The notes beneath the pieces were generated by a model. That model made no database searches. It was given only the letters and a program-made list of their open reading frames with translations, and had not been told where the DNA came from. Both the position numbers and the translations under genes were made by a program. DNA of 64,000 bases from Croceivirga sp. (GTDB lineage: Bacteria > Bacteroidota > Bacteroidia > Flavobacteriales > Flavobacteriaceae), in NCBI GenBank assembly GCA_028284285.1, contig JANQSA010000009.1:1-64000 (forward strand), in the 5' to 3' direction. This document shows, one piece after another, positions 1 through 64,000 of this stretch. Position 1 is the stretch's first letter. Each line of letters opens with the position of its first letter.

Positions 1-150
1 AAAATTTTGTAATACACTGAAATTAAAGCTATTCCAAAATTTATTACAGATGGAACCGCTTCGCTCCTGCCTGTCCGGCGAGGCAGGTTCGCATAAACTT
101 GTTTTAATCATGTTCGATAGGGTATGCTTAAAAAAGTTTATGCTCATTTC
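1..150. repeat. Dispersed hairpin repeat, unit A
   Basis: This stretch recurs at 17491-17618. The first 60 bases differ at two positions only (32 and 47), and the 3' half is nearly identical. It contains a long imperfect hairpin: 91-111 pairs with 124-143, with stem ends GCATAAACTT and AAGTTTATGC, one bulged G and one mismatch. Unlike the second copy it carries a 22-bp palindrome at 66-87 (arms CCTGCCT and AGGCAGG). The repeat lies directly behind the stop of the minus-strand gene at 154-768, so it is also that gene's 3' flank. It may extend left of the window. It codes for no recognisable protein; a non-autonomous or REP-like element is the likeliest reading. Confidence 0.85.
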
Positions 151-153
151 GTA

Positions 154-768
154 TTACACTTTTATGGAACATCCGATTGCGCGGGTAGTGGTTACCTCAA
201 TTTCCTCTCCCGCTAACATAGCATCCACAGCATTTTCCACATACTTATCTTCTACCTGGGAAGCATCCTGGTAATTATCGTCAATAGCTCCAATGTATCT
301 CACTTTGTTCCCTTTGTCCGTCTTTTCCAGAATAAAAACATGAGGGGTCCGGGTAGCTCCGTATTGTGGAAAAACCTTTTGGCCTTCATCAAACAAATAG
401 GGGAAGGTAAATCCCTTTTCTTCGGCGCGTTCTTTCATGGCCTCAAAACTGTCCCCTGGTTTTACGGCGGGATTATTTGGGTTTATTGCAATAACCGGAA
501 CCCCTTTGGACTGATATGTATTATGAAGGGCAATGATTCTATCTTCATAGGCAACCGCATAGGGACAGGTGTTACAGGTAAAAATCACCACATATCCTTT
601 GGCATCTTTAAAATTGGCAAGAGAAACCATTTTTCCATCAATATTTTTCAGCGAAAAATCCGCTGCATAATCTCCTACAGCATACCCCTCATCATAGGAG
701 ATCATAGTACTGGAAGCACTTAAGGCCAACACTATGGTCAAAAGCCCTAAAAGTCTTAGTGTTTTCAT
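154..768 (-). CDS. Thioredoxin-fold protein with CNTC motif (redoxin/AhpC-TSA-like), exported
   Basis: A 204-residue protein with a hydrophobic N-terminus (about residues 5-20) that looks like a signal peptide, followed by a redoxin domain. The redox motif is C65-N-T-C68, followed by Pro-Tyr, and the cis-proline loop shows as T-P-H-V. This is the thioredoxin-like family usually annotated as 'redoxin domain protein', not a classical peroxiredoxin. It probably acts as a periplasmic thiol oxidoreductase; the substrate is unknown. The next gene upstream in transcription, a TlpA-like protein, ends two bases before this start, so the two are surely cotranscribed. The start ATG (complement of 766-768) is the only sensible one. 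Confidence 0.85.
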   Translation of the reverse strand: MKTLRLLGLLTIVLALSASSTMISYDEGYAVGDYAADFSLKNIDGKMVSLANFKDAKGYVVIFTCNTCPYAVAYEDRIIALHNTYQSKGVPVIAINPNNPAVKPGDSFEAMKERAEEKGFTFPYLFDEGQKVFPQYGATRTPHVFILEKTDKGNKVRYIGAIDDNYQDASQVEDKYVENAVDAMLAGEEIEVTTTRAIGCSIKV

Positions 769-770
769 AG

Positions 771-1337
771 TTATAAATTGAGAAATTTATTGAGTTCTTG
801 ATTGAGTTCTTCATAGGTAAATCCCCCTTCATAGAAGAATCTTTGATTGCTGTTATAAATTAAGGTTGCCGGGATACCCCCTTGCCAGTCTTTATCTACT
901 TTTGGAATCCACTCGTTCATTTTTGGATCATTTAAAATAACCACTTTTCCCTGCAAATTGTTTTTTGCTACAAAAGGGACCAAACGCTTTTCCCACATAG
1001 AAGGCATATCCAAACTCACCAAAATAAGTTCCACGTTGTTGTTCTTCTGCTCCGCATAGATCCTTTCAAAATACGGTAGCTCTTCAATACAGGGTTTACA
1101 CCAGGTGGCCCAGAAATTGACTATGTAGATTTTGTCATCTTCGGCGTTCAGCAGGGGAGCCAGGCCTTCATAATCATATATTTCAAAATCAACATCCCCG
1201 GATGCGTTAACCGCAGTGGCGTTGGCTAATATAGGTGCTTCTTCTTTTTTTGCCGTTGTCTTATCGGTATTCCCGCATCTAATGAATATAAAAGAAAGAA
1301 TACCAACCGTAAACAATAACCCTCTCATTACAAACAT
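771..1337 (-). CDS. TlpA/ResA-like thioredoxin protein, membrane-anchored
   Basis: A 188-residue protein with a hydrophobic N-terminal segment (about residues 5-20), a linker, and a thioredoxin domain with the active site W-C80-K-P-C83 in the context NFWATWC. This is typical of TlpA/ResA disulfide reductases that act in the periplasm, for example in cytochrome c maturation. Cys21 follows the hydrophobic stretch and could be lipidated, but the preceding Arg makes a poor lipobox, so a plain membrane anchor is equally possible. An alternative start is the internal Met4. It is first in a two-gene operon with the CNTC redoxin gene. Confidence 0.88.
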   Translation of the reverse strand: MFVMRGLLFTVGILSFIFIRCGNTDKTTAKKEEAPILANATAVNASGDVDFEIYDYEGLAPLLNAEDDKIYIVNFWATWCKPCIEELPYFERIYAEQKNNNVELILVSLDMPSMWEKRLVPFVAKNNLQGKVVILNDPKMNEWIPKVDKDWQGGIPATLIYNSNQRFFYEGGFTYEELNQELNKFLNL

Positions 1338-1432
1338 TTTGTCAGGTTAAAATTAGGTAATGGCATCACTATCTTTTAAGTTTTAACAAAAATTTATAGC
1401 CCCTTTGGCAAAAGATTAAAGTTCTTTTGAAA

Positions 1433-1440
1433 TACATTTG
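1433..1440 (+). promoter_or_regulatory. Putative Bacteroidetes -7 element for the MarR operon
   Basis: TACATTTG matches the TAnnTTTG -7 consensus. It predicts transcription starting near 1445, about 18 bases before the ATG at 1463. This argues against a TTG start at 1427, which would lie upstream of the transcript. A convincing -33 TTG at ideal spacing is not obvious; TTTG at 1404-1407 is about 25 bases away. Confidence 0.5.
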
Positions 1441-1462
1441 TATATACAATTGTTGTAAATAC

Positions 1463-1909
1463 ATGAATGTTGAGGAAATCATAAAAACGAATAAGGAAAT
1501 CCCTTTGGGGAGACGAACCCTCATCCATGTGCAATTGGTAAGTAACAAGGTATCTGAAATATTGGCCAACGCCTTAAAACCCTTTGAAGTATCCTTACAA
1601 CAGTTCAATGTATTGAGAATATTGCGCGGACAGCAGGGAAATCCAGCCAATCTTTCCACTTTAAACGAGCGAATGGTCTCCAAAATGAGTAATACTACAA
1701 GATTGGTGGATAAGCTTTTAGCCAAGGGTTACGTAAGACGTGAGGTTTGTGCCTCTAATAGAAGAAAGGTGGAAATTTACCTTACTCCAAGTGGAACGGC
1801 AGCATTGGAAAAAATGGATGAAGCAGTGGGCAATGCCGAAGAAGCGATTTTACAACATTTTACGAATACCGAGTTAAAACAATTAAACACACTTTTAGAT
1901 AAATTTTGA
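1463..1909 (+). CDS. MarR-family transcriptional regulator
   Basis: A 148-residue winged-helix regulator. The recognition region (SKMSNTTRLVDKLLAKGYV) and the wing (SNRRKVEIYLTPSG) are characteristic of MarR. MarR dimers usually repress an adjacent or own operon and release DNA on binding phenolic or oxidising ligands. The nitroreductase gene starts one base after its stop, so it most likely controls the MarR-nitroreductase-YceI cluster and itself. The ATG at 1463 is chosen because the -7 element lies just upstream; the frame is open back to a TTG at 1427. No clear palindromic operator was identified. Confidence 0.88.
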   Translation: MNVEEIIKTNKEIPLGRRTLIHVQLVSNKVSEILANALKPFEVSLQQFNVLRILRGQQGNPANLSTLNERMVSKMSNTTRLVDKLLAKGYVRREVCASNRRKVEIYLTPSGTAALEKMDEAVGNAEEAILQHFTNTELKQLNTLLDKF

Positions 1910-1910
1910 A

Positions 1911-2543
1911 ATGAACACACTTCTGGAAACAAGACAGTGGCGCTATGCCACGAAAAAGTTTGACCCAAACAAAAAAGTAAGCGAAAAAGATTTGCAATTA
2001 TTACTGGAAGCTACCCGATTAAGCGCTTCCTCTTACGGATTGCAACCCTATCATATCTATGTAATCTCAGATCAGGAACTAAAAAAGAAGCTGCGTCCTG
2101 CCTCATGGAACCAGAAACAGGTAGAAGATGCTTCGCATATCATCGTTTTTGCCAACAATGCAGATTTCGGTAAGGAGTTGGTAGATGAATACCTGGACAA
2201 CGTATCGGAAACCCGGAACATTCCGGCGGACGGTTTAAAAAGCTATGGTGATTTTATGAAATCCAAATTGTTGGACTTACCCCTGCAAAGTAAGAGTGAA
2301 TGGACAGCCAAACAGGCTTACATCGCTTTTAGCAACTTAATGCAGGCAGCCGCCGAGCTCAAGATAGATACCTGTCCGATGGAAGGTTTTGAGCCTGAAG
2401 AATACAATCGGATTTTGGGGCTTAGCGAGAAAAAACAAAACGCTTCGGTGGTCCTCGCTATCGGCTATAGATCCGAAGCGGATGAAACCCAGCACTACGC
2501 CAAAGTGCGTAAATCAAAAGAGGAACTATTCACATTACTATAA
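1911..2543 (+). CDS. NAD(P)H-dependent oxidoreductase, nitroreductase family (NfsB-like)
   Basis: A 210-residue FMN-binding nitroreductase. The N-terminal motif R-Q-W-R-Y-A-T-K-K-F-D-P, then L-S-A-S-S-Y-G-L-Q-P and a C-terminal A-I-G-Y-R are the usual NfsB/NfnB landmarks. The family carries out two-electron reduction of quinones or nitroaromatics in the cytoplasm. The start is one base after the MarR stop, so the genes are cotranscribed and the enzyme is probably induced by the MarR ligand. The natural substrate cannot be told from sequence. Confidence 0.9.
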   Translation: MNTLLETRQWRYATKKFDPNKKVSEKDLQLLLEATRLSASSYGLQPYHIYVISDQELKKKLRPASWNQKQVEDASHIIVFANNADFGKELVDEYLDNVSETRNIPADGLKSYGDFMKSKLLDLPLQSKSEWTAKQAYIAFSNLMQAAAELKIDTCPMEGFEPEEYNRILGLSEKKQNASVVLAIGYRSEADETQHYAKVRKSKEELFTLL

Positions 2544-2573
2544 ATCTAAAAACAGAAATTAATTTTAAAAATC

Positions 2574-3149
2574 ATGAAAACAACCCTTTTAAGTTTAGCA
2601 TTGACCTTGGCCTTTGGTGCTTTTGCCACTGCAAATCCTATTGATGATGAGAAAAAAGTAGTAAACGCCGAAAAAAGTACGGTTACCTGGAAAGCTTACA
2701 AAGTAACAGGTTCGCACACCGGAACAGTAACCCTTAAGTCCGGTGCACTACTATTTGATGGGGAAAAATTAACCGGTGGCGAATTCACTGTTGATATGAC
2801 CTCCATTAATACTACCGATTTATCCGGAAAATCAAAGAATGACCTGGATGGACACTTAAAATCCCCGGATTTCTTTGGCGTGGAAAGTCATCCTACCGCT
2901 ACTTTGGTTTTCACCAAAGTGAAAGCTACAGGGAAAAACTCTTATAAAGTATCCGGTGATTTGACCATCAAAGGGATCACGAAACCGGTAACCTTTGATG
3001 TTTCCGTTTACGGAAGCAAAGCTACAGCTACGGTTAAGGTAGATAGGGCCGAGTATGATGTACGGTACGGGTCCGGTAGCTTCTTTGACAACTTAGGCGA
3101 CAAGACGATTTATGACGAATTTGACCTGGTGGTTGATTTAGAATTCTAA
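2574..3149 (+). CDS. YceI-family lipocalin-like periplasmic protein
   Basis: A 191-residue protein with a clear signal peptide (hydrophobic residues 4-18, cleavage near A-T-A-N) and the YceI beta-barrel. Landmarks are S-T-V-T-W-K-A near residue 36, V-D-M-T-S-I-N, a hydrophobic-ligand barrel and the F-D-L-V-V-D-L strand at the C-terminus. YceI proteins bind isoprenoid quinones or similar lipids; their physiological role is poorly defined. It lies 30 bases behind the nitroreductase, and a strong intrinsic terminator follows. Coupling to a quinone-reducing enzyme is an inference from context. Confidence 0.9.
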   Translation: MKTTLLSLALTLAFGAFATANPIDDEKKVVNAEKSTVTWKAYKVTGSHTGTVTLKSGALLFDGEKLTGGEFTVDMTSINTTDLSGKSKNDLDGHLKSPDFFGVESHPTATLVFTKVKATGKNSYKVSGDLTIKGITKPVTFDVSVYGSKATATVKVDRAEYDVRYGSGSFFDNLGDKTIYDEFDLVVDLEF

Positions 3150-3178
3150 ATTAAACCGTGGTTTAGTGTTTATTAAGA

Positions 3179-3208
3179 TCCCATCCGATATGCGGATGGG
3201 ATTTTTTT
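3179..3208 (+). terminator. Intrinsic terminator after the YceI operon
   Basis: A perfect 9-bp stem (TCCCATCCG / CGGATGGGA) with loop ATATG is followed by seven T. It ends the MarR-nitroreductase-YceI transcript and abuts the trp promoter, whose -33 TTG sits just behind the T-run. Confidence 0.92.
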
Positions 3209-3209
3209 G

Positions 3210-3240
3210 TTGGTATTCCTAATTTTGATTTCTATATTTG
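3210..3240 (+). promoter_or_regulatory. trp operon promoter (-33 TTGG, -7 TATATTTG)
   Basis: TATATTTG at 3233-3240 is a perfect TAnnTTTG -7 box. TTG at 3210-3212 lies 20 bases upstream, as expected for the -33 box of the Bacteroidetes primary sigma factor. The predicted transcription start is around 3244-3246, which coincides with the leader-peptide ATG at 3246. The leader mRNA would therefore have almost no 5' untranslated region. Confidence 0.7.
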
Positions 3241-3245
3241 AACCA

Positions 3246-3302
3246 ATGAATTACAATACAACAAATTCTTGGTGGTGGAAAAACTTACGTCAACTGTCGT
3301 GA
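3246..3302 (+). CDS. trpL: trp leader peptide (18 aa, three consecutive Trp)
   Basis: A short open frame starting ATG-AAT-TAC encodes MNYNTTNSWWWKNLRQLS and ends with TGA at 3300-3302. Codons 9-11 (3270-3278) are TGG-TGG-TGG. Three adjacent Trp codons in an 18-codon ORF, placed between a promoter and an intrinsic terminator directly ahead of trpE, are the hallmark of transcription attenuation by ribosome stalling. The TGA overlaps the segment that can form the antiterminator. There is no room for a ribosome-binding site if transcription starts where the -7 box predicts. Confidence 0.9.
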   Translation: MNYNTTNSWWWKNLRQLS

Positions 3303-3346
3303 GCTAGTCCCTGCTATAATCATATTTGAGGCTTGTCATCACGACA
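3285..3346 (+). promoter_or_regulatory. trp attenuator: alternative pairings (anti-antiterminator and antiterminator)
   Basis: Segment 2 (3295-3302, TGTCGTGA, including the leader stop codon) is perfectly complementary over 8 bases to 3339-3346 (TCACGACA), the loop and 3' arm of the terminator. Pairing them would destroy the terminator. Segment 2 can instead pair with 3285-3289 (TTACG with CGTGA, one G-U), a weak protector hairpin. A ribosome stalled on the Trp codons at 3270-3278 would mask 3285-3289 and free segment 2. A ribosome at the stop codon would cover segment 2 and let the terminator form. The geometry is observed; the regulatory behaviour is inferred. Confidence 0.7.
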
Positions 3347-3360
3347 AGCCTTAATTTTTT
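3329..3360 (+). terminator. trp attenuator terminator
   Basis: A 9-bp stem (AGGCTTGTC at 3329-3337 with GACAAGCCT at 3343-3351) has a 5-base loop and is followed by TAATTTTTT. It lies between trpL and trpE, only 14 bases before the trpE ATG, so it must be conditional rather than an operon end. Confidence 0.88.
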
Positions 3361-3373
3361 GAACCCATTTGAA

Positions 3374-4771
3374 ATGAAATTCGAACTTAATACGGAATAC
3401 AAACGGATCCTTGCAGATACGATTACCCCGGTGAGCGTCTACCTCAAGATTCGGGATAGATTTCCCAATAGTTTATTGCTGGAGAGTAGTGACTACCACG
3501 CCAATGACAATAGTTTCTCCTACATCTGTTGTAATCCCATCGCATTTATAAAAGTAGAAAACGAATCTATTCTGAAGTCGTACCCCGATGGGAGCCAAAC
3601 CCTTGAAAAAATTGAGGAGGCAACCGACCTCCCCATCGTATTGGATCAATTTGCCAAAACTTTTGAGGTTCAGGACATGCCGTTCAAGTTTGCCACCAAT
3701 GGCCTGTTTGGATACATGGCCTATGACGCTGTACGTTATTTTGAGGCGATACAGATTTCAAGGAAAGAGAATTCCGTTGCCATCCCTGATGTTTTTTATG
3801 CGGTATATCAAAATATAATCGCCATTAACCATTTCAAGAACGAGGCCTATATTTTCTCTCATTCACTAAATGGCGAGCATAATATAGAAGAAATAACACA
3901 GCTATTGCAAGTGCGGAATTTTGCTACCTATGACTTCAGCAGAAATGGTGAACTCGCCTCCAACCTTGAAGACCAAGAGTATCGGGAACAGGTAGCTTTA
4001 GCCAAAAAGCATTGTAAACGTGGGGATGTTTTTCAGCTGGTGCTTTCCAGAAGGTTTTCGCAAACCTTTAGGGGGGATGAGTTTAATGTCTACCGGGCGC
4101 TCCGCTCCATTAACCCCTCTCCTTACCTTTTCTTCTTTGATTATGGCAATTTTAAAATATTTGGAAGTTCTCCGGAGGCCCAATTGGTAGTGAACAACGG
4201 AAAGGCAGAAATCCATCCTATTGCGGGTACGTATAAAAGGACCGGAAATGATGAACAGGACGCCGAACTGGCCAAAAAACTGGCGGAAGATGATAAGGAA
4301 AACAGTGAACATGTGATGTTGGTGGACTTAGCCAGGAATGATTTGAGTCGGAATGGTAATGCTGTAAATGTGGAAACCTATCGGGAGGTACAATATTTCT
4401 CACACGTTATCCACCTGGTTTCCAAAGTCACCGGAGTAAAAAAACCAGATACCCCCACCTTAAAAATTGTTGCCGACACCTTTCCGGCGGGAACGCTAAG
4501 CGGGGCACCAAAACACAGAGCGATGCAACTCATAGAACAGTACGAAAAAACCAATAGGGGCTACTATGGCGGAGCTATAGGTTTTATGGATTTTACCGGG
4601 AATTTCAATCATGCCATTATGATCCGGACCTTTCTGAGTGAGAACCATACCCTTCATTTTCAGGCAGGGGCCGGGCTGGTGGCCGCTTCCGATCCGGAAA
4701 CCGAATTGCAGGAAACGTATAATAAACTGGGGGCATTGAATAAAGCCCTGGAAATTGCTGAAACCATATAG
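3374..4771 (+). CDS. trpE: Anthranilate synthase component I
   Basis: A 465-residue chorismate-utilising enzyme that, with TrpG, makes anthranilate from chorismate and glutamine. Visible motifs are the feedback-site LLES near residue 34, GSSPEAQL, HPIAGTYKRTG, HVMLVDLARNDLSR, FPAGTLSGAPKHRAM and RGYYGGAIGF. The LLES motif suggests the enzyme is inhibited by tryptophan, adding to transcriptional control by the upstream attenuator. The ATG at 3374 is chosen because it follows the terminator; extending to 3326 would place the start inside the terminator hairpin. TrpG starts two bases after the stop. Confidence 0.96.
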   Translation: MKFELNTEYKRILADTITPVSVYLKIRDRFPNSLLLESSDYHANDNSFSYICCNPIAFIKVENESILKSYPDGSQTLEKIEEATDLPIVLDQFAKTFEVQDMPFKFATNGLFGYMAYDAVRYFEAIQISRKENSVAIPDVFYAVYQNIIAINHFKNEAYIFSHSLNGEHNIEEITQLLQVRNFATYDFSRNGELASNLEDQEYREQVALAKKHCKRGDVFQLVLSRRFSQTFRGDEFNVYRALRSINPSPYLFFFDYGNFKIFGSSPEAQLVVNNGKAEIHPIAGTYKRTGNDEQDAELAKKLAEDDKENSEHVMLVDLARNDLSRNGNAVNVETYREVQYFSHVIHLVSKVTGVKKPDTPTLKIVADTFPAGTLSGAPKHRAMQLIEQYEKTNRGYYGGAIGFMDFTGNFNHAIMIRTFLSENHTLHFQAGAGLVAASDPETELQETYNKLGALNKALEIAETI

Positions 4772-4773
4772 GT

Positions 4774-5340
4774 ATGAAACAGGTGTTGATGATTGACAAT
4801 TACGATAGTTTCACCTACAACCTGGTGCACTATCTGGAGGAATTGGGTTGTGAAGTTGTTGTGAAACGCAATGATCAGCTTACCCTGAAGGAGGTAGAAC
4901 CTTTTACCTACATCGTCTTATCTCCGGGACCGGGTATCCCTGATGAGGCAGGACTATTGAAGGCCATTATATCCGAATACGGTGCCACCAAGCGGATCTT
5001 TGGAGTGTGTTTGGGTGCACAGGCCATTGGAGAGGTGTACGGCGGCAGTTTGATCAATTTGGACCAGGTGTATCATGGCATTGCCACACCGGTTAAAATT
5101 ACTGAAAAGGACTATATCTTTAATGATATCCCCCAGGAGATACAAGTAGGACGCTACCATTCCTGGGTTGTCCATCCTGATCTACCCAATCATCTAGAAG
5201 CCACCGCTTTTGATGAAAACGGGCAAATCATGGCCTTGCGACATAAAGACTATGATGTCCGTGGGGTTCAGTTTCATCCGGAGTCGATATTAACCCCTTA
5301 TGGGAAGAAGATGTTGGAAAACTGGTTGAATAAATCCTAG
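4774..5340 (+). CDS. trpG: Anthranilate synthase component II (glutamine amidotransferase)
   Basis: A 188-residue class I amidotransferase that supplies ammonia to TrpE. The N-terminal IDNYDSFTYNLV, the nucleophile Cys in FGVCLGAQAIGE, and the His/Glu pair in GVQFHPESILT are all present. It is not fused to TrpD, unlike in enterics. It lies two bases behind trpE. Downstream the operon is interrupted by a repeat-flanked four-helix-bundle gene before trpD. Confidence 0.96.
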   Translation: MKQVLMIDNYDSFTYNLVHYLEELGCEVVVKRNDQLTLKEVEPFTYIVLSPGPGIPDEAGLLKAIISEYGATKRIFGVCLGAQAIGEVYGGSLINLDQVYHGIATPVKITEKDYIFNDIPQEIQVGRYHSWVVHPDLPNHLEATAFDENGQIMALRHKDYDVRGVQFHPESILTPYGKKMLENWLNKS

Positions 5341-5342
5341 AT

Positions 5343-5377
5343 GTGAGTGGTGAGACGTGAGATATGAGAAATGAATT
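5343..5377 (+). repeat. Five tandem 7-nt repeats (GTGAG-type) left of the insert gene
   Basis: Directly after the trpG stop come five 7-base units in perfect phase: GTGAGTG, GTGAGAC, GTGAGAT, ATGAGAA, ATGAATT. The same heptad appears in opposite orientation at 5739-5759 behind the four-helix-bundle gene (ATCTCAA, ATCTCAT, ATCAACA). Together they form inverted, repeat-based ends around the gene, which is why I read the unit as an insertion. Confidence 0.75.
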
Positions 5378-5380
5378 AAG

Positions 5381-5737
5381 ATGAATAATTACAAAGAATT
5401 AATAGTTTGGCAAAAATCCATGCTTTTGGTTGAAATAGTCTACCAATTGACTAATTCATTTCCAGATGGAGAAAAATTCGGAGGTACCAACCAAATTCGA
5501 AGAAGTGCTGTTTCTGTTCCATCAAATATTTCTGAAGGTGCAGGAAGAAACTCCAAAAAAGAGTTTCGAAATTTCCTTGGAATAGCCAACGGCTCTCTGA
5601 ACGAGTTAATTACACAATTGGAACTTTCTAGTAGATTAGGATTCGCAAGCGAACATAAACTGAAAGATGCTTTAAGTTTAGGGGATGAAATTCAAAAAAT
5701 GCTTTATAGCCTAATTCGTAAATTTTCTAAAATCTAA
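5381..5737 (+). CDS. Four-helix-bundle protein (S23/23S rRNA intervening-sequence family) inserted in the trp operon
   Basis: A 118-residue helical protein with the family signature: N-terminal Y-K-E-L-I-V-W-Q-K-S, central Q-I-R-R-S-A-V-S-V-P-S-N-I-S-E-G, then G-S-L-N-E-L-I-T-Q-L. Members were first found in intervening sequences of 23S rRNA and also occur as free-standing genes; their function is unclear. No tryptophan-pathway role is known. It is visibly more AT-rich than trpG and trpD and is bordered by inverted 7-base repeats, so it looks acquired. It lies in the sense direction, so the operon message can continue into trpD 28 bases downstream. Confidence 0.85.
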   Translation: MNNYKELIVWQKSMLLVEIVYQLTNSFPDGEKFGGTNQIRRSAVSVPSNISEGAGRNSKKEFRNFLGIANGSLNELITQLELSSRLGFASEHKLKDALSLGDEIQKMLYSLIRKFSKI

Positions 5738-5738
5738 T

Positions 5739-5759
5739 ATCTCAAATCTCATATCAACA
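5739..5759 (-). repeat. Three 7-nt repeats, inverted relative to the left array
   Basis: ATCTCAA, ATCTCAT and ATCAACA follow the four-helix-bundle stop in 7-base phase. The middle unit is the exact reverse complement of ATGAGAT, a form of the heptad in the 5343-5377 array. They mark the right end of the apparent insert, six bases before the trpD start. Confidence 0.7.
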
Positions 5760-5765
5760 TAGTTT

Positions 5766-6761
5766 ATGAAAGAAATATTAACCCGATTGATCAACCATGA
5801 GATACTTTCCAAGGAGGATGCCAAAGAGATATTGGTAAACATTGCCAAAGGGGAATACAATACCAGCCAGATCGCCGCCTTCTTAACCGTTTATATGATG
5901 CGGAGCATTACTATTGCGGAATTGGAAGGCTTTCGCGATGCGTTGTTAGAACTCTGCCTGGCAGTGGACTTAAGTGAGTACGATCCCGTTGATCTGTGTG
6001 GCACCGGGGGGGATGGCAAGGACACTTTTAACATTTCTACCCTGGCCTCTTTTGTAACCGCAGGTGCAGGGATTAAAGTAACCAAACACGGTAACTACGG
6101 AGTTTCCTCAAAATGCGGCAGCAGCAATGTGATGGAGTTTTTGGGTATTAAATTCAGTAACGAAGCCGATTTTCTAAGAAAATCCATAGACAAAGCCGGA
6201 ATCTGTGTACTTCACGCCCCTCTATTTCATCCGGCCATGAAAAATGTGGCACCCATTCGCCGGGAGTTAGCGGTAAAGACCTTTTTTAATATGTTGGGGC
6301 CCATGGTGAATCCCGCTTTTCCCAGGAACCAGATGGTAGGGGTATTCAATCTGGAATTGGCCCGAATGTACGGGTATCTCTATCAAAATACGGATAAGAA
6401 TTTCACCATACTTCATGCTTTGGATGGTTATGATGAAATAAGCCTGACCGGTGCAACTAAAACCATTTCCAATACCTCGGAAGGTATGTTGATACCTACT
6501 GATTTTGGAGTGGAAACCATATCACCCAACGCTATTACAGGTGGGGATGATGTAGCAGATTCCGCTCAGATTTTCTTACATATCCTACAGGGCAAGGGCA
6601 CCGAGGCGCAGAATAATGTGGTCGCTGCCAATGCGGGGGTGGCCATCGCCACGGTTAAAGGGATACCTCCAAAAGAAGGTTTTGAAATAGCACGCGAATC
6701 CCTTCTGAGCGGGAAGGGATTACTGGCATTAAAAAAATTACAAGAACTCTCTGCAACATGA
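5766..6761 (+). CDS. trpD: Anthranilate phosphoribosyltransferase
   Basis: A 331-residue enzyme that joins anthranilate to PRPP. The PRPP loop GTGGDGKDTFNIST, KHGNYGVSSKCGSS, and the Arg-containing APIRRELAVKTFFNMLGPMVNP segment are intact. Length is normal for a stand-alone TrpD. Its last four bases (ATGA) overlap the trpC start, indicating translational coupling. The upstream neighbour is the four-helix-bundle insert rather than trpG; no separate promoter is evident in the 28-base gap. Confidence 0.96.
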   Translation: MKEILTRLINHEILSKEDAKEILVNIAKGEYNTSQIAAFLTVYMMRSITIAELEGFRDALLELCLAVDLSEYDPVDLCGTGGDGKDTFNISTLASFVTAGAGIKVTKHGNYGVSSKCGSSNVMEFLGIKFSNEADFLRKSIDKAGICVLHAPLFHPAMKNVAPIRRELAVKTFFNMLGPMVNPAFPRNQMVGVFNLELARMYGYLYQNTDKNFTILHALDGYDEISLTGATKTISNTSEGMLIPTDFGVETISPNAITGGDDVADSAQIFLHILQGKGTEAQNNVVAANAGVAIATVKGIPPKEGFEIARESLLSGKGLLALKKLQELSAT

Positions 6762-7543
6762 ATATTCTGGACCAAATAATAGCGGATAAACGCAGTGAGG
6801 TACTCCTTAAAAAGTCAATTATCCCTATAACACAATGGGAACAATCCGTACTGTTTGGACGGGAATGTACCTCCCTGGCTACAGCCTTGCGAACCAGTGA
6901 CACCGGAATTATCGCCGAACATAAACGGCGGTCACCTTCTAAGGGTACCATACACCAAGGCACCAATGTAGCCCAGGTGGCCAAGGGATATGAAGATGCA
7001 GGAGCATGCGGTATCAGCGTTCTTACTGACCTCAAGTATTTTGGAGGTGCTCTGGAGGATTTGCTTTTAGCCAGGGCTGCGGCGGCCCTGCCGCTACTTA
7101 GAAAAGAATTCATTATTGATGAATACCAGGTGGTAGAAGCCAAAGCACATGGTGCTGATGTTATTTTACTCATAGCCGCAGTATTGACAAGGAACGACAT
7201 TAAAACCTTATCCGAATTGGCTAAAAGTTTGGGTATGGAGGTATTGCTGGAAGTACACAATCAGGAAGAATTGGAAAACGCCATTATGCCCGGTCTGGAT
7301 ATGCTGGGCGTAAACAACAGGGACCTGAAAACTTTTGAAGTACGCCTGGATACCAGCACAACTTTGTCGGAACAGATCCCCGATGATTTTGTCAAGGTGT
7401 CGGAAAGCGGCATAAGTTCCATTGCCGCCATTAATGAATTAAAGGCTTTTGGGTTTCAGGGATTTTTAATTGGGGAAAACTTTATGAAAACAGCGCATCC
7501 CGGAAAAAGTGCAGCGGAATTTATACAGAAACTAAGGGTATGA
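6758..7543 (+). CDS. trpC: Indole-3-glycerol phosphate synthase
   Basis: A 261-residue TIM-barrel enzyme closing the indole ring of CdRP. The catalytic Lys in AEHKRRSPSKG, RKEFIIDEYQV, the Asn in GVNNRDLKTFEV and SESGIS are present. It is monofunctional, with TrpF encoded separately. ATGA overlaps join it to trpD upstream and trpF downstream. Confidence 0.96.
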   Translation: MNILDQIIADKRSEVLLKKSIIPITQWEQSVLFGRECTSLATALRTSDTGIIAEHKRRSPSKGTIHQGTNVAQVAKGYEDAGACGISVLTDLKYFGGALEDLLLARAAAALPLLRKEFIIDEYQVVEAKAHGADVILLIAAVLTRNDIKTLSELAKSLGMEVLLEVHNQEELENAIMPGLDMLGVNNRDLKTFEVRLDTSTTLSEQIPDDFVKVSESGISSIAAINELKAFGFQGFLIGENFMKTAHPGKSAAEFIQKLRV

Positions 7544-8220
7544 AACTAAAGATCTGTGGTCAGAAACATAATGTCAAAGCGGTAGCGGCATTGCAGCCGG
7601 ACTACCTTGGCTTTATATTTTGGAAGCCCTCGCCCCGTTATTTCGAAGGAGAAATGCCTTTTTTGGGGAATGACATCAACAAGGTAGGGGTATTTGTAGA
7701 TGCTGAACGGGAAGAAGTGATTGCGAAAGTAAGGCGATATGATCTGGATGCCGTGCAATTACATGGGCAGGAAAGTTCAGCATATTGCCAGGCATTACAG
7801 GATGATTTTCAAATCCTCTCAAATGAAAAAGCACCATCCAAAGATCTCAGTAAGAACGGGAAAGTAGAGATCATTAAGGTATTTTCCATTCGGGATACCT
7901 TTGACTTTTCCGTTTTGGAACCCTATGAAAAGGTTTGTGATTACTATCTCTTTGATACCAAGGGAAAACTACCTGGAGGGAATGGGTATGCTTTTAACTG
8001 GGAGATACTAAAAGACTATCCTTCCGTGAAACCGTATTTTCTAAGTGGTGGAATCGGTTTGGAAAATGTGGACTCCCTCCTGTCTTTCCTGGATCGGCCG
8101 GAGTCCAAGTACTGCTATGCTATTGACATAAACAGTAAGTTTGAAATTCAACCGGGCTTAAAAGATATTCATCAAATTAAAGAATTTAAAAAATTGCTAG
8201 AACATGAGTTATCACGCTGA
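7540..8220 (+). CDS. trpF: Phosphoribosylanthranilate isomerase
   Basis: A 226-residue TIM barrel. Catalytic Cys is in the N-terminal KLKICG motif; [18 protein letters not shown] (general acid Asp) and [10 protein letters not shown] follow. It converts PRA to CdRP between TrpD and TrpC. The start overlaps the trpC stop by four bases, and its 3' end overlaps trpB by 17 bases, so the trpC-trpF-trpB block is tightly coupled. Confidence 0.95.
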
Positions 8221-9385
8221 CGAAAAAGGCTATTACGGGGAATTTGGGGGGGCTTATATCCCCGAAATGCTGTATCCCAACTGTGAAGAGTTACGGCAAA
8301 ATTATATCCGGATTATGGAAGAACCTTCCTTTCGAGAGGAGTTTCAACAATTGCTCCGGGACTATGTAGGGCGTCCTACCCCACTCTATTTTGCAGAACG
8401 GTTATCAGAAAAATATAATACCAGGATCTATCTGAAACGTGAAGATCTTTGTCATACCGGCGCACACAAGGTAAATAATACCATCGGGCAGATTTTGATG
8501 GCCAAGAAATTGGGGAAAGATCGGATCATTGCGGAAACCGGAGCCGGTCAACACGGAGTAGCTACCGCTACCGTATGTGCCTTGATGGGTATTGAATGTG
8601 TGGTGTATATGGGAGAAATTGACATTACCCGTCAGGCCCCTAATGTGGCCCGGATGAAGATGTTAGGCGCTGAGGTACGCCCGGCCAGATCCGGTAGCCG
8701 TACCTTAAAAGATGCCACCAATGAGGCGATCCGGGACTGGATCAACAATCCGGTGAATACCCATTATATCATTGGATCTGTTGTAGGCCCACATCCCTAT
8801 CCCGACATGGTAGCCCGGTTTCAATCTATAATCTCTGAGGAAGTAAAAGGGCAGTTGCGCGAAAAAGAAGGACGGGAAAATCCCGATTATGTAGTGGCTT
8901 GTGTAGGGGGAGGCAGTAATGCGGCAGGTATTTACTACCACTATTTAGATGTTCCGGAAGTAGGTATAATAGCTGTAGAAGCTGCAGGTAAAGGCATCCA
9001 TTCAGGGGAAAGCGCCGCCACCTCTGCCCTGGGAAAAGTGGGTATTATTCATGGTAGCAAAACCTTGCTAATGCAAACCGGAGACGGGCAGATCACGGAA
9101 CCCTATTCCATCTCCGCCGGGCTGGACTATCCCGGGGTAGGCCCTATGCATGCGCATTTGTTTAAAAGCGGGCGGGGAGAATTCATCTCTATTACCGATG
9201 ATGAAGCCATGACGGCCGGACTGGAGCTTTCGCAATTGGAAGGTATTATCCCTGCCATAGAAACCAGCCACGCCTTTGCCATTTTTGATTATAAGAAATT
9301 TGAAAAAGATGATGTTGTGGTGTTTAACCTGTCAGGAAGAGGGGACAAGGATTTACAAACCTATATTGACTATTTTAAGTTGTAA
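8204..9385 (+). CDS. trpB: Tryptophan synthase beta chain
   Basis: A 393-residue PLP enzyme condensing indole with serine. The PLP lysine lies in [21 protein letters not shown] follows, and the phosphate-binding GGGSNAAG is intact. It is a TrpB1-type sequence, with the N-terminal segment [12 protein letters not shown], normally partnered with TrpA. The start overlaps trpF by 17 bases. TrpA does not follow immediately but 219 bases later, behind two palindromic repeats. Confidence 0.97.
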
Positions 9386-9393
9386 AACTGGTC

Positions 9394-9414
9394 ATGCTGA
9401 ACTCGTTTCAGCAT
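9394..9414. repeat. REP-like palindrome (ATGCTGAA / TTCAGCAT)
   Basis: A perfect 8-bp inverted repeat with a 5-base loop lies nine bases after the trpB stop. From experience this GCTGAAC...GTTTCAGCATCTC form is a common dispersed palindrome in Bacteroidetes; only one copy is seen in this window. No T-run follows, so it is not a classical terminator. The rest of the 219-base trpB-trpA gap shows no gene and no clear promoter. Confidence 0.6.
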
Positions 9415-9549
9415 CTCAAAGTATAACGGATGCGAACATGTTATGTATACATAGTGACAAATAAGAATCGTAGTACATTCTATATAGGGGTAACATCTAA
9501 TTTAAGGAATTGAATCCCAAATTATCAACTTTGGAATTTTAAAAATAAG

Positions 9550-9592
9550 AACCTGAAACCTGCCTTTGCCGTCAGGCAGGCAAGTTCAGGTT
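9550..9592. repeat. Nested palindrome before trpA (CCTGCC family)
   Basis: The outer arms AACCTGAA (9550-9557) and TTCAGGTT (9585-9592) enclose inner arms CCTGCCT (9559-9565) and AGGCAGG (9574-9580). The inner arms match the palindromes at 66-87 and 17378-17396. The structure sits 12 bases before the trpA ATG and would form a stable hairpin in the operon mRNA. Confidence 0.7.
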
Positions 9593-9604
9593 GACTATAC
9601 TACA

Positions 9605-10366
9605 ATGAATAGAATCAATCAAAAACTAAACGAGGATCAAAAACTCCTCTCCATATATTTTACAGCAGGCTATCCTAATTTAGAGGACACCGTTCCCATT
9701 ATCCAAGGGTTGGAAAAAGCCGGGGTGGATATGATCGAAATTGGATTGCCTTTTAGCGATCCACTGGCAGATGGCCCCACCATACAGGAAAGTTCAACCG
9801 CAGCCCTAAAAAATGGTATGACCACCGAGCTATTGTTCGATCAATTAAAAGATGTCCGAAAGTCCGTCACCCTACCCCTGATCATCATGGGGTATTTTAA
9901 CCCGGTATTGCAATACGGGGTGGAGGCTTTTTGCAAAAAGTGCCAGGAAATTGGGATAGACGGGCTCATCCTGCCCGATCTTCCTTTTGACGTATACCAG
10001 GAGAAATATGAACCTGTTTTTAAAACCTATGGCCTAAGCAATACTTTTTTAATAACTCCCCAGACCAGTGATGAACGCATTCGGAAAATCGACTCGGCTT
10101 CCGACGGGTTCATTTATATGGTGAGTTCGGCCAGTACCACAGGGGCCAAAAGCGGCTTTGGTGATGAGCAACAGGCCTATTTTGATCGTGTAGCTGCTTT
10201 GGAATTAAAGAACCCACAGATCGTTGGCTTTGGTATCAGTAACTCTGCCACCTTTCAAGCCGCCACTGCCAAAGCGAAAGGGGCAATAATTGGTTCGGCC
10301 TTTATTAAACACCTTACCCAAAATGGAGTAGACACCATTGTCGATTTTATTCAGGGAATTCGCTAA
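9605..10366 (+). CDS. trpA: Tryptophan synthase alpha chain
   Basis: A 253-residue TIM barrel cleaving indole-3-glycerol phosphate. The catalytic Glu and Asp are in MIEIGLPFSDPLADGPTIQ, followed by GYFNPVLQYG, GLILPDLP and YMVSSASTTG. The ATG at 9605 gives the canonical N-terminus NRINQKL; the frame is open upstream only through the repeat hairpin. It is the last gene of the trp operon, detached from trpB by a 219-base repeat-containing gap. Whether it has its own promoter is unclear. Confidence 0.96.
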   Translation: MNRINQKLNEDQKLLSIYFTAGYPNLEDTVPIIQGLEKAGVDMIEIGLPFSDPLADGPTIQESSTAALKNGMTTELLFDQLKDVRKSVTLPLIIMGYFNPVLQYGVEAFCKKCQEIGIDGLILPDLPFDVYQEKYEPVFKTYGLSNTFLITPQTSDERIRKIDSASDGFIYMVSSASTTGAKSGFGDEQQAYFDRVAALELKNPQIVGFGISNSATFQAATAKAKGAIIGSAFIKHLTQNGVDTIVDFIQGIR

Positions 10367-10395
10367 ATTGGCAGTAATCGGTTTAAACCAAATTC

Positions 10396-11895
10396 ATGAA
10401 AAAACTACTATTGCTCAGCCTCGTCTTTAATGTCTGTTTTTCGTTTTCCCAGGATTCCACCGCCATCAAATCCCAGGTAGCCAAGGCTATTCAGGATTTA
10501 AGGGAATTGGTGGCTCTTCCTAATGATGCGCTTAACCCTGATGATATTGACGACAATATTATTTGGCTTAAAAAACAGTTCAATGCCAAAGGGTTTAATA
10601 CTACTGAATTGGAAACGGATAACCTTCCGCTTTTTTTTGCGGCCCTCCCCATGGATGATGCCAAACCTACCGTCTTGTTCTATATGCACTTTGACGGGCA
10701 ATCGGTGGATCCCGGCCAATGGGACCAACCTAATCCGTACCAGACGGTGTTAAAAAAGCCCGTCGGCGACACTTTTGAAACCGTGGATTTTGAAGAACTG
10801 GGGAAAGATATCAATTATGATTGGCGGTTATTTGGCCGTTCTACATCCGATGATAAGGGACCCATTGTCATGTTCCTGAACGCCATTGATTTATTAAAAA
10901 AAGAAGGCCAGACGCTTCCTTTTAATGTCAAGGTGATATTAGACGGGGAAGAGGAAAAGGGCAGTAAGCCCTTACCTAAAGCCGTAAAGCAGTATCGGGA
11001 GTTGCTGGAGGCCGATTTTCTCGTAATAGCGGACGGCCCCGTACATGCCTCGAGCCTCCCCACCGTGGTATACGGCTGTCGCGGTATCACCACCCTTACG
11101 TTAACCACCTATGGACCGGTAAAACCCCAACACAGCGGGCATTACGGTAACTTTGCGCCCAATCCGGCTTTTCAATTGGCCCAATTGTTAGCTTCCATGA
11201 AAGACGATCAGGGAAAAGTAACCATTCCAGGGTATTACGACGGGATTGCTTTGGGGGAAGATGTTAAAACGGTTATTCAAAAAGTACCGGATGACGAGAA
11301 GCGCATAGCAGAACAACTTCAATTTAAGACGGCAGAAAAAGTAGGTGGGTTTTACCAGGAAGCGCTACAGTTCCCCAGCCTGAATGTCCGTGGATTACGT
11401 TCGGGATGGACAGGCGAAAAAGTACGGACCATAGTGCCGGCTAGTGCTACGGCAGAATTGGACCTGCGTTTGGTTCCGGAAAGCGACGGTACCCGGCTTA
11501 AAAAATTGGTTAAGGATCATATCGCTAAACAGGGTTTTCATATTCTGGATCATGTGCCCGGCAAGGAAGAACGATTGGCCCATGACAAAATTGTTACCAT
11601 AACAGAAGGTACCGTAACTGATGCTTTCCGTACAGATCTTTCCAATGCCTATGGCCAGTTCTTAGTGAAGACCCTGGCGGATACCTTTGGTGAGGAGGTG
11701 GTACAAATACGGATCATGGGGGGTACCGTACCTATTGCGCCTTTTATTAATGAATTACAGCTTCCGGCGTTTATTGTCCCTATGGTCAATCCGGACAACA
11801 ATCAACATAGTCCTAATGAAAACATTAAGATTGGGCAGTTAGCTTATGGAATTCGAGCATTTTATGCACTACTGAGTACTGGTTTTACCAACTAA
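10396..11895 (+). CDS. M20-family metallopeptidase (dipeptidase-like), exported
   Basis: A 499-residue protein with a signal peptide (hydrophobic residues 3-17, ending F-S-Q). The M20 zinc ligands show as H98-F-D100, the S-D-D-K-G-P motif, D-G-E-E-E-K-G-S, and a C-terminal H-S-P-N-E-N. Family members are periplasmic aminoacyl-histidine or other dipeptidases. It starts 29 bases after trpA and may be read from the same message, but no trp-related role is implied. Its TAA stop overlaps the stop of the minus-strand ppc relic. Confidence 0.9.
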   Translation: MKKLLLLSLVFNVCFSFSQDSTAIKSQVAKAIQDLRELVALPNDALNPDDIDDNIIWLKKQFNAKGFNTTELETDNLPLFFAALPMDDAKPTVLFYMHFDGQSVDPGQWDQPNPYQTVLKKPVGDTFETVDFEELGKDINYDWRLFGRSTSDDKGPIVMFLNAIDLLKKEGQTLPFNVKVILDGEEEKGSKPLPKAVKQYRELLEADFLVIADGPVHASSLPTVVYGCRGITTLTLTTYGPVKPQHSGHYGNFAPNPAFQLAQLLASMKDDQGKVTIPGYYDGIALGEDVKTVIQKVPDDEKRIAEQLQFKTAEKVGGFYQEALQFPSLNVRGLRSGWTGEKVRTIVPASATAELDLRLVPESDGTRLKKLVKDHIAKQGFHILDHVPGKEERLAHDKIVTITEGTVTDAFRTDLSNAYGQFLVKTLADTFGEEVVQIRIMGGTVPIAPFINELQLPAFIVPMVNPDNNQHSPNENIKIGQLAYGIRAFYALLSTGFTN

Positions 11896-12105
11896 GCGGA
11901 ATCCCTGCCGGAATTGATGTTCCCGCATAACAAACAGATATTATCGTATGCCCTGGGGAAATCGGTATAACGCATTCTGCTGAATTACGAAAAGGAGGGC
12001 ATTTTCCCCTTATCTTAATTGATTTCCGGGATACCGCTTCGTCTGCCAATAGGTATTTATACCCGAATGCCTGAAGTACTTTTTTTTGGAAAACGGTACT
12101 TTAAC
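11892..12105 (-). pseudogene. Decayed copy of the 3' end of ppc
   Basis: Read on the minus strand, this stretch matches the last ~70 codons of the intact ppc at 12569-15124. Preserved pieces are ADEAVSRKSIKIR (intact gene: EDEAVSRESVKIR), VIQQNALY in a shifted frame, and a C-terminus GNINSGRDSA before TAG (intact: GNINASRNSA). At least one frameshift separates the pieces and nothing upstream of about 12105 aligns, so it is a broken fragment. Its TAG overlaps the TAA of the M20 gene just as the real ppc stop overlaps the receiver-gene stop. It indicates an old tail duplication or replacement of ppc. Confidence 0.85.
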
Positions 12106-12185
12106 GAGAATTATCTGTCTTTAACCACGATTTTGCGATTAAAACGGAGATGGTGTTACCTTTCCTTCACCAAATCGTATTACAC

Positions 12186-12572
12186 ATGACCTATAAAACC
12201 GTTATCATCGACGACTCGTCCGTTCAACGCCTGGCGACTACTTTTTTAGTAAAAAACCATCCCCGGTTAGAATTTATTGGCGCTTATGCTAATCCCTACG
12301 AGGGTATTCAGGCTATTTATGAAAAAAAGGCAGATATCCTTTTGTTAGATGTACTTATTGACGATATCAACGCCTTTGAGCTTTTGGATAGTATAGAAAT
12401 ACCATCTACCATATTGATCAATTCCACATGGGAAAAATATGCGTCTCTGGCATCATCTTATGGTATCAATGACTTTTTACTTAAGCCTATCCCCAAAAAG
12501 GAATTTGATACTAAAATCAATGAAATTACAGATCGCTTACAGCAATTGAAAGCATATTACGAGATCCCTTAA
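12186..12572 (+). CDS. Single-domain response regulator (CheY-like receiver)
   Basis: A 128-residue receiver with D9/D10 in VIIDDSSVQ, phospho-acceptor D55 in ILLLDVLIDD, and the conserved Lys100-Pro in FLLKPI. There is no output domain. The N-terminal style (TVIIDDS, LEFIGAYANPYEGI) resembles receivers of LytTR regulators, so it may be a truncated or stand-alone form. No kinase is adjacent. It sits between the ppc relic and intact ppc, and its stop overlaps the ppc stop by four bases. The ATG at 12186 gives the standard receiver N-terminus. Confidence 0.85.
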   Translation: MTYKTVIIDDSSVQRLATTFLVKNHPRLEFIGAYANPYEGIQAIYEKKADILLLDVLIDDINAFELLDSIEIPSTILINSTWEKYASLASSYGINDFLLKPIPKKEFDTKINEITDRLQQLKAYYEIP

Positions 12573-15124
12573 GCAGAGTTTCTACTGGCGTTGATATTCC
12601 CGTATAGTGAACGGGTAACGATCTTTTCATAGAGTTCTCTGTGTTCGGATGCCCTGGAAATATGGTACAACGCATTCTGCTGAATTACCAATAGGGGTAA
12701 TACTATTTTCTCCCTTATCTTAACCGATTCACGGGACACCGCTTCATCCTCCATTAGGAATTTGTGCCCGGAAATCTGAAGTAACATTTTTTTGGAAAGC
12801 TGGTATTCCTCGTGTAGGATACTCCAAAATTCTCCAAACTCGGGATCATCCTTCATATAGCTCGTTAGGTTGAAATTGGTTTTGGCCAACGACATCATAC
12901 TATTGCTCATTAATGCTCTGAAAAAAGGAACATCTTTGTACAAATCCCGAACCTCTTTTATTCTTCCTTCGGCTTTGAGTTTTTGGATCGCGGTACCCAA
13001 CCCAAAATATCCCGGAACATTCTGCTTTAACTGGCTCCAGGACCCTACAAAAGAAATGGCACGAAGATCCGATAGGGTCAACTGTTTTTTACTACCTCGT
13101 TTTCCCGGTCGACTTCCAATGTTGGCCCGGGTATAATATTTTAAGGTACTTCGTTGTTCCAAATAGGGAATAAACTTTTCATGCTGTTTTAAAGCCTCGT
13201 ACTTCTCATAACTCAATTCGGACAATTCCTCAATGAGCTTGCGTTCTGCAGAAGAGATCAGGTGTTCCTTACCAAACAGATTATTAGTCAATCCGGCGGT
13301 CAACAATTGTTCCGCATTGTGAATAAACTGTTGTTTTGTGCCATAGGTACTGGTTATGGTTTGGCCCTGAATAGTCAGTTGAATTTCATGATTGGCCACA
13401 TCTTTGGTCTGTGCAGCGTAGAATTTATGTGTTTTACCGCCTCCCCGGGCCGGTGGACCTCCCCGCCCATCAAAGAAAATTGCCCTGATCCCGTTTTTCT
13501 TGCACATTTTGCTCAGGGTTTCCTTGGTTTTTAGAATACTCCAATTGGCCTTTACATAGCCGCCATCCTTGGTGCCATCCGAAAAACCCAACATTATGGT
13601 ATGGGTGTCATTTCTTCGTTTCAGGTGTTGGCGATAGCCCGGAGTATCAAACAGGAATTGCATCACCCTTTCCGAAGCTTGCATTCCTTTCATGGTTTCA
13701 AACAAGGGAACAATGTCAAATGTAATTTCCTCATCTTTCCATCCGCTCCATCGGAACAATCCAAAAACAAACAATACCGAAAAGATATCTTCGGAATTAC
13801 TTATAATATAGCGGTTGCAACCTTCCTCTCCGTTTTTTTCCTGTATTGCTCTTAACTGCGCAATATTTACCAAAGTATCCTTAACGATGTCTTCTTTGTA
13901 ATGCTCCGGATCCAGGGAAATGGTCTCTTCCAATAACCATCGGATTAAGTCCTCTTCTTGAAGTTCATCCAATTCCTCCTTTATAACCCCTTGTTGCTTG
14001 AGGATAGTTTCCACGACCAATTTATGCTTGCTATGATCCTGGCGAATATCCAATGTAGCAAAATGCGTTTTGAAGATATGTACCCGGTCCAATAACTCGT
14101 TCAACTCCTCCAGATAGAGCGAATGATATTGTTCCACCAGAATCTCCCGAATCTCCGTTAACCTGGTAACAATTTCTTCATAGGACAGGACAATGTCCTC
14201 CTGAAACATGGCCCGATACAATTTTTGATTTAAATCCAACAAGGGTTCTTGCAACTTTTTGAAGGTGAGCTTTTTTCGTAACGTTTTTAAATCATTATAA
14301 TAACATTTCATCAAGGTAAGCCTGAGTTCATTCGCGACTTGTCTTGTGATTTCTGCCGTTACAAAAGGATTGCCATCCCTGTCGCCTCCGGGCCAAAAAC
14401 CCAGTTTTATGAGATTGTAGTTGTCAAAATTTTCTGTCCGTAAATTTCGCTTTACATATTGAAAGAGCTCCCCAATGGCATCATAATAGGTATATCGTAA
14501 AATATGAATAATATTTTTGGCCTCATCCAGAGGGGTAGGTTTCCTGGTATTAATCAATGAGGTTAGTCCTAATTGTTGCAGTGTAATATCAATATCGTCA
14601 ATTCTGTTTTCATTGATTAAGTCCTGCAACTCTTTAATAATATTCAACACAGAGGGTGTATAGAACTGGGTAGGATGGGCCGTCAGTACAATACGAGCGC
14701 TAAAGGTGGAGAGCTTCTTGGCGATTTTATCCCAATTTTTGTTTTGATCCACTAATTCAAAATAATCTTTGATAGAAAGGGAGCCGGTGTATTCCTGTAG
14801 TTTTGGGAATGCGGCGTCTTCCACACTATCGTAAAGTACTACCTGGCGCTCCACATACTGAATGATGCGGAACATAAAATCTATTCGGGCCTGCTCATCT
14901 TCAAGTACCGCGAAGTTGGCAAAAAAAGATTCCAGAATATCCTGAGGTTTCTTTCCAGCCCTAAGTCCTTTGTCACACTGTTCAAAGAGTAAGGGTACCA
15001 ACATACCTACATTTTCCATGTCTGCATATGGAAGACTCAGAAACAAACTGTTATAGATATTGAACCTGTTAGTAACTGATTTTTTGAATTCTTCCAGCCG
15101 TTTGGCTTGTTGCATTTCGTTCAT
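12569..15124 (-). CDS. ppc: Phosphoenolpyruvate carboxylase
   Basis: An 851-residue anaplerotic enzyme making oxaloacetate from PEP and bicarbonate. Visible motifs are VLTAHPTQF (catalytic His; most family members have Glu where this has Gln), GGDRDGNPFVT, and FDGRGGPPARGGG in place of the usual FHGRGGSVGRGGG. The C-terminus ends NASRNSA rather than the common MRNTG. The length is on the short side for the family and there is no N-terminal phosphorylation extension. A broken copy of its 3' end lies about 460 bases downstream, beyond the receiver gene. Confidence 0.95.
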   Translation of the reverse strand: MNEMQQAKRLEEFKKSVTNRFNIYNSLFLSLPYADMENVGMLVPLLFEQCDKGLRAGKKPQDILESFFANFAVLEDEQARIDFMFRIIQYVERQVVLYDSVEDAAFPKLQEYTGSLSIKDYFELVDQNKNWDKIAKKLSTFSARIVLTAHPTQFYTPSVLNIIKELQDLINENRIDDIDITLQQLGLTSLINTRKPTPLDEAKNIIHILRYTYYDAIGELFQYVKRNLRTENFDNYNLIKLGFWPGGDRDGNPFVTAEITRQVANELRLTLMKCYYNDLKTLRKKLTFKKLQEPLLDLNQKLYRAMFQEDIVLSYEEIVTRLTEIREILVEQYHSLYLEELNELLDRVHIFKTHFATLDIRQDHSKHKLVVETILKQQGVIKEELDELQEEDLIRWLLEETISLDPEHYKEDIVKDTLVNIAQLRAIQEKNGEEGCNRYIISNSEDIFSVLFVFGLFRWSGWKDEEITFDIVPLFETMKGMQASERVMQFLFDTPGYRQHLKRRNDTHTIMLGFSDGTKDGGYVKANWSILKTKETLSKMCKKNGIRAIFFDGRGGPPARGGGKTHKFYAAQTKDVANHEIQLTIQGQTITSTYGTKQQFIHNAEQLLTAGLTNNLFGKEHLISSAERKLIEELSELSYEKYEALKQHEKFIPYLEQRSTLKYYTRANIGSRPGKRGSKKQLTLSDLRAISFVGSWSQLKQNVPGYFGLGTAIQKLKAEGRIKEVRDLYKDVPFFRALMSNSMMSLAKTNFNLTSYMKDDPEFGEFWSILHEEYQLSKKMLLQISGHKFLMEDEAVSRESVKIREKIVLPLLVIQQNALYHISRASEHRELYEKIVTRSLYGNINASRNSA

Positions 15125-15252
15125 TGCCAGATGCTATTACGATTGATGATGTGGTAAAGGTCGTTATTAATTGGTTGTAACCGGAAATGTTACGTTTTCA
15201 CCACAATTTAAGCAAGTGATCCCTACAAACCTAACAAAGCGAGCAGGGTTTG

Positions 15253-15921
15253 TTAAAAAAATGGTTCATATTGGAGCACCCGGAAATCCAGTGTAGTAAA
15301 CTCCGGATTTTTATCCTTTGCTAATTTATAGGCCGGTATACTCCCTACCGCCCTGTTGGCCGAACCCGATGGTGCGGTTAAAGATACAGTGGTAATGGTT
15401 TTATGAGTGGCGGGATGTACAAACTCATGAATTCGTGGAACGGTAGTATTCACTAACGTCAAGCCCGTACCATGATGCTTCAGATGTTTTCGAAAAAAAT
15501 ACTCGGGACCATTTTTACTGTTCCCTCCCGTGAACAATATCGTGTGGACCGTAGGATAGGCTTCAAGATGATTAAGCACCTCCCGTAACCTTACATTCTC
15601 CATGCCAAGGTCAGAAGCGTCTATCTTTTTTCGTTCCGCCCGTTCAACAATGTCACAAATCCCAATTTTCCGACCTAGAAGAAATCGTTTACGCTGCGCT
15701 ATGGCTTCATTTGTAGTTTCATAGGTAAGTTGCAAGGAAAAGATACGATCCAGAATGGGCCATAGTTGTCCGTCTCTGCTGCCATAGCAAAAATCAACAT
15801 CCCCTTTTTTGAGCATCCCCGTACTAAAACGAGGGGGTGGTAACGTCCCTACTACCAGTTTTTCCATACCGGAAAACAAAAAAGGCGGATAAGGATGTTG
15901 ATGTACAAACATGAAAAACAA
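15253..15921 (-). CDS. Uracil-DNA glycosylase superfamily protein
   Basis: About 222 residues. The early LVVGTLPPPR, followed by YGSRDGQLWPIL, GICDIVERAER and LFTGGNSKNG, match the branch of the UDG superfamily annotated as G:T/U mismatch or deoxyinosine glycosylases. It would excise deaminated bases from DNA. Met1, Met4 or Met19 could start it; HQHPYPPF before the GTLPPP motif resembles the conserved HPYxPF of relatives, favouring Met1 or Met4. It is a single gene downstream of the divergently spaced THX region. Confidence 0.75.
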   Translation of the reverse strand: MFFMFVHQHPYPPFLFSGMEKLVVGTLPPPRFSTGMLKKGDVDFCYGSRDGQLWPILDRIFSLQLTYETTNEAIAQRKRFLLGRKIGICDIVERAERKKIDASDLGMENVRLREVLNHLEAYPTVHTILFTGGNSKNGPEYFFRKHLKHHGTGLTLVNTTVPRIHEFVHPATHKTITTVSLTAPSGSANRAVGSIPAYKLAKDKNPEFTTLDFRVLQYEPFF

Positions 15922-15992
15922 AGATAAAGCAATCCCATTTTTGAAGGTTTGATCCCTTTTCTTTATTTTAAAGGATTACTAAAGTGAATACC

Positions 15993-16121
15993 ATGGGAAA
16001 AGGGGACATTAAGACCAAGAGGGGAAAGATTGCGAATAAATCATATGGTGCGCGGCGAAAACGAAAGATCAGGAAAAAAACCTCCGTTGAGGAAAAAGTA
16101 CAACCCGAAAAGGCAAAATAG
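15993..16121 (+). CDS. 30S ribosomal protein THX
   Basis: A 42-codon ORF, MGKGDIKTKRGKIANKSYGA followed by RRKRKIRKK, matches bacterial ribosomal protein Thx, a small, very basic peptide that sits in the head of the 30S subunit. The family pattern GKGDxKTxRGKI...SYGxxRxRK is exact. The C-terminal tail is Glu/Lys-rich. The gene stands alone in the plus direction and ends one base before the stop of the convergent lipoprotein gene. It is easily missed because of its size. Confidence 0.93.
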   Translation: MGKGDIKTKRGKIANKSYGARRKRKIRKKTSVEEKVQPEKAK

Positions 16122-16122
16122 C

Positions 16123-16491
16123 TTAATCTATACTGAATTGCAATAGCACTACGCCCTCATCGGTAATAGAAATTTCATAGGTGTACAACCCAATGGGAAG
16201 CGGATCAGAGGGTAATTCCGGAGGAACATAGTTAAAAACGGCGGAATCCGTAGTTACCGAAAATGGCATGGCTTCAAAAGCGGTGATGTATTCCTTATAT
16301 TCTGAAAAACTATCGGAAGAAACGTTTTCGTATACAATGGAATCATTAATAACGCCAACACTACTGAAGTTAACATTGCTGGTATTTTTAATACGGATAT
16401 TGGCAGTTACCAAATTATCGTCTCTATCATCGCAGGAATTCGTTGCTATTACAAGCAACACCATCATCATTAGGGAAATCACGATCCTCAT
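16123..16491 (-). CDS. Hypothetical lipoprotein
   Basis: A 122-residue protein with a signal segment (hydrophobic residues 4-16) ending A-T-N-S-C, a plausible lipobox with Cys20, followed by acidic DDRDDN, which in Bacteroidetes often goes with surface display. The rest looks like a small beta-sandwich (T-A-N-I-R-I-K-N-T-S-N...). I recognise no named family. It ends one base from the convergent THX gene. Confidence 0.7.
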   Translation of the reverse strand: MRIVISLMMMVLLVIATNSCDDRDDNLVTANIRIKNTSNVNFSSVGVINDSIVYENVSSDSFSEYKEYITAFEAMPFSVTTDSAVFNYVPPELPSDPLPIGLYTYEISITDEGVVLLQFSID

Positions 16492-16535
16492 TCCAAATCA
16501 CTTTACTTGTAAAACGCCAAATCCCCTAAAATATT

Positions 16536-17297
16536 CTAACGAATGAATACAGGCTGGTTCGCTTTAACCGTATGTTCCTCGCTAAACAGATAGTCATCGT
16601 AATTGAACCCTTTAATTTCGTCCAAAGTCTGCGCATCGGTATCTATTATATAACGCACCATGGCCCCCCTGGCTTTTTTGGCAAAAAAACTGATCACTTT
16701 GAGCCTGTCGTTTTTCCAATCCTTAAAAACGGGGGTTATCACGGGTACCTTAAGCGATTTTTCATCCACAGCACCAAAGTATTCGTTACTGGCCAGATTG
16801 ATAAAGAGCTCACTTTCCCCCAATTCGTCATTTAAATGAGCCGTTACCTTCTTTTGCCAGAACTCATAAAGATTTTTTTGTCGGCCTATTTTTAAGGCGG
16901 TACCCATTTCCAGTCGATAGGGTTGTATTAGATCCAGGGGTTTAAGCAGTCCGTATAAACCGGAAAGAATCCGTAAAACGTCTTGTAATCTATCCAGTTT
17001 TTCCTCGGGAAGGGTATATGCATCCAGCCCCTGGTAAACATCTCCATCAAACGCATAAACGGCCGGTCTGGCATTTTCGGGGGTGAAAGGAGTGGAAAAT
17101 TGTTGATTGCGTTCCCAATTCAACTGTGCCAGACTATCCGAAATGGACATTAATTTGGATAGCGCTTTCGGCTTCTTTTTCAATAAAACTTTATTCAGTC
17201 TTTGAGCCTGCTCCAAAAATTGAGGTTGTGTATAGCTACCGGTAGGTAATGGATCATCAAAATTTAACGACTTTGCCGGAGAAATAACAATTTTCAT
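16536..17297 (-). CDS. yaaA: Peroxide stress protein YaaA (DUF328)
   Basis: A 253-residue protein of the YaaA family. The N-terminus [18 protein letters not shown], the [20 protein letters not shown] helix region, [20 protein letters not shown] and the K-K-A-R-G segment are family landmarks. In E. coli YaaA lowers free iron and protects against peroxide. It is a single gene; its upstream side is the repeat island at 17.34-17.62 kb, in which no promoter was identified. Confidence 0.93.
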
Positions 17298-17377
17298 CTC
17301 TTTAAAATTTTTAACTATTTGATAATAGGATACTTAAAAACCCGCCTGCGTCGGTCAGGTTTAAGAACCGATGCGAC

Positions 17378-17396
17378 CCTGCCTGCGGCAGGCAGG
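17378..17396. repeat. CCTGCCTGC palindrome
   Basis: A 9-bp perfect inverted repeat (CCTGCCTGC / GCAGGCAGG) with a single-base centre. It matches the inner arms at 66-87 and 9559-9580. It precedes hairpin unit C by about 20 bases, and GAACCG occurs just upstream, the same order as in unit A (GAACCG, palindrome, hairpin). Confidence 0.75.
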
Positions 17397-17417
17397 CACT
17401 CGTTGCACTCGTTCTCT

Positions 17418-17473
17418 CATGAATTTGTTTTAATCATCCCACCGTGTGAATTTTTTGATTAAAAAAATTCATG
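17418..17473. repeat. Dispersed hairpin repeat, unit C
   Basis: CATGAATTT-G-TTTTAATCA (17418-17436) pairs with 17456-17473 across an 18-bp stem broken only by one bulged G. Units A and B have a bulged G at the same place, but their stems read GCATAAACTT / AAGTTTATGC where this one reads CATGAATTT / AAATTCATG. Bases on the two arms thus differ together. It lies in the non-coding 17298-17716 interval. Confidence 0.75.
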
Positions 17474-17490
17474 TTTGTTTCATCTATTTA

Positions 17491-17618
17491 AAAATTTTGT
17501 AATACACTGAAATTAAAGCTACTCCAAAATTTATTATAGATGGAACCGCTTTGCTTTCGCATAAACTTGTTTTAATCATGTACGATAAGGTATGCTTAAA
17601 AAAGTTTATGCTCATTTC
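17491..17618. repeat. Dispersed hairpin repeat, unit B
   Basis: A second copy of the sequence at 1-150, in the same orientation, with the hairpin at 17559-17611. Where unit A has the 22-bp CCTGCC palindrome, this copy reads straight through (TTGCT then TTCGCAT), so it represents the empty version. It occupies most of the gap between yaaA and rluD; no coding potential is seen in the 17298-17716 interval. Confidence 0.85.
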
Positions 17619-17687
17619 ATAATATCCTTACAATTTCTTCAAAAGTAAGGAGTGTTTTTATCTTTACAACAGGCGTTGCTTATTCAA

Positions 17688-17707
17688 TCTCAATACGGTT
17701 ATTGAGA
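17688..17707 (-). other. Short perfect hairpin behind rluD
   Basis: TCTCAATA and TATTGAGA form an 8-bp stem with a 4-base loop, ten bases past the rluD stop on the minus strand. No T-run follows in either direction, so it may be a weak terminator or a 3'-end stabiliser of the rluD message. Confidence 0.4.
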
Positions 17708-17716
17708 GTTCTTATG

Positions 17717-18742
17717 CTATTGACTATGCTTTGAATAATTCTGCCATTTTTCAATACATACCGTCATATCCAAGGGAAGGTCAGCAACAAATTTCAGGAA
17801 CTCCCCGGTAGTGGGATGGACAACTCCCAGGCTTTTGGCATGAAGACCCTGCCTGGGTAATATTTTGAAGCAATTTTCAACAAACTGCTTGTATTTGGTA
17901 AATGTGGTTCCCTTTAAAATTTTATCTCCTCCATACCGCGCATCATTGAATAACGTATGTCCGATATGTTTCATATGTACACGGATCTGATGCGTACGCC
18001 CTGTCTCAAGCTTACAGGATATTAAGCTCACATAACCGAAACGTTCCAACACCTTGTAATGGGTTATCGCCTCTTTTCCGGATTCCCCGTCGGGGAAAAC
18101 CATCATTTGCAAGCGGTTTTTAGGATTACGCCCAATGTGCCCCTCAATGGTACCCTGGTCTTCCTTTACGTTGCCCCATACCAGTGCTATGTACTCCCTT
18201 TCCGTACTTTTCTCAAAAAACTGTTGGGCTAAATGGCTCATTGCCTCATCGGTTTTTGCAACCACCAGTAGTCCGGAAGTATCCTTGTCTATCCTATGCA
18301 CCAATCCCGGCCTTCCCGAACTGTTATTGGGCAAGCTCTCAAAATGATACAACAATGCATTGATCAGGGTCCCGGCATAGTTGCCATGCCCGGGATGCAC
18401 CACCATACCCGCAGGTTTATTCACCACAACCAGTTGACTATCTTCAAAAACAATATCCAGTGGAATATTCTCGGGTGACAGTAAAAATTCATACGGGGGA
18501 TGCTCAAAGAGTACTTTGACCTCGTCCTCCGCTTTCACCCTGTAATTCTGTTTTACCGGTAATCCATTGACCCATATATGTCCTTGTTTGGCAGCCTGTT
18601 GAATTTTGTTACGGGTAGCATTCTCAATGAAATTCATCAAAAACTTGTCTACCCGAAGCGGTTCCTGCCCCTTGGCCGCTTTAAATGTATAGTGCTCAAA
18701 TAAGTCGTCTTGAGAGACTTCAGACAGATCGGAAGTAGCCAT
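17717..18742 (-). CDS. 23S rRNA pseudouridine synthase, RluA/RluD family
   Basis: A 341-residue protein with an N-terminal S4 RNA-binding domain (about residues 30-85) and an RluA catalytic domain. The catalytic Asp lies in GLVHRIDKDTSGLLVVAKT; VVNKPAGMVVHPG and TGRTHQIRVHMKHIGH are typical of RluD. It probably modifies 23S rRNA helix 69. The ATG at 18742 is chosen because it overlaps the stop of the PASTA gene (TGATG), implying coupled translation; a longer frame reaches back inside that gene and is unlikely. Confidence 0.92.
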   Translation of the reverse strand: MATSDLSEVSQDDLFEHYTFKAAKGQEPLRVDKFLMNFIENATRNKIQQAAKQGHIWVNGLPVKQNYRVKAEDEVKVLFEHPPYEFLLSPENIPLDIVFEDSQLVVVNKPAGMVVHPGHGNYAGTLINALLYHFESLPNNSSGRPGLVHRIDKDTSGLLVVAKTDEAMSHLAQQFFEKSTEREYIALVWGNVKEDQGTIEGHIGRNPKNRLQMMVFPDGESGKEAITHYKVLERFGYVSLISCKLETGRTHQIRVHMKHIGHTLFNDARYGGDKILKGTTFTKYKQFVENCFKILPRQGLHAKSLGVVHPTTGEFLKFVADLPLDMTVCIEKWQNYSKHSQ

Positions 18743-19332
18743 CAGTCCCCGGATTCTGCCTTGATCACAGCATTCCCCGGAATGGTTCCGTTGCCACAAA
18801 TCAGTTCTACCTTGGAGGTCTTGGGAAGTTTATCCCCCGGGTTCACTTCTTTTCCCTTGTATTTTATATAATACACCATGTCCTTGCCCAATTCATCAAT
18901 ATAGGTTACCCTTTGTACATCAAGGCCTACAGCCCTCAGCATGGAAGTAGCATTCCGGCGGGTTACCTGGATAATCCTGGGGATAGTGACTTTCTTATAG
19001 CCCGAGGGGTTTACGGTAAAATAAATTTTTCGGTTTTCCTTTACCTTCGTGCCCGCCGGTGGATTTTGTTCCAGAATAGAAAATCTGGGATATTCGGGAT
19101 TGTAGTTGGTGCTGTCTAATACTTCGTAACGCAATCCGGCCTTTTCTGCCGTTTCTCGCATTTCCATTACAGCCATTTTAGAAAAATCCGGCACCACCAC
19201 AAAATCTCCGTGATTGGTAGTACTTTTTAACCACCTCAAAACCAAAAAACAGAGGAGGATTAACGCTAAAAACGCCAAACCCAGATGTATTAAAAAGGTT
19301 TTACTTTTAAGAAAATCTAAGAAGGTCCTCAT
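18742..19332 (-). CDS. PASTA-domain membrane protein
   Basis: A 196-residue protein with one transmembrane helix (about residues 13-33), then two clear PASTA repeats (about 45-110 and 112-180; V-V-V-P-D-F...I-L-E-Q-N-P-P-A-G-T-K-V is the first). PASTA domains bind peptidoglycan fragments or beta-lactams, usually in kinases or PBPs. Here no catalytic domain is attached, so it is probably a periplasm-facing cell-wall protein. It is divergent from ddl, which suggests a cell-wall link, and is coupled to rluD. Confidence 0.88.
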   Translation of the reverse strand: MRTFLDFLKSKTFLIHLGLAFLALILLCFLVLRWLKSTTNHGDFVVVPDFSKMAVMEMRETAEKAGLRYEVLDSTNYNPEYPRFSILEQNPPAGTKVKENRKIYFTVNPSGYKKVTIPRIIQVTRRNATSMLRAVGLDVQRVTYIDELGKDMVYYIKYKGKEVNPGDKLPKTSKVELICGNGTIPGNAVIKAESGD

Positions 19333-19349
19333 GTATTCCGGTTTTTGGG

Positions 19350-19357
19350 CAAATATA
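19350..19357 (-). promoter_or_regulatory. Putative -7 element for PASTA-rluD
   Basis: On the minus strand the sequence reads TATATTTG, a perfect TAnnTTTG box. The predicted start is near 19345, about 13 bases before the PASTA ATG. A well-spaced -33 TTG was not seen. Confidence 0.5.
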
Positions 19358-19403
19358 GAAAAACAGCCTTTTTTAATTACTTTGGCAACCTATAAACGCT
19401 AAA

Positions 19404-20378
19404 ATGAAGAAGAACATTGCCATAATCATGGGCGGGTATTCCAGCGAGCATGGGATATCCTTAAAAAGTGGAGCTGTGGTGGAAAAACACCTCGATAAAA
19501 GTAGGTTTACCTCCTACCCTGTTATTATAGAACATACCTCCTGGTATCATATCCATGAAAATGGGAATAGATACGAAGTAGACAGAGGGGATTTCAGTCT
19601 ACTGTTACCGGAAGGAAAGATTCACTTTGATTGCGTTTTTAATGCTATTCATGGCACTCCGGGTGAAGACGGTTTACTACAGGCCTATTTTGAACTACTC
19701 GGTATACCCCAAACCTCATGTGGACACTATCAGGCGGCATTGACCTTTAATAAAAGAGACCTGTTGAGTGCTATAAAACCGTATGGCATTCAATGTGCAG
19801 CGTCCTACTTTTTAAATGAAGGCGATCCGGTTGCAGCAGATGAGATTGTGAATGCGGTTGGATTACCTTGTTTCGTGAAAGCAAACCGGGCGGGAAGCAG
19901 TTTTGGGATCTCCAAAGTATACGAAAAATCGGAACTCGAAAATGCTGTAAAGAAGGCGTTTTTAGAGGATGATCAGGTAATTATTGAATCCTTTTTAGAG
20001 GGAACGGAAGTTTCGGTTGGCGTAATTACCTATAAAGGGAAAGTCCTGGTGCTCCCTATGACAGAAATAGTAAGTGAAAATGACTTCTTTGACTATGAGG
20101 CCAAATACCTGGGAAAATCCCAGGAAATTACCCCGGCAAGAATCAATGAGCAACATCGAAAAGAAATTGCACGGCTGGCCCGGGAAATGTACAGGGTTTT
20201 AAAGATGAAAGGGTACACCAGAAGTGAATTCATTCTGGTTGGAGACATCCCCTTTTTATTGGAAATGAACACTACCCCGGGATTGACGGAAGAAAGCATT
20301 TTACCACAACAGGCCAAAGCTGCAGGAATATCCCTGGAAGAACTTTTTGGAAGTGCTATAGAGGAGGCATTGAAATAG
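19404..20378 (+). CDS. ddl: D-alanine--D-alanine ligase
   Basis: A 324-residue ATP-grasp enzyme making the D-Ala-D-Ala end of the peptidoglycan stem. Visible motifs are IIMGGYSSEHGIS, AIHGTPGEDGLLQAYFE, PCFVKANRAGSSFGISK, and the metal-binding FLLEMNTTPGLTEES. The length is on the short side for the family. It is divergent from the PASTA gene; coaD follows 42 bases later. Confidence 0.95.
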   Translation: MKKNIAIIMGGYSSEHGISLKSGAVVEKHLDKSRFTSYPVIIEHTSWYHIHENGNRYEVDRGDFSLLLPEGKIHFDCVFNAIHGTPGEDGLLQAYFELLGIPQTSCGHYQAALTFNKRDLLSAIKPYGIQCAASYFLNEGDPVAADEIVNAVGLPCFVKANRAGSSFGISKVYEKSELENAVKKAFLEDDQVIIESFLEGTEVSVGVITYKGKVLVLPMTEIVSENDFFDYEAKYLGKSQEITPARINEQHRKEIARLAREMYRVLKMKGYTRSEFILVGDIPFLLEMNTTPGLTEESILPQQAKAAGISLEELFGSAIEEALK

Positions 20379-20420
20379 TAATTTATATGTATTTTTAACC
20401 AAATACCAACACTACCCCGC

Positions 20421-20894
20421 ATGAGGCGTGCAATTTTTCCCGGTTCCTTTGACCCCTTAACCCTGGGACACTACGATATTATTCAAAGGGGAATTACCCT
20501 ATTTGATGAACTGGTTATCGCCATAGGGATCAATGCGGAAAAAAGGTATATGTTCACCCTGGAAGAAAGAAAACGTTTTATTGAGGAAGCCTTTGCAAAC
20601 GAGCCTAAGATAAAAGTGCTAACCTATGAGGGGCTCACCGTGCATTTCTGCAAAGAAATAAATGCCAACTTCATCCTCCGGGGTTTGCGCAACCCTGGTG
20701 ATTTTGAATTTGAAAAAGCCATTGCACATACCAACCGAAAGCTTTCAGAAATTGAAACGGTTTTTCTGTTAACCTCGTCCGGAAAATCATATATCAGCTC
20801 TTCTATTGTTCGCGATGTTATCCGGAATGGGGGGGATTATACAGGACTGGTTCCGGAAACCGTAGTGGCTACCCACCAGGGAAATAATCGGTAA
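20421..20894 (+). CDS. coaD: Phosphopantetheine adenylyltransferase
   Basis: A 157-residue nucleotidyltransferase catalysing the penultimate step of coenzyme A synthesis. The signature FPGSFDPLTLGHYDII (GxxH box), RGLRNPGDFEFE, and SSSIVRDVIRNGGD are present. It lies 42 bases behind ddl on the same strand, a plausible operon. The Gln-Gly-Asn-Asn-Arg tail is unremarkable. Confidence 0.95.
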   Translation: MRRAIFPGSFDPLTLGHYDIIQRGITLFDELVIAIGINAEKRYMFTLEERKRFIEEAFANEPKIKVLTYEGLTVHFCKEINANFILRGLRNPGDFEFEKAIAHTNRKLSEIETVFLLTSSGKSYISSSIVRDVIRNGGDYTGLVPETVVATHQGNNR

Positions 20895-21004
20895 TTAAGC
20901 GTTTTTCCCGGTTGGGTTCACCTCATTTTTCCTACATATCCGAATACTTACCACATCTTTTTGACCGTACACAACATTAAACAGGCTTTCCAGTTATAGA
21001 TATA

Positions 21005-21012
21005 TATTTTTG
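21005..21012 (+). promoter_or_regulatory. Putative -7 element for the PAS kinase
   Basis: TATTTTTG fits TAnnTTTG and lies 45 bases before the TTG start of the kinase. No clear -33 partner is visible, so support is moderate. Confidence 0.4.
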
Positions 21013-21057
21013 TAGGAAAATACTTGAGTTTTATCCCATATCTTAAAAATCCCCCGT

Positions 21058-22905
21058 TTGAAAGCTATTGGAACACATGTCTATGACTACCTGGTACAAC
21101 AACTACCACAACCCATTGCACTTATAAATACCAATTTTGAACTGGTCACTGCTTCCCGGGCATGGAAAGACTATTTTGAGAAGGCAAATCAGAGTGTAAT
21201 AGGAAACACTATTTTAAAATTATGGGATACTACCGGGAGTACACTTTGGGAAAAACAGTTAAGGAAGTCTTTTAACGGACATATAGAATCTGGTATCCAA
21301 TACTGGACATCTGAAGAAGGTCGGGAACGTTGGTGTAAATGGACCACTACCCCCTGGAGAGATGCAAATGAAAACATTCTAGGGGCCATTCTAAAGGTTG
21401 AGGATGTAAGCGATCAAATGGAACAAGAAGCTAAGTATGAAAAGTTAGAAAGTCTTTTAAGGGATCAATCCGAAATAACCAAAGTGGGTATTTGGGAATA
21501 TCATATCGATACGGATCAGCTTAGCTGGTCGGAAATGACCAAAAAGATCCACGAGGTTCCCTTAGATTTTGTTCCTAGTGTTGAAACAGGAATAAACTTT
21601 TATAAACAGGGACATTCCAGGAATACTATTGCCATGTTAATACATAATGGGATCCACCGTGGAATTGCCTGGAATGAAAAACTGCAGGTGGTTACGGCAA
21701 AAGGCAATGAAAGATGGGTAATTGCTGCGGGGAAACCCCTTTACCAAAACAACAAAATTACCCGTCTTGTCGGAACCTTTCAGGATGTTACCCAACAGGT
21801 AGCACAAGAAATTAAAACCAGGGAAAGTGAACAGCTTTTACGAACCCTGGTGGACAACCTCCCCTTAAATGTTTTCATTAAGGATCTGGAGTCAAGAAAA
21901 GTCCTGGTGAACAAGGCAGAATGCGATTACCTGGGAGTAGATGATCCCAATGCGGTATTAGGAAAGTCAGATTTTGACCTTTATGAAAATGATATAGCGC
22001 AAATCTCCAGGGATGAAGATTTACAGGTGATAAAAACCCAACAACCCATTTTGGGGAAAAGAACTATCGGTGTAAAGAAAAATGGAAATTCCACCCCTTT
22101 TCTTACCTCAAAAATCCCATGGCTTAACCTCAAGGGAGAGAGTAAAGGTATTATAGGGATTAGTGTAGATATTTCAGAAATTGTTCAAAAAGAAAATCAA
22201 CTTAAGGACTTGATCAACGTTACCGCAATACAGAATAAAAAACTTATCAATTTTGCACATATTGTATCGCACAATTTACGTTCGCATACCGCCAACTTTG
22301 CCATGCTTTTAGATATTCTGGTCAAAGAAAAGGAGGATGTCGAAAAAGAACGGATACTGGAAATGTTAGGAGAAGCCTCGGACAACCTGATGGGTACTTT
22401 AGAGAACTTAAATGAAGTAATTGATATAAGCACCAATGTTAACCTGGAGAGAAAATCTTTGAATCTTAACGAACAGATTACCAAAGTTATGCAGAACCTG
22501 TCTGCAATTCTTCAGCAGAACCATGGGAAGGTGGTCAACGAGATCTCAGATCAAGTCCATGTAAAAGCGGTACCGGCATATCTGGAGAGTATTCTTTTTA
22601 ATCTTTTGACCAATGCCGTGAGGTACAGACACCCCGATCGGACGCCGGAAATAACCCTTACCAGCCGTTGGGAAAAAGAACATACTATTTTTAGTATCAA
22701 GGACAACGGGCTGGGAATTGATCTGAGCAGATATGGAAACAAGCTATTTGGAATGTATAAGACATTCCACAACAACAAAGACGCACGGGGCATAGGGCTC
22801 TACATTACGAAAAACCAAATAGAGGCTATGGGTGGAACAATAATGGCCTGCAGTGAGGTAAATGTTGGATCTGTCTTCAGTGTATACTTTAAGAATGAAG
22901 CATAA
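21058..22905 (+). CDS. PAS-domain sensor histidine kinase
   Basis: A 615-residue cytoplasmic kinase with no transmembrane segment. Three PAS-like regions are seen (about residues 10-125, 140-255 and 265-380), then a histidine box HIVSHNLRSHTANF, an N-box NLLTNAVRYRHP, a G1 motif IKDNGLGIDL and a G2 motif ARGIGLYITK. The HNLRSH variant is common in Bacteroidetes PAS kinases. It probably senses a soluble ligand or redox state. The start is TTG at 21058; no upstream in-frame ATG exists. The receiver gene overlaps its 3' end by 11 bases and is surely its partner. Confidence 0.88.
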   Translation: MKAIGTHVYDYLVQQLPQPIALINTNFELVTASRAWKDYFEKANQSVIGNTILKLWDTTGSTLWEKQLRKSFNGHIESGIQYWTSEEGRERWCKWTTTPWRDANENILGAILKVEDVSDQMEQEAKYEKLESLLRDQSEITKVGIWEYHIDTDQLSWSEMTKKIHEVPLDFVPSVETGINFYKQGHSRNTIAMLIHNGIHRGIAWNEKLQVVTAKGNERWVIAAGKPLYQNNKITRLVGTFQDVTQQVAQEIKTRESEQLLRTLVDNLPLNVFIKDLESRKVLVNKAECDYLGVDDPNAVLGKSDFDLYENDIAQISRDEDLQVIKTQQPILGKRTIGVKKNGNSTPFLTSKIPWLNLKGESKGIIGISVDISEIVQKENQLKDLINVTAIQNKKLINFAHIVSHNLRSHTANFAMLLDILVKEKEDVEKERILEMLGEASDNLMGTLENLNEVIDISTNVNLERKSLNLNEQITKVMQNLSAILQQNHGKVVNEISDQVHVKAVPAYLESILFNLLTNAVRYRHPDRTPEITLTSRWEKEHTIFSIKDNGLGIDLSRYGNKLFGMYKTFHNNKDARGIGLYITKNQIEAMGGTIMACSEVNVGSVFSVYFKNEA

Positions 22906-23305
22906 ATCTGTTTACATAATAGACGACGATAGCATTACCATCTTTGGGCTTAGAAAACTATTGGCCAAAGTATCGGAAGACCTCTTGATACAGGAATTTA
23001 ACAATGGTAAATCTGCATTGGATGCCATCTTACTGCTAAGGGAGAACAAGCAGGCACTGCCTGAGGTAATTTTCCTGGATATAAATATGCCCATAATGGA
23101 TGGGTGGACGTTTTTGGAAGAGTTCCTTAAACTGTCCGGAATCCCCAGCACAACCATCAAAATAGTCACATCTTCCATAGATATCAGGGATAGAAAAAAA
23201 TGGGAATCCTACGCGAATACCAGCAAGCATCAAATAGATTTTATCACCAAGCCCATTTACGAATTGGACCTGGCCGACATGACGAATTTGCATAAGGTTT
23301 CTTAA
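22895..23305 (+). CDS. Single-domain response regulator
   Basis: A 136-residue receiver with the acidic cluster D10-D11-D12, phospho-acceptor D62 in VIFLDINMPIMDGW, Thr/Ser in IVTSS and Lys in FITKP. It has no output domain. It overlaps the upstream PAS kinase by 11 bases and resembles the small receivers that follow such kinases in Bacteroidetes. The target is unknown: phosphorelay or protein-protein output. The ATG at 22895 gives the canonical start, whereas the frame extends further upstream inside the kinase. Confidence 0.88.
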   Translation: MKHKSVYIIDDDSITIFGLRKLLAKVSEDLLIQEFNNGKSALDAILLLRENKQALPEVIFLDINMPIMDGWTFLEEFLKLSGIPSTTIKIVTSSIDIRDRKKWESYANTSKHQIDFITKPIYELDLADMTNLHKVS

Positions 23306-23317
23306 AAGGAGTTTTTC

Positions 23318-23325
23318 TACTTTTG
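23318..23325 (+). promoter_or_regulatory. Putative -7 element for the M14 peptidase
   Basis: TACTTTTG matches TAnnTTTG, 29 bases ahead of the ATG at 23355. No TTG at the expected -33 position; support is moderate. Confidence 0.42.
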
Positions 23326-23354
23326 AAAAGCCATCATTCAAGGTATCAGGAACC

Positions 23355-25136
23355 ATGCGTATTCAGTTGTTTTCCTTACTCTTATTGGGTTTCTTTGTTC
23401 AGCTGAGCTGTAAAGAGTATATAGCGGAAGATCCTACCAGTTTTGCAATACCATTCGAAAATTCCCAAGGCACTCAAACCGCCACCTACCAGGAGGTGAT
23501 AGACTTTTATCTGCTTTTGGCAAAAGAATTTCCTGAAATCAACGTGCAAACGATTGGAAAAACAGATAGTGGTCATGCATTACATCTGGTAACCTATAAT
23601 CCGGACGGGGACTTTAATTTTCAAAAAATACAGGAGGAAAAGGCCATAATTTTAATTAATAATGGCATCCATCCGGGGGAGAGTGATGGTATTGATGCTA
23701 CTATGCTTTTGTTTCGGGATTTAGCCCAACAAACTTTTTCCATACCCGAAAATGTAGTGATCGCCACCCTGCCCGTATACAATATTGGGGGAATGCTCAA
23801 CCGAAATACCACTACACGGGTAAATCAAAATGGGCCTGTGGCCTATGGTTTCCGAGGCAATGCCAGAAATTATGACCTTAACAGGGACTTTGTTAAAATG
23901 GATACGGAAAACACTAAGACTTTTGCCTCCATTTTTCACTTGGTCCAACCCCATGTTTTTATCGATAACCACGTGAGCAACGGGGCCAATTATCAGTACA
24001 CCTTAACGCACTTATTCACGCAACATAACAAACTTGGCGGTGGCATGGGAGCATATCTGCACAAAAGTCTAATGCCAAATTTGGAAAGGCGTCTAAGCGA
24101 TTCGGGTTGGGACATTACACCCTATGTCAATGTGTTTAACCGTCCTCCGGAAACAGGATTTTCTCAATTTATGGATCACCCAAGGTTTTCAACCGGCTAC
24201 ACTACCCTTTGGAATACCTTAGGATTAATGGTGGAAACTCATATGCTAAAACCCTATAAGCAACGTGTCCGGGGAACATATCAGCTCATGCGTGAAATGA
24301 TTGCCATAGTGGACCGTGATTTCGAAAAAATCAAACAACTTAGGACCAAAGCTTTTGATACCAATGCTTTGTTAAAGACGTACCCCATTCAGTGGGCTGT
24401 AGATACCACCGCTTCATCTATCCTAAATTTTAAGGGGTATACCGCCGATACTGTAATGAGTGCTGTTACGGGACTCCCAAGATTACGATACGACGAAACA
24501 AAACCCTTTGAGAAGCACATTGTCTATCAAAATTATTATTGCCCTTCGGATTCTATCATAGTACCTGCTGGGTATATCATCAAACGGGGTTGGAAAAATA
24601 TCATGGAGCGATTGACCGCTAATGAGATAGATTTTTTTGAATTGGATAGGGATACGGTTCTGGAAGTAGAAATGTATCGTATTACGGATTATCAAACGTA
24701 CAAAAGGCCTTACGAAGGACATTATCTCCATTACGGGACAGAAGTCACCTCTTCCACGGGAAAGATTGGGTTCCAGAAAGGGGATTTTATTGTCCGCACC
24801 CAACAGGATGGGATTCGATATCTTTTGGAAACATTGGAACCTGAAGCGGTAGACTCTTTCTTTAATTGGAATTTTTTTGATGCCATTTTACAACGAAAAG
24901 AAGGATTTTCACCCTATGTTTTTGAAGATGTAGCAGCGCAAATCTTACGAGAAAACCCGGGATTAAAGGATAGTTTTGATCTGAAAAGGAATGCAGAAGA
25001 AAGCTTTGCCCAAAACGGGTACGAGCAATTGGATTGGATATACAAACGTTCCCGGCATTATGAAAAAGCCCACTTGCGCTATCCGGTATATCGTATTTTA
25101 AAGAACAGCCGGACGGAAGAACTATTAAAAAACTAG
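23355..25136 (+). CDS. M14-family zinc carboxypeptidase, lipoprotein
   Basis: A 593-residue protein with a signal peptide ending V-Q-L-S-C, a good lipobox (Cys20). The M14 zinc motif is NNGIHPGESDGIDA (HxxE), with the second His in DNHVSNGANY. The catalytic domain spans about residues 40-330; the C-terminal ~250 residues are an uncharacterised extension. It is likely anchored in the outer membrane and digests peptides. It ends convergently into the NUDIX gene with a 12-base overlap. Confidence 0.88.
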   Translation: MRIQLFSLLLLGFFVQLSCKEYIAEDPTSFAIPFENSQGTQTATYQEVIDFYLLLAKEFPEINVQTIGKTDSGHALHLVTYNPDGDFNFQKIQEEKAIILINNGIHPGESDGIDATMLLFRDLAQQTFSIPENVVIATLPVYNIGGMLNRNTTTRVNQNGPVAYGFRGNARNYDLNRDFVKMDTENTKTFASIFHLVQPHVFIDNHVSNGANYQYTLTHLFTQHNKLGGGMGAYLHKSLMPNLERRLSDSGWDITPYVNVFNRPPETGFSQFMDHPRFSTGYTTLWNTLGLMVETHMLKPYKQRVRGTYQLMREMIAIVDRDFEKIKQLRTKAFDTNALLKTYPIQWAVDTTASSILNFKGYTADTVMSAVTGLPRLRYDETKPFEKHIVYQNYYCPSDSIIVPAGYIIKRGWKNIMERLTANEIDFFELDRDTVLEVEMYRITDYQTYKRPYEGHYLHYGTEVTSSTGKIGFQKGDFIVRTQQDGIRYLLETLEPEAVDSFFNWNFFDAILQRKEGFSPYVFEDVAAQILRENPGLKDSFDLKRNAEESFAQNGYEQLDWIYKRSRHYEKAHLRYPVYRILKNSRTEELLKN

Positions 25137-25721
25137 ATTTTCCTCAAAAAGAATTCTGATATTTTGGTAGGAATTGCTAAGTGCTTTTTCCACTTTTTTT
25201 GGCCCTTTCCATTTTACCGCGGTAATCCCCTCCTCCTCTTGCGCTATCAAAGTCCCCGAATAGTCCGTAAACATCTCAAACCAATATACTTTTTTAAGTC
25301 GGTAAACCCCACTTCGCCTAAAAATATGATACGTGGTTTGCAGGTACTTTTTCACTTGAAGGTTCTTCACTCCAGTCTCCTCTTCAACTTCCCTAACCGC
25401 TGCAGCCTCAATAGACTCTCCCTTGTCTAATTTCCCCTTGGGTAAATCCCACTTGCCTTCTCTGAAAATAAACAAAACTTTGCCTTTTTTATTCTTAACC
25501 AGCCCGCCACCGGCCACAATCATTGGGATCTTGCTGGTAAACTTTTCTAAAATGTCCTCCCCCGGCTCATAGATGTACGCTTCTTTTAAAATCTTTTTGG
25601 ACAAGGAGGTTATGGCATAATCAATGGAATAGCTATCCAAAGTAAACACATTGCCTTTATGGTTACCTGGTAGGGTACTGGTGAGTATTAGTACGGACTC
25701 ATTAACAAAAACTTTATACAT
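25125..25721 (-). CDS. NUDIX hydrolase
   Basis: A 198-residue protein. The Nudix box GKLDKGESIEAAAVREVEEETGV is complete (described in parts: G-K-L-D-K-G-E, then R-E-V-E-E-E-T-G), near residues 105-127. The ~70-residue N-terminal region is not recognisable. Substrate unknown. It starts seven bases from the divergent pyrE ATG, assuming the MYKVF start, and it overlaps the M14 gene at its end. A longer frame with Met at 25742 would run into the pyrE coding sequence and is less likely. Confidence 0.88.
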   Translation of the reverse strand: MYKVFVNESVLILTSTLPGNHKGNVFTLDSYSIDYAITSLSKKILKEAYIYEPGEDILEKFTSKIPMIVAGGGLVKNKKGKVLFIFREGKWDLPKGKLDKGESIEAAAVREVEEETGVKNLQVKKYLQTTYHIFRRSGVYRLKKVYWFEMFTDYSGTLIAQEEEGITAVKWKGPKKVEKALSNSYQNIRILFEENLVF

Positions 25722-25724
25722 TTG
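25717..25724 (+). promoter_or_regulatory. Putative -7 element for pyrE
   Basis: TACATTTG matches TAnnTTTG and lies just four bases before the pyrE ATG at 25729, so the transcript would be leaderless or nearly so. It overlaps the first codons of the divergent NUDIX gene. There is no -33 TTG at good spacing. Confidence 0.4.
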
Positions 25725-25728
25725 CGCA

Positions 25729-26370
25729 ATGATTTTGAACAAGGACAGCGCTAAAAAAACAGCGGAGCTGTTGCTACAAATTAATGCAATTAAGTTGAGT
25801 CCTGAAAGTCCCTTTACCTGGGCTTCCGGTTGGAAATCCCCAATCTATTGCGACAACAGGATTATCCTCTCTTTTCCTGAAATAAGAAACTACGTCAGGA
25901 CAGAAATGGTGAAACAGATTAAACAGTTGTACGCAGCCCCTGAGGTAATTGCAGGAGTAGCCACAGGAGCCATTGGTATGGGGGTTTTGGTAGCGGCTGC
26001 CATGGAATTGCCTTTTGTTTATGTGCGTCCCGAACCTAAATCCCACGGTCGAAAAAACCAGATTGAAGGCTATTTAGCACCTGGAAAAAAAGTAGTGGTA
26101 ATTGAAGATCTGATTAGTACGGGAAAGAGCAGTCTCAATGCAGTTGACGCGCTTAGATCCTCCCAAGCCGATGTAATGGGGATGGTGGCTATTTTTTCTT
26201 ACGGATTCGATGTTGCCGTAAATAATTTTGAAAAAAATGAGGTTAACTTGCATACTTTAAGTAATTATTCCCATTTAATTGAGCTGGCCATAGCCAACGA
26301 CCATCTTAAAGAAGAGCAGTTACAGACTTTATTGGAATGGAGAAAAGCTCCGGACCAATGGAAACCATGA
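25729..26370 (+). CDS. pyrE: Orotate phosphoribosyltransferase
   Basis: A 213-residue pyrimidine-biosynthesis enzyme converting orotate and PRPP to OMP. The PRPP-binding loop VVVIEDLISTGKSS and the dimer-interface loop PEPKSHGRKNQIEG are intact. The ATG at 25729 gives the usual N-terminus ILNKDSAKKTAELLL. The SRPBCC gene starts four bases after its stop. It is divergent from the NUDIX gene. Confidence 0.95.
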   Translation: MILNKDSAKKTAELLLQINAIKLSPESPFTWASGWKSPIYCDNRIILSFPEIRNYVRTEMVKQIKQLYAAPEVIAGVATGAIGMGVLVAAAMELPFVYVRPEPKSHGRKNQIEGYLAPGKKVVVIEDLISTGKSSLNAVDALRSSQADVMGMVAIFSYGFDVAVNNFEKNEVNLHTLSNYSHLIELAIANDHLKEEQLQTLLEWRKAPDQWKP

Positions 26371-26374
26371 ACAA

Positions 26375-26773
26375 ATGCACATTGAAACAGCTAAAAAGAC
26401 CGTTAATCGTAGTAGAAAAGAAGTTTTTGAGTTTTTGACAGACATCAAAAATTTTGAGCGACTTATGCCAGAAAACCTGAACAAATTTGAGGTATTGGAT
26501 GAAGAAACCTTCAAATTTGCTTTAAGTGGTATGCCCGAAATAGTGCTTCGGACCAAAGAAAAACATCCGTTTAATAAAATAGTGCTTGGAGCCGCAAGCG
26601 ACAAATTGCCTTTTACGTTGACTGCGACCCTTGAAGAAATCAATTCCTCTTCCTGCGAAGTGCAATTGAGCTTCCAGGGGGAGTTTAATGCTATGATGGC
26701 CATGATGGTGAAAGGACCCATAACCAGTTTTATGGATACGCTATCCAATAATATGGAGGTAATTGCTCAATAG
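26375..26773 (+). CDS. SRPBCC-family (START-like) protein
   Basis: A 132-residue protein with the SRPBCC beginning, V-N-R-S-R-K-E-V-F-E-F-L-T-D-I-K-N-F-E-R-L-M-P, and a helix-grip fold pattern ending in a long C-terminal helix. Such proteins bind hydrophobic ligands; no function is known for this subgroup. It is cotranscribed with pyrE (4-base gap) and overlaps convergent birA by seven bases. Confidence 0.8.
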   Translation: MHIETAKKTVNRSRKEVFEFLTDIKNFERLMPENLNKFEVLDEETFKFALSGMPEIVLRTKEKHPFNKIVLGAASDKLPFTLTATLEEINSSSCEVQLSFQGEFNAMMAMMVKGPITSFMDTLSNNMEVIAQ

Positions 26774-27507
26774 ATCAGTTGCACTTCTTTATTGTCAAAG
26801 CTTGTTAGCACGCCATCCTGCTTGACCACCATAAGTCGGCCTGCCTCCGAAACACCAAGGATCCTTCCCTGAAAACGTTCTCCAACCGTAGGCGAAAAAA
26901 GTGAAAGGGCATCTTTTTGAAAAAGGGCGCTTTCGTATTCTTTTCGAAGTTGCTGTTGGCCGCCGGAAGCGGTGGTAAACTTAAGATATTGTTCCAGTTG
27001 ATCTAAAATTTGATCCAGCAAAGGCTCCAAATCGTAATACTGTCCCGTAATGTTTTTCATTGATGATGCTTTTTCCAGAACACCAAATTCAGTTTGGTTT
27101 ACATTAAGTCCAAATCCTATTATACAGGATCTTAAGCGATTCGCCTTGAGCAATGTCTCTATTAAAATCCCACAAATTTTTTGATTTCCTGACATTATGT
27201 CGTTTGGCCATTTCACCTTTACTCCGGGAATTGCCAGGTTACGTAACACCTTGAGGATAGCCAATGATACTGCCTGATTCAAATAGAATACTTTGGAAAC
27301 GTCAAGGTCAGAAAAATGTTTTAACACACTCACTGTTAGATTTTTACCTTTCTCAGAAGTCCAGGTATTCCCCATTTGCCCCCTCCCCTTTTGCTGATGT
27401 GTGCAACTCACTACGGTGAAATCTTCAAGTTGTTTTTTCATTGCCATCTCCTTCAAATATTGATTTGTGGATTCCGTGGCATCAAGTTTGATAATTCTCA
27501 TAGTCAT
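26767..27507 (-). CDS. birA: Biotin--[acetyl-CoA-carboxylase] ligase
   Basis: A 246-residue monofunctional biotin protein ligase. The biotinyl-AMP loop GRGQMGNTW, KWPNDIM, and ICGILIE are present. There is no N-terminal winged helix, so unlike E. coli BirA it should not repress transcription. Met3 (27501) is an alternative start. It is divergent from rsfS. Confidence 0.93.
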   Translation of the reverse strand: MTMRIIKLDATESTNQYLKEMAMKKQLEDFTVVSCTHQQKGRGQMGNTWTSEKGKNLTVSVLKHFSDLDVSKVFYLNQAVSLAILKVLRNLAIPGVKVKWPNDIMSGNQKICGILIETLLKANRLRSCIIGFGLNVNQTEFGVLEKASSMKNITGQYYDLEPLLDQILDQLEQYLKFTTASGGQQQLRKEYESALFQKDALSLFSPTVGERFQGRILGVSEAGRLMVVKQDGVLTSFDNKEVQLIY

Positions 27508-27569
27508 ACGTGCGTTTTGAACCCTTCAAGGTTATGTTAAAAACACCGTAAGGCAAAACAAAAAAGTAA

Positions 27570-27577
27570 TAACTTTG
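27570..27577 (+). promoter_or_regulatory. Putative -7 element for rsfS-ftsH
   Basis: TAACTTTG is a perfect TAnnTTTG box, 19 bases before the rsfS ATG. The -33 side is A-rich and lacks a clear TTG. Confidence 0.5.
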
Positions 27578-27596
27578 TAAAAACTAAAATTTTTGA

Positions 27597-27974
27597 ATGC
27601 AGAAAACCAAAGTTAGCGCAGATGATCTAATAGCTTTAGTAATTGCAGGAATAGAAGAGGTAAAAGGAATAGACATCAATCTTCTGGATCTTAGAGAAAT
27701 AGAAAACACAGTCTGCGACTATTTTGTGATATGCAATGGAACCTCCAACACTCACGTTAACGCCATAGTCTCTTCCATTCAAAAGACGGTAAGCAAATCT
27801 CTTAAAGACAAACCATGGCACATAGAAGGTGCAGATAACGCCGAATGGGTTTTAATGGACTATGTTAATGTTGTGGTACATGTGTTCCAAAAACATGCGA
27901 GAGAATTTTACGACATAGAAGGACTTTGGGGAGATGCTAAAGTCACTATGGTGGAGAGTGATTACAATCATTAA
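27597..27974 (+). CDS. rsfS: Ribosome silencing factor RsfS
   Basis: A 125-residue protein of the RsfS/Iojap family. Visible features are DYFVICNGTSNTHVNAI, the conserved Trp-His in K-P-W-H-I-E-G, and the C-terminal V-H-V-F-Q-K-H-A-R-E-F-Y-D-I-E-G-L-W. It binds ribosomal protein uL14 and blocks subunit joining in slow growth. It is followed by ftsH after three bases. Confidence 0.94.
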   Translation: MQKTKVSADDLIALVIAGIEEVKGIDINLLDLREIENTVCDYFVICNGTSNTHVNAIVSSIQKTVSKSLKDKPWHIEGADNAEWVLMDYVNVVVHVFQKHAREFYDIEGLWGDAKVTMVESDYNH

Positions 27975-27977
27975 AAA

Positions 27978-29948
27978 ATGGCTAAAGAAAATTCAAATAC
28001 ACCCAAAAAACCACGGTTTAGTTCGTGGTGGATCTACGGAGTGATCATTGCTCTAATTTTGGGATTCCAATTTTTTGGTAGTGCTACGTTTTCCAATACG
28101 GAAAAAACAACCACATCAGAACTTCAGGAGTTTTTGAGAAACGGTGATATTTCTAAAATTATTATTATTACCAATACCAGAAGGGCAAAAGTCTTTTTAA
28201 CAGAAGAAGCGTTAAAAAAAGATGTCCATAAAGGGGTTGCCGATAAGCCTATGCTTCCAACATCCGGCTTGGTGCCCCAGTATATTCTGGACTATGGGGA
28301 TTTACAGATTTTTCAGAATGAGATCACGGAAATAAAGAAAGAAAACAATCTGGATACCATAGTGGAGTTTGACACGGAGTCCAATGTACTGGGAGATCTG
28401 TTACTATCTTTACTCCCTTTTATTCTTCTAATCGGTATCTGGATCTATCTGATGCGTAGAATGTCCGGAGGAGCTGGTGGAGGCGCCGGAGGGCAGATCT
28501 TTAATATTGGAAAGTCCAAGGCCAAATTGTTTGACGAAAAAACGGATACGCGTACCTCTTTTAAAGATGTTGCCGGTTTGGAAGGTGCCAAGGAAGAGGT
28601 ACAGGAGATTGTAGAGTTTTTGAAAAATCCGGATAAGTATACCTCTTTGGGTGGAAAAATTCCTAAAGGTGCCCTATTGGTGGGACCTCCCGGAACCGGA
28701 AAAACACTTTTGGCAAAGGCTGTTGCCGGGGAAGCCAAAGTCCCCTTCTTTTCCCTTTCAGGTTCAGATTTTGTGGAAATGTTTGTTGGAGTAGGTGCCT
28801 CAAGAGTGCGGGATCTTTTCAAACAAGCCAAGGACAAATCACCCTCCATCATATTTATTGATGAAATTGATGCTATTGGTAGAGCTCGTGGTAAGAATAA
28901 TTTTACCGGCTCCAATGACGAACGTGAGAACACCTTAAACCAATTACTCACGGAGATGGATGGTTTTGGGACCAATACTAATGTTATTGTCCTGGCCGCC
29001 ACCAACCGTGCAGACGTTCTGGATAAAGCACTTATGCGGGCAGGCCGGTTTGACCGCCAGATCTATGTTGACCTTCCGGATATTCGGGAACGAAAAGAAA
29101 TTTTTGAGGTCCATTTAAGACCTATCAAAACGGCGGAAACGCTGGATCTGGACTTTCTTGCCAGACAGACCCCCGGGTTTTCGGGAGCAGACATCGCCAA
29201 CGTGTGTAATGAAGCTGCCCTAATCGCTGCCCGTAAAGAAAAAAAGGCAGTAACCAAACAGGATTTCCTGGATGCTGTGGATCGGATCATTGGAGGTTTG
29301 GAGAAAAAGAACAAAATCATCACTCCGGAAGAAAAGAAAACCATTGCCTTCCATGAGGCAGGTCATGCCACCGTAAGCTGGATGCTGGAACATGCAGCTC
29401 CTTTGGTGAAAGTGACCATTGTACCACGGGGGCAATCCTTAGGCGCCGCCTGGTATTTACCTGAAGAACGTCTGATCGTTAGACCGGAACAGATGTTGGA
29501 TGAAATGTGCGCCACGATGGGCGGTAGAGCGGCAGAAAAAGTGATCTTTAATAAGATTTCCACCGGTGCCTTGAGCGATTTGGAAAAAGTGACGAAACAA
29601 GCCAGAGCTATGGTCACCATCTACGGATTAAACGATGAGCTAGGTAATATTACCTATTATGATTCCAGTGGTCAGACGGAATATGGATTTACCAAACCCT
29701 ATAGCGAGGAAACAGCACAGAAAATTGATGAGGAAATCTCAAAAATAATTGAAAAACAATATCAGCGGGCCATAGAAATACTTGAGGAAAGTAAAGATAA
29801 ATTAACACAGCTTGCAGAGCGGTTATTGGAAAAAGAGGTCATTTTTAAAGATGATTTGGAAAAAATATTCGGAAAACGTCCTTTTGAAAAAGCAGATGGG
29901 TTAGAAGATACCGCTGTAGAAGATACACCTCAAGAAGAAGTGAAATAA
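27978..29948 (+). CDS. ftsH: ATP-dependent zinc metalloprotease FtsH
   Basis: A 656-residue membrane protease. Two transmembrane helices (about residues 17-35 and 134-158) flank a periplasmic segment. The AAA domain follows with Walker A GPPGTGKT (about 236), Walker [12 protein letters not shown], the second region of homology, and the zinc site HEAGH (about 459-463). It degrades misassembled membrane proteins and short-lived regulators. The acidic C-terminal tail is typical. Cotranscribed with rsfS; a hairpin follows the stop. Confidence 0.97.
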
Positions 29949-29973
29949 CAGGCGATAGATAATCGCTCTGTTT
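29947..29973 (+). terminator. Possible weak terminator after ftsH
   Basis: AACAGGCGAT pairs with ATCGC-t-CTGTT (one bulge) across a short loop, right after the ftsH stop. Only three T follow, so termination would be partial, allowing read-through into the LUD gene. Confidence 0.4.
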
Positions 29974-29999
29974 CACTTGTATTTTGCCGTAACCTGAAT

Positions 30000-30608
30000 A
30001 TGGGATTGTTAGACAAACTTTTTGGAGGCGGAAAAAAAGTCCCAAAGGAAACTTTAGAGACCAGGGGAGATCACATGCCTGATCTGAAGATCCCACTGGA
30101 TGAAAAATTTACAATCTATTTCAAAAAAAACGGTGGCAAATTCATTTATTGCGAAGACTTTTCCGAGGTGCGGCTTGGGTTAAACAACATCATTTCCGAA
30201 AATGATTGGCAAAGCCATTCCTTCTATACCCTGGACAAAAGAATTAACGAAAGGTTTGCCACAGAAAAGATTTCTTTTACGGACAAAACAAAGGAAAGTG
30301 ACATTTTCTTTACTACCTGTGAGCACCTCATTGCCCACAATGGTTCCATTTTGGTGTGCTCTAATCAAATCAAAGAAAAAAAGCTAAATGAACTGCCCGG
30401 CAATCTCATTGTATTTGCCACTACCAGCCAATTGGTGGATTCCATCAGCGAAGCCTTAAAAATTATCAAAAAGAGGTATCAAAAAAACATCCCGGATAAT
30501 ATTACTACCCTAAAACATTTTTTACCTACTCCGGAAAATAAGAATGATTTCCTGTCTTACGGAAGTACCTCAAAAAATGTCTATCTTTTACTCCTGGAAG
30601 ATTACTGA
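30000..30608 (+). CDS. LUD-domain protein (LutC/YkgG-like)
   Basis: A 202-residue protein with the LUD fold pattern: a central segment F-F-T-T-C-E-H-L-I-A-H-N-G-S-I-L and a C-terminal region where LutC proteins end with a conserved nucleotide-like pocket. LUD proteins take part in lactate oxidation complexes, but no lutA or lutB is nearby, so lactate use is not supported. It sits between ftsH and cdsA, 51 bases behind ftsH. Confidence 0.7.
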   Translation: MGLLDKLFGGGKKVPKETLETRGDHMPDLKIPLDEKFTIYFKKNGGKFIYCEDFSEVRLGLNNIISENDWQSHSFYTLDKRINERFATEKISFTDKTKESDIFFTTCEHLIAHNGSILVCSNQIKEKKLNELPGNLIVFATTSQLVDSISEALKIIKKRYQKNIPDNITTLKHFLPTPENKNDFLSYGSTSKNVYLLLLEDY

Positions 30609-30612
30609 TCAC

Positions 30613-31416
30613 ATGAAGGAGCTTCTCCGACGATCCATCACCGGGATAGTATATGTCTTTTTATTGTTAGCCTCGGTTTTTTTGAGTTCCGATGCCTTCG
30701 ACTTTCTATTCATGGTGTTTGGCCTCGGGTGCTTGTACGAGTTTAAAAGATTAGTTAAAATAAGAGGGTATTACGTGTTCCTGGCCTACCTGGCACTGTG
30801 GTGGGCATTTATCTACATTGTTCAAAATTTCACAATTATCAGACTGTTGATGGTGATAACCTTAACGGTAAACTTAGCGCTGTTGAGTTATCTTTTTTCA
30901 AAAAAACAAACCAGATTTTCCGATATCCAAAAAGTGCTTATCGCGGTGTTTTACATTGGCGGAGGTTGCATCTTCTTAACCATGATTCCTTACAAGGACG
31001 ATGAGTTTGCCAAGTTCTTGATCATGGGCATTTTTATTTTGATATGGGTAAACGATACTTTCGCTTATCTGGTTGGCAAAACGATTGGCAAAAACAAATT
31101 GTTTCCTTCAATTTCTCCTAAAAAGACAATTGAAGGTTCATTTGGAGGTCTTATTTTTGCCTTGGTTGCGGCTTTTTTTATTGCCAAATATGAACCCATA
31201 CTAAATTTGAGTCAATGGATGATTTTAGCTGTAGTATTGGTAATTATGGGAAATTTTGGCGATTTATTGGAGTCCAAATTTAAACGCGTAGCCGGGGTTA
31301 AGGATAGCGGGGCAATTTTACCGGGACATGGAGGAATCCTGGACCGTTTGGATAGTTTAATCTTTGCCGCACCCTTCGCGTATTTGACATTAATCGTATT
31401 CAGCTATGTTTCATAA
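30613..31416 (+). CDS. cdsA: Phosphatidate cytidylyltransferase
   Basis: A 267-residue multi-pass membrane enzyme making CDP-diacylglycerol. The C-terminal signature, with F-P-S-I-S-P-K-K-T-I-E-G, G-N-F-G-D-L-L-E-S-K-F-K-R and K-D-S-G-A-I-L-P-G-H-G-G-I-L-D-R-L-D, is complete. The ATG at 30613 follows the LUD stop by four bases. Its 3' end overlaps psd by 11 bases, so cdsA and psd are coupled steps of phospholipid synthesis. Confidence 0.95.
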   Translation: MKELLRRSITGIVYVFLLLASVFLSSDAFDFLFMVFGLGCLYEFKRLVKIRGYYVFLAYLALWWAFIYIVQNFTIIRLLMVITLTVNLALLSYLFSKKQTRFSDIQKVLIAVFYIGGGCIFLTMIPYKDDEFAKFLIMGIFILIWVNDTFAYLVGKTIGKNKLFPSISPKKTIEGSFGGLIFALVAAFFIAKYEPILNLSQWMILAVVLVIMGNFGDLLESKFKRVAGVKDSGAILPGHGGILDRLDSLIFAAPFAYLTLIVFSYVS

Positions 31417-32071
31417 AGAGGGTAAAAACATCATTCTAATCACCTTTTTCCTATGTGTGATTGTTATTGTAGGAGCACACTATTTTATTTCCATGGTCGT
31501 ATTACGATGGGCCTTACAACTTGCTGCGCTGATAATTCTTGTACTCATCCTTCAGTTTTTCAGGAATCCCAAAAGACCGGTCACCCCCAACTTTGATGAA
31601 ATACTTGCCCCGGTCGATGGCAAAGTAGTAGCCATAGAGGAGGTAGAGGAAACGGAATATTTTAAGGAGCCTAGGAGACAAGTATCCATCTTTATGTCAC
31701 CTGTAAATGTTCATGTAACACGATATCCCGCCAGCGGCACCGTTACCTATTCAAAATATCATCCCGGTAAATATTTGGTTGCGTGGCATCCCAAATCCAG
31801 TACTGAAAACGAACGAACCACAGTAGTGATACATACCCCAAAATTCGGGGAGATCCTTTACCGACAAATCGCAGGTGCCGTGGCCCGAAGAATAGTGAAC
31901 TACGCAGAAGAAGGGGAACAAGTGGTACAGGGCCAGGATGCAGGTTTTATTAAATTTGGTTCCCGTGTAGACTTGCTTTTACCATTAAACTGCAAGATTT
32001 GCGTTGGATTAAATCAAAAGGTAGTTGGGGCAAGAACGTGCATAGCTATGTTAGGGGACCAGGATGATTGA
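31406..32071 (+). CDS. psd: Phosphatidylserine decarboxylase (short form)
   Basis: A 221-residue proenzyme of the short PSD family. One or two N-terminal membrane segments (about residues 8-52) precede V-D-G-K-V-V-A and S-P-V-N-V-H-V-T-R-Y-P. The C-terminal K-F-G-S-R-V-D-L contains the Gly-Ser self-cleavage site that generates the pyruvoyl group. It makes phosphatidylethanolamine. It overlaps cdsA upstream and the acyl-CoA-binding protein downstream (8 bases). Confidence 0.92.
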   Translation: MFHKEGKNIILITFFLCVIVIVGAHYFISMVVLRWALQLAALIILVLILQFFRNPKRPVTPNFDEILAPVDGKVVAIEEVEETEYFKEPRRQVSIFMSPVNVHVTRYPASGTVTYSKYHPGKYLVAWHPKSSTENERTTVVIHTPKFGEILYRQIAGAVARRIVNYAEEGEQVVQGQDAGFIKFGSRVDLLLPLNCKICVGLNQKVVGARTCIAMLGDQDD

Positions 32072-32327
32072 TGAACAATTAAAAAAAGCATTTGACCAAG
32101 CAGTGGATTTTGTAAATCGCTATACACATCCTCTGCCAGCAGACACTTTGCTAAAATTATATGCCTATTATAAAATAGCGACTAAAAACGACAGAAATCC
32201 CGGCAGTAAGACGCCTTTGATTAATGCATTTAAAGCAAACGCCCTTATTCAGGCACAGAATATCAGTGTAGAGGAAGCTATGAAAAGCTATATTGCTTTA
32301 GTTGACAATGAGATAAAAGGAGTCTAA
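32064..32327 (+). CDS. Acyl-CoA-binding protein
   Basis: An 87-residue four-helix protein. L-L-K-L-Y-A-Y-Y-K-I-A-T-K-N-D matches the ACBP signature (LYGLYKQATxGD), with the ligand-contacting Tyr and Lys. It buffers long-chain acyl-CoA. Its place at the end of the cdsA-psd cluster suggests a link to membrane-lipid supply. It overlaps the convergent desaturase-like gene by four bases. Confidence 0.9.
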   Translation: MIDEQLKKAFDQAVDFVNRYTHPLPADTLLKLYAYYKIATKNDRNPGSKTPLINAFKANALIQAQNISVEEAMKSYIALVDNEIKGV

Positions 32328-33598
32328 AGCGTGGCATTGGGGGATTGTGCTACCAATGACCGCTCCAAAAAGGTGAAATAAAAGCCGCAAAATATAGTAA
32401 CCAAAAAATAGCACCCTACTACGGCACTACCCCATTCCAGATAGGCGTTTATTCCAAACCAGTCCCCGGAAATCAAAATGACCGCTAATCCTGCGATCCC
32501 TCTTATGAGTTCCACCCAAAAGGCATATCGTTTTCTATCCATAAGGGTGGTATATCCAAAAATCCCAACAAACACAAAACCGCCAAAAATTAGCAAATTG
32601 TTAAATCCAATCGCGGTGTAATTGTAAAACATGAACAGCATTAAGCCTGTGCTAAACAAAAGTTGAAAAATGGAGTACCCTTTTAGTAGGTTGCTGGCTC
32701 CGGAGCTATATTTTGAAAAGTTATAGACATCTTCAATCTTTGAAACAGGGTATCTTTTGACCACGTCAGCAGGTCGCCATCCGGTAGGCATAAACCAAAT
32801 TCGCAATTTGTCTACCCATTTTTTCGTCCGCCAGGCATCCAGGCACAATCTCCAAAAATGCTGGAAGTTAATGAGTATAGGGTTCCAGGTGGCCGCGGGT
32901 TTCAATACCCCATATTGTGGAGGAATATGATCCAATTCCTTCTGAAAGGTCCCGAACATTCTATCCCATATGCAAAGTATTTGCCCCAGGTTTTTGTCGA
33001 TGTATTCCGGGTTAATAGCGTGGTGAACCCTATGTTGCGAAGGGGTAACGATCACATATTCTAACCAACCCATTTTTCCAATATGTTGGGTATGATACCA
33101 AAACTGCGCAAATAAATGAACGGGTGCCAGAATGGCAATGACCTCGTTGGGTACGCCTAAAAGCGCTGCAGGAATCAGTAAAAGCGCAAAGTAACCCACC
33201 ACATTGGAAATAGATTGTCTCAACGCACAAGCCAAATTGAACTCCTCACTACTATGGTGGATTACATGCTGGTTCCAAAAAATATTGACATGATGACTTA
33301 ATCGATGATTCCAATATCCGGCAAAATCAATAGCCAAAAAGGCTACCAGCCAAACTAACCAGTTGGCTTTAATTTCCAAAAGTGCTAAATGATCTACCAA
33401 AAAAGGATAACTGACCAAAACCACCGCAAGACCTAAAGAATCCTTAATAATATTGGTAAGGCCGGAGCTCAGGCTGCTCACCGTGTCCATAACATTGTGT
33501 TTTTGATCCTTCACCAGGGAGCCGTAAAGGACCTCCAGTACCACTAATCCTACAAAAAAGGGGATAGCATACAATAAGGCCGTCGCATAGGTTTCCAC
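32324..33598 (-). CDS. Sterol desaturase / fatty acid hydroxylase family membrane protein
   Basis: A 424-residue integral membrane protein. The di-iron histidine clusters are N-H-R-L-S-H-H, N-Q-H-V-I-H-H and S-Q-H-R-V-H-H, in the order of the fatty acid hydroxylase superfamily, followed by several further membrane helices (about residues 295-415) not found in short members. The substrate, perhaps a fatty acid, carotenoid or ether lipid, is not predictable. Its neighbour on the other strand is a phospholipid cluster. Confidence 0.88.
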   Translation of the reverse strand: METYATALLYAIPFFVGLVVLEVLYGSLVKDQKHNVMDTVSSLSSGLTNIIKDSLGLAVVLVSYPFLVDHLALLEIKANWLVWLVAFLAIDFAGYWNHRLSHHVNIFWNQHVIHHSSEEFNLACALRQSISNVVGYFALLLIPAALLGVPNEVIAILAPVHLFAQFWYHTQHIGKMGWLEYVIVTPSQHRVHHAINPEYIDKNLGQILCIWDRMFGTFQKELDHIPPQYGVLKPAATWNPILINFQHFWRLCLDAWRTKKWVDKLRIWFMPTGWRPADVVKRYPVSKIEDVYNFSKYSSGASNLLKGYSIFQLLFSTGLMLFMFYNYTAIGFNNLLIFGGFVFVGIFGYTTLMDRKRYAFWVELIRGIAGLAVILISGDWFGINAYLEWGSAVVGCYFLVTIFCGFYFTFLERSLVAQSPNATL

Positions 33599-33637
33599 AG
33601 GCTAAAATTAAGAATTTATGGGCATTTCCACCATTTG

Positions 33638-34342
33638 TCAATTATCCTGTAGGCTAAGTATGAATCCTTTCCCATGTACATTTTCTATACGAATCTTGCG
33701 ATCCTTTTTCAAATAGGTCCTTAATCGGGTAATGAATACATTAAGGCTCTTGCGGTTAAAATAATCGTTCTCTCCCCAAAGCTGTATGAGAATATCCCGG
33801 TGACTGCAAAGATTATTTTTGTTGTCCGCTAATAATTGTAATAACTCGCTCTCCCGACTGGTAAGGCCGGTTTCCTCCCCTTCGAAAACCAATTTTTGGT
33901 TAACGGCATCAAAAATGTAGCTGCCCAACAAATAACGTTTCGGCTCTTTGTCAGGAGGAATGACTTGTATCCTGGATAAGATGGCAGTAATTCGTGCAAC
34001 AAGTTCCTCTTCATCAATAGGCTTTTTCAAATAATCCACTGCACCTAATGAAAATCCTTTTAGCACATCAACTTTTAAAGAACGCGCCGTAAGAAAAAGA
34101 AATGGTAATTCCGGATACTTCTCTTTTATGCGTTTAGCCAAAGTAAATCCATCTACTACCGGCATAGTAACATCCAATAGCACAAGGTCAAATTCTCTTC
34201 TCTCCAAAAGGCCAATGGCCTCATTCCCATTCTTAGCCCAGTGCACAGTAAACGATTTCATACCCAGGTATTCACTCAACAGATAGCCTAAAGCTTCCTC
34301 ATCTTCTACCAGTAATATTCTGCTATTTTTATCCATGAGCAA
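33638..34342 (-). CDS. OmpR-family response regulator
   Basis: A 234-residue (or 232 from Met3) regulator. Its receiver has E-D-E-E near residue 13, phospho-Asp in LVLLDVTMPVVDGF and Lys in YLKKPID. A C-terminal winged helix follows, with SLNVFITRLRTYLKKD as recognition helix. It overlaps the stop of the kinase gene upstream in transcription, so the two form a two-component system. The target genes are unknown. Confidence 0.92.
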   Translation of the reverse strand: MLMDKNSRILLVEDEEALGYLLSEYLGMKSFTVHWAKNGNEAIGLLERREFDLVLLDVTMPVVDGFTLAKRIKEKYPELPFLFLTARSLKVDVLKGFSLGAVDYLKKPIDEEELVARITAILSRIQVIPPDKEPKRYLLGSYIFDAVNQKLVFEGEETGLTSRESELLQLLADNKNNLCSHRDILIQLWGENDYFNRKSLNVFITRLRTYLKKDRKIRIENVHGKGFILSLQDN

Positions 34343-35600
34343 TCAATGGTATTTGAACGGTTACGGTTGTTCCCTGCCCAATTTTGCTTTCCAAAGAGAT
34401 CTTACCCCCATGTTTTTTGACAATGGTCTTCACGTAATTTAACCCTAATCCAAATCCTTTTACCTTTTGGTTTTCCTCATCTTTAACGCGGTAGTATTTC
34501 TGAAAAACTTTGTCTTTTTCCGCATCCGTAATGCCTTTCCCGGTGTCCTGTACGGAAATAAAAAGCCAGTCCTTCTTTAAAAAGCTGGATAGGTGGATTG
34601 TAGGATGATCACCATATTTTTTTGCATTGTCCAACAAATTGTTTATTACATTTTCCAAATGGAACGCTTCTGCCCGTATGAAATAACCGGACCCCTCCAT
34701 GGAATAGGTAAACTCCATCTTTTCTAAACTACCCAATGTTTTAAACGCTTCACAGACCTTCTTTAAATTAGGATAAAAATCGATCGGTTCTAAATGCAAA
34801 ACGGCTTTTTTGCGTTCTACGGTAGCCAATTCCAGGACTTTTTCAATATGTCCGGTTAAACGTTCTCCTTGTTGCCTAATAATATTCAAAAAGGTCCTGT
34901 CTTTTTCCAGGACCTTATCCTCCAACAGCTTTGAGGCCAGATTTATGGAAAAAACCGGGGTTTTTAACTCATGAGTAAGGTTATTAATAAACTCGTCTGT
35001 TGTAGTGATCACGCTTTTTTGCCAATAATAGGTTCGCAATGCCCAAAGCACTACTAAAACAATTCCAATTAAAAACAATAGACTTGGTAAGGTAAGACCG
35101 TTCAACTGTGATAAAAAATAACCATTTAGATTATTGAATTTTAGGTTGAGGATAAAACGCTGATCAAAAAGTTTTGGCAAATACCCTTCCAAAAGTAAAG
35201 GATACGTAACAATGTTCTTATCGCTTTTGAATGTGTTGGGAGAATATAAGTAGTACGCAGAATCTCTTGCCATTAAGCTGTACGAAAAATCCGCCTCAAC
35301 TCCGTGTTTCGTCAGATTTTCGACCAAATAATCATTTAAAAAGTAACTGGAAGCATCAATTACACTGTCCGGGCTGGTCCTAAAAAAAGACGTATCCCTT
35401 TTCATAGCACTTGCCATTAAATAGGTAAGCTGATTTCTATTTCGAAGGCCCACTCCAATATCCGATATGGCTTTTTCCACCTTCTCATTAAATTGAACCT
35501 TAGCCAGGTTCAACCCTATTTGAAGATAGCGGTATTGTACAAAGGCCAGTCCAAAAATGGAAATAATGAATACAGCGATAAAAATTTTTCGTTTGTTCAA
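34329..35600 (-). CDS. Membrane sensor histidine kinase
   Basis: A 423-residue kinase with transmembrane helices at about residues 5-22 and 170-190 flanking a ~145-residue periplasmic sensor. There is no recognisable HAMP domain. The histidine box is F-I-N-N-L-T-H-E-L-K-T-P-V, the N-box N-N-L-L-D-N-A-K-K-Y-G, and the G boxes D-T-G-K-G-I and G-F-G-L-G-L. It is paired with the OmpR regulator downstream. The 249-base gap to the next gene contains no recognisable feature. Confidence 0.92.
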   Translation of the reverse strand: MNKRKIFIAVFIISIFGLAFVQYRYLQIGLNLAKVQFNEKVEKAISDIGVGLRNRNQLTYLMASAMKRDTSFFRTSPDSVIDASSYFLNDYLVENLTKHGVEADFSYSLMARDSAYYLYSPNTFKSDKNIVTYPLLLEGYLPKLFDQRFILNLKFNNLNGYFLSQLNGLTLPSLLFLIGIVLVVLWALRTYYWQKSVITTTDEFINNLTHELKTPVFSINLASKLLEDKVLEKDRTFLNIIRQQGERLTGHIEKVLELATVERKKAVLHLEPIDFYPNLKKVCEAFKTLGSLEKMEFTYSMEGSGYFIRAEAFHLENVINNLLDNAKKYGDHPTIHLSSFLKKDWLFISVQDTGKGITDAEKDKVFQKYYRVKDEENQKVKGFGLGLNYVKTIVKKHGGKISLESKIGQGTTVTVQIPLIAHG

Positions 35601-35849
35601 CGCTGAACCTTTTTCAAAAGTGATTTCAAGATAAGAAGCCTCAATAGATTTTGAAGCATATTAATCTTTCATTAATTCTTATTCATTTTTTGTTGATCTA
35701 AAGACATATTGTCCTTTAGTAGTTTTACATCAAGTTTAGGTTAATTTATACGTACAGGTCAGTTAGGCAGCTGGCCTGTAGATATTTAAAGGACCATCTA
35801 ATTCCATTTTCTTCTTTGTGAAAGCGCCAAGGGAAAAGACCAACATTTC

Positions 35850-36932
35850 TCAAAAATGTGCATCCACAATTTTATGAACAATGTCCCAATAATGCCTATC
35901 CCCATCCTTCTTTAAGCCGATATAGTTAAAAAGTCCCAGTTTGGTTTTGTGGGCAATAACCATATTCAACTTTGGGAAAACGGTAATGTATTGTCCCCCA
36001 TATCCAATGGCCGAAAATGCATCCTCATATTCCGGCTTAGCCTGAAAATTATCCAACAACCACCACATATATCCATACGACATATGTATGCCATCAGGAT
36101 CCGCCGGACCATAACGTTCCACAAGGGTTTCAAATGGGGTTACAGTGGTGGTGGTTTTCGTAATCCACTCTTTTGAAATCAACCGGTTTCCCTTCCATTC
36201 TCCTTTATTGAGCATTAATTGTCCCAATTTGGCCATATCCCGGGTGGACAGATATATGTGATAAGCGGGATACTGAGATTTACTTCGTTTTCCGGATTTT
36301 CTCTGATTTTTTATATTCCAATCCTGGAAACCCAGGGGTCTGGCAAATTGTTCTTCCAATTCCTGATAGATGGTTTTTTCCGCATATAGTTCAAAAATAT
36401 GTCCCGCCACATTAAAGTCCCAGTTGTTATAAACAAAATACTCTCCCGGCTTCACCGAACCCCTCGGTAAAAAATTCTTTTTATCATACCCGCCGTTGGA
36501 AGCAACATGATGTACCCCTGAACGCGAGTTGATGACATTGTCAATAGTTGCTGTCAGCTCTATGGGTAAAAGACCATCCTTTTCATTAATCCCGAGTTCG
36601 CCAAGGGTTGTGGTCAAATCAATAGTGCCATCTTCTACGTACTTTCCGTACAACATGCTTAATACGCTTTTTCTACAAGAAGCGATATAGCTAACCTTTT
36701 CCAAATCACCATATGAATAAGCTACTCTACCATCTTTAATAACAATCAAACCTGTAGTATTAGAATTCTTATCTATAAAGTGGGTTAGCCTATTTAACTC
36801 TTGTGCATCAAAGCCTGAAGAAGAAGGAGATGAATGATTTTCCCATGCAACCCCCTGAAAAGAAGGTTGTTGAGTAGCACAGCCCAAACATCCCAAAATA
36901 GTGGCCAGAAATAAAAACCTAATTGTTTTCAT
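35850..36932 (-). CDS. Serine hydrolase, beta-lactamase class C family, lipoprotein
   Basis: A 360-residue protein with a signal peptide ending L-G-C-L-G-C (lipobox, lipid Cys likely residue 18). The SxxK motif is A-S-C-R-K-S-V-L and the Tyr motif is Y-N-N. This family includes esterases and D-aminopeptidases more often than true beta-lactamases, so resistance should not be assumed. The ATG at 36932 (MKTIRFLFL) gives a good signal sequence; nine further bases of open frame lie upstream. Confidence 0.88.
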   Translation of the reverse strand: MKTIRFLFLATILGCLGCATQQPSFQGVAWENHSSPSSSGFDAQELNRLTHFIDKNSNTTGLIVIKDGRVAYSYGDLEKVSYIASCRKSVLSMLYGKYVEDGTIDLTTTLGELGINEKDGLLPIELTATIDNVINSRSGVHHVASNGGYDKKNFLPRGSVKPGEYFVYNNWDFNVAGHIFELYAEKTIYQELEEQFARPLGFQDWNIKNQRKSGKRSKSQYPAYHIYLSTRDMAKLGQLMLNKGEWKGNRLISKEWITKTTTTVTPFETLVERYGPADPDGIHMSYGYMWWLLDNFQAKPEYEDAFSAIGYGGQYITVFPKLNMVIAHKTKLGLFNYIGLKKDGDRHYWDIVHKIVDAHF

Positions 36933-36985
36933 ATTTACCATTTAGGGTAAAAGATAACCCGAAACCAAAATTGTTACCGCCATAC

Positions 36986-37870
36986 TTACCTCAAATGCTT
37001 TTTAAAGAAATCCATTGTCCTTGACCAGGCTAATTCAGCAGCTGGTTTATCATAACGAGGTGTAGACGTATTATGAAAACCGTGGTTTACCTCAGGATAC
37101 ATGAAAGCCTGATAATTTTTACCGTGTTTTTTTAACGCCTTTTCGTATTCCGGCCATCCGGCATTTACCCTTTTGTCCAGCCCGGCAAACTGCAATAGCA
37201 GCGGCGCTTTTATCTTATCAATATCTTCCTTGGGCTGACCTCCGTAAAACGGTACCGCTGCTGCTAAATCCGCTACCCTTACCGCCATCATATTAGATAT
37301 CCATCCACCAAAACAGAAGCCTACCACGCCTACTTTTCCCGAGCAGTCTTTGTGGTTTTTCAAATAGTCAAAAGCAGCTATAAAATCTTCCAACATTTCA
37401 TACCGATCCCTCTGGCGCTGCATTGCCCTGCCTTCATCATCATTTCCCGGATATCCACCCAGAGGAGAGAGCGCATCCGGCGCCAGGGTGATAAATCCCT
37501 CCAAAGCCGCCCGGCGTGCAGTATCTTCAATATAGGGATTGAGTCCTCTGTTTTCGTGAACCACAACGATACCGCCTAGTTTCCCTTCAAATTGCTTTGG
37601 TTTGGAAAGCAATCCCCTTATTTCGCCTCCTCCTTTAACTGAATTATAGGTAATAAAGTTGGAATCCAGTTCAGGATCATTCGGGTTAACCAGAAGCGTA
37701 TCCCTATAATTTGGCATTACAAAACTAAGTAAGGAAGCTACCGTAATACCACCAACGGCATAAACAGAAAGCTTTTCAATGAATTCCCGCCGTTGTAGTT
37801 TATTGTGCGCGTAAGCATCGTAAAGATCAAATACTTCTTGCCGGATATCTGTTTTTTGTAATTTTTTCAT
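36986..37870 (-). CDS. Dienelactone hydrolase family protein with Tat-like signal
   Basis: A 294-residue alpha/beta hydrolase. The nucleophile Cys lies in V-G-V-V-G-F-C-F-G-G, with a late Asp (A-G-L-D-K-R-V) and His (N-H-G-F-H-N). The N-terminus has Q-R-R-E-F-I-E-K-L followed by a hydrophobic stretch, resembling a twin-arginine signal, so it is probably exported folded. Several upstream Met codons exist; the chosen one starts MKKLQKTDIRQE. The substrate is unknown. Confidence 0.88.
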   Translation of the reverse strand: MKKLQKTDIRQEVFDLYDAYAHNKLQRREFIEKLSVYAVGGITVASLLSFVMPNYRDTLLVNPNDPELDSNFITYNSVKGGGEIRGLLSKPKQFEGKLGGIVVVHENRGLNPYIEDTARRAALEGFITLAPDALSPLGGYPGNDDEGRAMQRQRDRYEMLEDFIAAFDYLKNHKDCSGKVGVVGFCFGGWISNMMAVRVADLAAAVPFYGGQPKEDIDKIKAPLLLQFAGLDKRVNAGWPEYEKALKKHGKNYQAFMYPEVNHGFHNTSTPRYDKPAAELAWSRTMDFFKKHLR

Positions 37871-37985
37871 TTTTAAGGACATCATCAATTTCCTTAAAAA
37901 TACCATTTATTTGTGTTCAGAATTGCACAAAGGAATCAATATCATACCCAAAAGAATAGGCCATAAGTTAGAATCTGGCACAGAC

Positions 37986-38408
37986 TTATTCTAAATCTGA
38001 TTCTTCAATCACAAACAGAATAGCAGAATCCCATTCTCCCGTACTTCGCAATTGCCAGTCATTAACGGTATCAAAAATATTTTTTGGTTCGGATTCCGGT
38101 CTCCAGGTTTTTAGAACTTCATTTTGCAGGGAGAGTACCGCAATCGAATCGAATATATCGTAGTCCAATTGAGTGGGTTTTCCGGCAACCTCACAGTACG
38201 AGTCTTCTTCAATTAATAGTTTCTCTCCTTGGGTGATCGTTTTTGACTTTCTAAAAATCACTGTACTTGAATACCAATTTATGATCAAATCCTGGCTTGT
38301 ATTATTCCGAATTTCCACATCCAGGCAACCCACGGGATCACATCCTGTAAGTACACAATGGATCAACAGTAGTACCAGTTTAAGTATCCTTATTTTCCAG
38401 GTTCTCAC
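37986..38408 (-). CDS. Hypothetical lipoprotein
   Basis: A 140-residue protein with a hydrophobic leader ending V-L-T-G-C, a standard lipobox, then D-P-V-G-C-L-D-V-E-I-R-N-N-T, which looks like the first strand of a small beta-sandwich. I do not recognise a family. It is a single gene with 134 bases to the next gene upstream in transcription. Confidence 0.7.
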   Translation of the reverse strand: MRTWKIRILKLVLLLIHCVLTGCDPVGCLDVEIRNNTSQDLIINWYSSTVIFRKSKTITQGEKLLIEEDSYCEVAGKPTQLDYDIFDSIAVLSLQNEVLKTWRPESEPKNIFDTVNDWQLRSTGEWDSAILFVIEESDLE

Positions 38409-38542
38409 GGTTTTTTATCCTATTACCACCTAAAATTAGTGTTACCCTAAGAGCTTTCCTATTTCTTTTACGAAAAAAATAAATTTTAGTACTCCTTCAA
38501 CAGGCTTGCTAAATGTAACCTAAAACCAAACGGACAAGATTC

Positions 38543-39838
38543 CTAGTGGGAAGTCAAAAGCACCACTAATTCTTTCCATGTGGGCTTTGTATGCAAGGCG
38601 AGTAGATCCGTATCGGACAACATTTCTTCTACTACATCCGAATGCCTGTAAATAAGCACTTTGAGAATTCTAAAGCTCATATTCAATGCCTTTTCGGAAC
38701 CGGTTTTTGACAATAAGACTGCTGCGGTATATAGTTGGGTATCCGTTAGATCACCATAAAAATCTATCGCTTTCTTTAACTGCGACATACCGTCATCCAC
38801 GGATCCTTTTTGTAGTAAATCCTTAAATACGGTAAAACATTTCTGTGCCAGGCGGTGATTAGCCTTTGCCATTTTTATCGATTCCTCCGGCTGAGGTGGG
38901 GTATAATCCACACCGTGGTAAATGGCATAAACCTCAATGGGTTCTGCTAGTCCCAACTCCTTTCTCCTGGTATTCACTAAATGCGGGGAGGCAATAGGGT
39001 AAGCAAAACCATTTCCGAAACTTGTCCCATATTGCTGTTTACGCCAGGTGTCCCGGGAGATCCTATCGCTTAGCTCAGCGAAATGATTGATATCGGTATC
39101 CCCAATTTTGGCAGCTTCCCCAATTAACGCCAGACACTTTTCTTTGAAAAAGATGTCAGGATGATGCTGTGCTATGGCCCAGGCTATTTTTGTCCCTTCT
39201 TTACCAACAAGCCGAAACCCCGGCCAACCGTAGAGGTCCACAATGCTATCCAGGTACTTCTTATTGCTATTCCAGCGCTCCTTTACAGGTAAAAAGAGGA
39301 TCGCAGCCTGCTGCTCCGTGGCAGCAGAATCCAACTGTTGTAACTGCTGATTGTATTCAGACAATGCGCTTTGATCCTTTTCCCATAGATCCTTTAAGAG
39401 ATGTAATACTTCCGGATTTTCTATCCGGTTCTGTTCCTCCGCTATCAATCCTTCAATTTTTTGTAGTAACCGCCCCCATTCTTCGGTGTCGTGTAATTGC
39501 TTCAATGCGGGTAACGATTTTAGTAGGTTTTCATCCCTTAAGCCACTCTCAATAGCCTTATCTACCCCTTGTAACGCCTGTTCTCGCATAGTATTTGGGG
39601 CATAAATAGTAGCACTAAGAAGGTACATTTCCCAGTTCTTTTTAGGCATGGCCTCCGCAGCAGCAAATAGCATATCTGCCGTGGCAATATCCGGTCCTTC
39701 CATTAGTCCTTTGTAGGCATTCAACACTTGTTTGACCCAAACGGGATTGAAATTTTCCCGGTTGTGTTCCATCTCCTGTGCGCAAAGGGCAGGGTGAAGT
39801 ACTACTGTAGCAAGTATGCCATAGAGGAAATTTTTCAT
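38543..39838 (-). CDS. Exported protein with DUF6624-like domain
   Basis: A 431-residue protein with a signal peptide (cleavage near L-C-A-Q). Residues about 30-130 are helical and TPR-like. Residues about 145-300 resemble DUF6624: D-L-Y-G-W-P-G-F-R-L-V-G, A-W-A-I-A-Q-H-H, A-E-L-S-D-R-I and the Q-Q-Y-G-T-S motif. The C-terminal third is helical and unassigned. No function is known. It has no operon partner close by. Confidence 0.65.
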   Translation of the reverse strand: MKNFLYGILATVVLHPALCAQEMEHNRENFNPVWVKQVLNAYKGLMEGPDIATADMLFAAAEAMPKKNWEMYLLSATIYAPNTMREQALQGVDKAIESGLRDENLLKSLPALKQLHDTEEWGRLLQKIEGLIAEEQNRIENPEVLHLLKDLWEKDQSALSEYNQQLQQLDSAATEQQAAILFLPVKERWNSNKKYLDSIVDLYGWPGFRLVGKEGTKIAWAIAQHHPDIFFKEKCLALIGEAAKIGDTDINHFAELSDRISRDTWRKQQYGTSFGNGFAYPIASPHLVNTRRKELGLAEPIEVYAIYHGVDYTPPQPEESIKMAKANHRLAQKCFTVFKDLLQKGSVDDGMSQLKKAIDFYGDLTDTQLYTAAVLLSKTGSEKALNMSFRILKVLIYRHSDVVEEMLSDTDLLALHTKPTWKELVVLLTSH

Positions 39839-39914
39839 TTCAAGTGAGATCAAAAGGTTGCTGCTACAAAACAACTTCTAATCCCTGTATAAAAATAGAA
39901 TGAAATTAGCCTTG

Positions 39915-40727
39915 TTAAAGCTTGCAGTATTCTTTGGGTAAATACCCTGTAAAGGTCTTAAAGGCACGGGTAAAATGGCTTTGATCGGAAAAGCCACACT
40001 CCAAAGCGGTCTGTCCTATGGATTGATCGGAGTTCCTAAGTAATTCCAGTGCCTTCAGTACTTTTAGTTTTCGCTGATATTCCCCCAAAGTACAGCACAA
40101 GTGTTTTCGGAATCCTTTGGATATTGTCACAGGGTGCACTTGCACCGAAGTGGCCAAATCTCCCAACAAAAGGGTTTCATTCCATCGATCATGTATCACT
40201 TCCAGCAGTTTTCGCAACCAAAAAGGGCGTTCGTTTTCACAGGTATTGCCTTTCAATCGGTAAAAAAAGTCCAGGAGTAACATGGTAATCGCATCTTCGC
40301 TATACTCATCTTCCCAGTACGATTCCTTTAAAATCTGCAAAAAAACCAAATGTGCATCCATATTTTTCTGTGCCACACTTTCAATAGTACTTTCTTCATA
40401 GCCGTACTCCTCTAAAAAATTAGCGTCAAATTCAAGCCCGATATGCATAGAAGGAACAGGATGGTAATCGTTCCTGTGAAGTTCAAACCGCCTATAAAAA
40501 TTCAGCATTCCCGTTTTTCGCTCATAGACACGGTGCTCCCTGAATTCCCTATTACCGCCGAAGAGTACATAGCTCAGCATTGGGTTGGAGTGGCAATGCC
40601 ATTTGGGCACATTCTCCTTACCATCGCGTTTAGACAAACTCACCGTAAAACGTCCGGAGTGTGACAGGCGGCAATCTGGCGCAAGATTTTCACCTCGTTC
40701 TAATATAATTACCTCTTTTGTAACCAT
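39915..40727 (-). CDS. AraC-family transcriptional regulator
   Basis: A 270-residue protein with an N-terminal cupin-like sensing half (H-C-H-S-N-P-M-L near residue 45) and a C-terminal AraC domain with two helix-turn-helix units: L-G-D-L-A-T-S-V-Q-V-H-P-V-T-I-S-K-G-F and I-G-Q-T-A-L-E-C-G-F-S-D-Q-S-H-F-T-R-A-F-K. The ATG at 40727 (MVTKEVIIL) is preferred. The neighbours are valS and the DUF6624-like gene; neither suggests the regulon. Confidence 0.9.
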   Translation of the reverse strand: MVTKEVIILERGENLAPDCRLSHSGRFTVSLSKRDGKENVPKWHCHSNPMLSYVLFGGNREFREHRVYERKTGMLNFYRRFELHRNDYHPVPSMHIGLEFDANFLEEYGYEESTIESVAQKNMDAHLVFLQILKESYWEDEYSEDAITMLLLDFFYRLKGNTCENERPFWLRKLLEVIHDRWNETLLLGDLATSVQVHPVTISKGFRKHLCCTLGEYQRKLKVLKALELLRNSDQSIGQTALECGFSDQSHFTRAFKTFTGYLPKEYCKL

Positions 40728-40823
40728 AGTTTGCTGGAAAAATAAAACTATTTTACCAAAGGGAGGGTTTTCCGGTTCTCCAAACCTTATAGTATTCGTT
40801 GGGCTACAGCACAATTGAGGCTT

Positions 40824-43454
40824 TTATTCGAGGTTGGCCAAACTTTTCTCTAACGTTTCAATTTTAGCCTCCGCATCAACGGCTTTTTTGCGTTCCAAGG
40901 CCACCACTTCGGAAGGGGCATTGTTCACAAAACGCTCATTGGATAACTTCTTTTGGACGGAAGCTAAAAAGCCGCGAGTGTACTTTAGCTCTTCGTTGAG
41001 CTTTTGGATCTCCGCTTCAACATCAATAGCTCCTGTCACCGGAACAAAATATTCATTGCTTTTAACCCTAAAACTAAGCGCTCCATCTACAGGGGCCTCC
41101 ACCGTTTCAATTTCCGTGATATTCCCCAGTTTTTTAATGATAGCATCCATAGGAGCTACCGATTCTTCACCGCTTAGCTCCATAAGTTGGAGGGCATCCC
41201 TGTTAGGGATATTTTTTTCTTTTCGTATCGTTCGTATACCCGAAATCACTTCTGAGGCAAACTCAAATTCCAAAATCACTTTACCGTTGAAATCAGCTGT
41301 TTTCGGCCAGTTTGCAATACACAACGCCTGCTCTTTAGTGCGTTCATCAATATGTTGCCAGACCTCTTCCGTTAAGAACGGCATAAAAGGGTGTAAAATC
41401 TTTAGGTTTTGCTCAAACCAAAAAATAACTGTCTCAAAAGTCTTTTGGTCAATAGGTTGTTGGTATTCTGGTTTTACAATCTCAAGCAGCCAGGAACAAA
41501 AGTCGTCCCAGACCAACTTATATATAGCCATAAGTGCATCTGATATGCGATACTTTTCAAAATATCCCTCAATTTCCCTTAATACCTGGTTGAAACGGGA
41601 TGTATACCAATCCAGCCCAATTTTTGCTGCGCGGGGCTGATCCAAATCGGCCACTTCCCAACCTTTCACCAATCGGAAGGCATTCCATATTTTATTAGCA
41701 AAATTGGCGCCTTGCTGGCAAAGGACTTCATCAAACAACAGATCATTCCCCGCCGCAGAGCTCAACAACAAACCAACGCGTACGCCGTCTGCCCCAAAAT
41801 TTTCTATAAGTTGCAGGGCATCAGGAGAATTCCCCAACGATTTGGACATTTTCCGTCGTTGCTTGTCACGGACCAATCCGGTGAAATATACATTTTGAAA
41901 GGGCCGTTCATTACGAAATTCATACCCCGCCACAATCATGCGGGCCACCCAGAAAAAGAGAATATCCGGAGCAGTAACCAGATCGTTGGTAGGATAATAA
42001 TATTTGATCTCTGGATTATCAGGTGCTAATATCCCCCCAAAAACACTAATGGGCCAAAGCCAGGAGGAGAACCAGGTATCCAAAACATCCGGATCCTGGT
42101 TGAGATCATTGGCAGTTAGCGCATCGTTTTGAGTACGTGCTTTAGCCAGTTCCAGTGCCTCTTCAATGTTCCTGGCCACAACAAAGTCATCTTTCCCCTC
42201 TCCAAAATAATAGGCTGGGATCTGTTGTCCCCACCATAATTGCCGGGAAACATTCCAGTCCCGAATGTTTTCCATCCAATGCCGATAGGTATTTTCGAAC
42301 TTCTTGGGAAAAAGCCTTACCTCCCCCTTTTCCATCACAGCCTCCAGGGCGGGCTTTGCCAAATCCTCCATTTTGAGGAACCATTGGTCCAAAAGCCGCG
42401 GTTCAATAACTGCCTTAGTCCGTTCGGAAGTGCCTACTTTATTGAGATAGGGTTCGGTTTTTCCCAAAAAGCCTTTTTCTTCAAGTTCTTTGGCAATTTC
42501 CTTCCGGACAACAAAACGATCCTTCCCCTCGTAGTGTAGTCCATTAGCATTTAAGGTGGCGTCATCATTAAAAATATCAACAACCTCCAGATCATGTTTG
42601 TCACCCAGATTTTTATCATTCTCATCATGAGCCGGCGTTACTTTTAGGCAGCCGGTCCCAAATTCTATATCTACATAGTTATCTTCAATAATTGGGATTA
42701 CCCGATTGCATATGGGTACAATGGCCTTTTTACCTTTCAGATGCCGGTATCTTTCATCATTAGGGTTGATGCAAATTGCAGTATCGCCCAAAATGGTCTC
42801 CGGACGTGTAGTTGCTATGGTCACTATCTCATCAGAGCCTTCAACGGGATACGCCAGGTAATACAATAATCCCTGCCGCTCTTCATACACTACTTCTTCA
42901 TCGGAAAGCGTGGTTTTGGCCTGAGGGTCCCAGTTTACCATGCGATATCCCCTGTAAATGAGTCCTTTATGGTACAAGTCCACAAAAACCTTGATCACCG
43001 AGGCTGACATATCGTCATCCATAGTAAACTTAGTCCGTTTCCAGTCGCAGGAGCATCCCAGTTTTCGTAATTGTTTAAGAATTACCCCGCCATATGCATT
43101 AGTCCAGTCCCAGGCCTGCTTTAAAAACGCTTCCCGGGTCAACTCTGATTTGGAAATTCCCTCCTCCTTTAATTTTGCTACTACCTTAGCTTCTGTGGCA
43201 ATAGAGGCGTGATCCATTCCCGGGACCCAACAGGCGTTCTTTCCCTCCAGCCTCGCTTTCCGTATCAATACGTCCTGCAGGGTATTATTAAGCATATGTC
43301 CCATATGTAACACCCCGGTAACATTAGGTGGCGGAATTACAATAGTGTAAGGCTCTCTATCATCCGGTATGGAGGTAAAATAATCGTTCTCTTCCCAGTA
43401 TGCATACCAGCGCTCCTCTACCTTTTGGGGTTCATATTTGGAAGGAATTTGCAT
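40824..43454 (-). CDS. valS: Valyl-tRNA synthetase
   Basis: An 876-residue class I synthetase. The HIGH motif appears as P-P-N-V-T-G-V-L-H-M-G-H and the KMSKS motif as R-R-K-M-S-K-S-L-G-N. The editing domain, anticodon-binding domain and C-terminal coiled coil (R-G-F-L-A-S-V-Q-K-K-L) are all present, so it is full-length. The ATG at 43454 (MQIPSKYEPQKVEERWYAYW) is the family start; the frame is open for 61 codons further, into the divergent promoter region. Confidence 0.96.
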   Translation of the reverse strand: MQIPSKYEPQKVEERWYAYWEENDYFTSIPDDREPYTIVIPPPNVTGVLHMGHMLNNTLQDVLIRKARLEGKNACWVPGMDHASIATEAKVVAKLKEEGISKSELTREAFLKQAWDWTNAYGGVILKQLRKLGCSCDWKRTKFTMDDDMSASVIKVFVDLYHKGLIYRGYRMVNWDPQAKTTLSDEEVVYEERQGLLYYLAYPVEGSDEIVTIATTRPETILGDTAICINPNDERYRHLKGKKAIVPICNRVIPIIEDNYVDIEFGTGCLKVTPAHDENDKNLGDKHDLEVVDIFNDDATLNANGLHYEGKDRFVVRKEIAKELEEKGFLGKTEPYLNKVGTSERTKAVIEPRLLDQWFLKMEDLAKPALEAVMEKGEVRLFPKKFENTYRHWMENIRDWNVSRQLWWGQQIPAYYFGEGKDDFVVARNIEEALELAKARTQNDALTANDLNQDPDVLDTWFSSWLWPISVFGGILAPDNPEIKYYYPTNDLVTAPDILFFWVARMIVAGYEFRNERPFQNVYFTGLVRDKQRRKMSKSLGNSPDALQLIENFGADGVRVGLLLSSAAGNDLLFDEVLCQQGANFANKIWNAFRLVKGWEVADLDQPRAAKIGLDWYTSRFNQVLREIEGYFEKYRISDALMAIYKLVWDDFCSWLLEIVKPEYQQPIDQKTFETVIFWFEQNLKILHPFMPFLTEEVWQHIDERTKEQALCIANWPKTADFNGKVILEFEFASEVISGIRTIRKEKNIPNRDALQLMELSGEESVAPMDAIIKKLGNITEIETVEAPVDGALSFRVKSNEYFVPVTGAIDVEAEIQKLNEELKYTRGFLASVQKKLSNERFVNNAPSEVVALERKKAVDAEAKIETLEKSLANLE

Positions 43455-43595
43455 ATTCGGTATAATTTTTGTCAAAATAAGAAAAGGACTGGTCTTTTTT
43501 GGAAAGCATGGAATTAACAATGTTAAGCTTTCATGAATAACCAATCCACTGAATACGAAACAAAAATAAACATCGTTATAACATAACGAAAGAAT

Positions 43596-43626
43596 TTTGG
43601 AGGAAGGTTGAAAACGCCTACTTTTG
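43596..43626 (+). promoter_or_regulatory. Promoter of the DUF1573 gene
   Basis: TTTG at 43596-43599 and TACTTTTG at 43619-43626 are spaced by 19 bases, the canonical Bacteroidetes -33/-7 arrangement. The predicted start is about 43631, 17 bases before the ATG. This is one of the best promoter matches in the window. Confidence 0.75.
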
Positions 43627-43647
43627 AATTCACCCAAAACTAAAAAA

Positions 43648-44034
43648 ATGAAAAGAGGAATATTTTTATTGTTTATAGGGCTTTTGGCCCTTACCGTGAA
43701 GGCTCAGGAAAAAAGCGCTAAGATCGAGTTCAAGAGCGAAACCATTGACTATGGGGAAATTGAAAAAGGCAGCGACGGAATCCGCGTCTTCGAATTTACC
43801 AATACCGGGGATGTCCCTTTGGTGATTAGTGATGTGAAGTCCAGCTGTGGTTGTACAATTCCCAAGAAGCCTGAGGCACCAGTATTGCCGGGAAAAACAG
43901 GAGAAATCCAGGTGAAATATGATACCAATCGTGTAGGACCTATCAGAAAAGCGATAACGGTTACTTCCAATGCAGATACTCCCACCAAAGTACTTAAAAT
44001 CAAAGGTACAGTCCTGGCCGAGGATTCAAAATAA
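43648..44034 (+). CDS. DUF1573 domain exported protein
   Basis: A 128-residue protein with a signal peptide (cleavage after V-K-A-Q) and one DUF1573 domain: F-K-S-E-T-I-D-Y-G-E-I-E-K-G, F-T-N-T-G-D-V-P-L-V-I, S-S-C-G-C-T-I-P and the late I-T-V-T-S-N-A strand. It has an Ig-like (ASPM/SPD-2/Hydin) fold. The function is unknown; such proteins are abundant in Bacteroidetes envelopes. The ATG at 43648 sits 22 bases behind the -7 box. Confidence 0.92.
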   Translation: MKRGIFLLFIGLLALTVKAQEKSAKIEFKSETIDYGEIEKGSDGIRVFEFTNTGDVPLVISDVKSSCGCTIPKKPEAPVLPGKTGEIQVKYDTNRVGPIRKAITVTSNADTPTKVLKIKGTVLAEDSK

Positions 44035-44056
44035 AAAGAATAAATTACAGTGCATT

Positions 44057-44085
44057 AAGGCCTCAATTATTATTGGGGCCTTTTT
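44057..44085 (+). terminator. Intrinsic terminator after the DUF1573 gene
   Basis: AAGGCC-T-CAAT pairs with ATTG-G-GGCCTT (one U-G pair) over a 4-base loop, followed by five T. It overlaps the last codons of the convergent protease gene, whose stop is at 44070. Confidence 0.85.
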
Positions 44086-45428
44086 ATTTCAAAAAGATCT
44101 TTTAAAACAAAAGAAAAAAGCAAGTCTTTATTATATCGCTCAATAAGGACTTTTACGCGCTTACCTTCCCGCGCATTGAGCATTTGAAGCACTTCTTGCA
44201 GTTTATACTTGTGGATCTTTTTTCCATTTACCGCCAATATGACATCTCCTTCCTTTAGTCCTGCTTCTGCAGCCGGACTTCCCGCTCGTATACCGGAGAC
44301 CACAATTTCAGGAACCAAACTCAGCCGGGTCCTACTACCCATTAGGATCTGTACATTACCAAAAGACTTTTTATGCTCGGATATCACTACTCCCCGGGAA
44401 TCTGTAATCCTTTCAGAAATGTAGCGCACCCCATTGTGTTGCAGGTCCAATCCTGCAAGATTATATTGAAAAGGGATATTAAAATTGGCATTCTTTCTTA
44501 GTGTAATTTTGCTGTCCGGGTAGTCAAAAACCACATTAAAACGTTTTAACACCTCTCCCCCAACACTACCGTTTCTATTTCCCAAATCCTTGATAGCGCC
44601 AAAGGAATCGCGGTCAGGGAATGCCACTTTTGCTTCATCAAATCGGAAGCTACCAATCCGCATTCCCTTGAGTTTGGTACGCTTTCCAAAAATACTTCCA
44701 TTCAAGCCCGTCCCCAAAAAGTCTTCATAGCTCTTGTTCGGTATTTCAAGACCTTTTTCCGGATCCCGGAAAAGCCAAAGTGCATCACTACTTCCCGTGT
44801 CAACCAACAATTTAACCGGGGCCTCGGTATTATCGTTTTTGGTTACTGCACCCTCCACATAGGCTTTCTTATTAATAATGCTTAACGGCAGGGTTTCTGC
44901 CCTTTTTCCTTGTTTGTACCGATAGTCTTCCGGACGATATAATTTCAAAAATCGCTTGCTATAATTCGCCTCAACTACAAAGTCTTTAAATACATCATAG
45001 CCAATAATACCGTGAACCGGCATTCCCAAAGAGGTAGAAAAATTCAAATCCTTATCCAAAACAACATATAAGGATTGATTAAAACAGACTGCCTGACCCA
45101 CTTTAAAAGTGTTGTGTTCAGATTTCAGTGCCTCAATGGGATCACCTTCGCCAAGACCCCTTAGGAAAATCGTTGATACATCATTGATTTGGATCGAATC
45201 CTGGTTGGTAAGGTTGAAAAGAATAGGATTACCTACTCCGGTATCCAGTATAAATTTGAGCTTTGCCCCGTTCAATTCTACCGGAACCACCATAAGATTG
45301 TTCACCAGTTCAAATCGAATCTTTTCAAACTTTTTCTTGTTGGAAATGTGAAAATGCTGCCCGAAGCCCGATAGGGAAAAGGCAAAAAATAAGAGCAGCA
45401 AATATGTTTTTTTATAGGCCAGATACAC
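44070..45428 (-). CDS. Retropepsin-like aspartyl protease with C-terminal PDZ domain
   Basis: A 452-residue exported protein (hydrophobic residues about 9-20). Two Asp motifs are visible, F-I-L-D-T-G-V-G-N-P and L-L-V-D-T-G-S-S-D, each in a retropepsin-like half, followed by a PDZ domain (about residues 360-440; G-S-P-A-A-E-A-G-L-K-E-G-D-V-I-L-A-V-N-G-K). This architecture is widespread in Bacteroidetes; substrates are unknown. It is divergent from the aminotransferase gene. Confidence 0.9.
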   Translation of the reverse strand: MYLAYKKTYLLLLFFAFSLSGFGQHFHISNKKKFEKIRFELVNNLMVVPVELNGAKLKFILDTGVGNPILFNLTNQDSIQINDVSTIFLRGLGEGDPIEALKSEHNTFKVGQAVCFNQSLYVVLDKDLNFSTSLGMPVHGIIGYDVFKDFVVEANYSKRFLKLYRPEDYRYKQGKRAETLPLSIINKKAYVEGAVTKNDNTEAPVKLLVDTGSSDALWLFRDPEKGLEIPNKSYEDFLGTGLNGSIFGKRTKLKGMRIGSFRFDEAKVAFPDRDSFGAIKDLGNRNGSVGGEVLKRFNVVFDYPDSKITLRKNANFNIPFQYNLAGLDLQHNGVRYISERITDSRGVVISEHKKSFGNVQILMGSRTRLSLVPEIVVSGIRAGSPAAEAGLKEGDVILAVNGKKIHKYKLQEVLQMLNAREGKRVKVLIERYNKDLLFSFVLKDLFEIKRPQ

Positions 45429-45568
45429 TGTAAACGGTTTCTTATCTTTTAAAATAACAAATTTTTTGTTTTGAAAACGTTATTTTAACATTACATTGAT
45501 TTCAGGTGGGTAATTGCAAAGGTTGTTTTCTACGCTAGGTTTCACCATTTTTGCTTAAAGATTAGAGC

Positions 45569-46759
45569 ATGCCAAAAATTTCTTCCAGAGGGGCTACCAT
45601 GCCCCCCTCCCCTATACGAAAACTGGTCCCTTATGCGGAGGCGGCCAAAGAAAGAGGAGTTAAGGTTATCCACTTAAATATTGGTCAGCCCGACATCAAA
45701 ACCCCGAAAATAGCATTGGATGCCATAAAAAATGCCCGGATAGATGTACTGGCCTACAGCAGAACGGAGGGCTCCGAAGAATATCGCAAAAAAATTGCCG
45801 CCTACTATGGCAAACATGGCATGGCCATTTCTTCATCGAACATAATTGTTACTACAGGAGGTTCGGAGGCATTGTCCTTTACTATGGGAGCTATTCTTGA
45901 TCCTGAGGATGAAGTTATGATCCCGGAACCTTTTTATGCAAATTACAATGGTTTTGCCACTGCCAACAATGTCAATGTGATCCCTATTGTTTCTTCTATT
46001 GATACCAATTTTGCGCTTCCTCCTATTACAGCGTTTGAAAAACGAATTACTTCTAAGACCAAAGCCATATTGATTTGTAATCCGGGAAATCCTACCGGCT
46101 ATTTATACACTAAGGAGGAGATTCAACAACTGGCTGAATTGGCTAAAAAATACGATCTCTTTTTAGTGGCCGATGAAGTATATCGTGAATTTAGCTATGA
46201 TGGCAAAATGCATCATTCCGTTTTACGAGAAACCGGTATTGAACAGCATGCTATTGTAATAGATTCCGTTTCCAAACGCTACAGCATGTGTGGGGCACGG
46301 ATTGGATGTGTGGTAACCCGAAATGAAGCGGTACTTCAGGCGGTATTGAAGTTTGCCCAGGCAAGACTCTCCCCCCCCACTATGGCTCAAATTGCCAGTG
46401 AGGCTGCCCTGGAAACCCCACAAAGCTATTTTGATGAGGTAATTGAAGAATACGTTTCCAGGCGAGATCTTTTATTATCGGAACTGGAAAAAATTGATGG
46501 GGTAAAGATTGCCCGTCCCAGCGGGGCATTTTATTGTTTAGCAGAACTTCCTATACAGGATGCTGATCATTTTGCCCAATGGCTTTTGGAGCATTTTGAG
46601 GTGAATGGAGAAACTGTCATGGTAGCTCCGGCTGCAGGGTTTTATGCCACTCCAGGACTTGGAAAACAGCAAATCAGAATTGCCTACGTGTTGGAAAAGG
46701 AATCCTTAAAAAGAGCCGTTAATATCCTAAAAGCAGGATTGCTGCAGTATCCGGGTTAG
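45569..46759 (+). CDS. PLP-dependent aminotransferase, class I/II
   Basis: A 396-residue aminotransferase. The PLP Lys lies in D-S-V-S-K-R-Y-S-M-C-G-A-R-I-G; G-N-P-T-G-Y, A-D-E-V-Y-R-E-F and the C-terminal Arg region (Q-Q-I-R-I-A-Y-V) are typical of fold-type I aspartate/alanine/tyrosine transaminases. Substrate specificity is uncertain. The stop overlaps the GTG start of murB by one base, suggesting coupling. Confidence 0.92.
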   Translation: MPKISSRGATMPPSPIRKLVPYAEAAKERGVKVIHLNIGQPDIKTPKIALDAIKNARIDVLAYSRTEGSEEYRKKIAAYYGKHGMAISSSNIIVTTGGSEALSFTMGAILDPEDEVMIPEPFYANYNGFATANNVNVIPIVSSIDTNFALPPITAFEKRITSKTKAILICNPGNPTGYLYTKEEIQQLAELAKKYDLFLVADEVYREFSYDGKMHHSVLRETGIEQHAIVIDSVSKRYSMCGARIGCVVTRNEAVLQAVLKFAQARLSPPTMAQIASEAALETPQSYFDEVIEEYVSRRDLLLSELEKIDGVKIARPSGAFYCLAELPIQDADHFAQWLLEHFEVNGETVMVAPAAGFYATPGLGKQQIRIAYVLEKESLKRAVNILKAGLLQYPG

Positions 46760-47775
46760 TGGAAATTCTAGAGAACATATCCCTCAAGGCGTACAATACC
46801 TTTGGTATAGACGTAAAAGCCAGGCACTTTATTGAGGTTACCAGTGTATTACAATTGCAAAAACTGCTTCAACTATCTGCCTTTCCTACCCGATTTGTAT
46901 TAAGTGGAGGCAGTAATATCCTGTTAACCCAGGACCTGGAGGATCTTGTGCTTTACATTAACTTAAAGGGAATTACGGTAGTAGATGAGGACGAAGCATC
47001 GGTTACCCTAAAGGTCATGGCCGGCGAAAATTGGCACAAGTTAGTGCTATGGACTTTAGAAAGAGATTACGGTGGCCTTGAAAACCTCTCATTAATCCCC
47101 GGAAATACGGGAACAGCACCCATACAAAACATAGGAGCATATGGAGTGGAGCTAAAAGATGTATTTGTTGGGTGCGAGGCTATGAATATCCAAAGTCAGG
47201 AGCTGAAGGATTTTTCCAAAGAAGACTGTCAATTTGGATATAGGGATTCTATTTTTAAAAATAAGGCAAAAGGAAAATACATCATTAGCTCGGTAAGATT
47301 GAAACTTACCAAAAGAAACCATAAGCTCCATACTTTCTATGGTGCCATTGAAAATGAATTAAGGGAAATGGGGATAGTAACCCCTAAAATCCAAGATGTT
47401 GCCAATGCCGTAATTGCAATTCGTCAAAGAAAGTTGCCCGACCCAACTTTTCTTGGCAATAGCGGGAGCTTTTTCAAGAATCCCACAGTATCCGGGAAAG
47501 TGTTTGAATCCTTGTACAAACGTTATCCTGAAATGCCATTTTATAAACTGGAGGAGAATCGCTTCAAGATACCTGCCGGCTGGCTTATAGAACAATGTGG
47601 TTTTAGGGGAAAACGTATAGGTGACGCGGGGGTTCATCAAAAGCAAGCTTTGGTTTTGGTAAACTACGGGAATGCCAGCGGAATGGAAATTTTGAACCTT
47701 GCGATAGCTATTCAAAAAGCGGTAAAAGCCAAGTTTGGAATTGAATTATATCCAGAAGTGAATATCATAAAATAA
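46759..47775 (+). CDS. murB: UDP-N-acetylenolpyruvoylglucosamine reductase
   Basis: A 338-residue FAD enzyme of peptidoglycan synthesis. Visible motifs are L-S-G-G-S-N-I-L-L, P-G-N-T-G-T-A-P-I-Q-N-I-G-A-Y-G, Y-R-D-S-I-F-K, the catalytic Ser in G-N-S-G-S-F-F-K-N-P and the Glu in P-E-V-N-I-I. It belongs to the type with an inserted Tyr loop, like E. coli. The start is GTG, sharing its first base with the TAG of the aminotransferase gene. Confidence 0.95.
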   Translation: MEILENISLKAYNTFGIDVKARHFIEVTSVLQLQKLLQLSAFPTRFVLSGGSNILLTQDLEDLVLYINLKGITVVDEDEASVTLKVMAGENWHKLVLWTLERDYGGLENLSLIPGNTGTAPIQNIGAYGVELKDVFVGCEAMNIQSQELKDFSKEDCQFGYRDSIFKNKAKGKYIISSVRLKLTKRNHKLHTFYGAIENELREMGIVTPKIQDVANAVIAIRQRKLPDPTFLGNSGSFFKNPTVSGKVFESLYKRYPEMPFYKLEENRFKIPAGWLIEQCGFRGKRIGDAGVHQKQALVLVNYGNASGMEILNLAIAIQKAVKAKFGIELYPEVNIIK

Positions 47776-47806
47776 CCCCGGATGCTAGAACGCGATCCAG
47801 GGTTAT
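47772..47806 (+). terminator. Hairpin at the end of murB
   Basis: ATAACCC-c-GGAT pairs with ATCC-a-GGGTTAT with one internal mismatch; the murB stop codon lies in the 5' arm. There is no T-run, so it may be a weak or factor-assisted terminator or a 3'-end stabiliser. Confidence 0.45.
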
Positions 47807-47966
47807 ACCAAACCAAACTAACCAAACTTTTGTGGTGCAAATCTTCTTATCTTTTACGCTTAATCCTCTGCTGTAATAATCAATTTCATACTTTAGCGTT
47901 ATTGGATATACGGTGAAATATCCGATTTGGATCATTGCCCTGAATTTTATCCTTTTTTCACCTCTT

Positions 47967-48530
47967 ATGAGCACTTTACTTGAAAAACACATTGTTGAGT
48001 TATTGCAAGAACGAGACGAAAAAGCGATCTCGCTACTGTATGATCATTACTCAGACACCCTATACGGGGTGGCCTACAAAGTGGTAAAAGACGAGGATAT
48101 GGCTCAGGACGTGGTACAAGAGAGTTTTATAAAAATCTGGAAAAAATCGGATTCTTATGATCCCACCAAAGCCAAATTGTTTACCTGGTTGTTCCGAATT
48201 ACCAGAAATACGGCTATAGACAAACTTAGGAGTGTAAACACCAAAACAGACAAGGAAATCCAAATAGACGTTTCGGACGTATATAATCTTGGCGAACAGT
48301 CCATAAAGCCTGAGTTTCTTGATATCAAAGAAAACCTTGAAAAAATAGAATCCAAATATAGAATAGTGCTTGAGGCACTTTTTTTCGAGGGAATGACACA
48401 ACAAGAGGCTAGTGAAGAACTGGATATCCCTCTGGGTACCATAAAATCCAGGCTAAAGATAGGACTCCGGGAAATGCGGAAAATTTATGGGATGATCGCC
48501 GTACTATTACTTCTAAATATAGCAATATGA
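47967..48530 (+). CDS. ECF sigma factor (sigma-70 family)
   Basis: A 187-residue sigma factor with region 2 (Y-D-H-Y-S-D-T-L-Y-G-V-A...D-V-V-Q-E-S-F-I-K-I-W) and region 4 (F-F-E-G-M-T-Q-Q-E-A-S-E-E-L-D-I-P-L-G-T-I-K-S-R-L). The hydrophobic C-terminal end is unusual. The ATG at 47967 is preferred over an upstream GTG at 47913, which would add a non-family N-terminal extension. It overlaps the anti-sigma gene by four bases (ATGA). Confidence 0.9.
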   Translation: MSTLLEKHIVELLQERDEKAISLLYDHYSDTLYGVAYKVVKDEDMAQDVVQESFIKIWKKSDSYDPTKAKLFTWLFRITRNTAIDKLRSVNTKTDKEIQIDVSDVYNLGEQSIKPEFLDIKENLEKIESKYRIVLEALFFEGMTQQEASEELDIPLGTIKSRLKIGLREMRKIYGMIAVLLLLNIAI

Positions 48531-49285
48531 AGGAAAAAATACGCATATTCTTAGATAGTGACCTTCTGGAGAAATATCTTATAGGAGATACTTCTACCGA
48601 AGAAGCCTTAAGGGTGGAACGCTATATAGCTATGTATCCCGAAGTACGTGAAGCCTATAACGAACTTCAGGAAAATCTGGAGGCGTTTGCCAAACTTCAT
48701 GCCCTTAAAGCACCGGAAGGCTTAAAGGAAAGGATCCTTCTTAAAATTCGCATGGAGCGGAAACAAAACAATAAGTTTTACAAATACGCGGTAGCAGCAA
48801 GTATAGCCGCAATGATTTTTGCCGGATCCGCCTATTTCTTCTATGACCAAAATAAGAGTCTCCAGGAAGAAAATGTTATTGTAAACAACAAGATCAAGAA
48901 CCTGGAGATGGATATGAAGGTGCAGTTAGAGGATTTGAGGAACCAGTATATTGTGTTGAATAATCCCAATACCAAAAGATACGCAGTAAAAGGTAACAGA
49001 AAAGCAAAAGAATTGAAAGCGGTGGCCTACATTAACCCGGTAAAAAAATTGTCTTATATCAATGTAAGCCACTTACCACAATTACCTGAAGATCAATGTT
49101 ATCAAATGTGGGCAGAAGTTAATGGAGAATTGGTCAACCTGGGAGTGATCAAGCAATTTGAGGACAAGGAAAAGTTGCTGGCTTTACCGTATGGCGATAA
49201 TGCCATTGGCTACATTACCATTGAGCCCAGTGGGGGGAATGAAACCCCTTCCGTCCAAAATATTGTGGCCAACATTAACTACTGA
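48527..49285 (+). CDS. Anti-sigma factor, RskA-like
   Basis: A 252-residue protein. Its cytoplasmic N-terminal part (L-L-E-K-Y-L-I-G-D-T-S-T-E-E-A-L-R-V-E-R-Y) is of the kind that sequesters ECF sigma factors, followed by one transmembrane helix (about residues 84-102), a coiled coil, and a periplasmic RskA C-terminal domain (Q-C-Y-Q-M-W-A-E-V-N-G...). No zinc-binding HxxxCxxC is seen, so it is not a ZAS anti-sigma factor. Translation is coupled to the sigma gene. Confidence 0.85.
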   Translation: MKEKIRIFLDSDLLEKYLIGDTSTEEALRVERYIAMYPEVREAYNELQENLEAFAKLHALKAPEGLKERILLKIRMERKQNNKFYKYAVAASIAAMIFAGSAYFFYDQNKSLQEENVIVNNKIKNLEMDMKVQLEDLRNQYIVLNNPNTKRYAVKGNRKAKELKAVAYINPVKKLSYINVSHLPQLPEDQCYQMWAEVNGELVNLGVIKQFEDKEKLLALPYGDNAIGYITIEPSGGNETPSVQNIVANINY

Positions 49286-49332
49286 TTTCGCTAAATATGT
49301 TTTAAAACCCGCAGATTTCCTCTATGGTTTTG

Positions 49333-49340
49333 TAATTTTG
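49333..49340 (+). promoter_or_regulatory. Putative -7 element for the small Cys-rich protein
   Basis: TAATTTTG fits TAnnTTTG, 14 bases before the ATG at 49355. No clear -33 TTG is present. Confidence 0.45.
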
Positions 49341-49354
49341 TACAAAGGGACAGT

Positions 49355-49555
49355 ATGAAGCTAGTATTGCTTACAGTAGGAATTTTGGCAGTGGCCATTG
49401 CAGGTATTACAATTAAATTATGGGCTAAAAAAGATGGTAAGTTTGCTGGAACCTGTGCCAGCCAAAGCCCTTTCCTAAACAAAAACGGAGAAGCCTGTGG
49501 CTATTGCGGAAAACTTCCTACAGAGCAAGATTGCAAAAGAGATGCCGTAGCCTAA
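49355..49555 (+). CDS. Small membrane-anchored Cys-rich protein
   Basis: A 66-residue protein with one N-terminal hydrophobic helix (about residues 2-22) and a short exposed tail containing four Cys: G-T-C-A-S-Q, then E-A-C-G-Y-C-G-K and Q-D-C-K-R. The four Cys could bind metal or form disulfides. I recall similar short flavobacterial proteins annotated only as 'membrane or secreted protein'; no function is known. It sits between two sigma-factor modules, with a likely own promoter. Confidence 0.75.
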   Translation: MKLVLLTVGILAVAIAGITIKLWAKKDGKFAGTCASQSPFLNKNGEACGYCGKLPTEQDCKRDAVA

Positions 49556-49588
49556 AATGCGGTAATCTGGTCTCTAAAATCCGCCTTT

Positions 49589-50152
49589 TTGAAGAACGTT
49601 CAAATACAGCTACAGGACATTATTGCCAGTGCAAAACAGGGCAATCAAATTGCTTTTAGTCAGCTTTTGGATAGATTTTGGACGGATGTTTATGGTTTTC
49701 AGCTAGCACGCACAAAGAATGAGAACGACGCCGAAGATATCACCATACAGACTTTTGCCAGGGCTTTTGACAAAATTGACACCTATGATCCTTCTTATAG
49801 TTTTGGAACATGGTTGTTGACTATTTCCAAAAATCTTCATGTGGACCTTCTCCGAAAACGAAAGAAGAATGTTCTTGACGAAAGCGATACAGGTAAGTCG
49901 GAAGAAGTGAACAAGGTTTTGGATGACAGTCCAACCGCGGAAGATGCCCTGATCACAGAACAAAATTTAGCCTCATTGCTTTCCGATATCAAAAAATTAA
50001 AACCCCATTATCAAAAAGTCCTGAACCTGAGATATTTCAATGAAATGAGTTATGCTGAAATAGCCAACCAACTCAACGAACCGGTTAACAACATCAAAGT
50101 TAAACTCCTGCGGGCAAAAAAATTGTTGGCTACTATTATTACCAATAAATAG
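49589..50152 (+). CDS. ECF sigma factor (sigma-70 family)
   Basis: A 187-residue sigma factor. Region 2 shows L-D-R-F-W-T-D-V-Y-G-F-Q...D-I-T-I-Q-T-F-A-R-A-F and region 4 L-R-Y-F-N-E-M-S-Y-A-E-I-A-N-Q-L-N-E-P-V. The start is TTG at 49589 (TTG-AAG-AAC-GTT); no ATG fits. It lies 33 bases behind the small Cys-rich gene. It has no obvious anti-sigma partner of its own here. Confidence 0.87.
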   Translation: MKNVQIQLQDIIASAKQGNQIAFSQLLDRFWTDVYGFQLARTKNENDAEDITIQTFARAFDKIDTYDPSYSFGTWLLTISKNLHVDLLRKRKKNVLDESDTGKSEEVNKVLDDSPTAEDALITEQNLASLLSDIKKLKPHYQKVLNLRYFNEMSYAEIANQLNEPVNNIKVKLLRAKKLLATIITNK

Positions 50153-50190
50153 CCCCATTGGATACTACCGGTCTTCCGATTACCATTTCT

Positions 50191-50198
50191 TATATTTG
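50191..50198 (+). promoter_or_regulatory. Putative -7 element for lipA
   Basis: TATATTTG is a perfect TAnnTTTG box 18 bases ahead of the lipA ATG. The -33 region lacks a clear TTG. Confidence 0.5.
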
Positions 50199-50215
50199 TA
50201 GTTTAAAAAATTGAT

Positions 50216-51094
50216 ATGTCCGAAGCTGTTGCAGAACATGTTATTCCACCCACCAAAAGCAAACCAAAATGGTTAAGGGTCAAATTACCAACAGGTAAAA
50301 AATATACCCAGCTCCGAGGATTGGTGGATAAATACAATTTACACACCATCTGTACTTCAGGAAGTTGCCCCAATATGGGAGAATGTTGGGGAGAAGGTAC
50401 GGCTACGTTTATGATTCTGGGAAACATTTGTACACGTTCCTGTGGTTTCTGCGGGGTAAAGACGGGAAGGCCTGAAAGTGTGGATTGGGAGGAACCGGAA
50501 AAAGTGGCACGTTCCATAAAAATAATGCAAATAAAGCATGCCGTGTTAACCTCTGTGGATCGGGACGATTTAAAGGACATGGGATCAATTATTTGGTCTG
50601 AAACAGTGAAAGCGGTACGAAGGATGAATCCGGATACCACTCTCGAAACGCTTATCCCTGATTTCCAGGGAATTGAAACCCATTTAGACCGAATTTTATC
50701 GGTGTCTCCCGAGGTGATCTCCCATAATATGGAGACGGTAAAGCGATTGACCCGTGAAGTCCGTATTCAAGCCAAGTATGAGCGCAGCCTTGGGGTACTG
50801 AAATATTTAAAAGATAATGGTGCAAGGCGCACCAAATCAGGCATTATGCTCGGTTTGGGCGAAAAAGAAGAAGAAGTAGTACAGACCATGGAGGATTTGA
50901 GAAAGGTAAATGTAGATGTGATCACTATTGGACAATATCTTCAACCTTCCAAAAAACATTTACCGGTAAAAGCGTTCATTTTGCCCGAACAATTTAAAAA
51001 GTATGAGGAATTTGGATTACAAATGGGCTTCCGCCATGTGGAGAGTGGTGCATTGGTACGATCCTCCTATAAAGCGCACAAGCATATTGATTGA
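50216..51094 (+). CDS. lipA: Lipoyl synthase
   Basis: A 292-residue radical SAM enzyme inserting sulfur into octanoyl groups. The auxiliary-cluster cysteines are in [12 protein letters not shown] and the radical SAM CxxxCxxC in C-T-R-S-C-G-F-C. The C-terminal R-S-S-Y motif, which ligates the auxiliary cluster, is present. lipB is not in the window. gap follows 38 bases later. Confidence 0.97.
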
Positions 51095-51132
51095 AGCACC
51101 TTCATGGCTGCTGTCTAAATTCTCATAATCCC

Positions 51133-52143
51133 ATGAGAAACGTAAAGATAGGCATCAATGGTTTTGGTAGAATTGGCCGTACTTTTTTTCGTCTGCTGGC
51201 CAACTATCCTGAACTACAGATTGCAGCAATAAATGACCTGGCTGGGGCAAAGACATTAGCACATCTATTAAAATACGACAGTATTCATGGAATTTTTAAC
51301 CAGGAGATTACCGCAGCGCCTGGCTATATTCGATACAAGGATAGACAAATCCCGGTGATGAATGCACAACACCCCTCCGAAATTCCCTGGTCAGCGCATG
51401 GGGTAGATATCGTACTGGAAGCCACAGGAAGATTTAAAAAACGTAGTGATCTGGAAGCGCATATTACGCAAGGTGCCAAAAAAGTAATCCTGGCCGTACC
51501 CCCGGAGGATGACACTATAAAAATGGTAGTTTTTGGAGTAAATGAGGCTATTTTAGACCCAAAAGACGATATTATTTCCAACGCCTCCTGTACCACCAAC
51601 AATGCAGCGCCCATGATAAAAGTGGTCCATGAGTTATGCGGTATTGAACAAGCCTATATCACCACAGTGCACTCCTATACCTCTGATCAAAGCCTACATG
51701 ACCGGCCACACGCGGATTTGAGAAGGTCACGCGCAGCAGCTTTATCCATTATCCCCACTACAACCGGGGCGGCCAAAGCCCTTACTAAAATATTCCCAGA
51801 TCTTGCTAGTGTCATTGGAGGATGCGGAATTCGTGTACCTGTACCTAATGGTTCCCTTACCGATATTACGTTTAATGTAAAGCAAGAAACCTCTATTGAA
51901 GAGATAAATAGCACTTTTAAAGCAATTTCGGAAAGTGGATTAAAAAATGTACTTTACTATACTGATGCCCCGATAGTATCGATGGATATAAACAATAGTT
52001 GTTATTCTTGTACGTTTGATTCCCAGATGACTTCGGTAATTGGAAAAATGGTAAAAGTCATCGGTTGGTATGATAACGAGACAGGGTACTGTTCAAGAAT
52101 AATTGATATTATAGCGCTACTTTTAAACAAAAAATACCTTTGA
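51133..52143 (+). CDS. gap: Glyceraldehyde-3-phosphate dehydrogenase
   Basis: A 336-residue enzyme. The Rossmann start K-I-G-I-N-G-F-G-R-I-G-R, the catalytic Cys in S-N-A-S-C-T-T-N-N, and the His in T-T-V-H-S-Y-T are intact; the usual S-C-T-T-N-C-L-A-P reads T-T-N-N-A-A-P. The ATG at 51133 gives the standard N-terminus. The last bases overlap the TTG start of a hybrid kinase (TTGA), an unusual coupling. Confidence 0.95.
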   Translation: MRNVKIGINGFGRIGRTFFRLLANYPELQIAAINDLAGAKTLAHLLKYDSIHGIFNQEITAAPGYIRYKDRQIPVMNAQHPSEIPWSAHGVDIVLEATGRFKKRSDLEAHITQGAKKVILAVPPEDDTIKMVVFGVNEAILDPKDDIISNASCTTNNAAPMIKVVHELCGIEQAYITTVHSYTSDQSLHDRPHADLRRSRAAALSIIPTTTGAAKALTKIFPDLASVIGGCGIRVPVPNGSLTDITFNVKQETSIEEINSTFKAISESGLKNVLYYTDAPIVSMDINNSCYSCTFDSQMTSVIGKMVKVIGWYDNETGYCSRIIDIIALLLNKKYL

Positions 52144-54365
52144 GGTCACCGCGTTCATATACGGTCCGCTGGAATTTAGTTCTTGCTTTCTCATTGCTGT
52201 TCATAGCTTTTATGGGCAATGCTCAGGAAACTACTGCCAAAATTCTGGACACCACCTTGCAATATCATTATGACCAGGCACGTGCCTATAGACATCAAAA
52301 CAAAATGGGAGCTGCTTTGGAAGAGTTGGAAAAAGCAGCCACGCTGGCCGAAGAACAAGAAGACCTGAAGGGCTTGTTAAACACCTATCATAAATTTGCC
52401 CTGGCGCATTTGGAATTGGAAGATAGGGAAACCACCCTGTTTTATTCAGACAGGGCCAAATTGCTCTTAAAAAACATTCAATATCCCTATGGGGAAGCGG
52501 TTAATAAATTGATAGAAGCTTCTTTACTGTACGGTTCAGGCAATAACTTTCAAGCCCTGAATATTTTGGACGAGGCGAAAAAATTAACCAACGATAAAAA
52601 TCTCCTCAACAATATCCTTTTAGCGGAAGCCAATATCTTTCTGAATATAGAGCGTTTTGAGGATGCTTCTACCAACCTGAATGCGCTTTTGGTAAACTCG
52701 GATGAATATGAACGGGCGTATCTGGCCACAAAAGCTAATTTAGGACTTGCACGGCTGTACCAAAAACAAGATCAACTGGAAGAGAGTGCCAAACACGGTG
52801 AAGCCGCACTACAGCTTGCCCAAAAAAACTACTTCTTCAAAGAAATCCTGAATGCCAATCTCTTTTTAGCTTCCATTTATGAAGGATTAAGTGATTATCA
52901 AAGTGCACTGAACTCTAACAAAAATCTTGTTCAATTAAAGGACTCGCTGTTTACCATTGAAAAAGTAAAAGAAGACTCCAAGACAGCCGATAAAATCAGA
53001 TTCAACCAGGTAAATAAAGCACTAATTGAAGAACGGACCAAGAACGAGGAACTAAGTGCATCTGCCAACCGATCGGAAATTACCGCAATCCTTACCTCTG
53101 CTTTTCTCACCATCATTTCCATTTTGGCAGTGTCCTTATACAGGAACAATCAAATAAAGCTTAAAACCAACGACCTGCTGCAGACCAAAAACAAGGAACT
53201 TGAAACAGCCAGGGATGCCGCCGTATCTGCGATGGAGGCGAAAAGCAACTTCTTGTCTACAGTTACTCATGAGTTACGGACCCCCTTATACGCTGTAACA
53301 GGGCTTACACATTTACTTTTGGAAGAGGACCCGGCAGAGCACCAAAAAGAGCACTTAAAATCACTTAAATTTTCAGGGGATTATCTGCTCAACTTCATAA
53401 ACGATATTTTACAGATCAACAAAATTGATGCGGATAAATTAGAACCCCTGAACATTGAGTTTAAGCTTAAAAAAATACTAACGGATGTTATTGATTCACT
53501 TCAGCAAAATGCCAAGGAAAATGATACCAGGGTGGTTTTGGATTACGACAACAATATTCCGCTAAACCTGTTGGGAGATCCTTTGAAGTTGTCTCAAATC
53601 TTTATGAATTTGGTGGGTAATGCACTAAAATTCACGAAAAACGGACAGGTCAATGTTGTAGCCAAACTGAAAGAGAGAAAAGAGGATACCATTACTGTCC
53701 ATTTTGAGGTAACCGATACAGGTATCGGAATATCCGAACAGCAACAACAGAACATTTTTGACAGTTTTGAACAAGGATCTATTCAGATCAACAGGGAATA
53801 TGGAGGAACCGGTTTGGGACTCACCATAGTGAAAAGCCTCTTAGGGCTTTTTGATAGTAAAATACACCTAAAAAGTGAGCTTGGAGTGGGAAGTACTTTC
53901 TTCTTTGAGATCGATTTGAATGTGGAGGAAACCTCCATTTCTGATATTCCGTTTGAAATGACCGTGGACGATTTCGAATTTGAGGGCTTACACGTTTTAG
54001 TGGTTGAGGATAACAAGATTAATCAGGTGATCACAAAAAAAATGTTGGCCAAAAAAGGAATCACCTGTGATATTGCCAATAACGGTAACGAGGCTATAGA
54101 TGCTGCTAAAAACAATAAATACGCCGCAATCCTGATGGATATTCACATGCCGGGAATCAGTGGTACTGAGGCTACCCGGCAAATACGAAAATTCAATAAG
54201 GATATTCCCATTATTGCGCTTACCGCCATATCCATGGAAGATAGCATGGACGAGTTTTATGAAGCCGGATGCAATGCGGTAGTAACCAAACCTTTTAAAC
54301 CGGAAGTCTTTTATCAAAAAATAGGTGAAAACGTTTTTAAGGCGAACGTAGAGAATAAAGTGTAA
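52140..54365 (+). CDS. Hybrid histidine kinase with TPR sensor and receiver domain
   Basis: A 741-residue protein. A signal/anchor segment (about residues 12-28) leads into periplasmic TPR-like repeats (about 35-280). A transmembrane helix follows near 315-335, then a HisKA domain (V-T-H-E-L-R-T-P-L-Y), HATPase_c (N-L-V-G-N-A-L-K-F, D-T-G-I-G-I, G-T-G-L-G-L-T-I) and a C-terminal receiver (phospho-Asp in A-I-L-M-D-I-H-M-P, Lys in V-V-T-K-P-F). The start TTG overlaps the gap stop. The 3' end overlaps lpxK by 29 bases on the other strand. Confidence 0.9.
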   Translation: MRSPRSYTVRWNLVLAFSLLFIAFMGNAQETTAKILDTTLQYHYDQARAYRHQNKMGAALEELEKAATLAEEQEDLKGLLNTYHKFALAHLELEDRETTLFYSDRAKLLLKNIQYPYGEAVNKLIEASLLYGSGNNFQALNILDEAKKLTNDKNLLNNILLAEANIFLNIERFEDASTNLNALLVNSDEYERAYLATKANLGLARLYQKQDQLEESAKHGEAALQLAQKNYFFKEILNANLFLASIYEGLSDYQSALNSNKNLVQLKDSLFTIEKVKEDSKTADKIRFNQVNKALIEERTKNEELSASANRSEITAILTSAFLTIISILAVSLYRNNQIKLKTNDLLQTKNKELETARDAAVSAMEAKSNFLSTVTHELRTPLYAVTGLTHLLLEEDPAEHQKEHLKSLKFSGDYLLNFINDILQINKIDADKLEPLNIEFKLKKILTDVIDSLQQNAKENDTRVVLDYDNNIPLNLLGDPLKLSQIFMNLVGNALKFTKNGQVNVVAKLKERKEDTITVHFEVTDTGIGISEQQQQNIFDSFEQGSIQINREYGGTGLGLTIVKSLLGLFDSKIHLKSELGVGSTFFFEIDLNVEETSISDIPFEMTVDDFEFEGLHVLVVEDNKINQVITKKMLAKKGITCDIANNGNEAIDAAKNNKYAAILMDIHMPGISGTEATRQIRKFNKDIPIIALTAISMEDSMDEFYEAGCNAVVTKPFKPEVFYQKIGENVFKANVENKV

Positions 54366-55353
54366 GGCGTTCACGGATCTGCTGCATCAACTGCTCTCCA
54401 CCTTCATCCATAAACCGATGGGAAATTCGTATATAATAGAGAGGATCCACTTTGCCTTGAAGACGAACATAGTCTTTTTCCGTAGTTACTACTAATTTTC
54501 GGTTATTGATTTTTTCCAGCTCTTTTTTGGTAAAAAAATGATGATCTGAAAACTCAAGATGATGAAACCGCAAGCCTTTGTCCTTAAGGTGATCCACCAA
54601 AGGTTTCGGATTGGCAATACCTGTGATCAGGGTGAACTCTTTGTGCTGGAGTTGTGTTATGGACATCTCACCTCCATCGGAATGCAAAACCTCCTCATAG
54701 GATAAGAAAGAAAAATAGACAGGTTGTTGTTCATCTTTCCGCAATGCAAGTTCCAGGCTTGTTTTTTGTTCCTCGGATAGCGGCGGACATTTGGTGACAA
54801 CAATTGCCGAAGCTCTTTTCGCCTCATGTTTTGCATCCCTGAGATTTCCCGTTGGGAGGTACCAATCCCTGTGATAGGGACAAGAATATGTAGTGAGCAA
54901 CAACGAAAATGTGGGTAAAACCTTTCTATGTTGAAAAGCGTCATCTAACAATATTATCTGTGGCCCCACTATTTTTTCCAAAATTGTAATACCGCGGCTT
55001 CTGTTGGCATCAACTGCCACGGCAACGTCTTTAAACTTTCGTTTGATCTGAAAAGGTTCGTCCCCTAGCTCCTGCACGGAGGTGCTTTCATCAGCCAGTA
55101 GAAATCCCCTGGATTTGCGTTTGTAGCCACGACTAAGCACGGCAATCCGGTATTCACTGCTTAGATTCCGGATCAAAAATTCAATCATTGGTGTCTTTCC
55201 CGTACCGCCCACACTTAAGTTGCCCACACTAATGATTGGGGTATCGAAGGTGTTAACGGGCAACCACCCTATGGTAAAGAAGTAATTGCGCAGATGAACA
55301 ATTACTCCGTATACCAACGATATTGGAAACGCTAATTTGCGAAGCAACCACAT
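54337..55353 (-). CDS. lpxK: Tetraacyldisaccharide 4'-kinase
   Basis: A 338-residue inner-membrane kinase of lipid A synthesis. It has an N-terminal membrane helix (about residues 8-25), Walker A S-V-G-G-T-G-K-T-P, L-S-R-G-Y-K-R-K, and the D-D-A-F-Q-H-R motif. It adds the 4'-phosphate to the lipid A disaccharide. It is divergent from nif3 across 212 bases in which I see no gene I can support. Confidence 0.94.
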   Translation of the reverse strand: MWLLRKLAFPISLVYGVIVHLRNYFFTIGWLPVNTFDTPIISVGNLSVGGTGKTPMIEFLIRNLSSEYRIAVLSRGYKRKSRGFLLADESTSVQELGDEPFQIKRKFKDVAVAVDANRSRGITILEKIVGPQIILLDDAFQHRKVLPTFSLLLTTYSCPYHRDWYLPTGNLRDAKHEAKRASAIVVTKCPPLSEEQKTSLELALRKDEQQPVYFSFLSYEEVLHSDGGEMSITQLQHKEFTLITGIANPKPLVDHLKDKGLRFHHLEFSDHHFFTKKELEKINNRKLVVTTEKDYVRLQGKVDPLYYIRISHRFMDEGGEQLMQQIRERLTLYSLRSP

Positions 55354-55565
55354 CCGGCGAATTTATAATATTTTGAACTTATTTAGACTTTTTGAATTAA
55401 AGCGAAAATCAGTCATTTTTTGTCCGATTGAAGGCTTTTTTGAGTTTCATAGCAGGGCTACGGAAGGAAAAAAAGTCGAAGAGCGGGTGAAAAAGGGCGA
55501 TTCTTTTAGCCAATTGAAAAAGTCTAAATGAGTTCTTTATCTTAGGGAATTAAAACAGCACAAGA

Positions 55566-56660
55566 ATGACTATTCGTGAAGTAGGCGCTATTCTGGAGGA
55601 ACTGGCACCATTACATTACGCCGAGGATTTTGACAATGTGGGTTTGCTAATCGGGGACGCAAATATGGAAGTTCAGGGTATCCTTATCACCCTGGATACG
55701 CTGGAAAATGTAGTAGATGAAGCTATTGCCAAAAATTGTAATCTTATCATAAGTTTTCACCCTATTATTTTCAGGGGGCTTAAGAGGTTAACCGGCAGTA
55801 CCTATGTGGAACGCGTCGCTATGAAGGCTATAGCTAATACTATTGCGATTTACAGCATACATACCGCTCTGGACAACAGTTTTCTGGGTGTAAATGCCAA
55901 GATTTGTGACATTTTAGGATTGAAAAAACGAAAAATCCTAATCCCCAAAAACTCCACGATAAAAAAATTGGTTACCTATATTCCAAAGAAAGGGGCAACA
56001 GCTTTAAGGGAAAAGCTTTTTGAAACCGGAGCGGGGGCTATTGGCAACTACAGCAATTGCAGTTTTAATGTGGAAGGAACGGGAAGTTTTAAGGCCGGCG
56101 ATCAAGCCAACCCGACACTGGGAGAAAAGGGGACCACCCATTTTGAAGCAGAGACGCAGATCCACATTACTTTTGAAGCCGCTTTGGAAGACAAAGTCCT
56201 GGATGCGTTGTTCACCCATCATCCCTATGAAGAAATTGCCTACGAAATCACCACTTTAGAGAATACCAACCAAAGGATTGGAATGGGAATGGTGGGAGAG
56301 CTGGAACAAGAGATGGAAGAAAAGGCTTTTCTGAGGTATCTCAAAGAAAAAATGAAAACACCTATGGTACGGCACTCAGAATTACTGGGAAAGCCAGTCA
56401 AAAGAGTAGCCGTTTTAGGAGGAAGCGGGGCATTTGCCATAAAAAATGCTAAAGCCTGCGGTGCGGATTTTTATGTTACTGCTGATGTGAAATACCACCA
56501 GTTCTTTGAAGCGGAGGGTAAACTGGTAATTGCAGATATAGGACACTTTGAAACCGAGCAGTTTACAAAACAGCTCTTAGTCGATTTTCTTACGGAAAAA
56601 ATTCCTAATTTTGCCGTCAATTTATCGGAAAGCAGTACTAATCCTATCAATTATTTTTGA
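55566..56660 (+). CDS. Nif3-like dinuclear metal-centre protein
   Basis: A 364-residue NIF3-family protein of the long type, with an inserted middle domain (about residues 130-235; T-H-H-P-Y-E-E-I near its end). Metal-site segments are D-N-V-G-L-L-I-G-D, I-S-F-H-P-I-I-F, Y-S-I-H-T-A-L-D-N and the C-terminal G-H-F-E-T-E-Q-F. It has been proposed as a GTP cyclohydrolase I type 2-like hydrolase; its real function is uncertain. The coiled-coil protein gene follows after three bases. Confidence 0.93.
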   Translation: MTIREVGAILEELAPLHYAEDFDNVGLLIGDANMEVQGILITLDTLENVVDEAIAKNCNLIISFHPIIFRGLKRLTGSTYVERVAMKAIANTIAIYSIHTALDNSFLGVNAKICDILGLKKRKILIPKNSTIKKLVTYIPKKGATALREKLFETGAGAIGNYSNCSFNVEGTGSFKAGDQANPTLGEKGTTHFEAETQIHITFEAALEDKVLDALFTHHPYEEIAYEITTLENTNQRIGMGMVGELEQEMEEKAFLRYLKEKMKTPMVRHSELLGKPVKRVAVLGGSGAFAIKNAKACGADFYVTADVKYHQFFEAEGKLVIADIGHFETEQFTKQLLVDFLTEKIPNFAVNLSESSTNPINYF

Positions 56661-56663
56661 TAT

Positions 56664-57446
56664 ATGGCTAAAAAAAACGAAACTACCGTGGAGGAAAAAC
56701 TAAGAGCACTTTATGATTTGCAATTAATTGACTCCAGGGTGGACGAAATACGAAATGTTCGCGGCGAACTTCCCCTGGAGGTAGAGGATCTTGAAGATGA
56801 GGTGCTGGGACTAAAAACCCGTATTGACAAACTGAAATCCGATGTAGAAACTATAAATTTTGAAATCACTGCTAAAAAGAACCTTATTGAAGAGTCCAAG
56901 GCAATGATCAAAAAATACAACGAGCAGCAAAAAAATGTTCGTAACAGCAGGGAATTCAATTCTTTGAGCAAGGAAATTGAATTTCAGGAACTGGAGATTC
57001 AGCTGGCAGAAAAAAATATTAAAGAATTTAAAGCCCAGATAGAACAAAAAAAGGAGGTTATTACGGAAACCAAAACTGTTCTCTCCGAACGTGAAAACCA
57101 CTTAAAGCATAAAAAAGGGGAATTGGATGCCATTATGGCTGAAACGGAGAAGGAAGAATCCGCCCTACTCAAAAAATCGGAGGAATTTGAAGAAAAAATT
57201 GAGGAGAGACTGATAAAAGCGTATAAACGTATTCGCGGTAGCGTAAAAAACGGTCTTGCCGTAGTTCCGGTAGAACGCGGTGCTTCAGGGGGGTCCTTTT
57301 TTACGATACCACCTCAGGTACAGGTAGAAATTGCATCACGAAAAAAAATTATAACAGACGAACACAGTGGTAGGATTTTGGTAGATCCTGTTTTAGCCGA
57401 GGAAGAACAGGAAAAAATGCAGAAGCTGTTTACCAAATTGAATTAA
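56664..57446 (+). CDS. Coiled-coil protein with cysteine-less C4 zinc-ribbon fold
   Basis: A 260-residue protein. Residues about 8-190 form a long coiled coil. The C-terminus aligns with the C4-type zinc ribbon of the CT398/YacP-linked family, normally C-G-G-C...P-P-Q...C-E-x-C-G-R-I-L. Here it reads A-S-G-G-S-F-F-T-I-P-P-Q and D-E-H-S-G-R-I-L, so all four metal-binding Cys are replaced. It follows nif3 by three bases, a neighbourhood the family keeps in many bacteria. Its role is unknown, possibly a scaffold or nucleic-acid factor. Confidence 0.85.
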   Translation: MAKKNETTVEEKLRALYDLQLIDSRVDEIRNVRGELPLEVEDLEDEVLGLKTRIDKLKSDVETINFEITAKKNLIEESKAMIKKYNEQQKNVRNSREFNSLSKEIEFQELEIQLAEKNIKEFKAQIEQKKEVITETKTVLSERENHLKHKKGELDAIMAETEKEESALLKKSEEFEEKIEERLIKAYKRIRGSVKNGLAVVPVERGASGGSFFTIPPQVQVEIASRKKIITDEHSGRILVDPVLAEEEQEKMQKLFTKLN

Positions 57447-57474
57447 CTGCGTTGCACGTAGTGCAAAAAGTAGT

Positions 57475-57502
57475 AAGGCCATCTGAGAAGATGGCCTTTT
57501 TT
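57475..57502 (+). terminator. Intrinsic terminator after the nif3 operon
   Basis: A perfect 10-bp stem (AAGGCCATCT / AGATGGCCTT) with loop GAGA is followed by a T-run. It separates the nif3-coiled-coil operon from the DUF4174 gene, whose ATG lies 14 bases on. Confidence 0.9.
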
Positions 57503-57515
57503 GTATCTTTTTACT

Positions 57516-57911
57516 ATGAAAATCGTTACGCTCCTACTTGTTTTTCTGCCGTTCCTGGTAAACGCCCAAGACATGAAAAAGTATTTATGGCAAAACCGTG
57601 TGGTTATACTAGTGCATAACGATCAAGAATCCAAACCCTTTAAACAGCAATTGCGTTCTTTTTCTTCCGAGAAAACGGCTATGGAAGATCGGGATATGGT
57701 GGTGTTAACCCCCAAAGCCCAATATAAACACAAGATACTGGATGAATTGAGAGTCGCTAAAGACTTTCAAGGGGTATTGCTCGTTGGAAAAGACGGAGGT
57801 ATTAAACTCAAAAAAGATTTCCCGGTACTCCCCGAGACACTATTTGCACTGGTAGATACCATGCCGATGCGACAAGCGGAAATGAAAAGAAAAAAAGAAA
57901 ACCATAATTAG
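57516..57911 (+). CDS. DUF4174 exported protein
   Basis: A 131-residue protein with a signal peptide (cleavage after V-N-A-Q) and a DUF4174 domain: K-Y-L-W-Q-N-R-V-V-I-L, then D-R-D-M-V-V-L-T and the late G-V-L-L-V-G-K-D-G-G-I-K-L-K. The fold resembles thioredoxin but the redox Cys are missing. The function is unknown. The ATG at 57516 gives a proper signal sequence. The stop overlaps the convergent kmo stop by four bases. Confidence 0.88.
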   Translation: MKIVTLLLVFLPFLVNAQDMKKYLWQNRVVILVHNDQESKPFKQQLRSFSSEKTAMEDRDMVVLTPKAQYKHKILDELRVAKDFQGVLLVGKDGGIKLKKDFPVLPETLFALVDTMPMRQAEMKRKKENHN

Positions 57912-59254
57912 GATTCCAGTAGTTCCAATATGCGCTTTTCAACCACTTCCGTATCCCATATGGACACAATGTCCGGTATTTCCATCACCTTTTGCATAAT
58001 AGCTTCCTGATGATCCCCTATAGCCAGTGCCTCTGCATAGGGTCTTTCTGAAAAAGTTACCCGGCTATACACGGGCACCCATTTGTCCGGGTATTTTTCG
58101 GCAAAACGTTTTTCGATCTTTTTTTGAAGCAAAAATTTGGGGTCCGCCGTTTTGCTGCTCATCTCCTTAAAGTTTCGGTAACTCAATTCGGCGATGGCAT
58201 CCGCATTGGGCTTACGCTTTTCCTGATACTGCTTAAAAATAGCTTCCCAATCGTCCCCTAGGGCGTGTATCAACTCATTTAGCACAAAGATATCCTCAAA
58301 TCCTGCATTCATTCCCTGACCGTAAAAAGGTACAACAGCATGGGCAGAATCGCCTACCAAGGCTACTTTGTCCCAATACGTCCAGGGATAGCACTTCATG
58401 GTCACCATGGCGCTGGTAGGGTTTTTCATAAAGCTTTTCGTAAGGTCCTCTATTTCCTTTCTCACGTTGGGGAAGTACTCTTTAAAGAAAGCCTTGGCTT
58501 CCTTTTTCTTTGTGATACTGTCAAAAGAAACTTCTCCTTCAAACGGTAAAAAGAGCGTGCAGGTGAAACTGCCATCGGTATTGGGCATGGCAATAAGCAT
58601 GAACTTCCCCCTGGGCCAAATATGAAAAGAATGCTTATCCAATCTGTGGGTTCCGTCTTCATTAGGGGGGATAGTCAGCTCTTTATAGCCCACGTCAATG
58701 AAATCCTGGGAATAATCAAAACGACTTCTGCGTTGCATACGGTGCCGCACCCGGGAAAAAGCCCCATCACAACCAAATATAATATCATAGCGGTACTCCT
58801 TCCATTTACTTTTTTCGGACTTCCCCGTATATAGAGTGGCCTCAGGAAGATTAATGTCCCATACTTTCTCGTTAAATCTAAACTGGGCACCGGCTTCCTC
58901 TGCCAAATCTATCATTCTCTTGTTGAGATTTCCCCTGGAGATAGACCAAATAGCCTCTCCTTCTTTCCCGTATTTCTGAAAATATACCGGTTGCTCATTA
59001 ATATGCATAGCCCTTTGATACAAGGGAATCGCTATCTTTTTCACTTCGGCTTCAAGCCCTACTTCACGCAAAGCGCGCCATCCCCTGTTGCTCATAGCGA
59101 GGTTGATGGAACGTCCGGAAAATTGAATGGTACGGATATCGGGTCTGCGGTCAAAAATGGTTACCTGATGTCCCAGTCGTCGTAGATAAATGGAAAGTAA
59201 GGAACCTACCAGACCAGAACCGATAACCGCAATATTCTTTGGTGTTTGTATCAT
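57908..59254 (-). CDS. kmo: Kynurenine 3-monooxygenase (FAD-dependent)
   Basis: A 448-residue flavin hydroxylase. The dinucleotide-binding I-A-V-I-G-S-G-L-V-G-S-L-L starts at residue 8; R-S-I-N-L-A-M-S-N-R-G, G-C-D-G-A-F-S-R-V-R and V-G-D-S-A-H-A-V-V-P-F-Y-G-Q-G-M-N match bacterial KMO. It makes 3-hydroxykynurenine on the route from tryptophan to quinolinate and NAD. No kynA, kynB or kynU gene lies in the window, so the pathway is completed elsewhere if at all. Confidence 0.92.
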   Translation of the reverse strand: MIQTPKNIAVIGSGLVGSLLSIYLRRLGHQVTIFDRRPDIRTIQFSGRSINLAMSNRGWRALREVGLEAEVKKIAIPLYQRAMHINEQPVYFQKYGKEGEAIWSISRGNLNKRMIDLAEEAGAQFRFNEKVWDINLPEATLYTGKSEKSKWKEYRYDIIFGCDGAFSRVRHRMQRRSRFDYSQDFIDVGYKELTIPPNEDGTHRLDKHSFHIWPRGKFMLIAMPNTDGSFTCTLFLPFEGEVSFDSITKKKEAKAFFKEYFPNVRKEIEDLTKSFMKNPTSAMVTMKCYPWTYWDKVALVGDSAHAVVPFYGQGMNAGFEDIFVLNELIHALGDDWEAIFKQYQEKRKPNADAIAELSYRNFKEMSSKTADPKFLLQKKIEKRFAEKYPDKWVPVYSRVTFSERPYAEALAIGDHQEAIMQKVMEIPDIVSIWDTEVVEKRILELLES

Positions 59255-59287
59255 AAAATCCGCATGTGCGGTGATCTATAAGGGCTA

Positions 59288-59295
59288 CAAAAGTA
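59288..59295 (-). promoter_or_regulatory. Putative -7 element for kmo
   Basis: On the minus strand TACTTTTG fits TAnnTTTG, 33 bases ahead of the kmo ATG. The -33 partner is not clear. Confidence 0.4.
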
Positions 59296-59336
59296 AGAAC
59301 ATTACGGAATATGATATTTTATTTGGAAAGAAACTG

Positions 59337-59344
59337 TATTTTTG
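59337..59344 (+). promoter_or_regulatory. Putative -7 element for the DUF2256-photolyase cluster
   Basis: TATTTTTG fits TAnnTTTG, 18 bases before the TTG start of the DUF2256 ORF at 59363. No convincing -33 TTG at the right spacing. Confidence 0.4.
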
Positions 59345-59362
59345 TTTCACCATTTTTAATTT

Positions 59363-59518
59363 TTGTTAAACAAAATTTTGCATCAAAAAACCCATCTCCC
59401 GGTAAAAGTATGCCCGGTTTGTAACCGGCCGTTCAGTTGGCGTAAAAAATGGGAGCGGAATTGGACGGATGTAAAATATTGCAGTGAGCGTTGCAGGCGC
59501 CATAAAAACCATGAGTAG
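59363..59518 (+). CDS. DUF2256 small zinc-finger-like protein
   Basis: A 51-codon ORF with the DUF2256 pattern: [23 protein letters not shown], then V-K-Y-C-S-E-R-C-R. The CxxC...CxxxC arrangement suggests a zinc knuckle. A stop lies two codons upstream, so the start must be TTG at 59363 or TTG at 59378. DUF2256 genes are often found next to photolyase or cryptochrome genes. Its last 8 bases overlap the cryptochrome ATG, implying coupled translation. The biochemical role is unknown. Confidence 0.88.
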
Positions 59519-60806
59519 TCTAATTTGGTTTGGAAATAACCTTAGAATCCGTGATAACCTTTCATTACACAAGGCTTGCAAACATGAAAAGGTAGTTGGG
59601 GTATTTTGCTTTGACCCCAGATGGTATCAAACCGGGGATTTTGGGTTTGTGAAAACGGGTAAATTTCGGGCAAAATTTCTTTGGCAAACCGTAAAAGAAC
59701 TCAAAACCAACCTCAAGGCCTTAAACATTCCACTCCTAGTATTCCATGAAATGCCGGAAGCTGTACTACCGGATCTTATTGCGGAATATGCTATTTCAAC
59801 GGTGTATATGCAACAAGAGTGGACACGGGATGAACGAGAGGTACTTCAGACTGTGAAATCCAAGGTAAATGCATCGGTAAGGTTTGAAGCGGATTACGAT
59901 CAGTTTCTCTTTCATCCGGAAGACCTTCCCTACCCTTCTTTGGAGACCCTCCCGAATGTATTCACGGCTTTTCGAAAAAAATGCGAGAAATATAGTCTGG
60001 TAAGGCCTGCACTACCTATTCCCAAGCCCAAACACCGGGAAAACCTACGGGACACGGATAAGGACATGCCTACACTAACCGAACTGGGAATCCCGGAATT
60101 CAACACAGATACAAGAAGCGCTTTCCCTTTTAGTGGAGGAGAAAATCAGGCCAAAAAACGATTGGATCATTACTTTTGGGAAACCCAAAAACTAGCCTAT
60201 TATAAGCGTACCCGCAATGGAATGGTGGGAACGGATTACAGCTCTAAATTTTCTGCCTGGTTAGCCAACGGGGCCATCTCTCCAAGAACCATTTATTGGG
60301 AGATCCAACGTTTTGAAAAGGAAATCCGGAAAAACCAGGATACGTATTGGTTGATTTTTGAACTCATTTGGCGGGATTATTTCAAATACATTAGTTTAAA
60401 ATACCAGGACCGGATCTTTAGTTTGGACGGTATTCTACAAAAAAAATACCCATGGAAAAGGGATGAACAGGTGAAGAACGACTGGATCCAAGGAACTACC
60501 CCGATGCCTTTTGTGAATGCCAACATGATAGAATTGGCAGATACCGGATGGATGAGCAATAGAGGGCGACAAAATGTAGCCAGCTACTGGGCTAAGGAAT
60601 TAGAACAGGATTGGCGTATCGGTGCAGCTTATTTTGAAAGTATGCTCATCGATTATGACGTACACAGCAATTGGGGCAACTGGATGTACAACAGCGGTGT
60701 GGGTAATGACCCCAGGGATAGAAGATTTAACATCACACGGCAAGCGGAAATGTATGATCCCAAAGGAACATTCCAAAAATTGTGGTTACAACAACCCCTA
60801 TTCTAA
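59511..60806 (+). CDS. DASH-type cryptochrome/photolyase
   Basis: A 431-residue flavoprotein. N-terminal [15 protein letters not shown] begins the antenna domain. The FAD domain has [16 protein letters not shown] and [10 protein letters not shown], and the DASH signature is [12 protein letters not shown] (about residues 382-395) followed by G-V-G-N-D-P-R. CRY-DASH proteins repair UV dimers mainly in single-stranded DNA and may signal. The ATG at 59511 overlaps the DUF2256 end; the FeS photolyase starts the base after its stop. Confidence 0.93.
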
Positions 60807-62339
60807 ATGAAACGACTCCGACTCCTACTTGGCGATCAATTAAACAGTCAGCACAGCTGGTTCAGGGAAACCTCCGAGGATGTTGTGTATCTCATGGCGG
60901 AAATGCGTCAGGAAACCGATTATGTAAAGCACCATATCCAAAAGGTCGTCGCCTTCTTTCTGGCCATGCGAAATTTTGCTAATGCATTGGAAACCCATAA
61001 CCATAAGATCATTTATGTAAAAATTAGTGATGAAAACAACCCTCAGGACCTTGGAAAAATCATAAAAAAATATGTGCAGCAGACCAAAGCGGAAAAATTT
61101 GAGTATCTGCTTCCGGACGAATACCGACTGGATCAACAACTAAAGTGGATTTGTCAGAATTTGGAAATTCCCTCGGAAGCTTTTGATACAGAGCACTTCT
61201 ATACCTCCAGGGAAGCCTTGGGCCAATTCTTTGAAGGCAAAAAACAGTTGATCATGGAAAGCTTCTACCGCATGATGCGTAAAAAGCACGATATCATGAT
61301 GATGAACGGCCAACCTGAGGGGGGAAAATGGAACTTTGACCAAAGTAATCGTAAAAAATGGACAGGTGAACCAGCCATTTCCGGGGAATTGAATTTAAAA
61401 AAAGACGTTTCCGGAATACTGGAAGAAATCCAAATCTCCGGCATCCAAACCTTTGGAAACATCGTCTCCAAAAACTTTCAATGGCCCACTACCCGAAAGG
61501 AATGTCTTGAGTTACTGGACTATTTCTGTGAACATTTGTTGGTACATTTCGGGGATTATCAGGATGCCTTACATACGCAAGAAAAATTTCTGTTCCATTC
61601 CCGGTTGTCATTCGCGATGAATAGCAAGCTGCTTTCCCCAAAAGAGGTAATAGAAAAGGTCTTGTCGTACTATTATGATCATGGTCAAAACATTCACATT
61701 TCACAGGTAGAAGGGTTTGTACGCCAAATTCTGGGATGGCGGGAATACATGCGGGGGATCTATTGGAAAGAAATGCCGGGGTATCAGAAAAAGAATGCCT
61801 TGGATAACTACAATCCCCTCCCTGGATTTTTCTGGACCGGACAAACCAAAATGAACTGTCTTAAACATGCTATTGGACAAAGCCTGGAAGAAGCGTATGC
61901 CCATCATATACAGCGATTGATGATCATTGGCAATTACGCCTTACTAACCCAGGTACACCCGGATGAGGTGGATCAATGGTATCTGGGGGTGTATATCGAT
62001 GCTATAGAATGGGTAGAGATCACCAATACCAGAGGTATGAGTCAGTTTGCTGATGGTGGTATAGTGGCTACCAAGCCTTATGTAAGCAGCGCCAATTACA
62101 TCAATAAAATGGGGGATTATTGTAAAAGCTGCCAATACAGTCATGCCAAGAAGTTAGGAGACAATGCCTGTCCTTTTAATGCGCTCTATTGGAATTTTTT
62201 AGACGAGAAAAAACACTACTTTAAGCATAACCAACGTATGGCAATGATGCTTAATCTCCTGGAAAAAAAGGACAAGAAAGAACTTCAGGAATTGAAGCAA
62301 AAAGCGTCTGAGATCATTTCTAATCCCGATAAATTTTAG
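60807..62339 (+). CDS. FeS-type (6-4) photolyase / bacterial cryptochrome (FeS-BCP, PhrB-like)
   Basis: A 510-residue protein that starts R-L-R-L-L-L-G-D-Q-L-N, the FeS-BCP beginning. Four Cys at residues 351, 439, 442 and 455 (N-C-L-K; Y-C-K-S-C-Q; N-A-C-P-F) are positioned like the 4Fe-4S ligands of PhrB. Family members repair (6-4) photoproducts. The start codon is immediately after the CRY-DASH stop with no gap. A bidirectional terminator follows. Confidence 0.94.
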   Translation: MKRLRLLLGDQLNSQHSWFRETSEDVVYLMAEMRQETDYVKHHIQKVVAFFLAMRNFANALETHNHKIIYVKISDENNPQDLGKIIKKYVQQTKAEKFEYLLPDEYRLDQQLKWICQNLEIPSEAFDTEHFYTSREALGQFFEGKKQLIMESFYRMMRKKHDIMMMNGQPEGGKWNFDQSNRKKWTGEPAISGELNLKKDVSGILEEIQISGIQTFGNIVSKNFQWPTTRKECLELLDYFCEHLLVHFGDYQDALHTQEKFLFHSRLSFAMNSKLLSPKEVIEKVLSYYYDHGQNIHISQVEGFVRQILGWREYMRGIYWKEMPGYQKKNALDNYNPLPGFFWTGQTKMNCLKHAIGQSLEEAYAHHIQRLMIIGNYALLTQVHPDEVDQWYLGVYIDAIEWVEITNTRGMSQFADGGIVATKPYVSSANYINKMGDYCKSCQYSHAKKLGDNACPFNALYWNFLDEKKHYFKHNQRMAMMLNLLEKKDKKELQELKQKASEIISNPDKF

Positions 62340-62421
62340 GATTTAACATTCCTTAACGTCTGTGTCAAAAAAACCATTCGTATATCTTAAGGAAACAATC
62401 CCGCGAAAGCGTCGCTATATA

Positions 62422-62454
62422 AAAAGGCCTTCATTCAATAAATGAAGGCCTTTT
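62422..62454. terminator. Bidirectional terminator between FeS photolyase and clpP
   Basis: A perfect 14-bp stem (AAAAGGCCTTCATT / AATGAAGGCCTTTT) with loop CAATA has an A-run before and a T-run after, so it can terminate the converging transcripts from both sides. Confidence 0.92.
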
Positions 62455-62480
62455 CATTGGATAGTATAGAAGGATAACAA

Positions 62481-63029
62481 TTACTTCAATATGCCGTCTA
62501 CAATACCATATTCAACAGATTCAGAAGCATCCATCCAGTAATCACGGTCAAAATCCTTCATTACTTTTTCATACTCCTGATCACAATTTTCAGCAAGAAT
62601 CTTTGCTCCCAGTTCTTTGGTTTTGATAATCTCCCGGGCCTGGATCTCAATATTAGAAGCCTGACCCTGGGCGCCACCGCTAGGTTGGTGAATCATTACT
62701 TTGGCATGGGGCTGGATAAACCGCCTTCCTTTTTCCCCTGCGGACAACAAAATAGACCCCATTGAAGCTGCCAGACCTGAACAGACCGTGGAAACCGGGC
62801 TCTTGATCTGCTTTAAAGTATCGTAAATGGCAAAACCAGAGGTTACATATCCACCTGGACTGTTGATCACCAATTGTATTTCCTTATTGTTTATTAAATC
62901 AAGATAAAGCAATCTATCAATGACATGTTTTGCAGAATCATCATTTACCATTCCCCATAAAAATACTTTTCGTTCTTCCAGTAACTTCTCTTGGATTTGC
63001 TCCTGTACCTTTCCTTTTTTTGTACTCAT
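62481..63029 (-). CDS. ClpP-family ATP-dependent protease proteolytic subunit
   Basis: A 182-residue serine protease. The catalytic Ser is in G-L-A-A-S-M-G-S, His in V-M-I-H-Q-P, and Asp in D-F-D-R-D-Y-W-M. It differs from canonical ClpP at the N-terminus (K-V-F-L-W-G-M-V-N-D-D-S) and may be a second, divergent ClpP. The ATG at 63029 (MSTKKGKVQEQIQ) is chosen because a well-spaced promoter ends just upstream at 63050; a longer frame to 63077 would start inside the promoter. clpX is not in the window. Confidence 0.9.
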   Translation of the reverse strand: MSTKKGKVQEQIQEKLLEERKVFLWGMVNDDSAKHVIDRLLYLDLINNKEIQLVINSPGGYVTSGFAIYDTLKQIKSPVSTVCSGLAASMGSILLSAGEKGRRFIQPHAKVMIHQPSGGAQGQASNIEIQAREIIKTKELGAKILAENCDQEYEKVMKDFDRDYWMDASESVEYGIVDGILK

Positions 63030-63049
63030 TATAGCCGATTTTGGAGTTT

Positions 63050-63078
63050 CAAAAATAACCAATTTATTGTTCATCAAA
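63050..63078 (-). promoter_or_regulatory. Promoter of the clpP-like gene
   Basis: On the minus strand TTTG (63078-63075) and TATTTTTG (63057-63050) are separated by 17 bases, a good -33/-7 pair. The predicted start is about 63045, some 16 bases before the ATG at 63029. Confidence 0.68.
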
Positions 63079-63432
63079 GGGAGTTGTAGCTTTTCAAAAA
63101 AGAATTGGAAATACTTTTATATATCTCCTCCTAATCGTGCTATCTGTTGTGAGAATACCCGACCAACTACCCACCCAAGTACGACAGATATCGATGAATA
63201 CCTACCGTTTATAGTACAAAAAGTTCTTAATCGATTTATAATATCCTAACAACGTGAATTTTATACAGTAGCCTAAATGGGATGTACTTTTACCCCGAAT
63301 TTGATCCCAAATCAGTTCAAAATACCTAAAACTTAGCCTATTGAATACTTCTACGCTAAAAACAGAACCACAGTATTTCATTCTATTAGGAGGGTTAAGT
63401 TTTAGGAATCCAAAAATTCAAAAGCCCTAACC
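63079..63432. other. Non-coding interval, nothing recognised
   Basis: About 350 bases between the clpP promoter and the next ATG. I found no gene, RNA motif, repeat or convincing promoter in it. Confidence 0.6.
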
Positions 63433-64000
63433 ATGAAAGCACGGACCATCCAAAGTTTACGTATTAAAAGCACGCTGTTTTTCGCGTTTCTTCTGTTGTC
63501 AGGTTATAGTATTGCACAAACTACATTTACGGAAAGTGCAGCCCTTTACGGCCTAAACATTGGTGATGGTAAAGACGGGGGACATGCCTGGGCGGATTAT
63601 GACCTCGATGGTGATTTGGATTTACTCGTCAACAGGTGGACTTCTTCCGTATTACTTAGAAACCAATTGGTGGAAACGGGAACAAGCTCCTTTGTAGATG
63701 TAACTGCCCTGCTTACCGATGGAATGACCTTTGAAATGGAACGATCTGCAATTTTTGCGGATTTCAACAATGATGGGTATCCGGATTTTGCCAGAAATTC
63801 AGGATCATCGAATGGGGATATTATTGAAATACGATTACAACATCCCCCAACCCACCGTTTCGGAGATGGTTTAGGTGGTACAGCCCCCTTCATTTTTGGT
63901 GGTGTGTCTACTACCAGGCCTGGTTATATTTTGATAGAAGACGGTGCAAATTCGGAAGGAATGGTTGCATTTGATTTCGATCAGGATGGGGATTTGGATA
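63433..64000 (+). CDS. FG-GAP/VCBS-repeat secreted protein (3' end outside window)
   Basis: The first 189 codons of an open frame starting ATG-AAA-GCA. A signal peptide (hydrophobic residues about 13-27, ending S-I-A-Q) is followed by calcium-binding FG-GAP loops: D-Y-D-L-D-G-D-L-D, D-F-N-N-D-G-Y-P-D and D-F-D-Q-D-G-D-L-D. Such repeats form beta-propellers on secreted or cell-surface proteins, often adhesins with a C-terminal sorting domain in Bacteroidetes. The C-terminus lies outside the window. Confidence 0.88.
   Translation, partial: MKARTIQSLRIKSTLFFAFLLLSGYSIAQTTFTESAALYGLNIGDGKDGGHAWADYDLDGDLDLLVNRWTSSVLLRNQLVETGTSSFVDVTALLTDGMTFEMERSAIFADFNNDGYPDFARNSGSSNGDIIEIRLQHPPTHRFGDGLGGTAPFIFGGVSTTRPGYILIEDGANSEGMVAFDFDQDGDLD

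Follow-up and report, generated by a model that had tools for sequence, protein, structure and literature searches.

The question raised by this locus is whether the DNA ahead of trpE in a Croceivirga sp. (assembly GCA_028284285.1) is an attenuator in which translation of a leader peptide decides on transcription of the trp operon and, if so, which part of the terminator its antiterminator takes. The window, i.e., the whole stretch of DNA analysed, comprises 64,000 nt (contig JANQSA010000009.1, positions 1–64,000, forward strand), and all features described below are on the plus strand. The site lies between a YceI-family gene and trpE. Read from 5′ to 3′, it contains the box TATATTTG at 3233–3240, a leader ORF at 3246–3302, a spacer, an intrinsic terminator at 3326–3354, a T6 run, and trpE. 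All coordinates in a preliminary description of the site turned out to be correct to the base on direct reading of the sequence. A separate strong terminator-like hairpin (3175–3205, a 13-bp stem followed by a T run) is found 3′ of the YceI-family gene, directly before the trp promoter.

The preliminary description implied that a trp attenuator is a novelty in Bacteroidota. This is not the case. The site matches the Rfam family RF01692 (Bacteroid-trp) at 3226–3337 over the full model length, with a cmscan score of 50.5 bits against a gathering cut-off of 49, and this match, upstream of trpE–trpA, is the sole one in the genome. Bacteroid-trp was reported by Weinberg et al. in 2010 (PMC2864571), in whose Table 1 it carries a "y" both for RNA and for cis-regulatory, in Bacteroidetes. 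The available part of PMC6414381 names it upstream of the F. psychrophilum trp operon, and that of a transcriptome study of the same flavobacterium (PMC9723704) gives strong indications that amino-acid operons are attenuated through leader peptides. As far as the text available from these sources goes, the kind of element is therefore already known.

Conservation was followed in several sets. The named trpE loci are close relatives, since only the best 80 of 563 were kept (75–88% identity, the closest being Flavobacteriaceae); one of them, L079, comes without upstream DNA, leaving 79. An attenuator with a WWW leader was found in all 79 of these loci from among the best 80, so that Trp-rich leaders are not missing in close relatives, an outcome that would have spoken against the preliminary description. 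The leader lies no more than 450 nt upstream of trpE in 72 of the 79 and 466–554 nt upstream, then followed by the same kind of terminator, in seven (L009, L012, L027, L028, L041, L043, and L056). Absence of the leader in these seven loci was considered and ruled out, as it stands behind DNA inserted between the attenuator and trpE. The insert in L009 (2177–2461) encodes a GIY-YIG protein, which would fall under attenuator control. Within the genus, the attenuator is present in 11 of 11 genomes and RF01692 matched five; the other six (L143–L148) carry it with no RF01692 match at the search threshold, so database annotation may underestimate the element. RF01692 matches were obtained in 208 of the 299 genomes sampled from the family and in 42 of 395 from the phylum.

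In total, 230 leaders were parsed (the window, 72 named loci, L082–L141, L162–L178, and L179–L258), a set that holds duplicates because some genomes are present under two labels; the 80 further regions are a selection among the RF01692 matches listed rather than all 208. A terminator was recognised in 229 of them, L230 being dropped. A 125-row alignment was built from sequence only, with a k-mer redundancy filter, from leaders of the distal type, i.e., those whose strongest helix between spacer and terminator involves the terminator loop and distal arm. The percentages for the antiterminator, the protector, and the switching therefore exclude 14 leaders of the proximal type.

The promoter was assigned from the −7 box TATATTTG at 3233–3240, which fits the consensus TAnnTTTG given in the available part of PMC9723704. 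Flavobacterial sigma-A boxes are placed there at −12 to −5, and since this rule, applied to 3233–3240, puts the start at 3245, one base 5′ of the AUG, the 5′ UTR would be 1 nt long and the trp leader transcript is predicted to be almost leaderless. A TAnnTTTG box no more than 40 nt before an in-frame ATG was seen in 205 of the 230 leaders. The gap between box and ATG is 4–8 nt in 102 leaders, 10–31 nt in 101, and 0–1 nt in two; short spacing is therefore common, not general. Leaderless mRNAs make up a small minority in F. psychrophilum (5.5%), and the bacterial group is described as having no Shine-Dalgarno sequences, both according to the available text of PMC9723704. The locus may be a case of attenuation on an mRNA apparently without a 5′ UTR, in just such a group.

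The leader ORF, trpL (MNYNTTNSWWWKNLRQLS), is an 18-codon frame running from the ATG at 3246 to the TGA at 3300–3302, with three consecutive TGG codons at 3270–3278, as had been described; these can be read directly, and WWW recurs in relatives. The intrinsic terminator claimed ahead of trpE is likewise plain from the sequence: 12 pairs between 3326–3337 and 3343–3354, a loop of 5 nt, and the U tract at 3355–3360 (T6). In the 125-row alignment 99.9% of its cells are paired, five pairs being doubly changed, and RNAalifold on the aligned leaders gave the terminator alone. The 116-nt leader RNA folds with z = −4.95, none of 200 dinucleotide shuffles being equally good. Downstream are trpE (anthranilate synthase I, 3374–4771, PF04715 and PF00425) and, at 4774–10366, trpG, a 23S_rRNA_IVP-type ORF, trpD, trpC, trpF, trpB, and trpA, named from Pfam families and gene order. 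The ORF between trpG and trpD (5381–5737, 118 aa) belongs to the 23S rRNA-intervening-sequence protein family (PF05635) and is thus placed inside the trp operon.

A protector hairpin of 5 bp had been proposed at the end of the leader ORF. The pairing of 3285–3289 with 3298–3302 does exist, with one G·U, but the pair C3284:G3303 extends it to the 6-bp inner hairpin CUUACG:CGUGAG (3284–3303), and the protector as a whole is larger because the Trp codons (3270–3277) pair with 3309–3316 to form an outer stem. In the unmasked fold of the window the outer stem appears together with the 6-bp hairpin, and the outer stem is also among the Rfam consensus pairs in window coordinates. The inner hairpin is paired in 74.3% of cells of the alignment, while slid registers reach 19–60%; the register slid by −3 gives a higher covariation score than the actual one, which makes this hairpin the least supported helix.

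The helix that would act as antiterminator, called the lock below, joins the end of the leader ORF to the terminator. Positions 3295–3302 (TGTCGTGA; RNA strand UGUCGUGA) are the exact reverse complement of 3339–3346 (TCACGACA), i.e., of the loop nucleotides UCAC and the first four nucleotides of the distal arm, over 8 bp and no longer. The exact 8-base complementarity noted earlier thus stands, but only 6 bp of it are conserved in the alignment. The core UCGUGA:UCACGA, whose leader strand is 3297–3302, has standard pairs in 121, 124, 125, 125, 125, and 120 of the 125 leaders, the two outer pairs in 20 of 110 and 63 of 125. The best leader–terminator helix of the window was matched by 1 of 200 spacer shuffles (p 0.005). 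The pattern TCGTGA-N30..60-TCACGA occurs once in the window against 0.02 expected; in the whole genome it is found in four places, its backwards control in two. The earlier placement of the antiterminator on the distal arm is borne out by the larger set: of 229 leaders, 215 have their strongest spacer–terminator helix on the loop and distal arm, as against 14 with it on the proximal side. The label "distal" refers to the strongest helix, and in a few rows (L117, L176) that helix is not the lock. Single leaders give moderate support, 98 of the 143 distal ones tested reaching p < 0.05.

Covariation was counted on the sequence-only alignment; choosing a register by best pairing biases towards pairing. 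The nine pairs counted contain 18 doubly changed cells, as compared to a shuffled mean of 4.5, and none of 500 shuffles was as high; two core pairs account for five of the 18, the two outermost, flanking pairs for 13. The actual register is paired in 78.6% of cells and slid registers in 17–59%. Registers slid by +1 and +3 nevertheless reach the observed covariation score (0.052 and 0.048 vs. 0.048) with 17% and 38% of cells paired, and the +1 register has 16 doubly changed cells. The case for the lock, as read from these comparisons, is built on near-universal pairing and a few real compensations (e.g., L257) more than on bulk covariation. L257 itself has a two-Trp leader (GWW) and a rewritten 11-bp lock, TTTGTCGCAAT:ATTGCGACAAG, the clearest natural compensatory variant found.

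Peptide constraint as the cause of UCGUGA can be ruled out from the reading frames. Three of the 125 leaders have no ATG in the slice, hence the frame counts refer to 122. In 94 of these 122 the frame of the lock is UCG-UGA, which puts the stop at +3; the stop is at +7 or +8, in other frames, in 18, the lock follows the stop in 8, and offsets of 0 and +11 occur in one leader each. The constraint must be on the RNA, because the lock is read in several frames or left untranslated. All 122 leaders keep the stop codon within −9 to +11 nt of the lock and begin their last Trp codon 20–24 nt ahead of it. Such spacing fits a sensor of ribosome position, since the lock would be covered by a ribosome that has reached the stop and left exposed by one at WWW.

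Folding with and without ribosome masks, one of the checks proposed in the preliminary description, gave the expected switch, but only while the 3′ arm of the terminator is emerging. The 125 distal leaders were folded with a ribosome stalled at the second Trp codon, with one at the stop codon, and with none, 4–10 nt of the 3′ arm having emerged. With 4 nt out, the stalled ribosome leaves the lock in 124 of 125 leaders and the terminator in none; with the ribosome at the stop, where the mask covers the lock by construction, the terminator forms in 118; with no ribosome, the protector forms in 95, the terminator in 77, and the lock still in 30. The corresponding values with 6 nt out are lock 111 and terminator 14 (stalled), terminator 125 (at the stop), and terminator 119, protector 120, and lock 5 (no ribosome). 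The stalled state is then lost, the lock forming in 20 and the terminator in 105 of 125 at 8 nt, and in 4 and 121, respectively, at 10 nt. In the stalled control at 4 nt, a reversed lock forms in 15 of 125 leaders and a shuffled one in 22. Antiterminator and terminator thus exclude each other by ribosome position in silico at 4–6 nt of the 3′ arm and not at full length. In the window, the finished terminator has −17.8 kcal/mol as compared to −9.6 kcal/mol for the lock alone, and the change-over from lock to terminator falls between nascent ends 3348 and 3350. As the finished terminator is favoured in every state, the switch must be kinetic. RNA polymerase hides about 14 nt of RNA; allowing for these, the change-over point is near the end of the RNA emerged with the polymerase at the U tract, which suggests that the lock would act kinetically.

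Conservation, some covariation, and masked folding thus support the stall/no-stall switch claimed earlier, and the site is very probably a ribosome-mediated transcription attenuator of the trp operon and a member of the Bacteroid-trp family. The proposed sequence of events is as follows. The RNA would start at or beside the leader AUG. If no ribosome is engaged, the Trp codons would pair with 3309–3316 around the inner hairpin, the protector would hold the lock strand, and the terminator would form. When charged tRNA-Trp is ample, the ribosome would reach the UGA inside the lock and cover the lock, with the same outcome. When Trp is short, the ribosome would stall at WWW and remove the 5′ strand of the protector, leaving the lock free. 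The free UCGUGA could then pair with the terminator loop and the first nucleotides of the distal arm as they emerge, the segment that follows it assisting through pairs with the proximal arm, and once the lock has formed RNA polymerase would read through into trpE.

The same complementarity might instead be a pseudoknot, UCGUGA:UCACGA being formed with the loop of the finished terminator and tuning terminator strength rather than serving as an antiterminator. In its favour, the terminator loop supplies four of the paired letters, the stem keeps −7.8 kcal/mol when reduced to its lower 8 bp, and the full-length terminator is favoured in 121–125 of 125 leaders. Against this, the lock takes letters of the distal arm, the U of column 47, outside the protector, faces an A in 119 of 125 leaders, and the L257 helix extends 6 nt into the arm; a 6-bp helix would hardly fit a 5-nt loop, and a stop codon within or near the lock fits ribosome masking. 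We therefore regard the pseudoknot as improbable. Leaders that sense tRNA or protein instead of the ribosome (T-box, TRAP) serve the trp operons of Firmicutes, but no T-box covariance-model match was obtained in the window at the gathering score, nor in 3150–3450 up to E = 1, and the conservation of WWW and of the stop position argues for a ribosome sensor, so that a leader of this type is hardly credible here.

A further reading makes the short terminated RNA or the peptide, acting elsewhere, the main product and attenuation its by-product, in the manner of rnTrpL and peTrpL of Sinorhizobium. There is a precedent in S. meliloti, where, according to the available part of PMC7298713, the RNA also starts at the trpL AUG. 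However, the peptide after WWW varies and shifts frame while the RNA lock is kept, and there is one RF01692 match per genome among the genomes listed with a match; a product acting in trans is accordingly very unlikely to be the main one. Ribosome-mediated attenuation remains the preferred reading.

Compared to known systems, the attenuator is like RF01692 in having a Trp-codon leader upstream of trp genes in Bacteroidota and in the outer protector stem 3270–3277:3309–3316. The Rfam model (as distinct from the supplementary diagrams of 2010) stops at 3337, where the proximal arm of the terminator ends, and thus lacks both the full terminator and the lock partner; of its inner pairs, only 3284–3286:3301–3303 are shared with the inner hairpin, the rest being in another register. 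The classical trp attenuators of Actinobacteria, in the available text of PMC1262725, also have double or triple UGG, a poly-U terminator, and an antiterminator, but there one segment pairs with both others (gGCC-rGCy-GGCC), whereas the helix best conserved here involves loop and distal arm. F. psychrophilum, of the same bacterial family, has structured 5′ regions in its transcriptome and Bacteroid-trp at its trp operon, and the available parts of PMC9723704 and PMC6414381 describe no antiterminator. The S. meliloti trpL RNA (rnTrpL) begins at the leader AUG, near which the start is predicted here too, but it belongs to a different phylum and is a different RNA, with trans roles reported in the accessible part of PMC7298713 and none known here. 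No description of a trp antiterminator in Bacteroidota was found in the literature surveyed, whose coverage stops short of subscription journals and supplementary files. What is unexpected here is the conserved, uncatalogued lock, together with a register that possibly differs within the family; that an attenuator exists is not. The conserved lock and terminator give the RF01692 entry a mechanism that is testable base by base, and they form a basis for a better search model.

The proximal arm also appears to take part. In the fold of the window with a stalled ribosome and the nascent end at 3346, a second antiterminator segment (3303–3311), weaker than the lock, is predicted to pair as 3303–3304:3335–3336, 3306–3309:3330–3333, and 3311:3328. 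When the segment from lock to loop is folded, 122 of 125 leaders have 4 or more of the 10 nucleotides of the proximal arm paired with upstream sequence, and in 116 of 125 the stability of this fold exceeds the mean obtained with 20 shuffled spacers. The window is an exception, its lock-to-loop fold (−13.7 vs. −15.5 in shuffled spacers) being no better than chance.

E. coli trpL comprises a leader peptide with tandem Trp codons, a protector, a terminator, and an exclusive antiterminator (2:3) that takes the proximal arm of the terminator. Tandem Trp codons, a protector, a terminator, and a predicted exclusive antiterminator are found here as well. The differences are that the best conserved helix here involves the loop and the start of the distal arm, proximal pairing being predicted and less conserved, that the stop codon lies inside the lock, and that the start is predicted to be almost leaderless. 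The preliminary description had called the site mechanistically distinct from E. coli. The distal arm is indeed taken, but the claim was overstated: the antiterminator is predicted to engage the proximal arm as well (122 of 125), which makes the contrast only partial, and 14 of 229 leaders are of the proximal type.

These 14 consist of all 11 leaders from a second family of the same class (f3), L254, and the borderline L243 and L258. The 11 leaders (L162–L172) are WWWH or WWWL and have their strongest helix with the proximal arm; p < 0.05 was reached in four of the 11, and some of the helices have only 4–5 bp. Judged by their predicted helices, leaders of this family may use the proximal arm. 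The family may, as a guess, be Bacteroidaceae, because a Bacteroides control genome also matches RF01692. It is possible, the balance being somewhat against it, that the Flavobacteriaceae have a sub-architecture of the trp attenuator of their own. In this reading the leader RNA is almost leaderless and its stop codon is part of a kinetic lock, which would capture the loop and the first nucleotides of the distal arm in the few nucleotides of transcription that precede completion of the terminator. Homologues in the second family would rely on the proximal arm, so that the register of the antiterminator would have changed in evolution. If true, one homologous switch would have undergone this change, and a natural comparison of two antiterminator registers within one RNA family may be on offer. 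In L254, a leader from a different family within the order, the terminator has another sequence and its proximal arm is matched over 10 bp.
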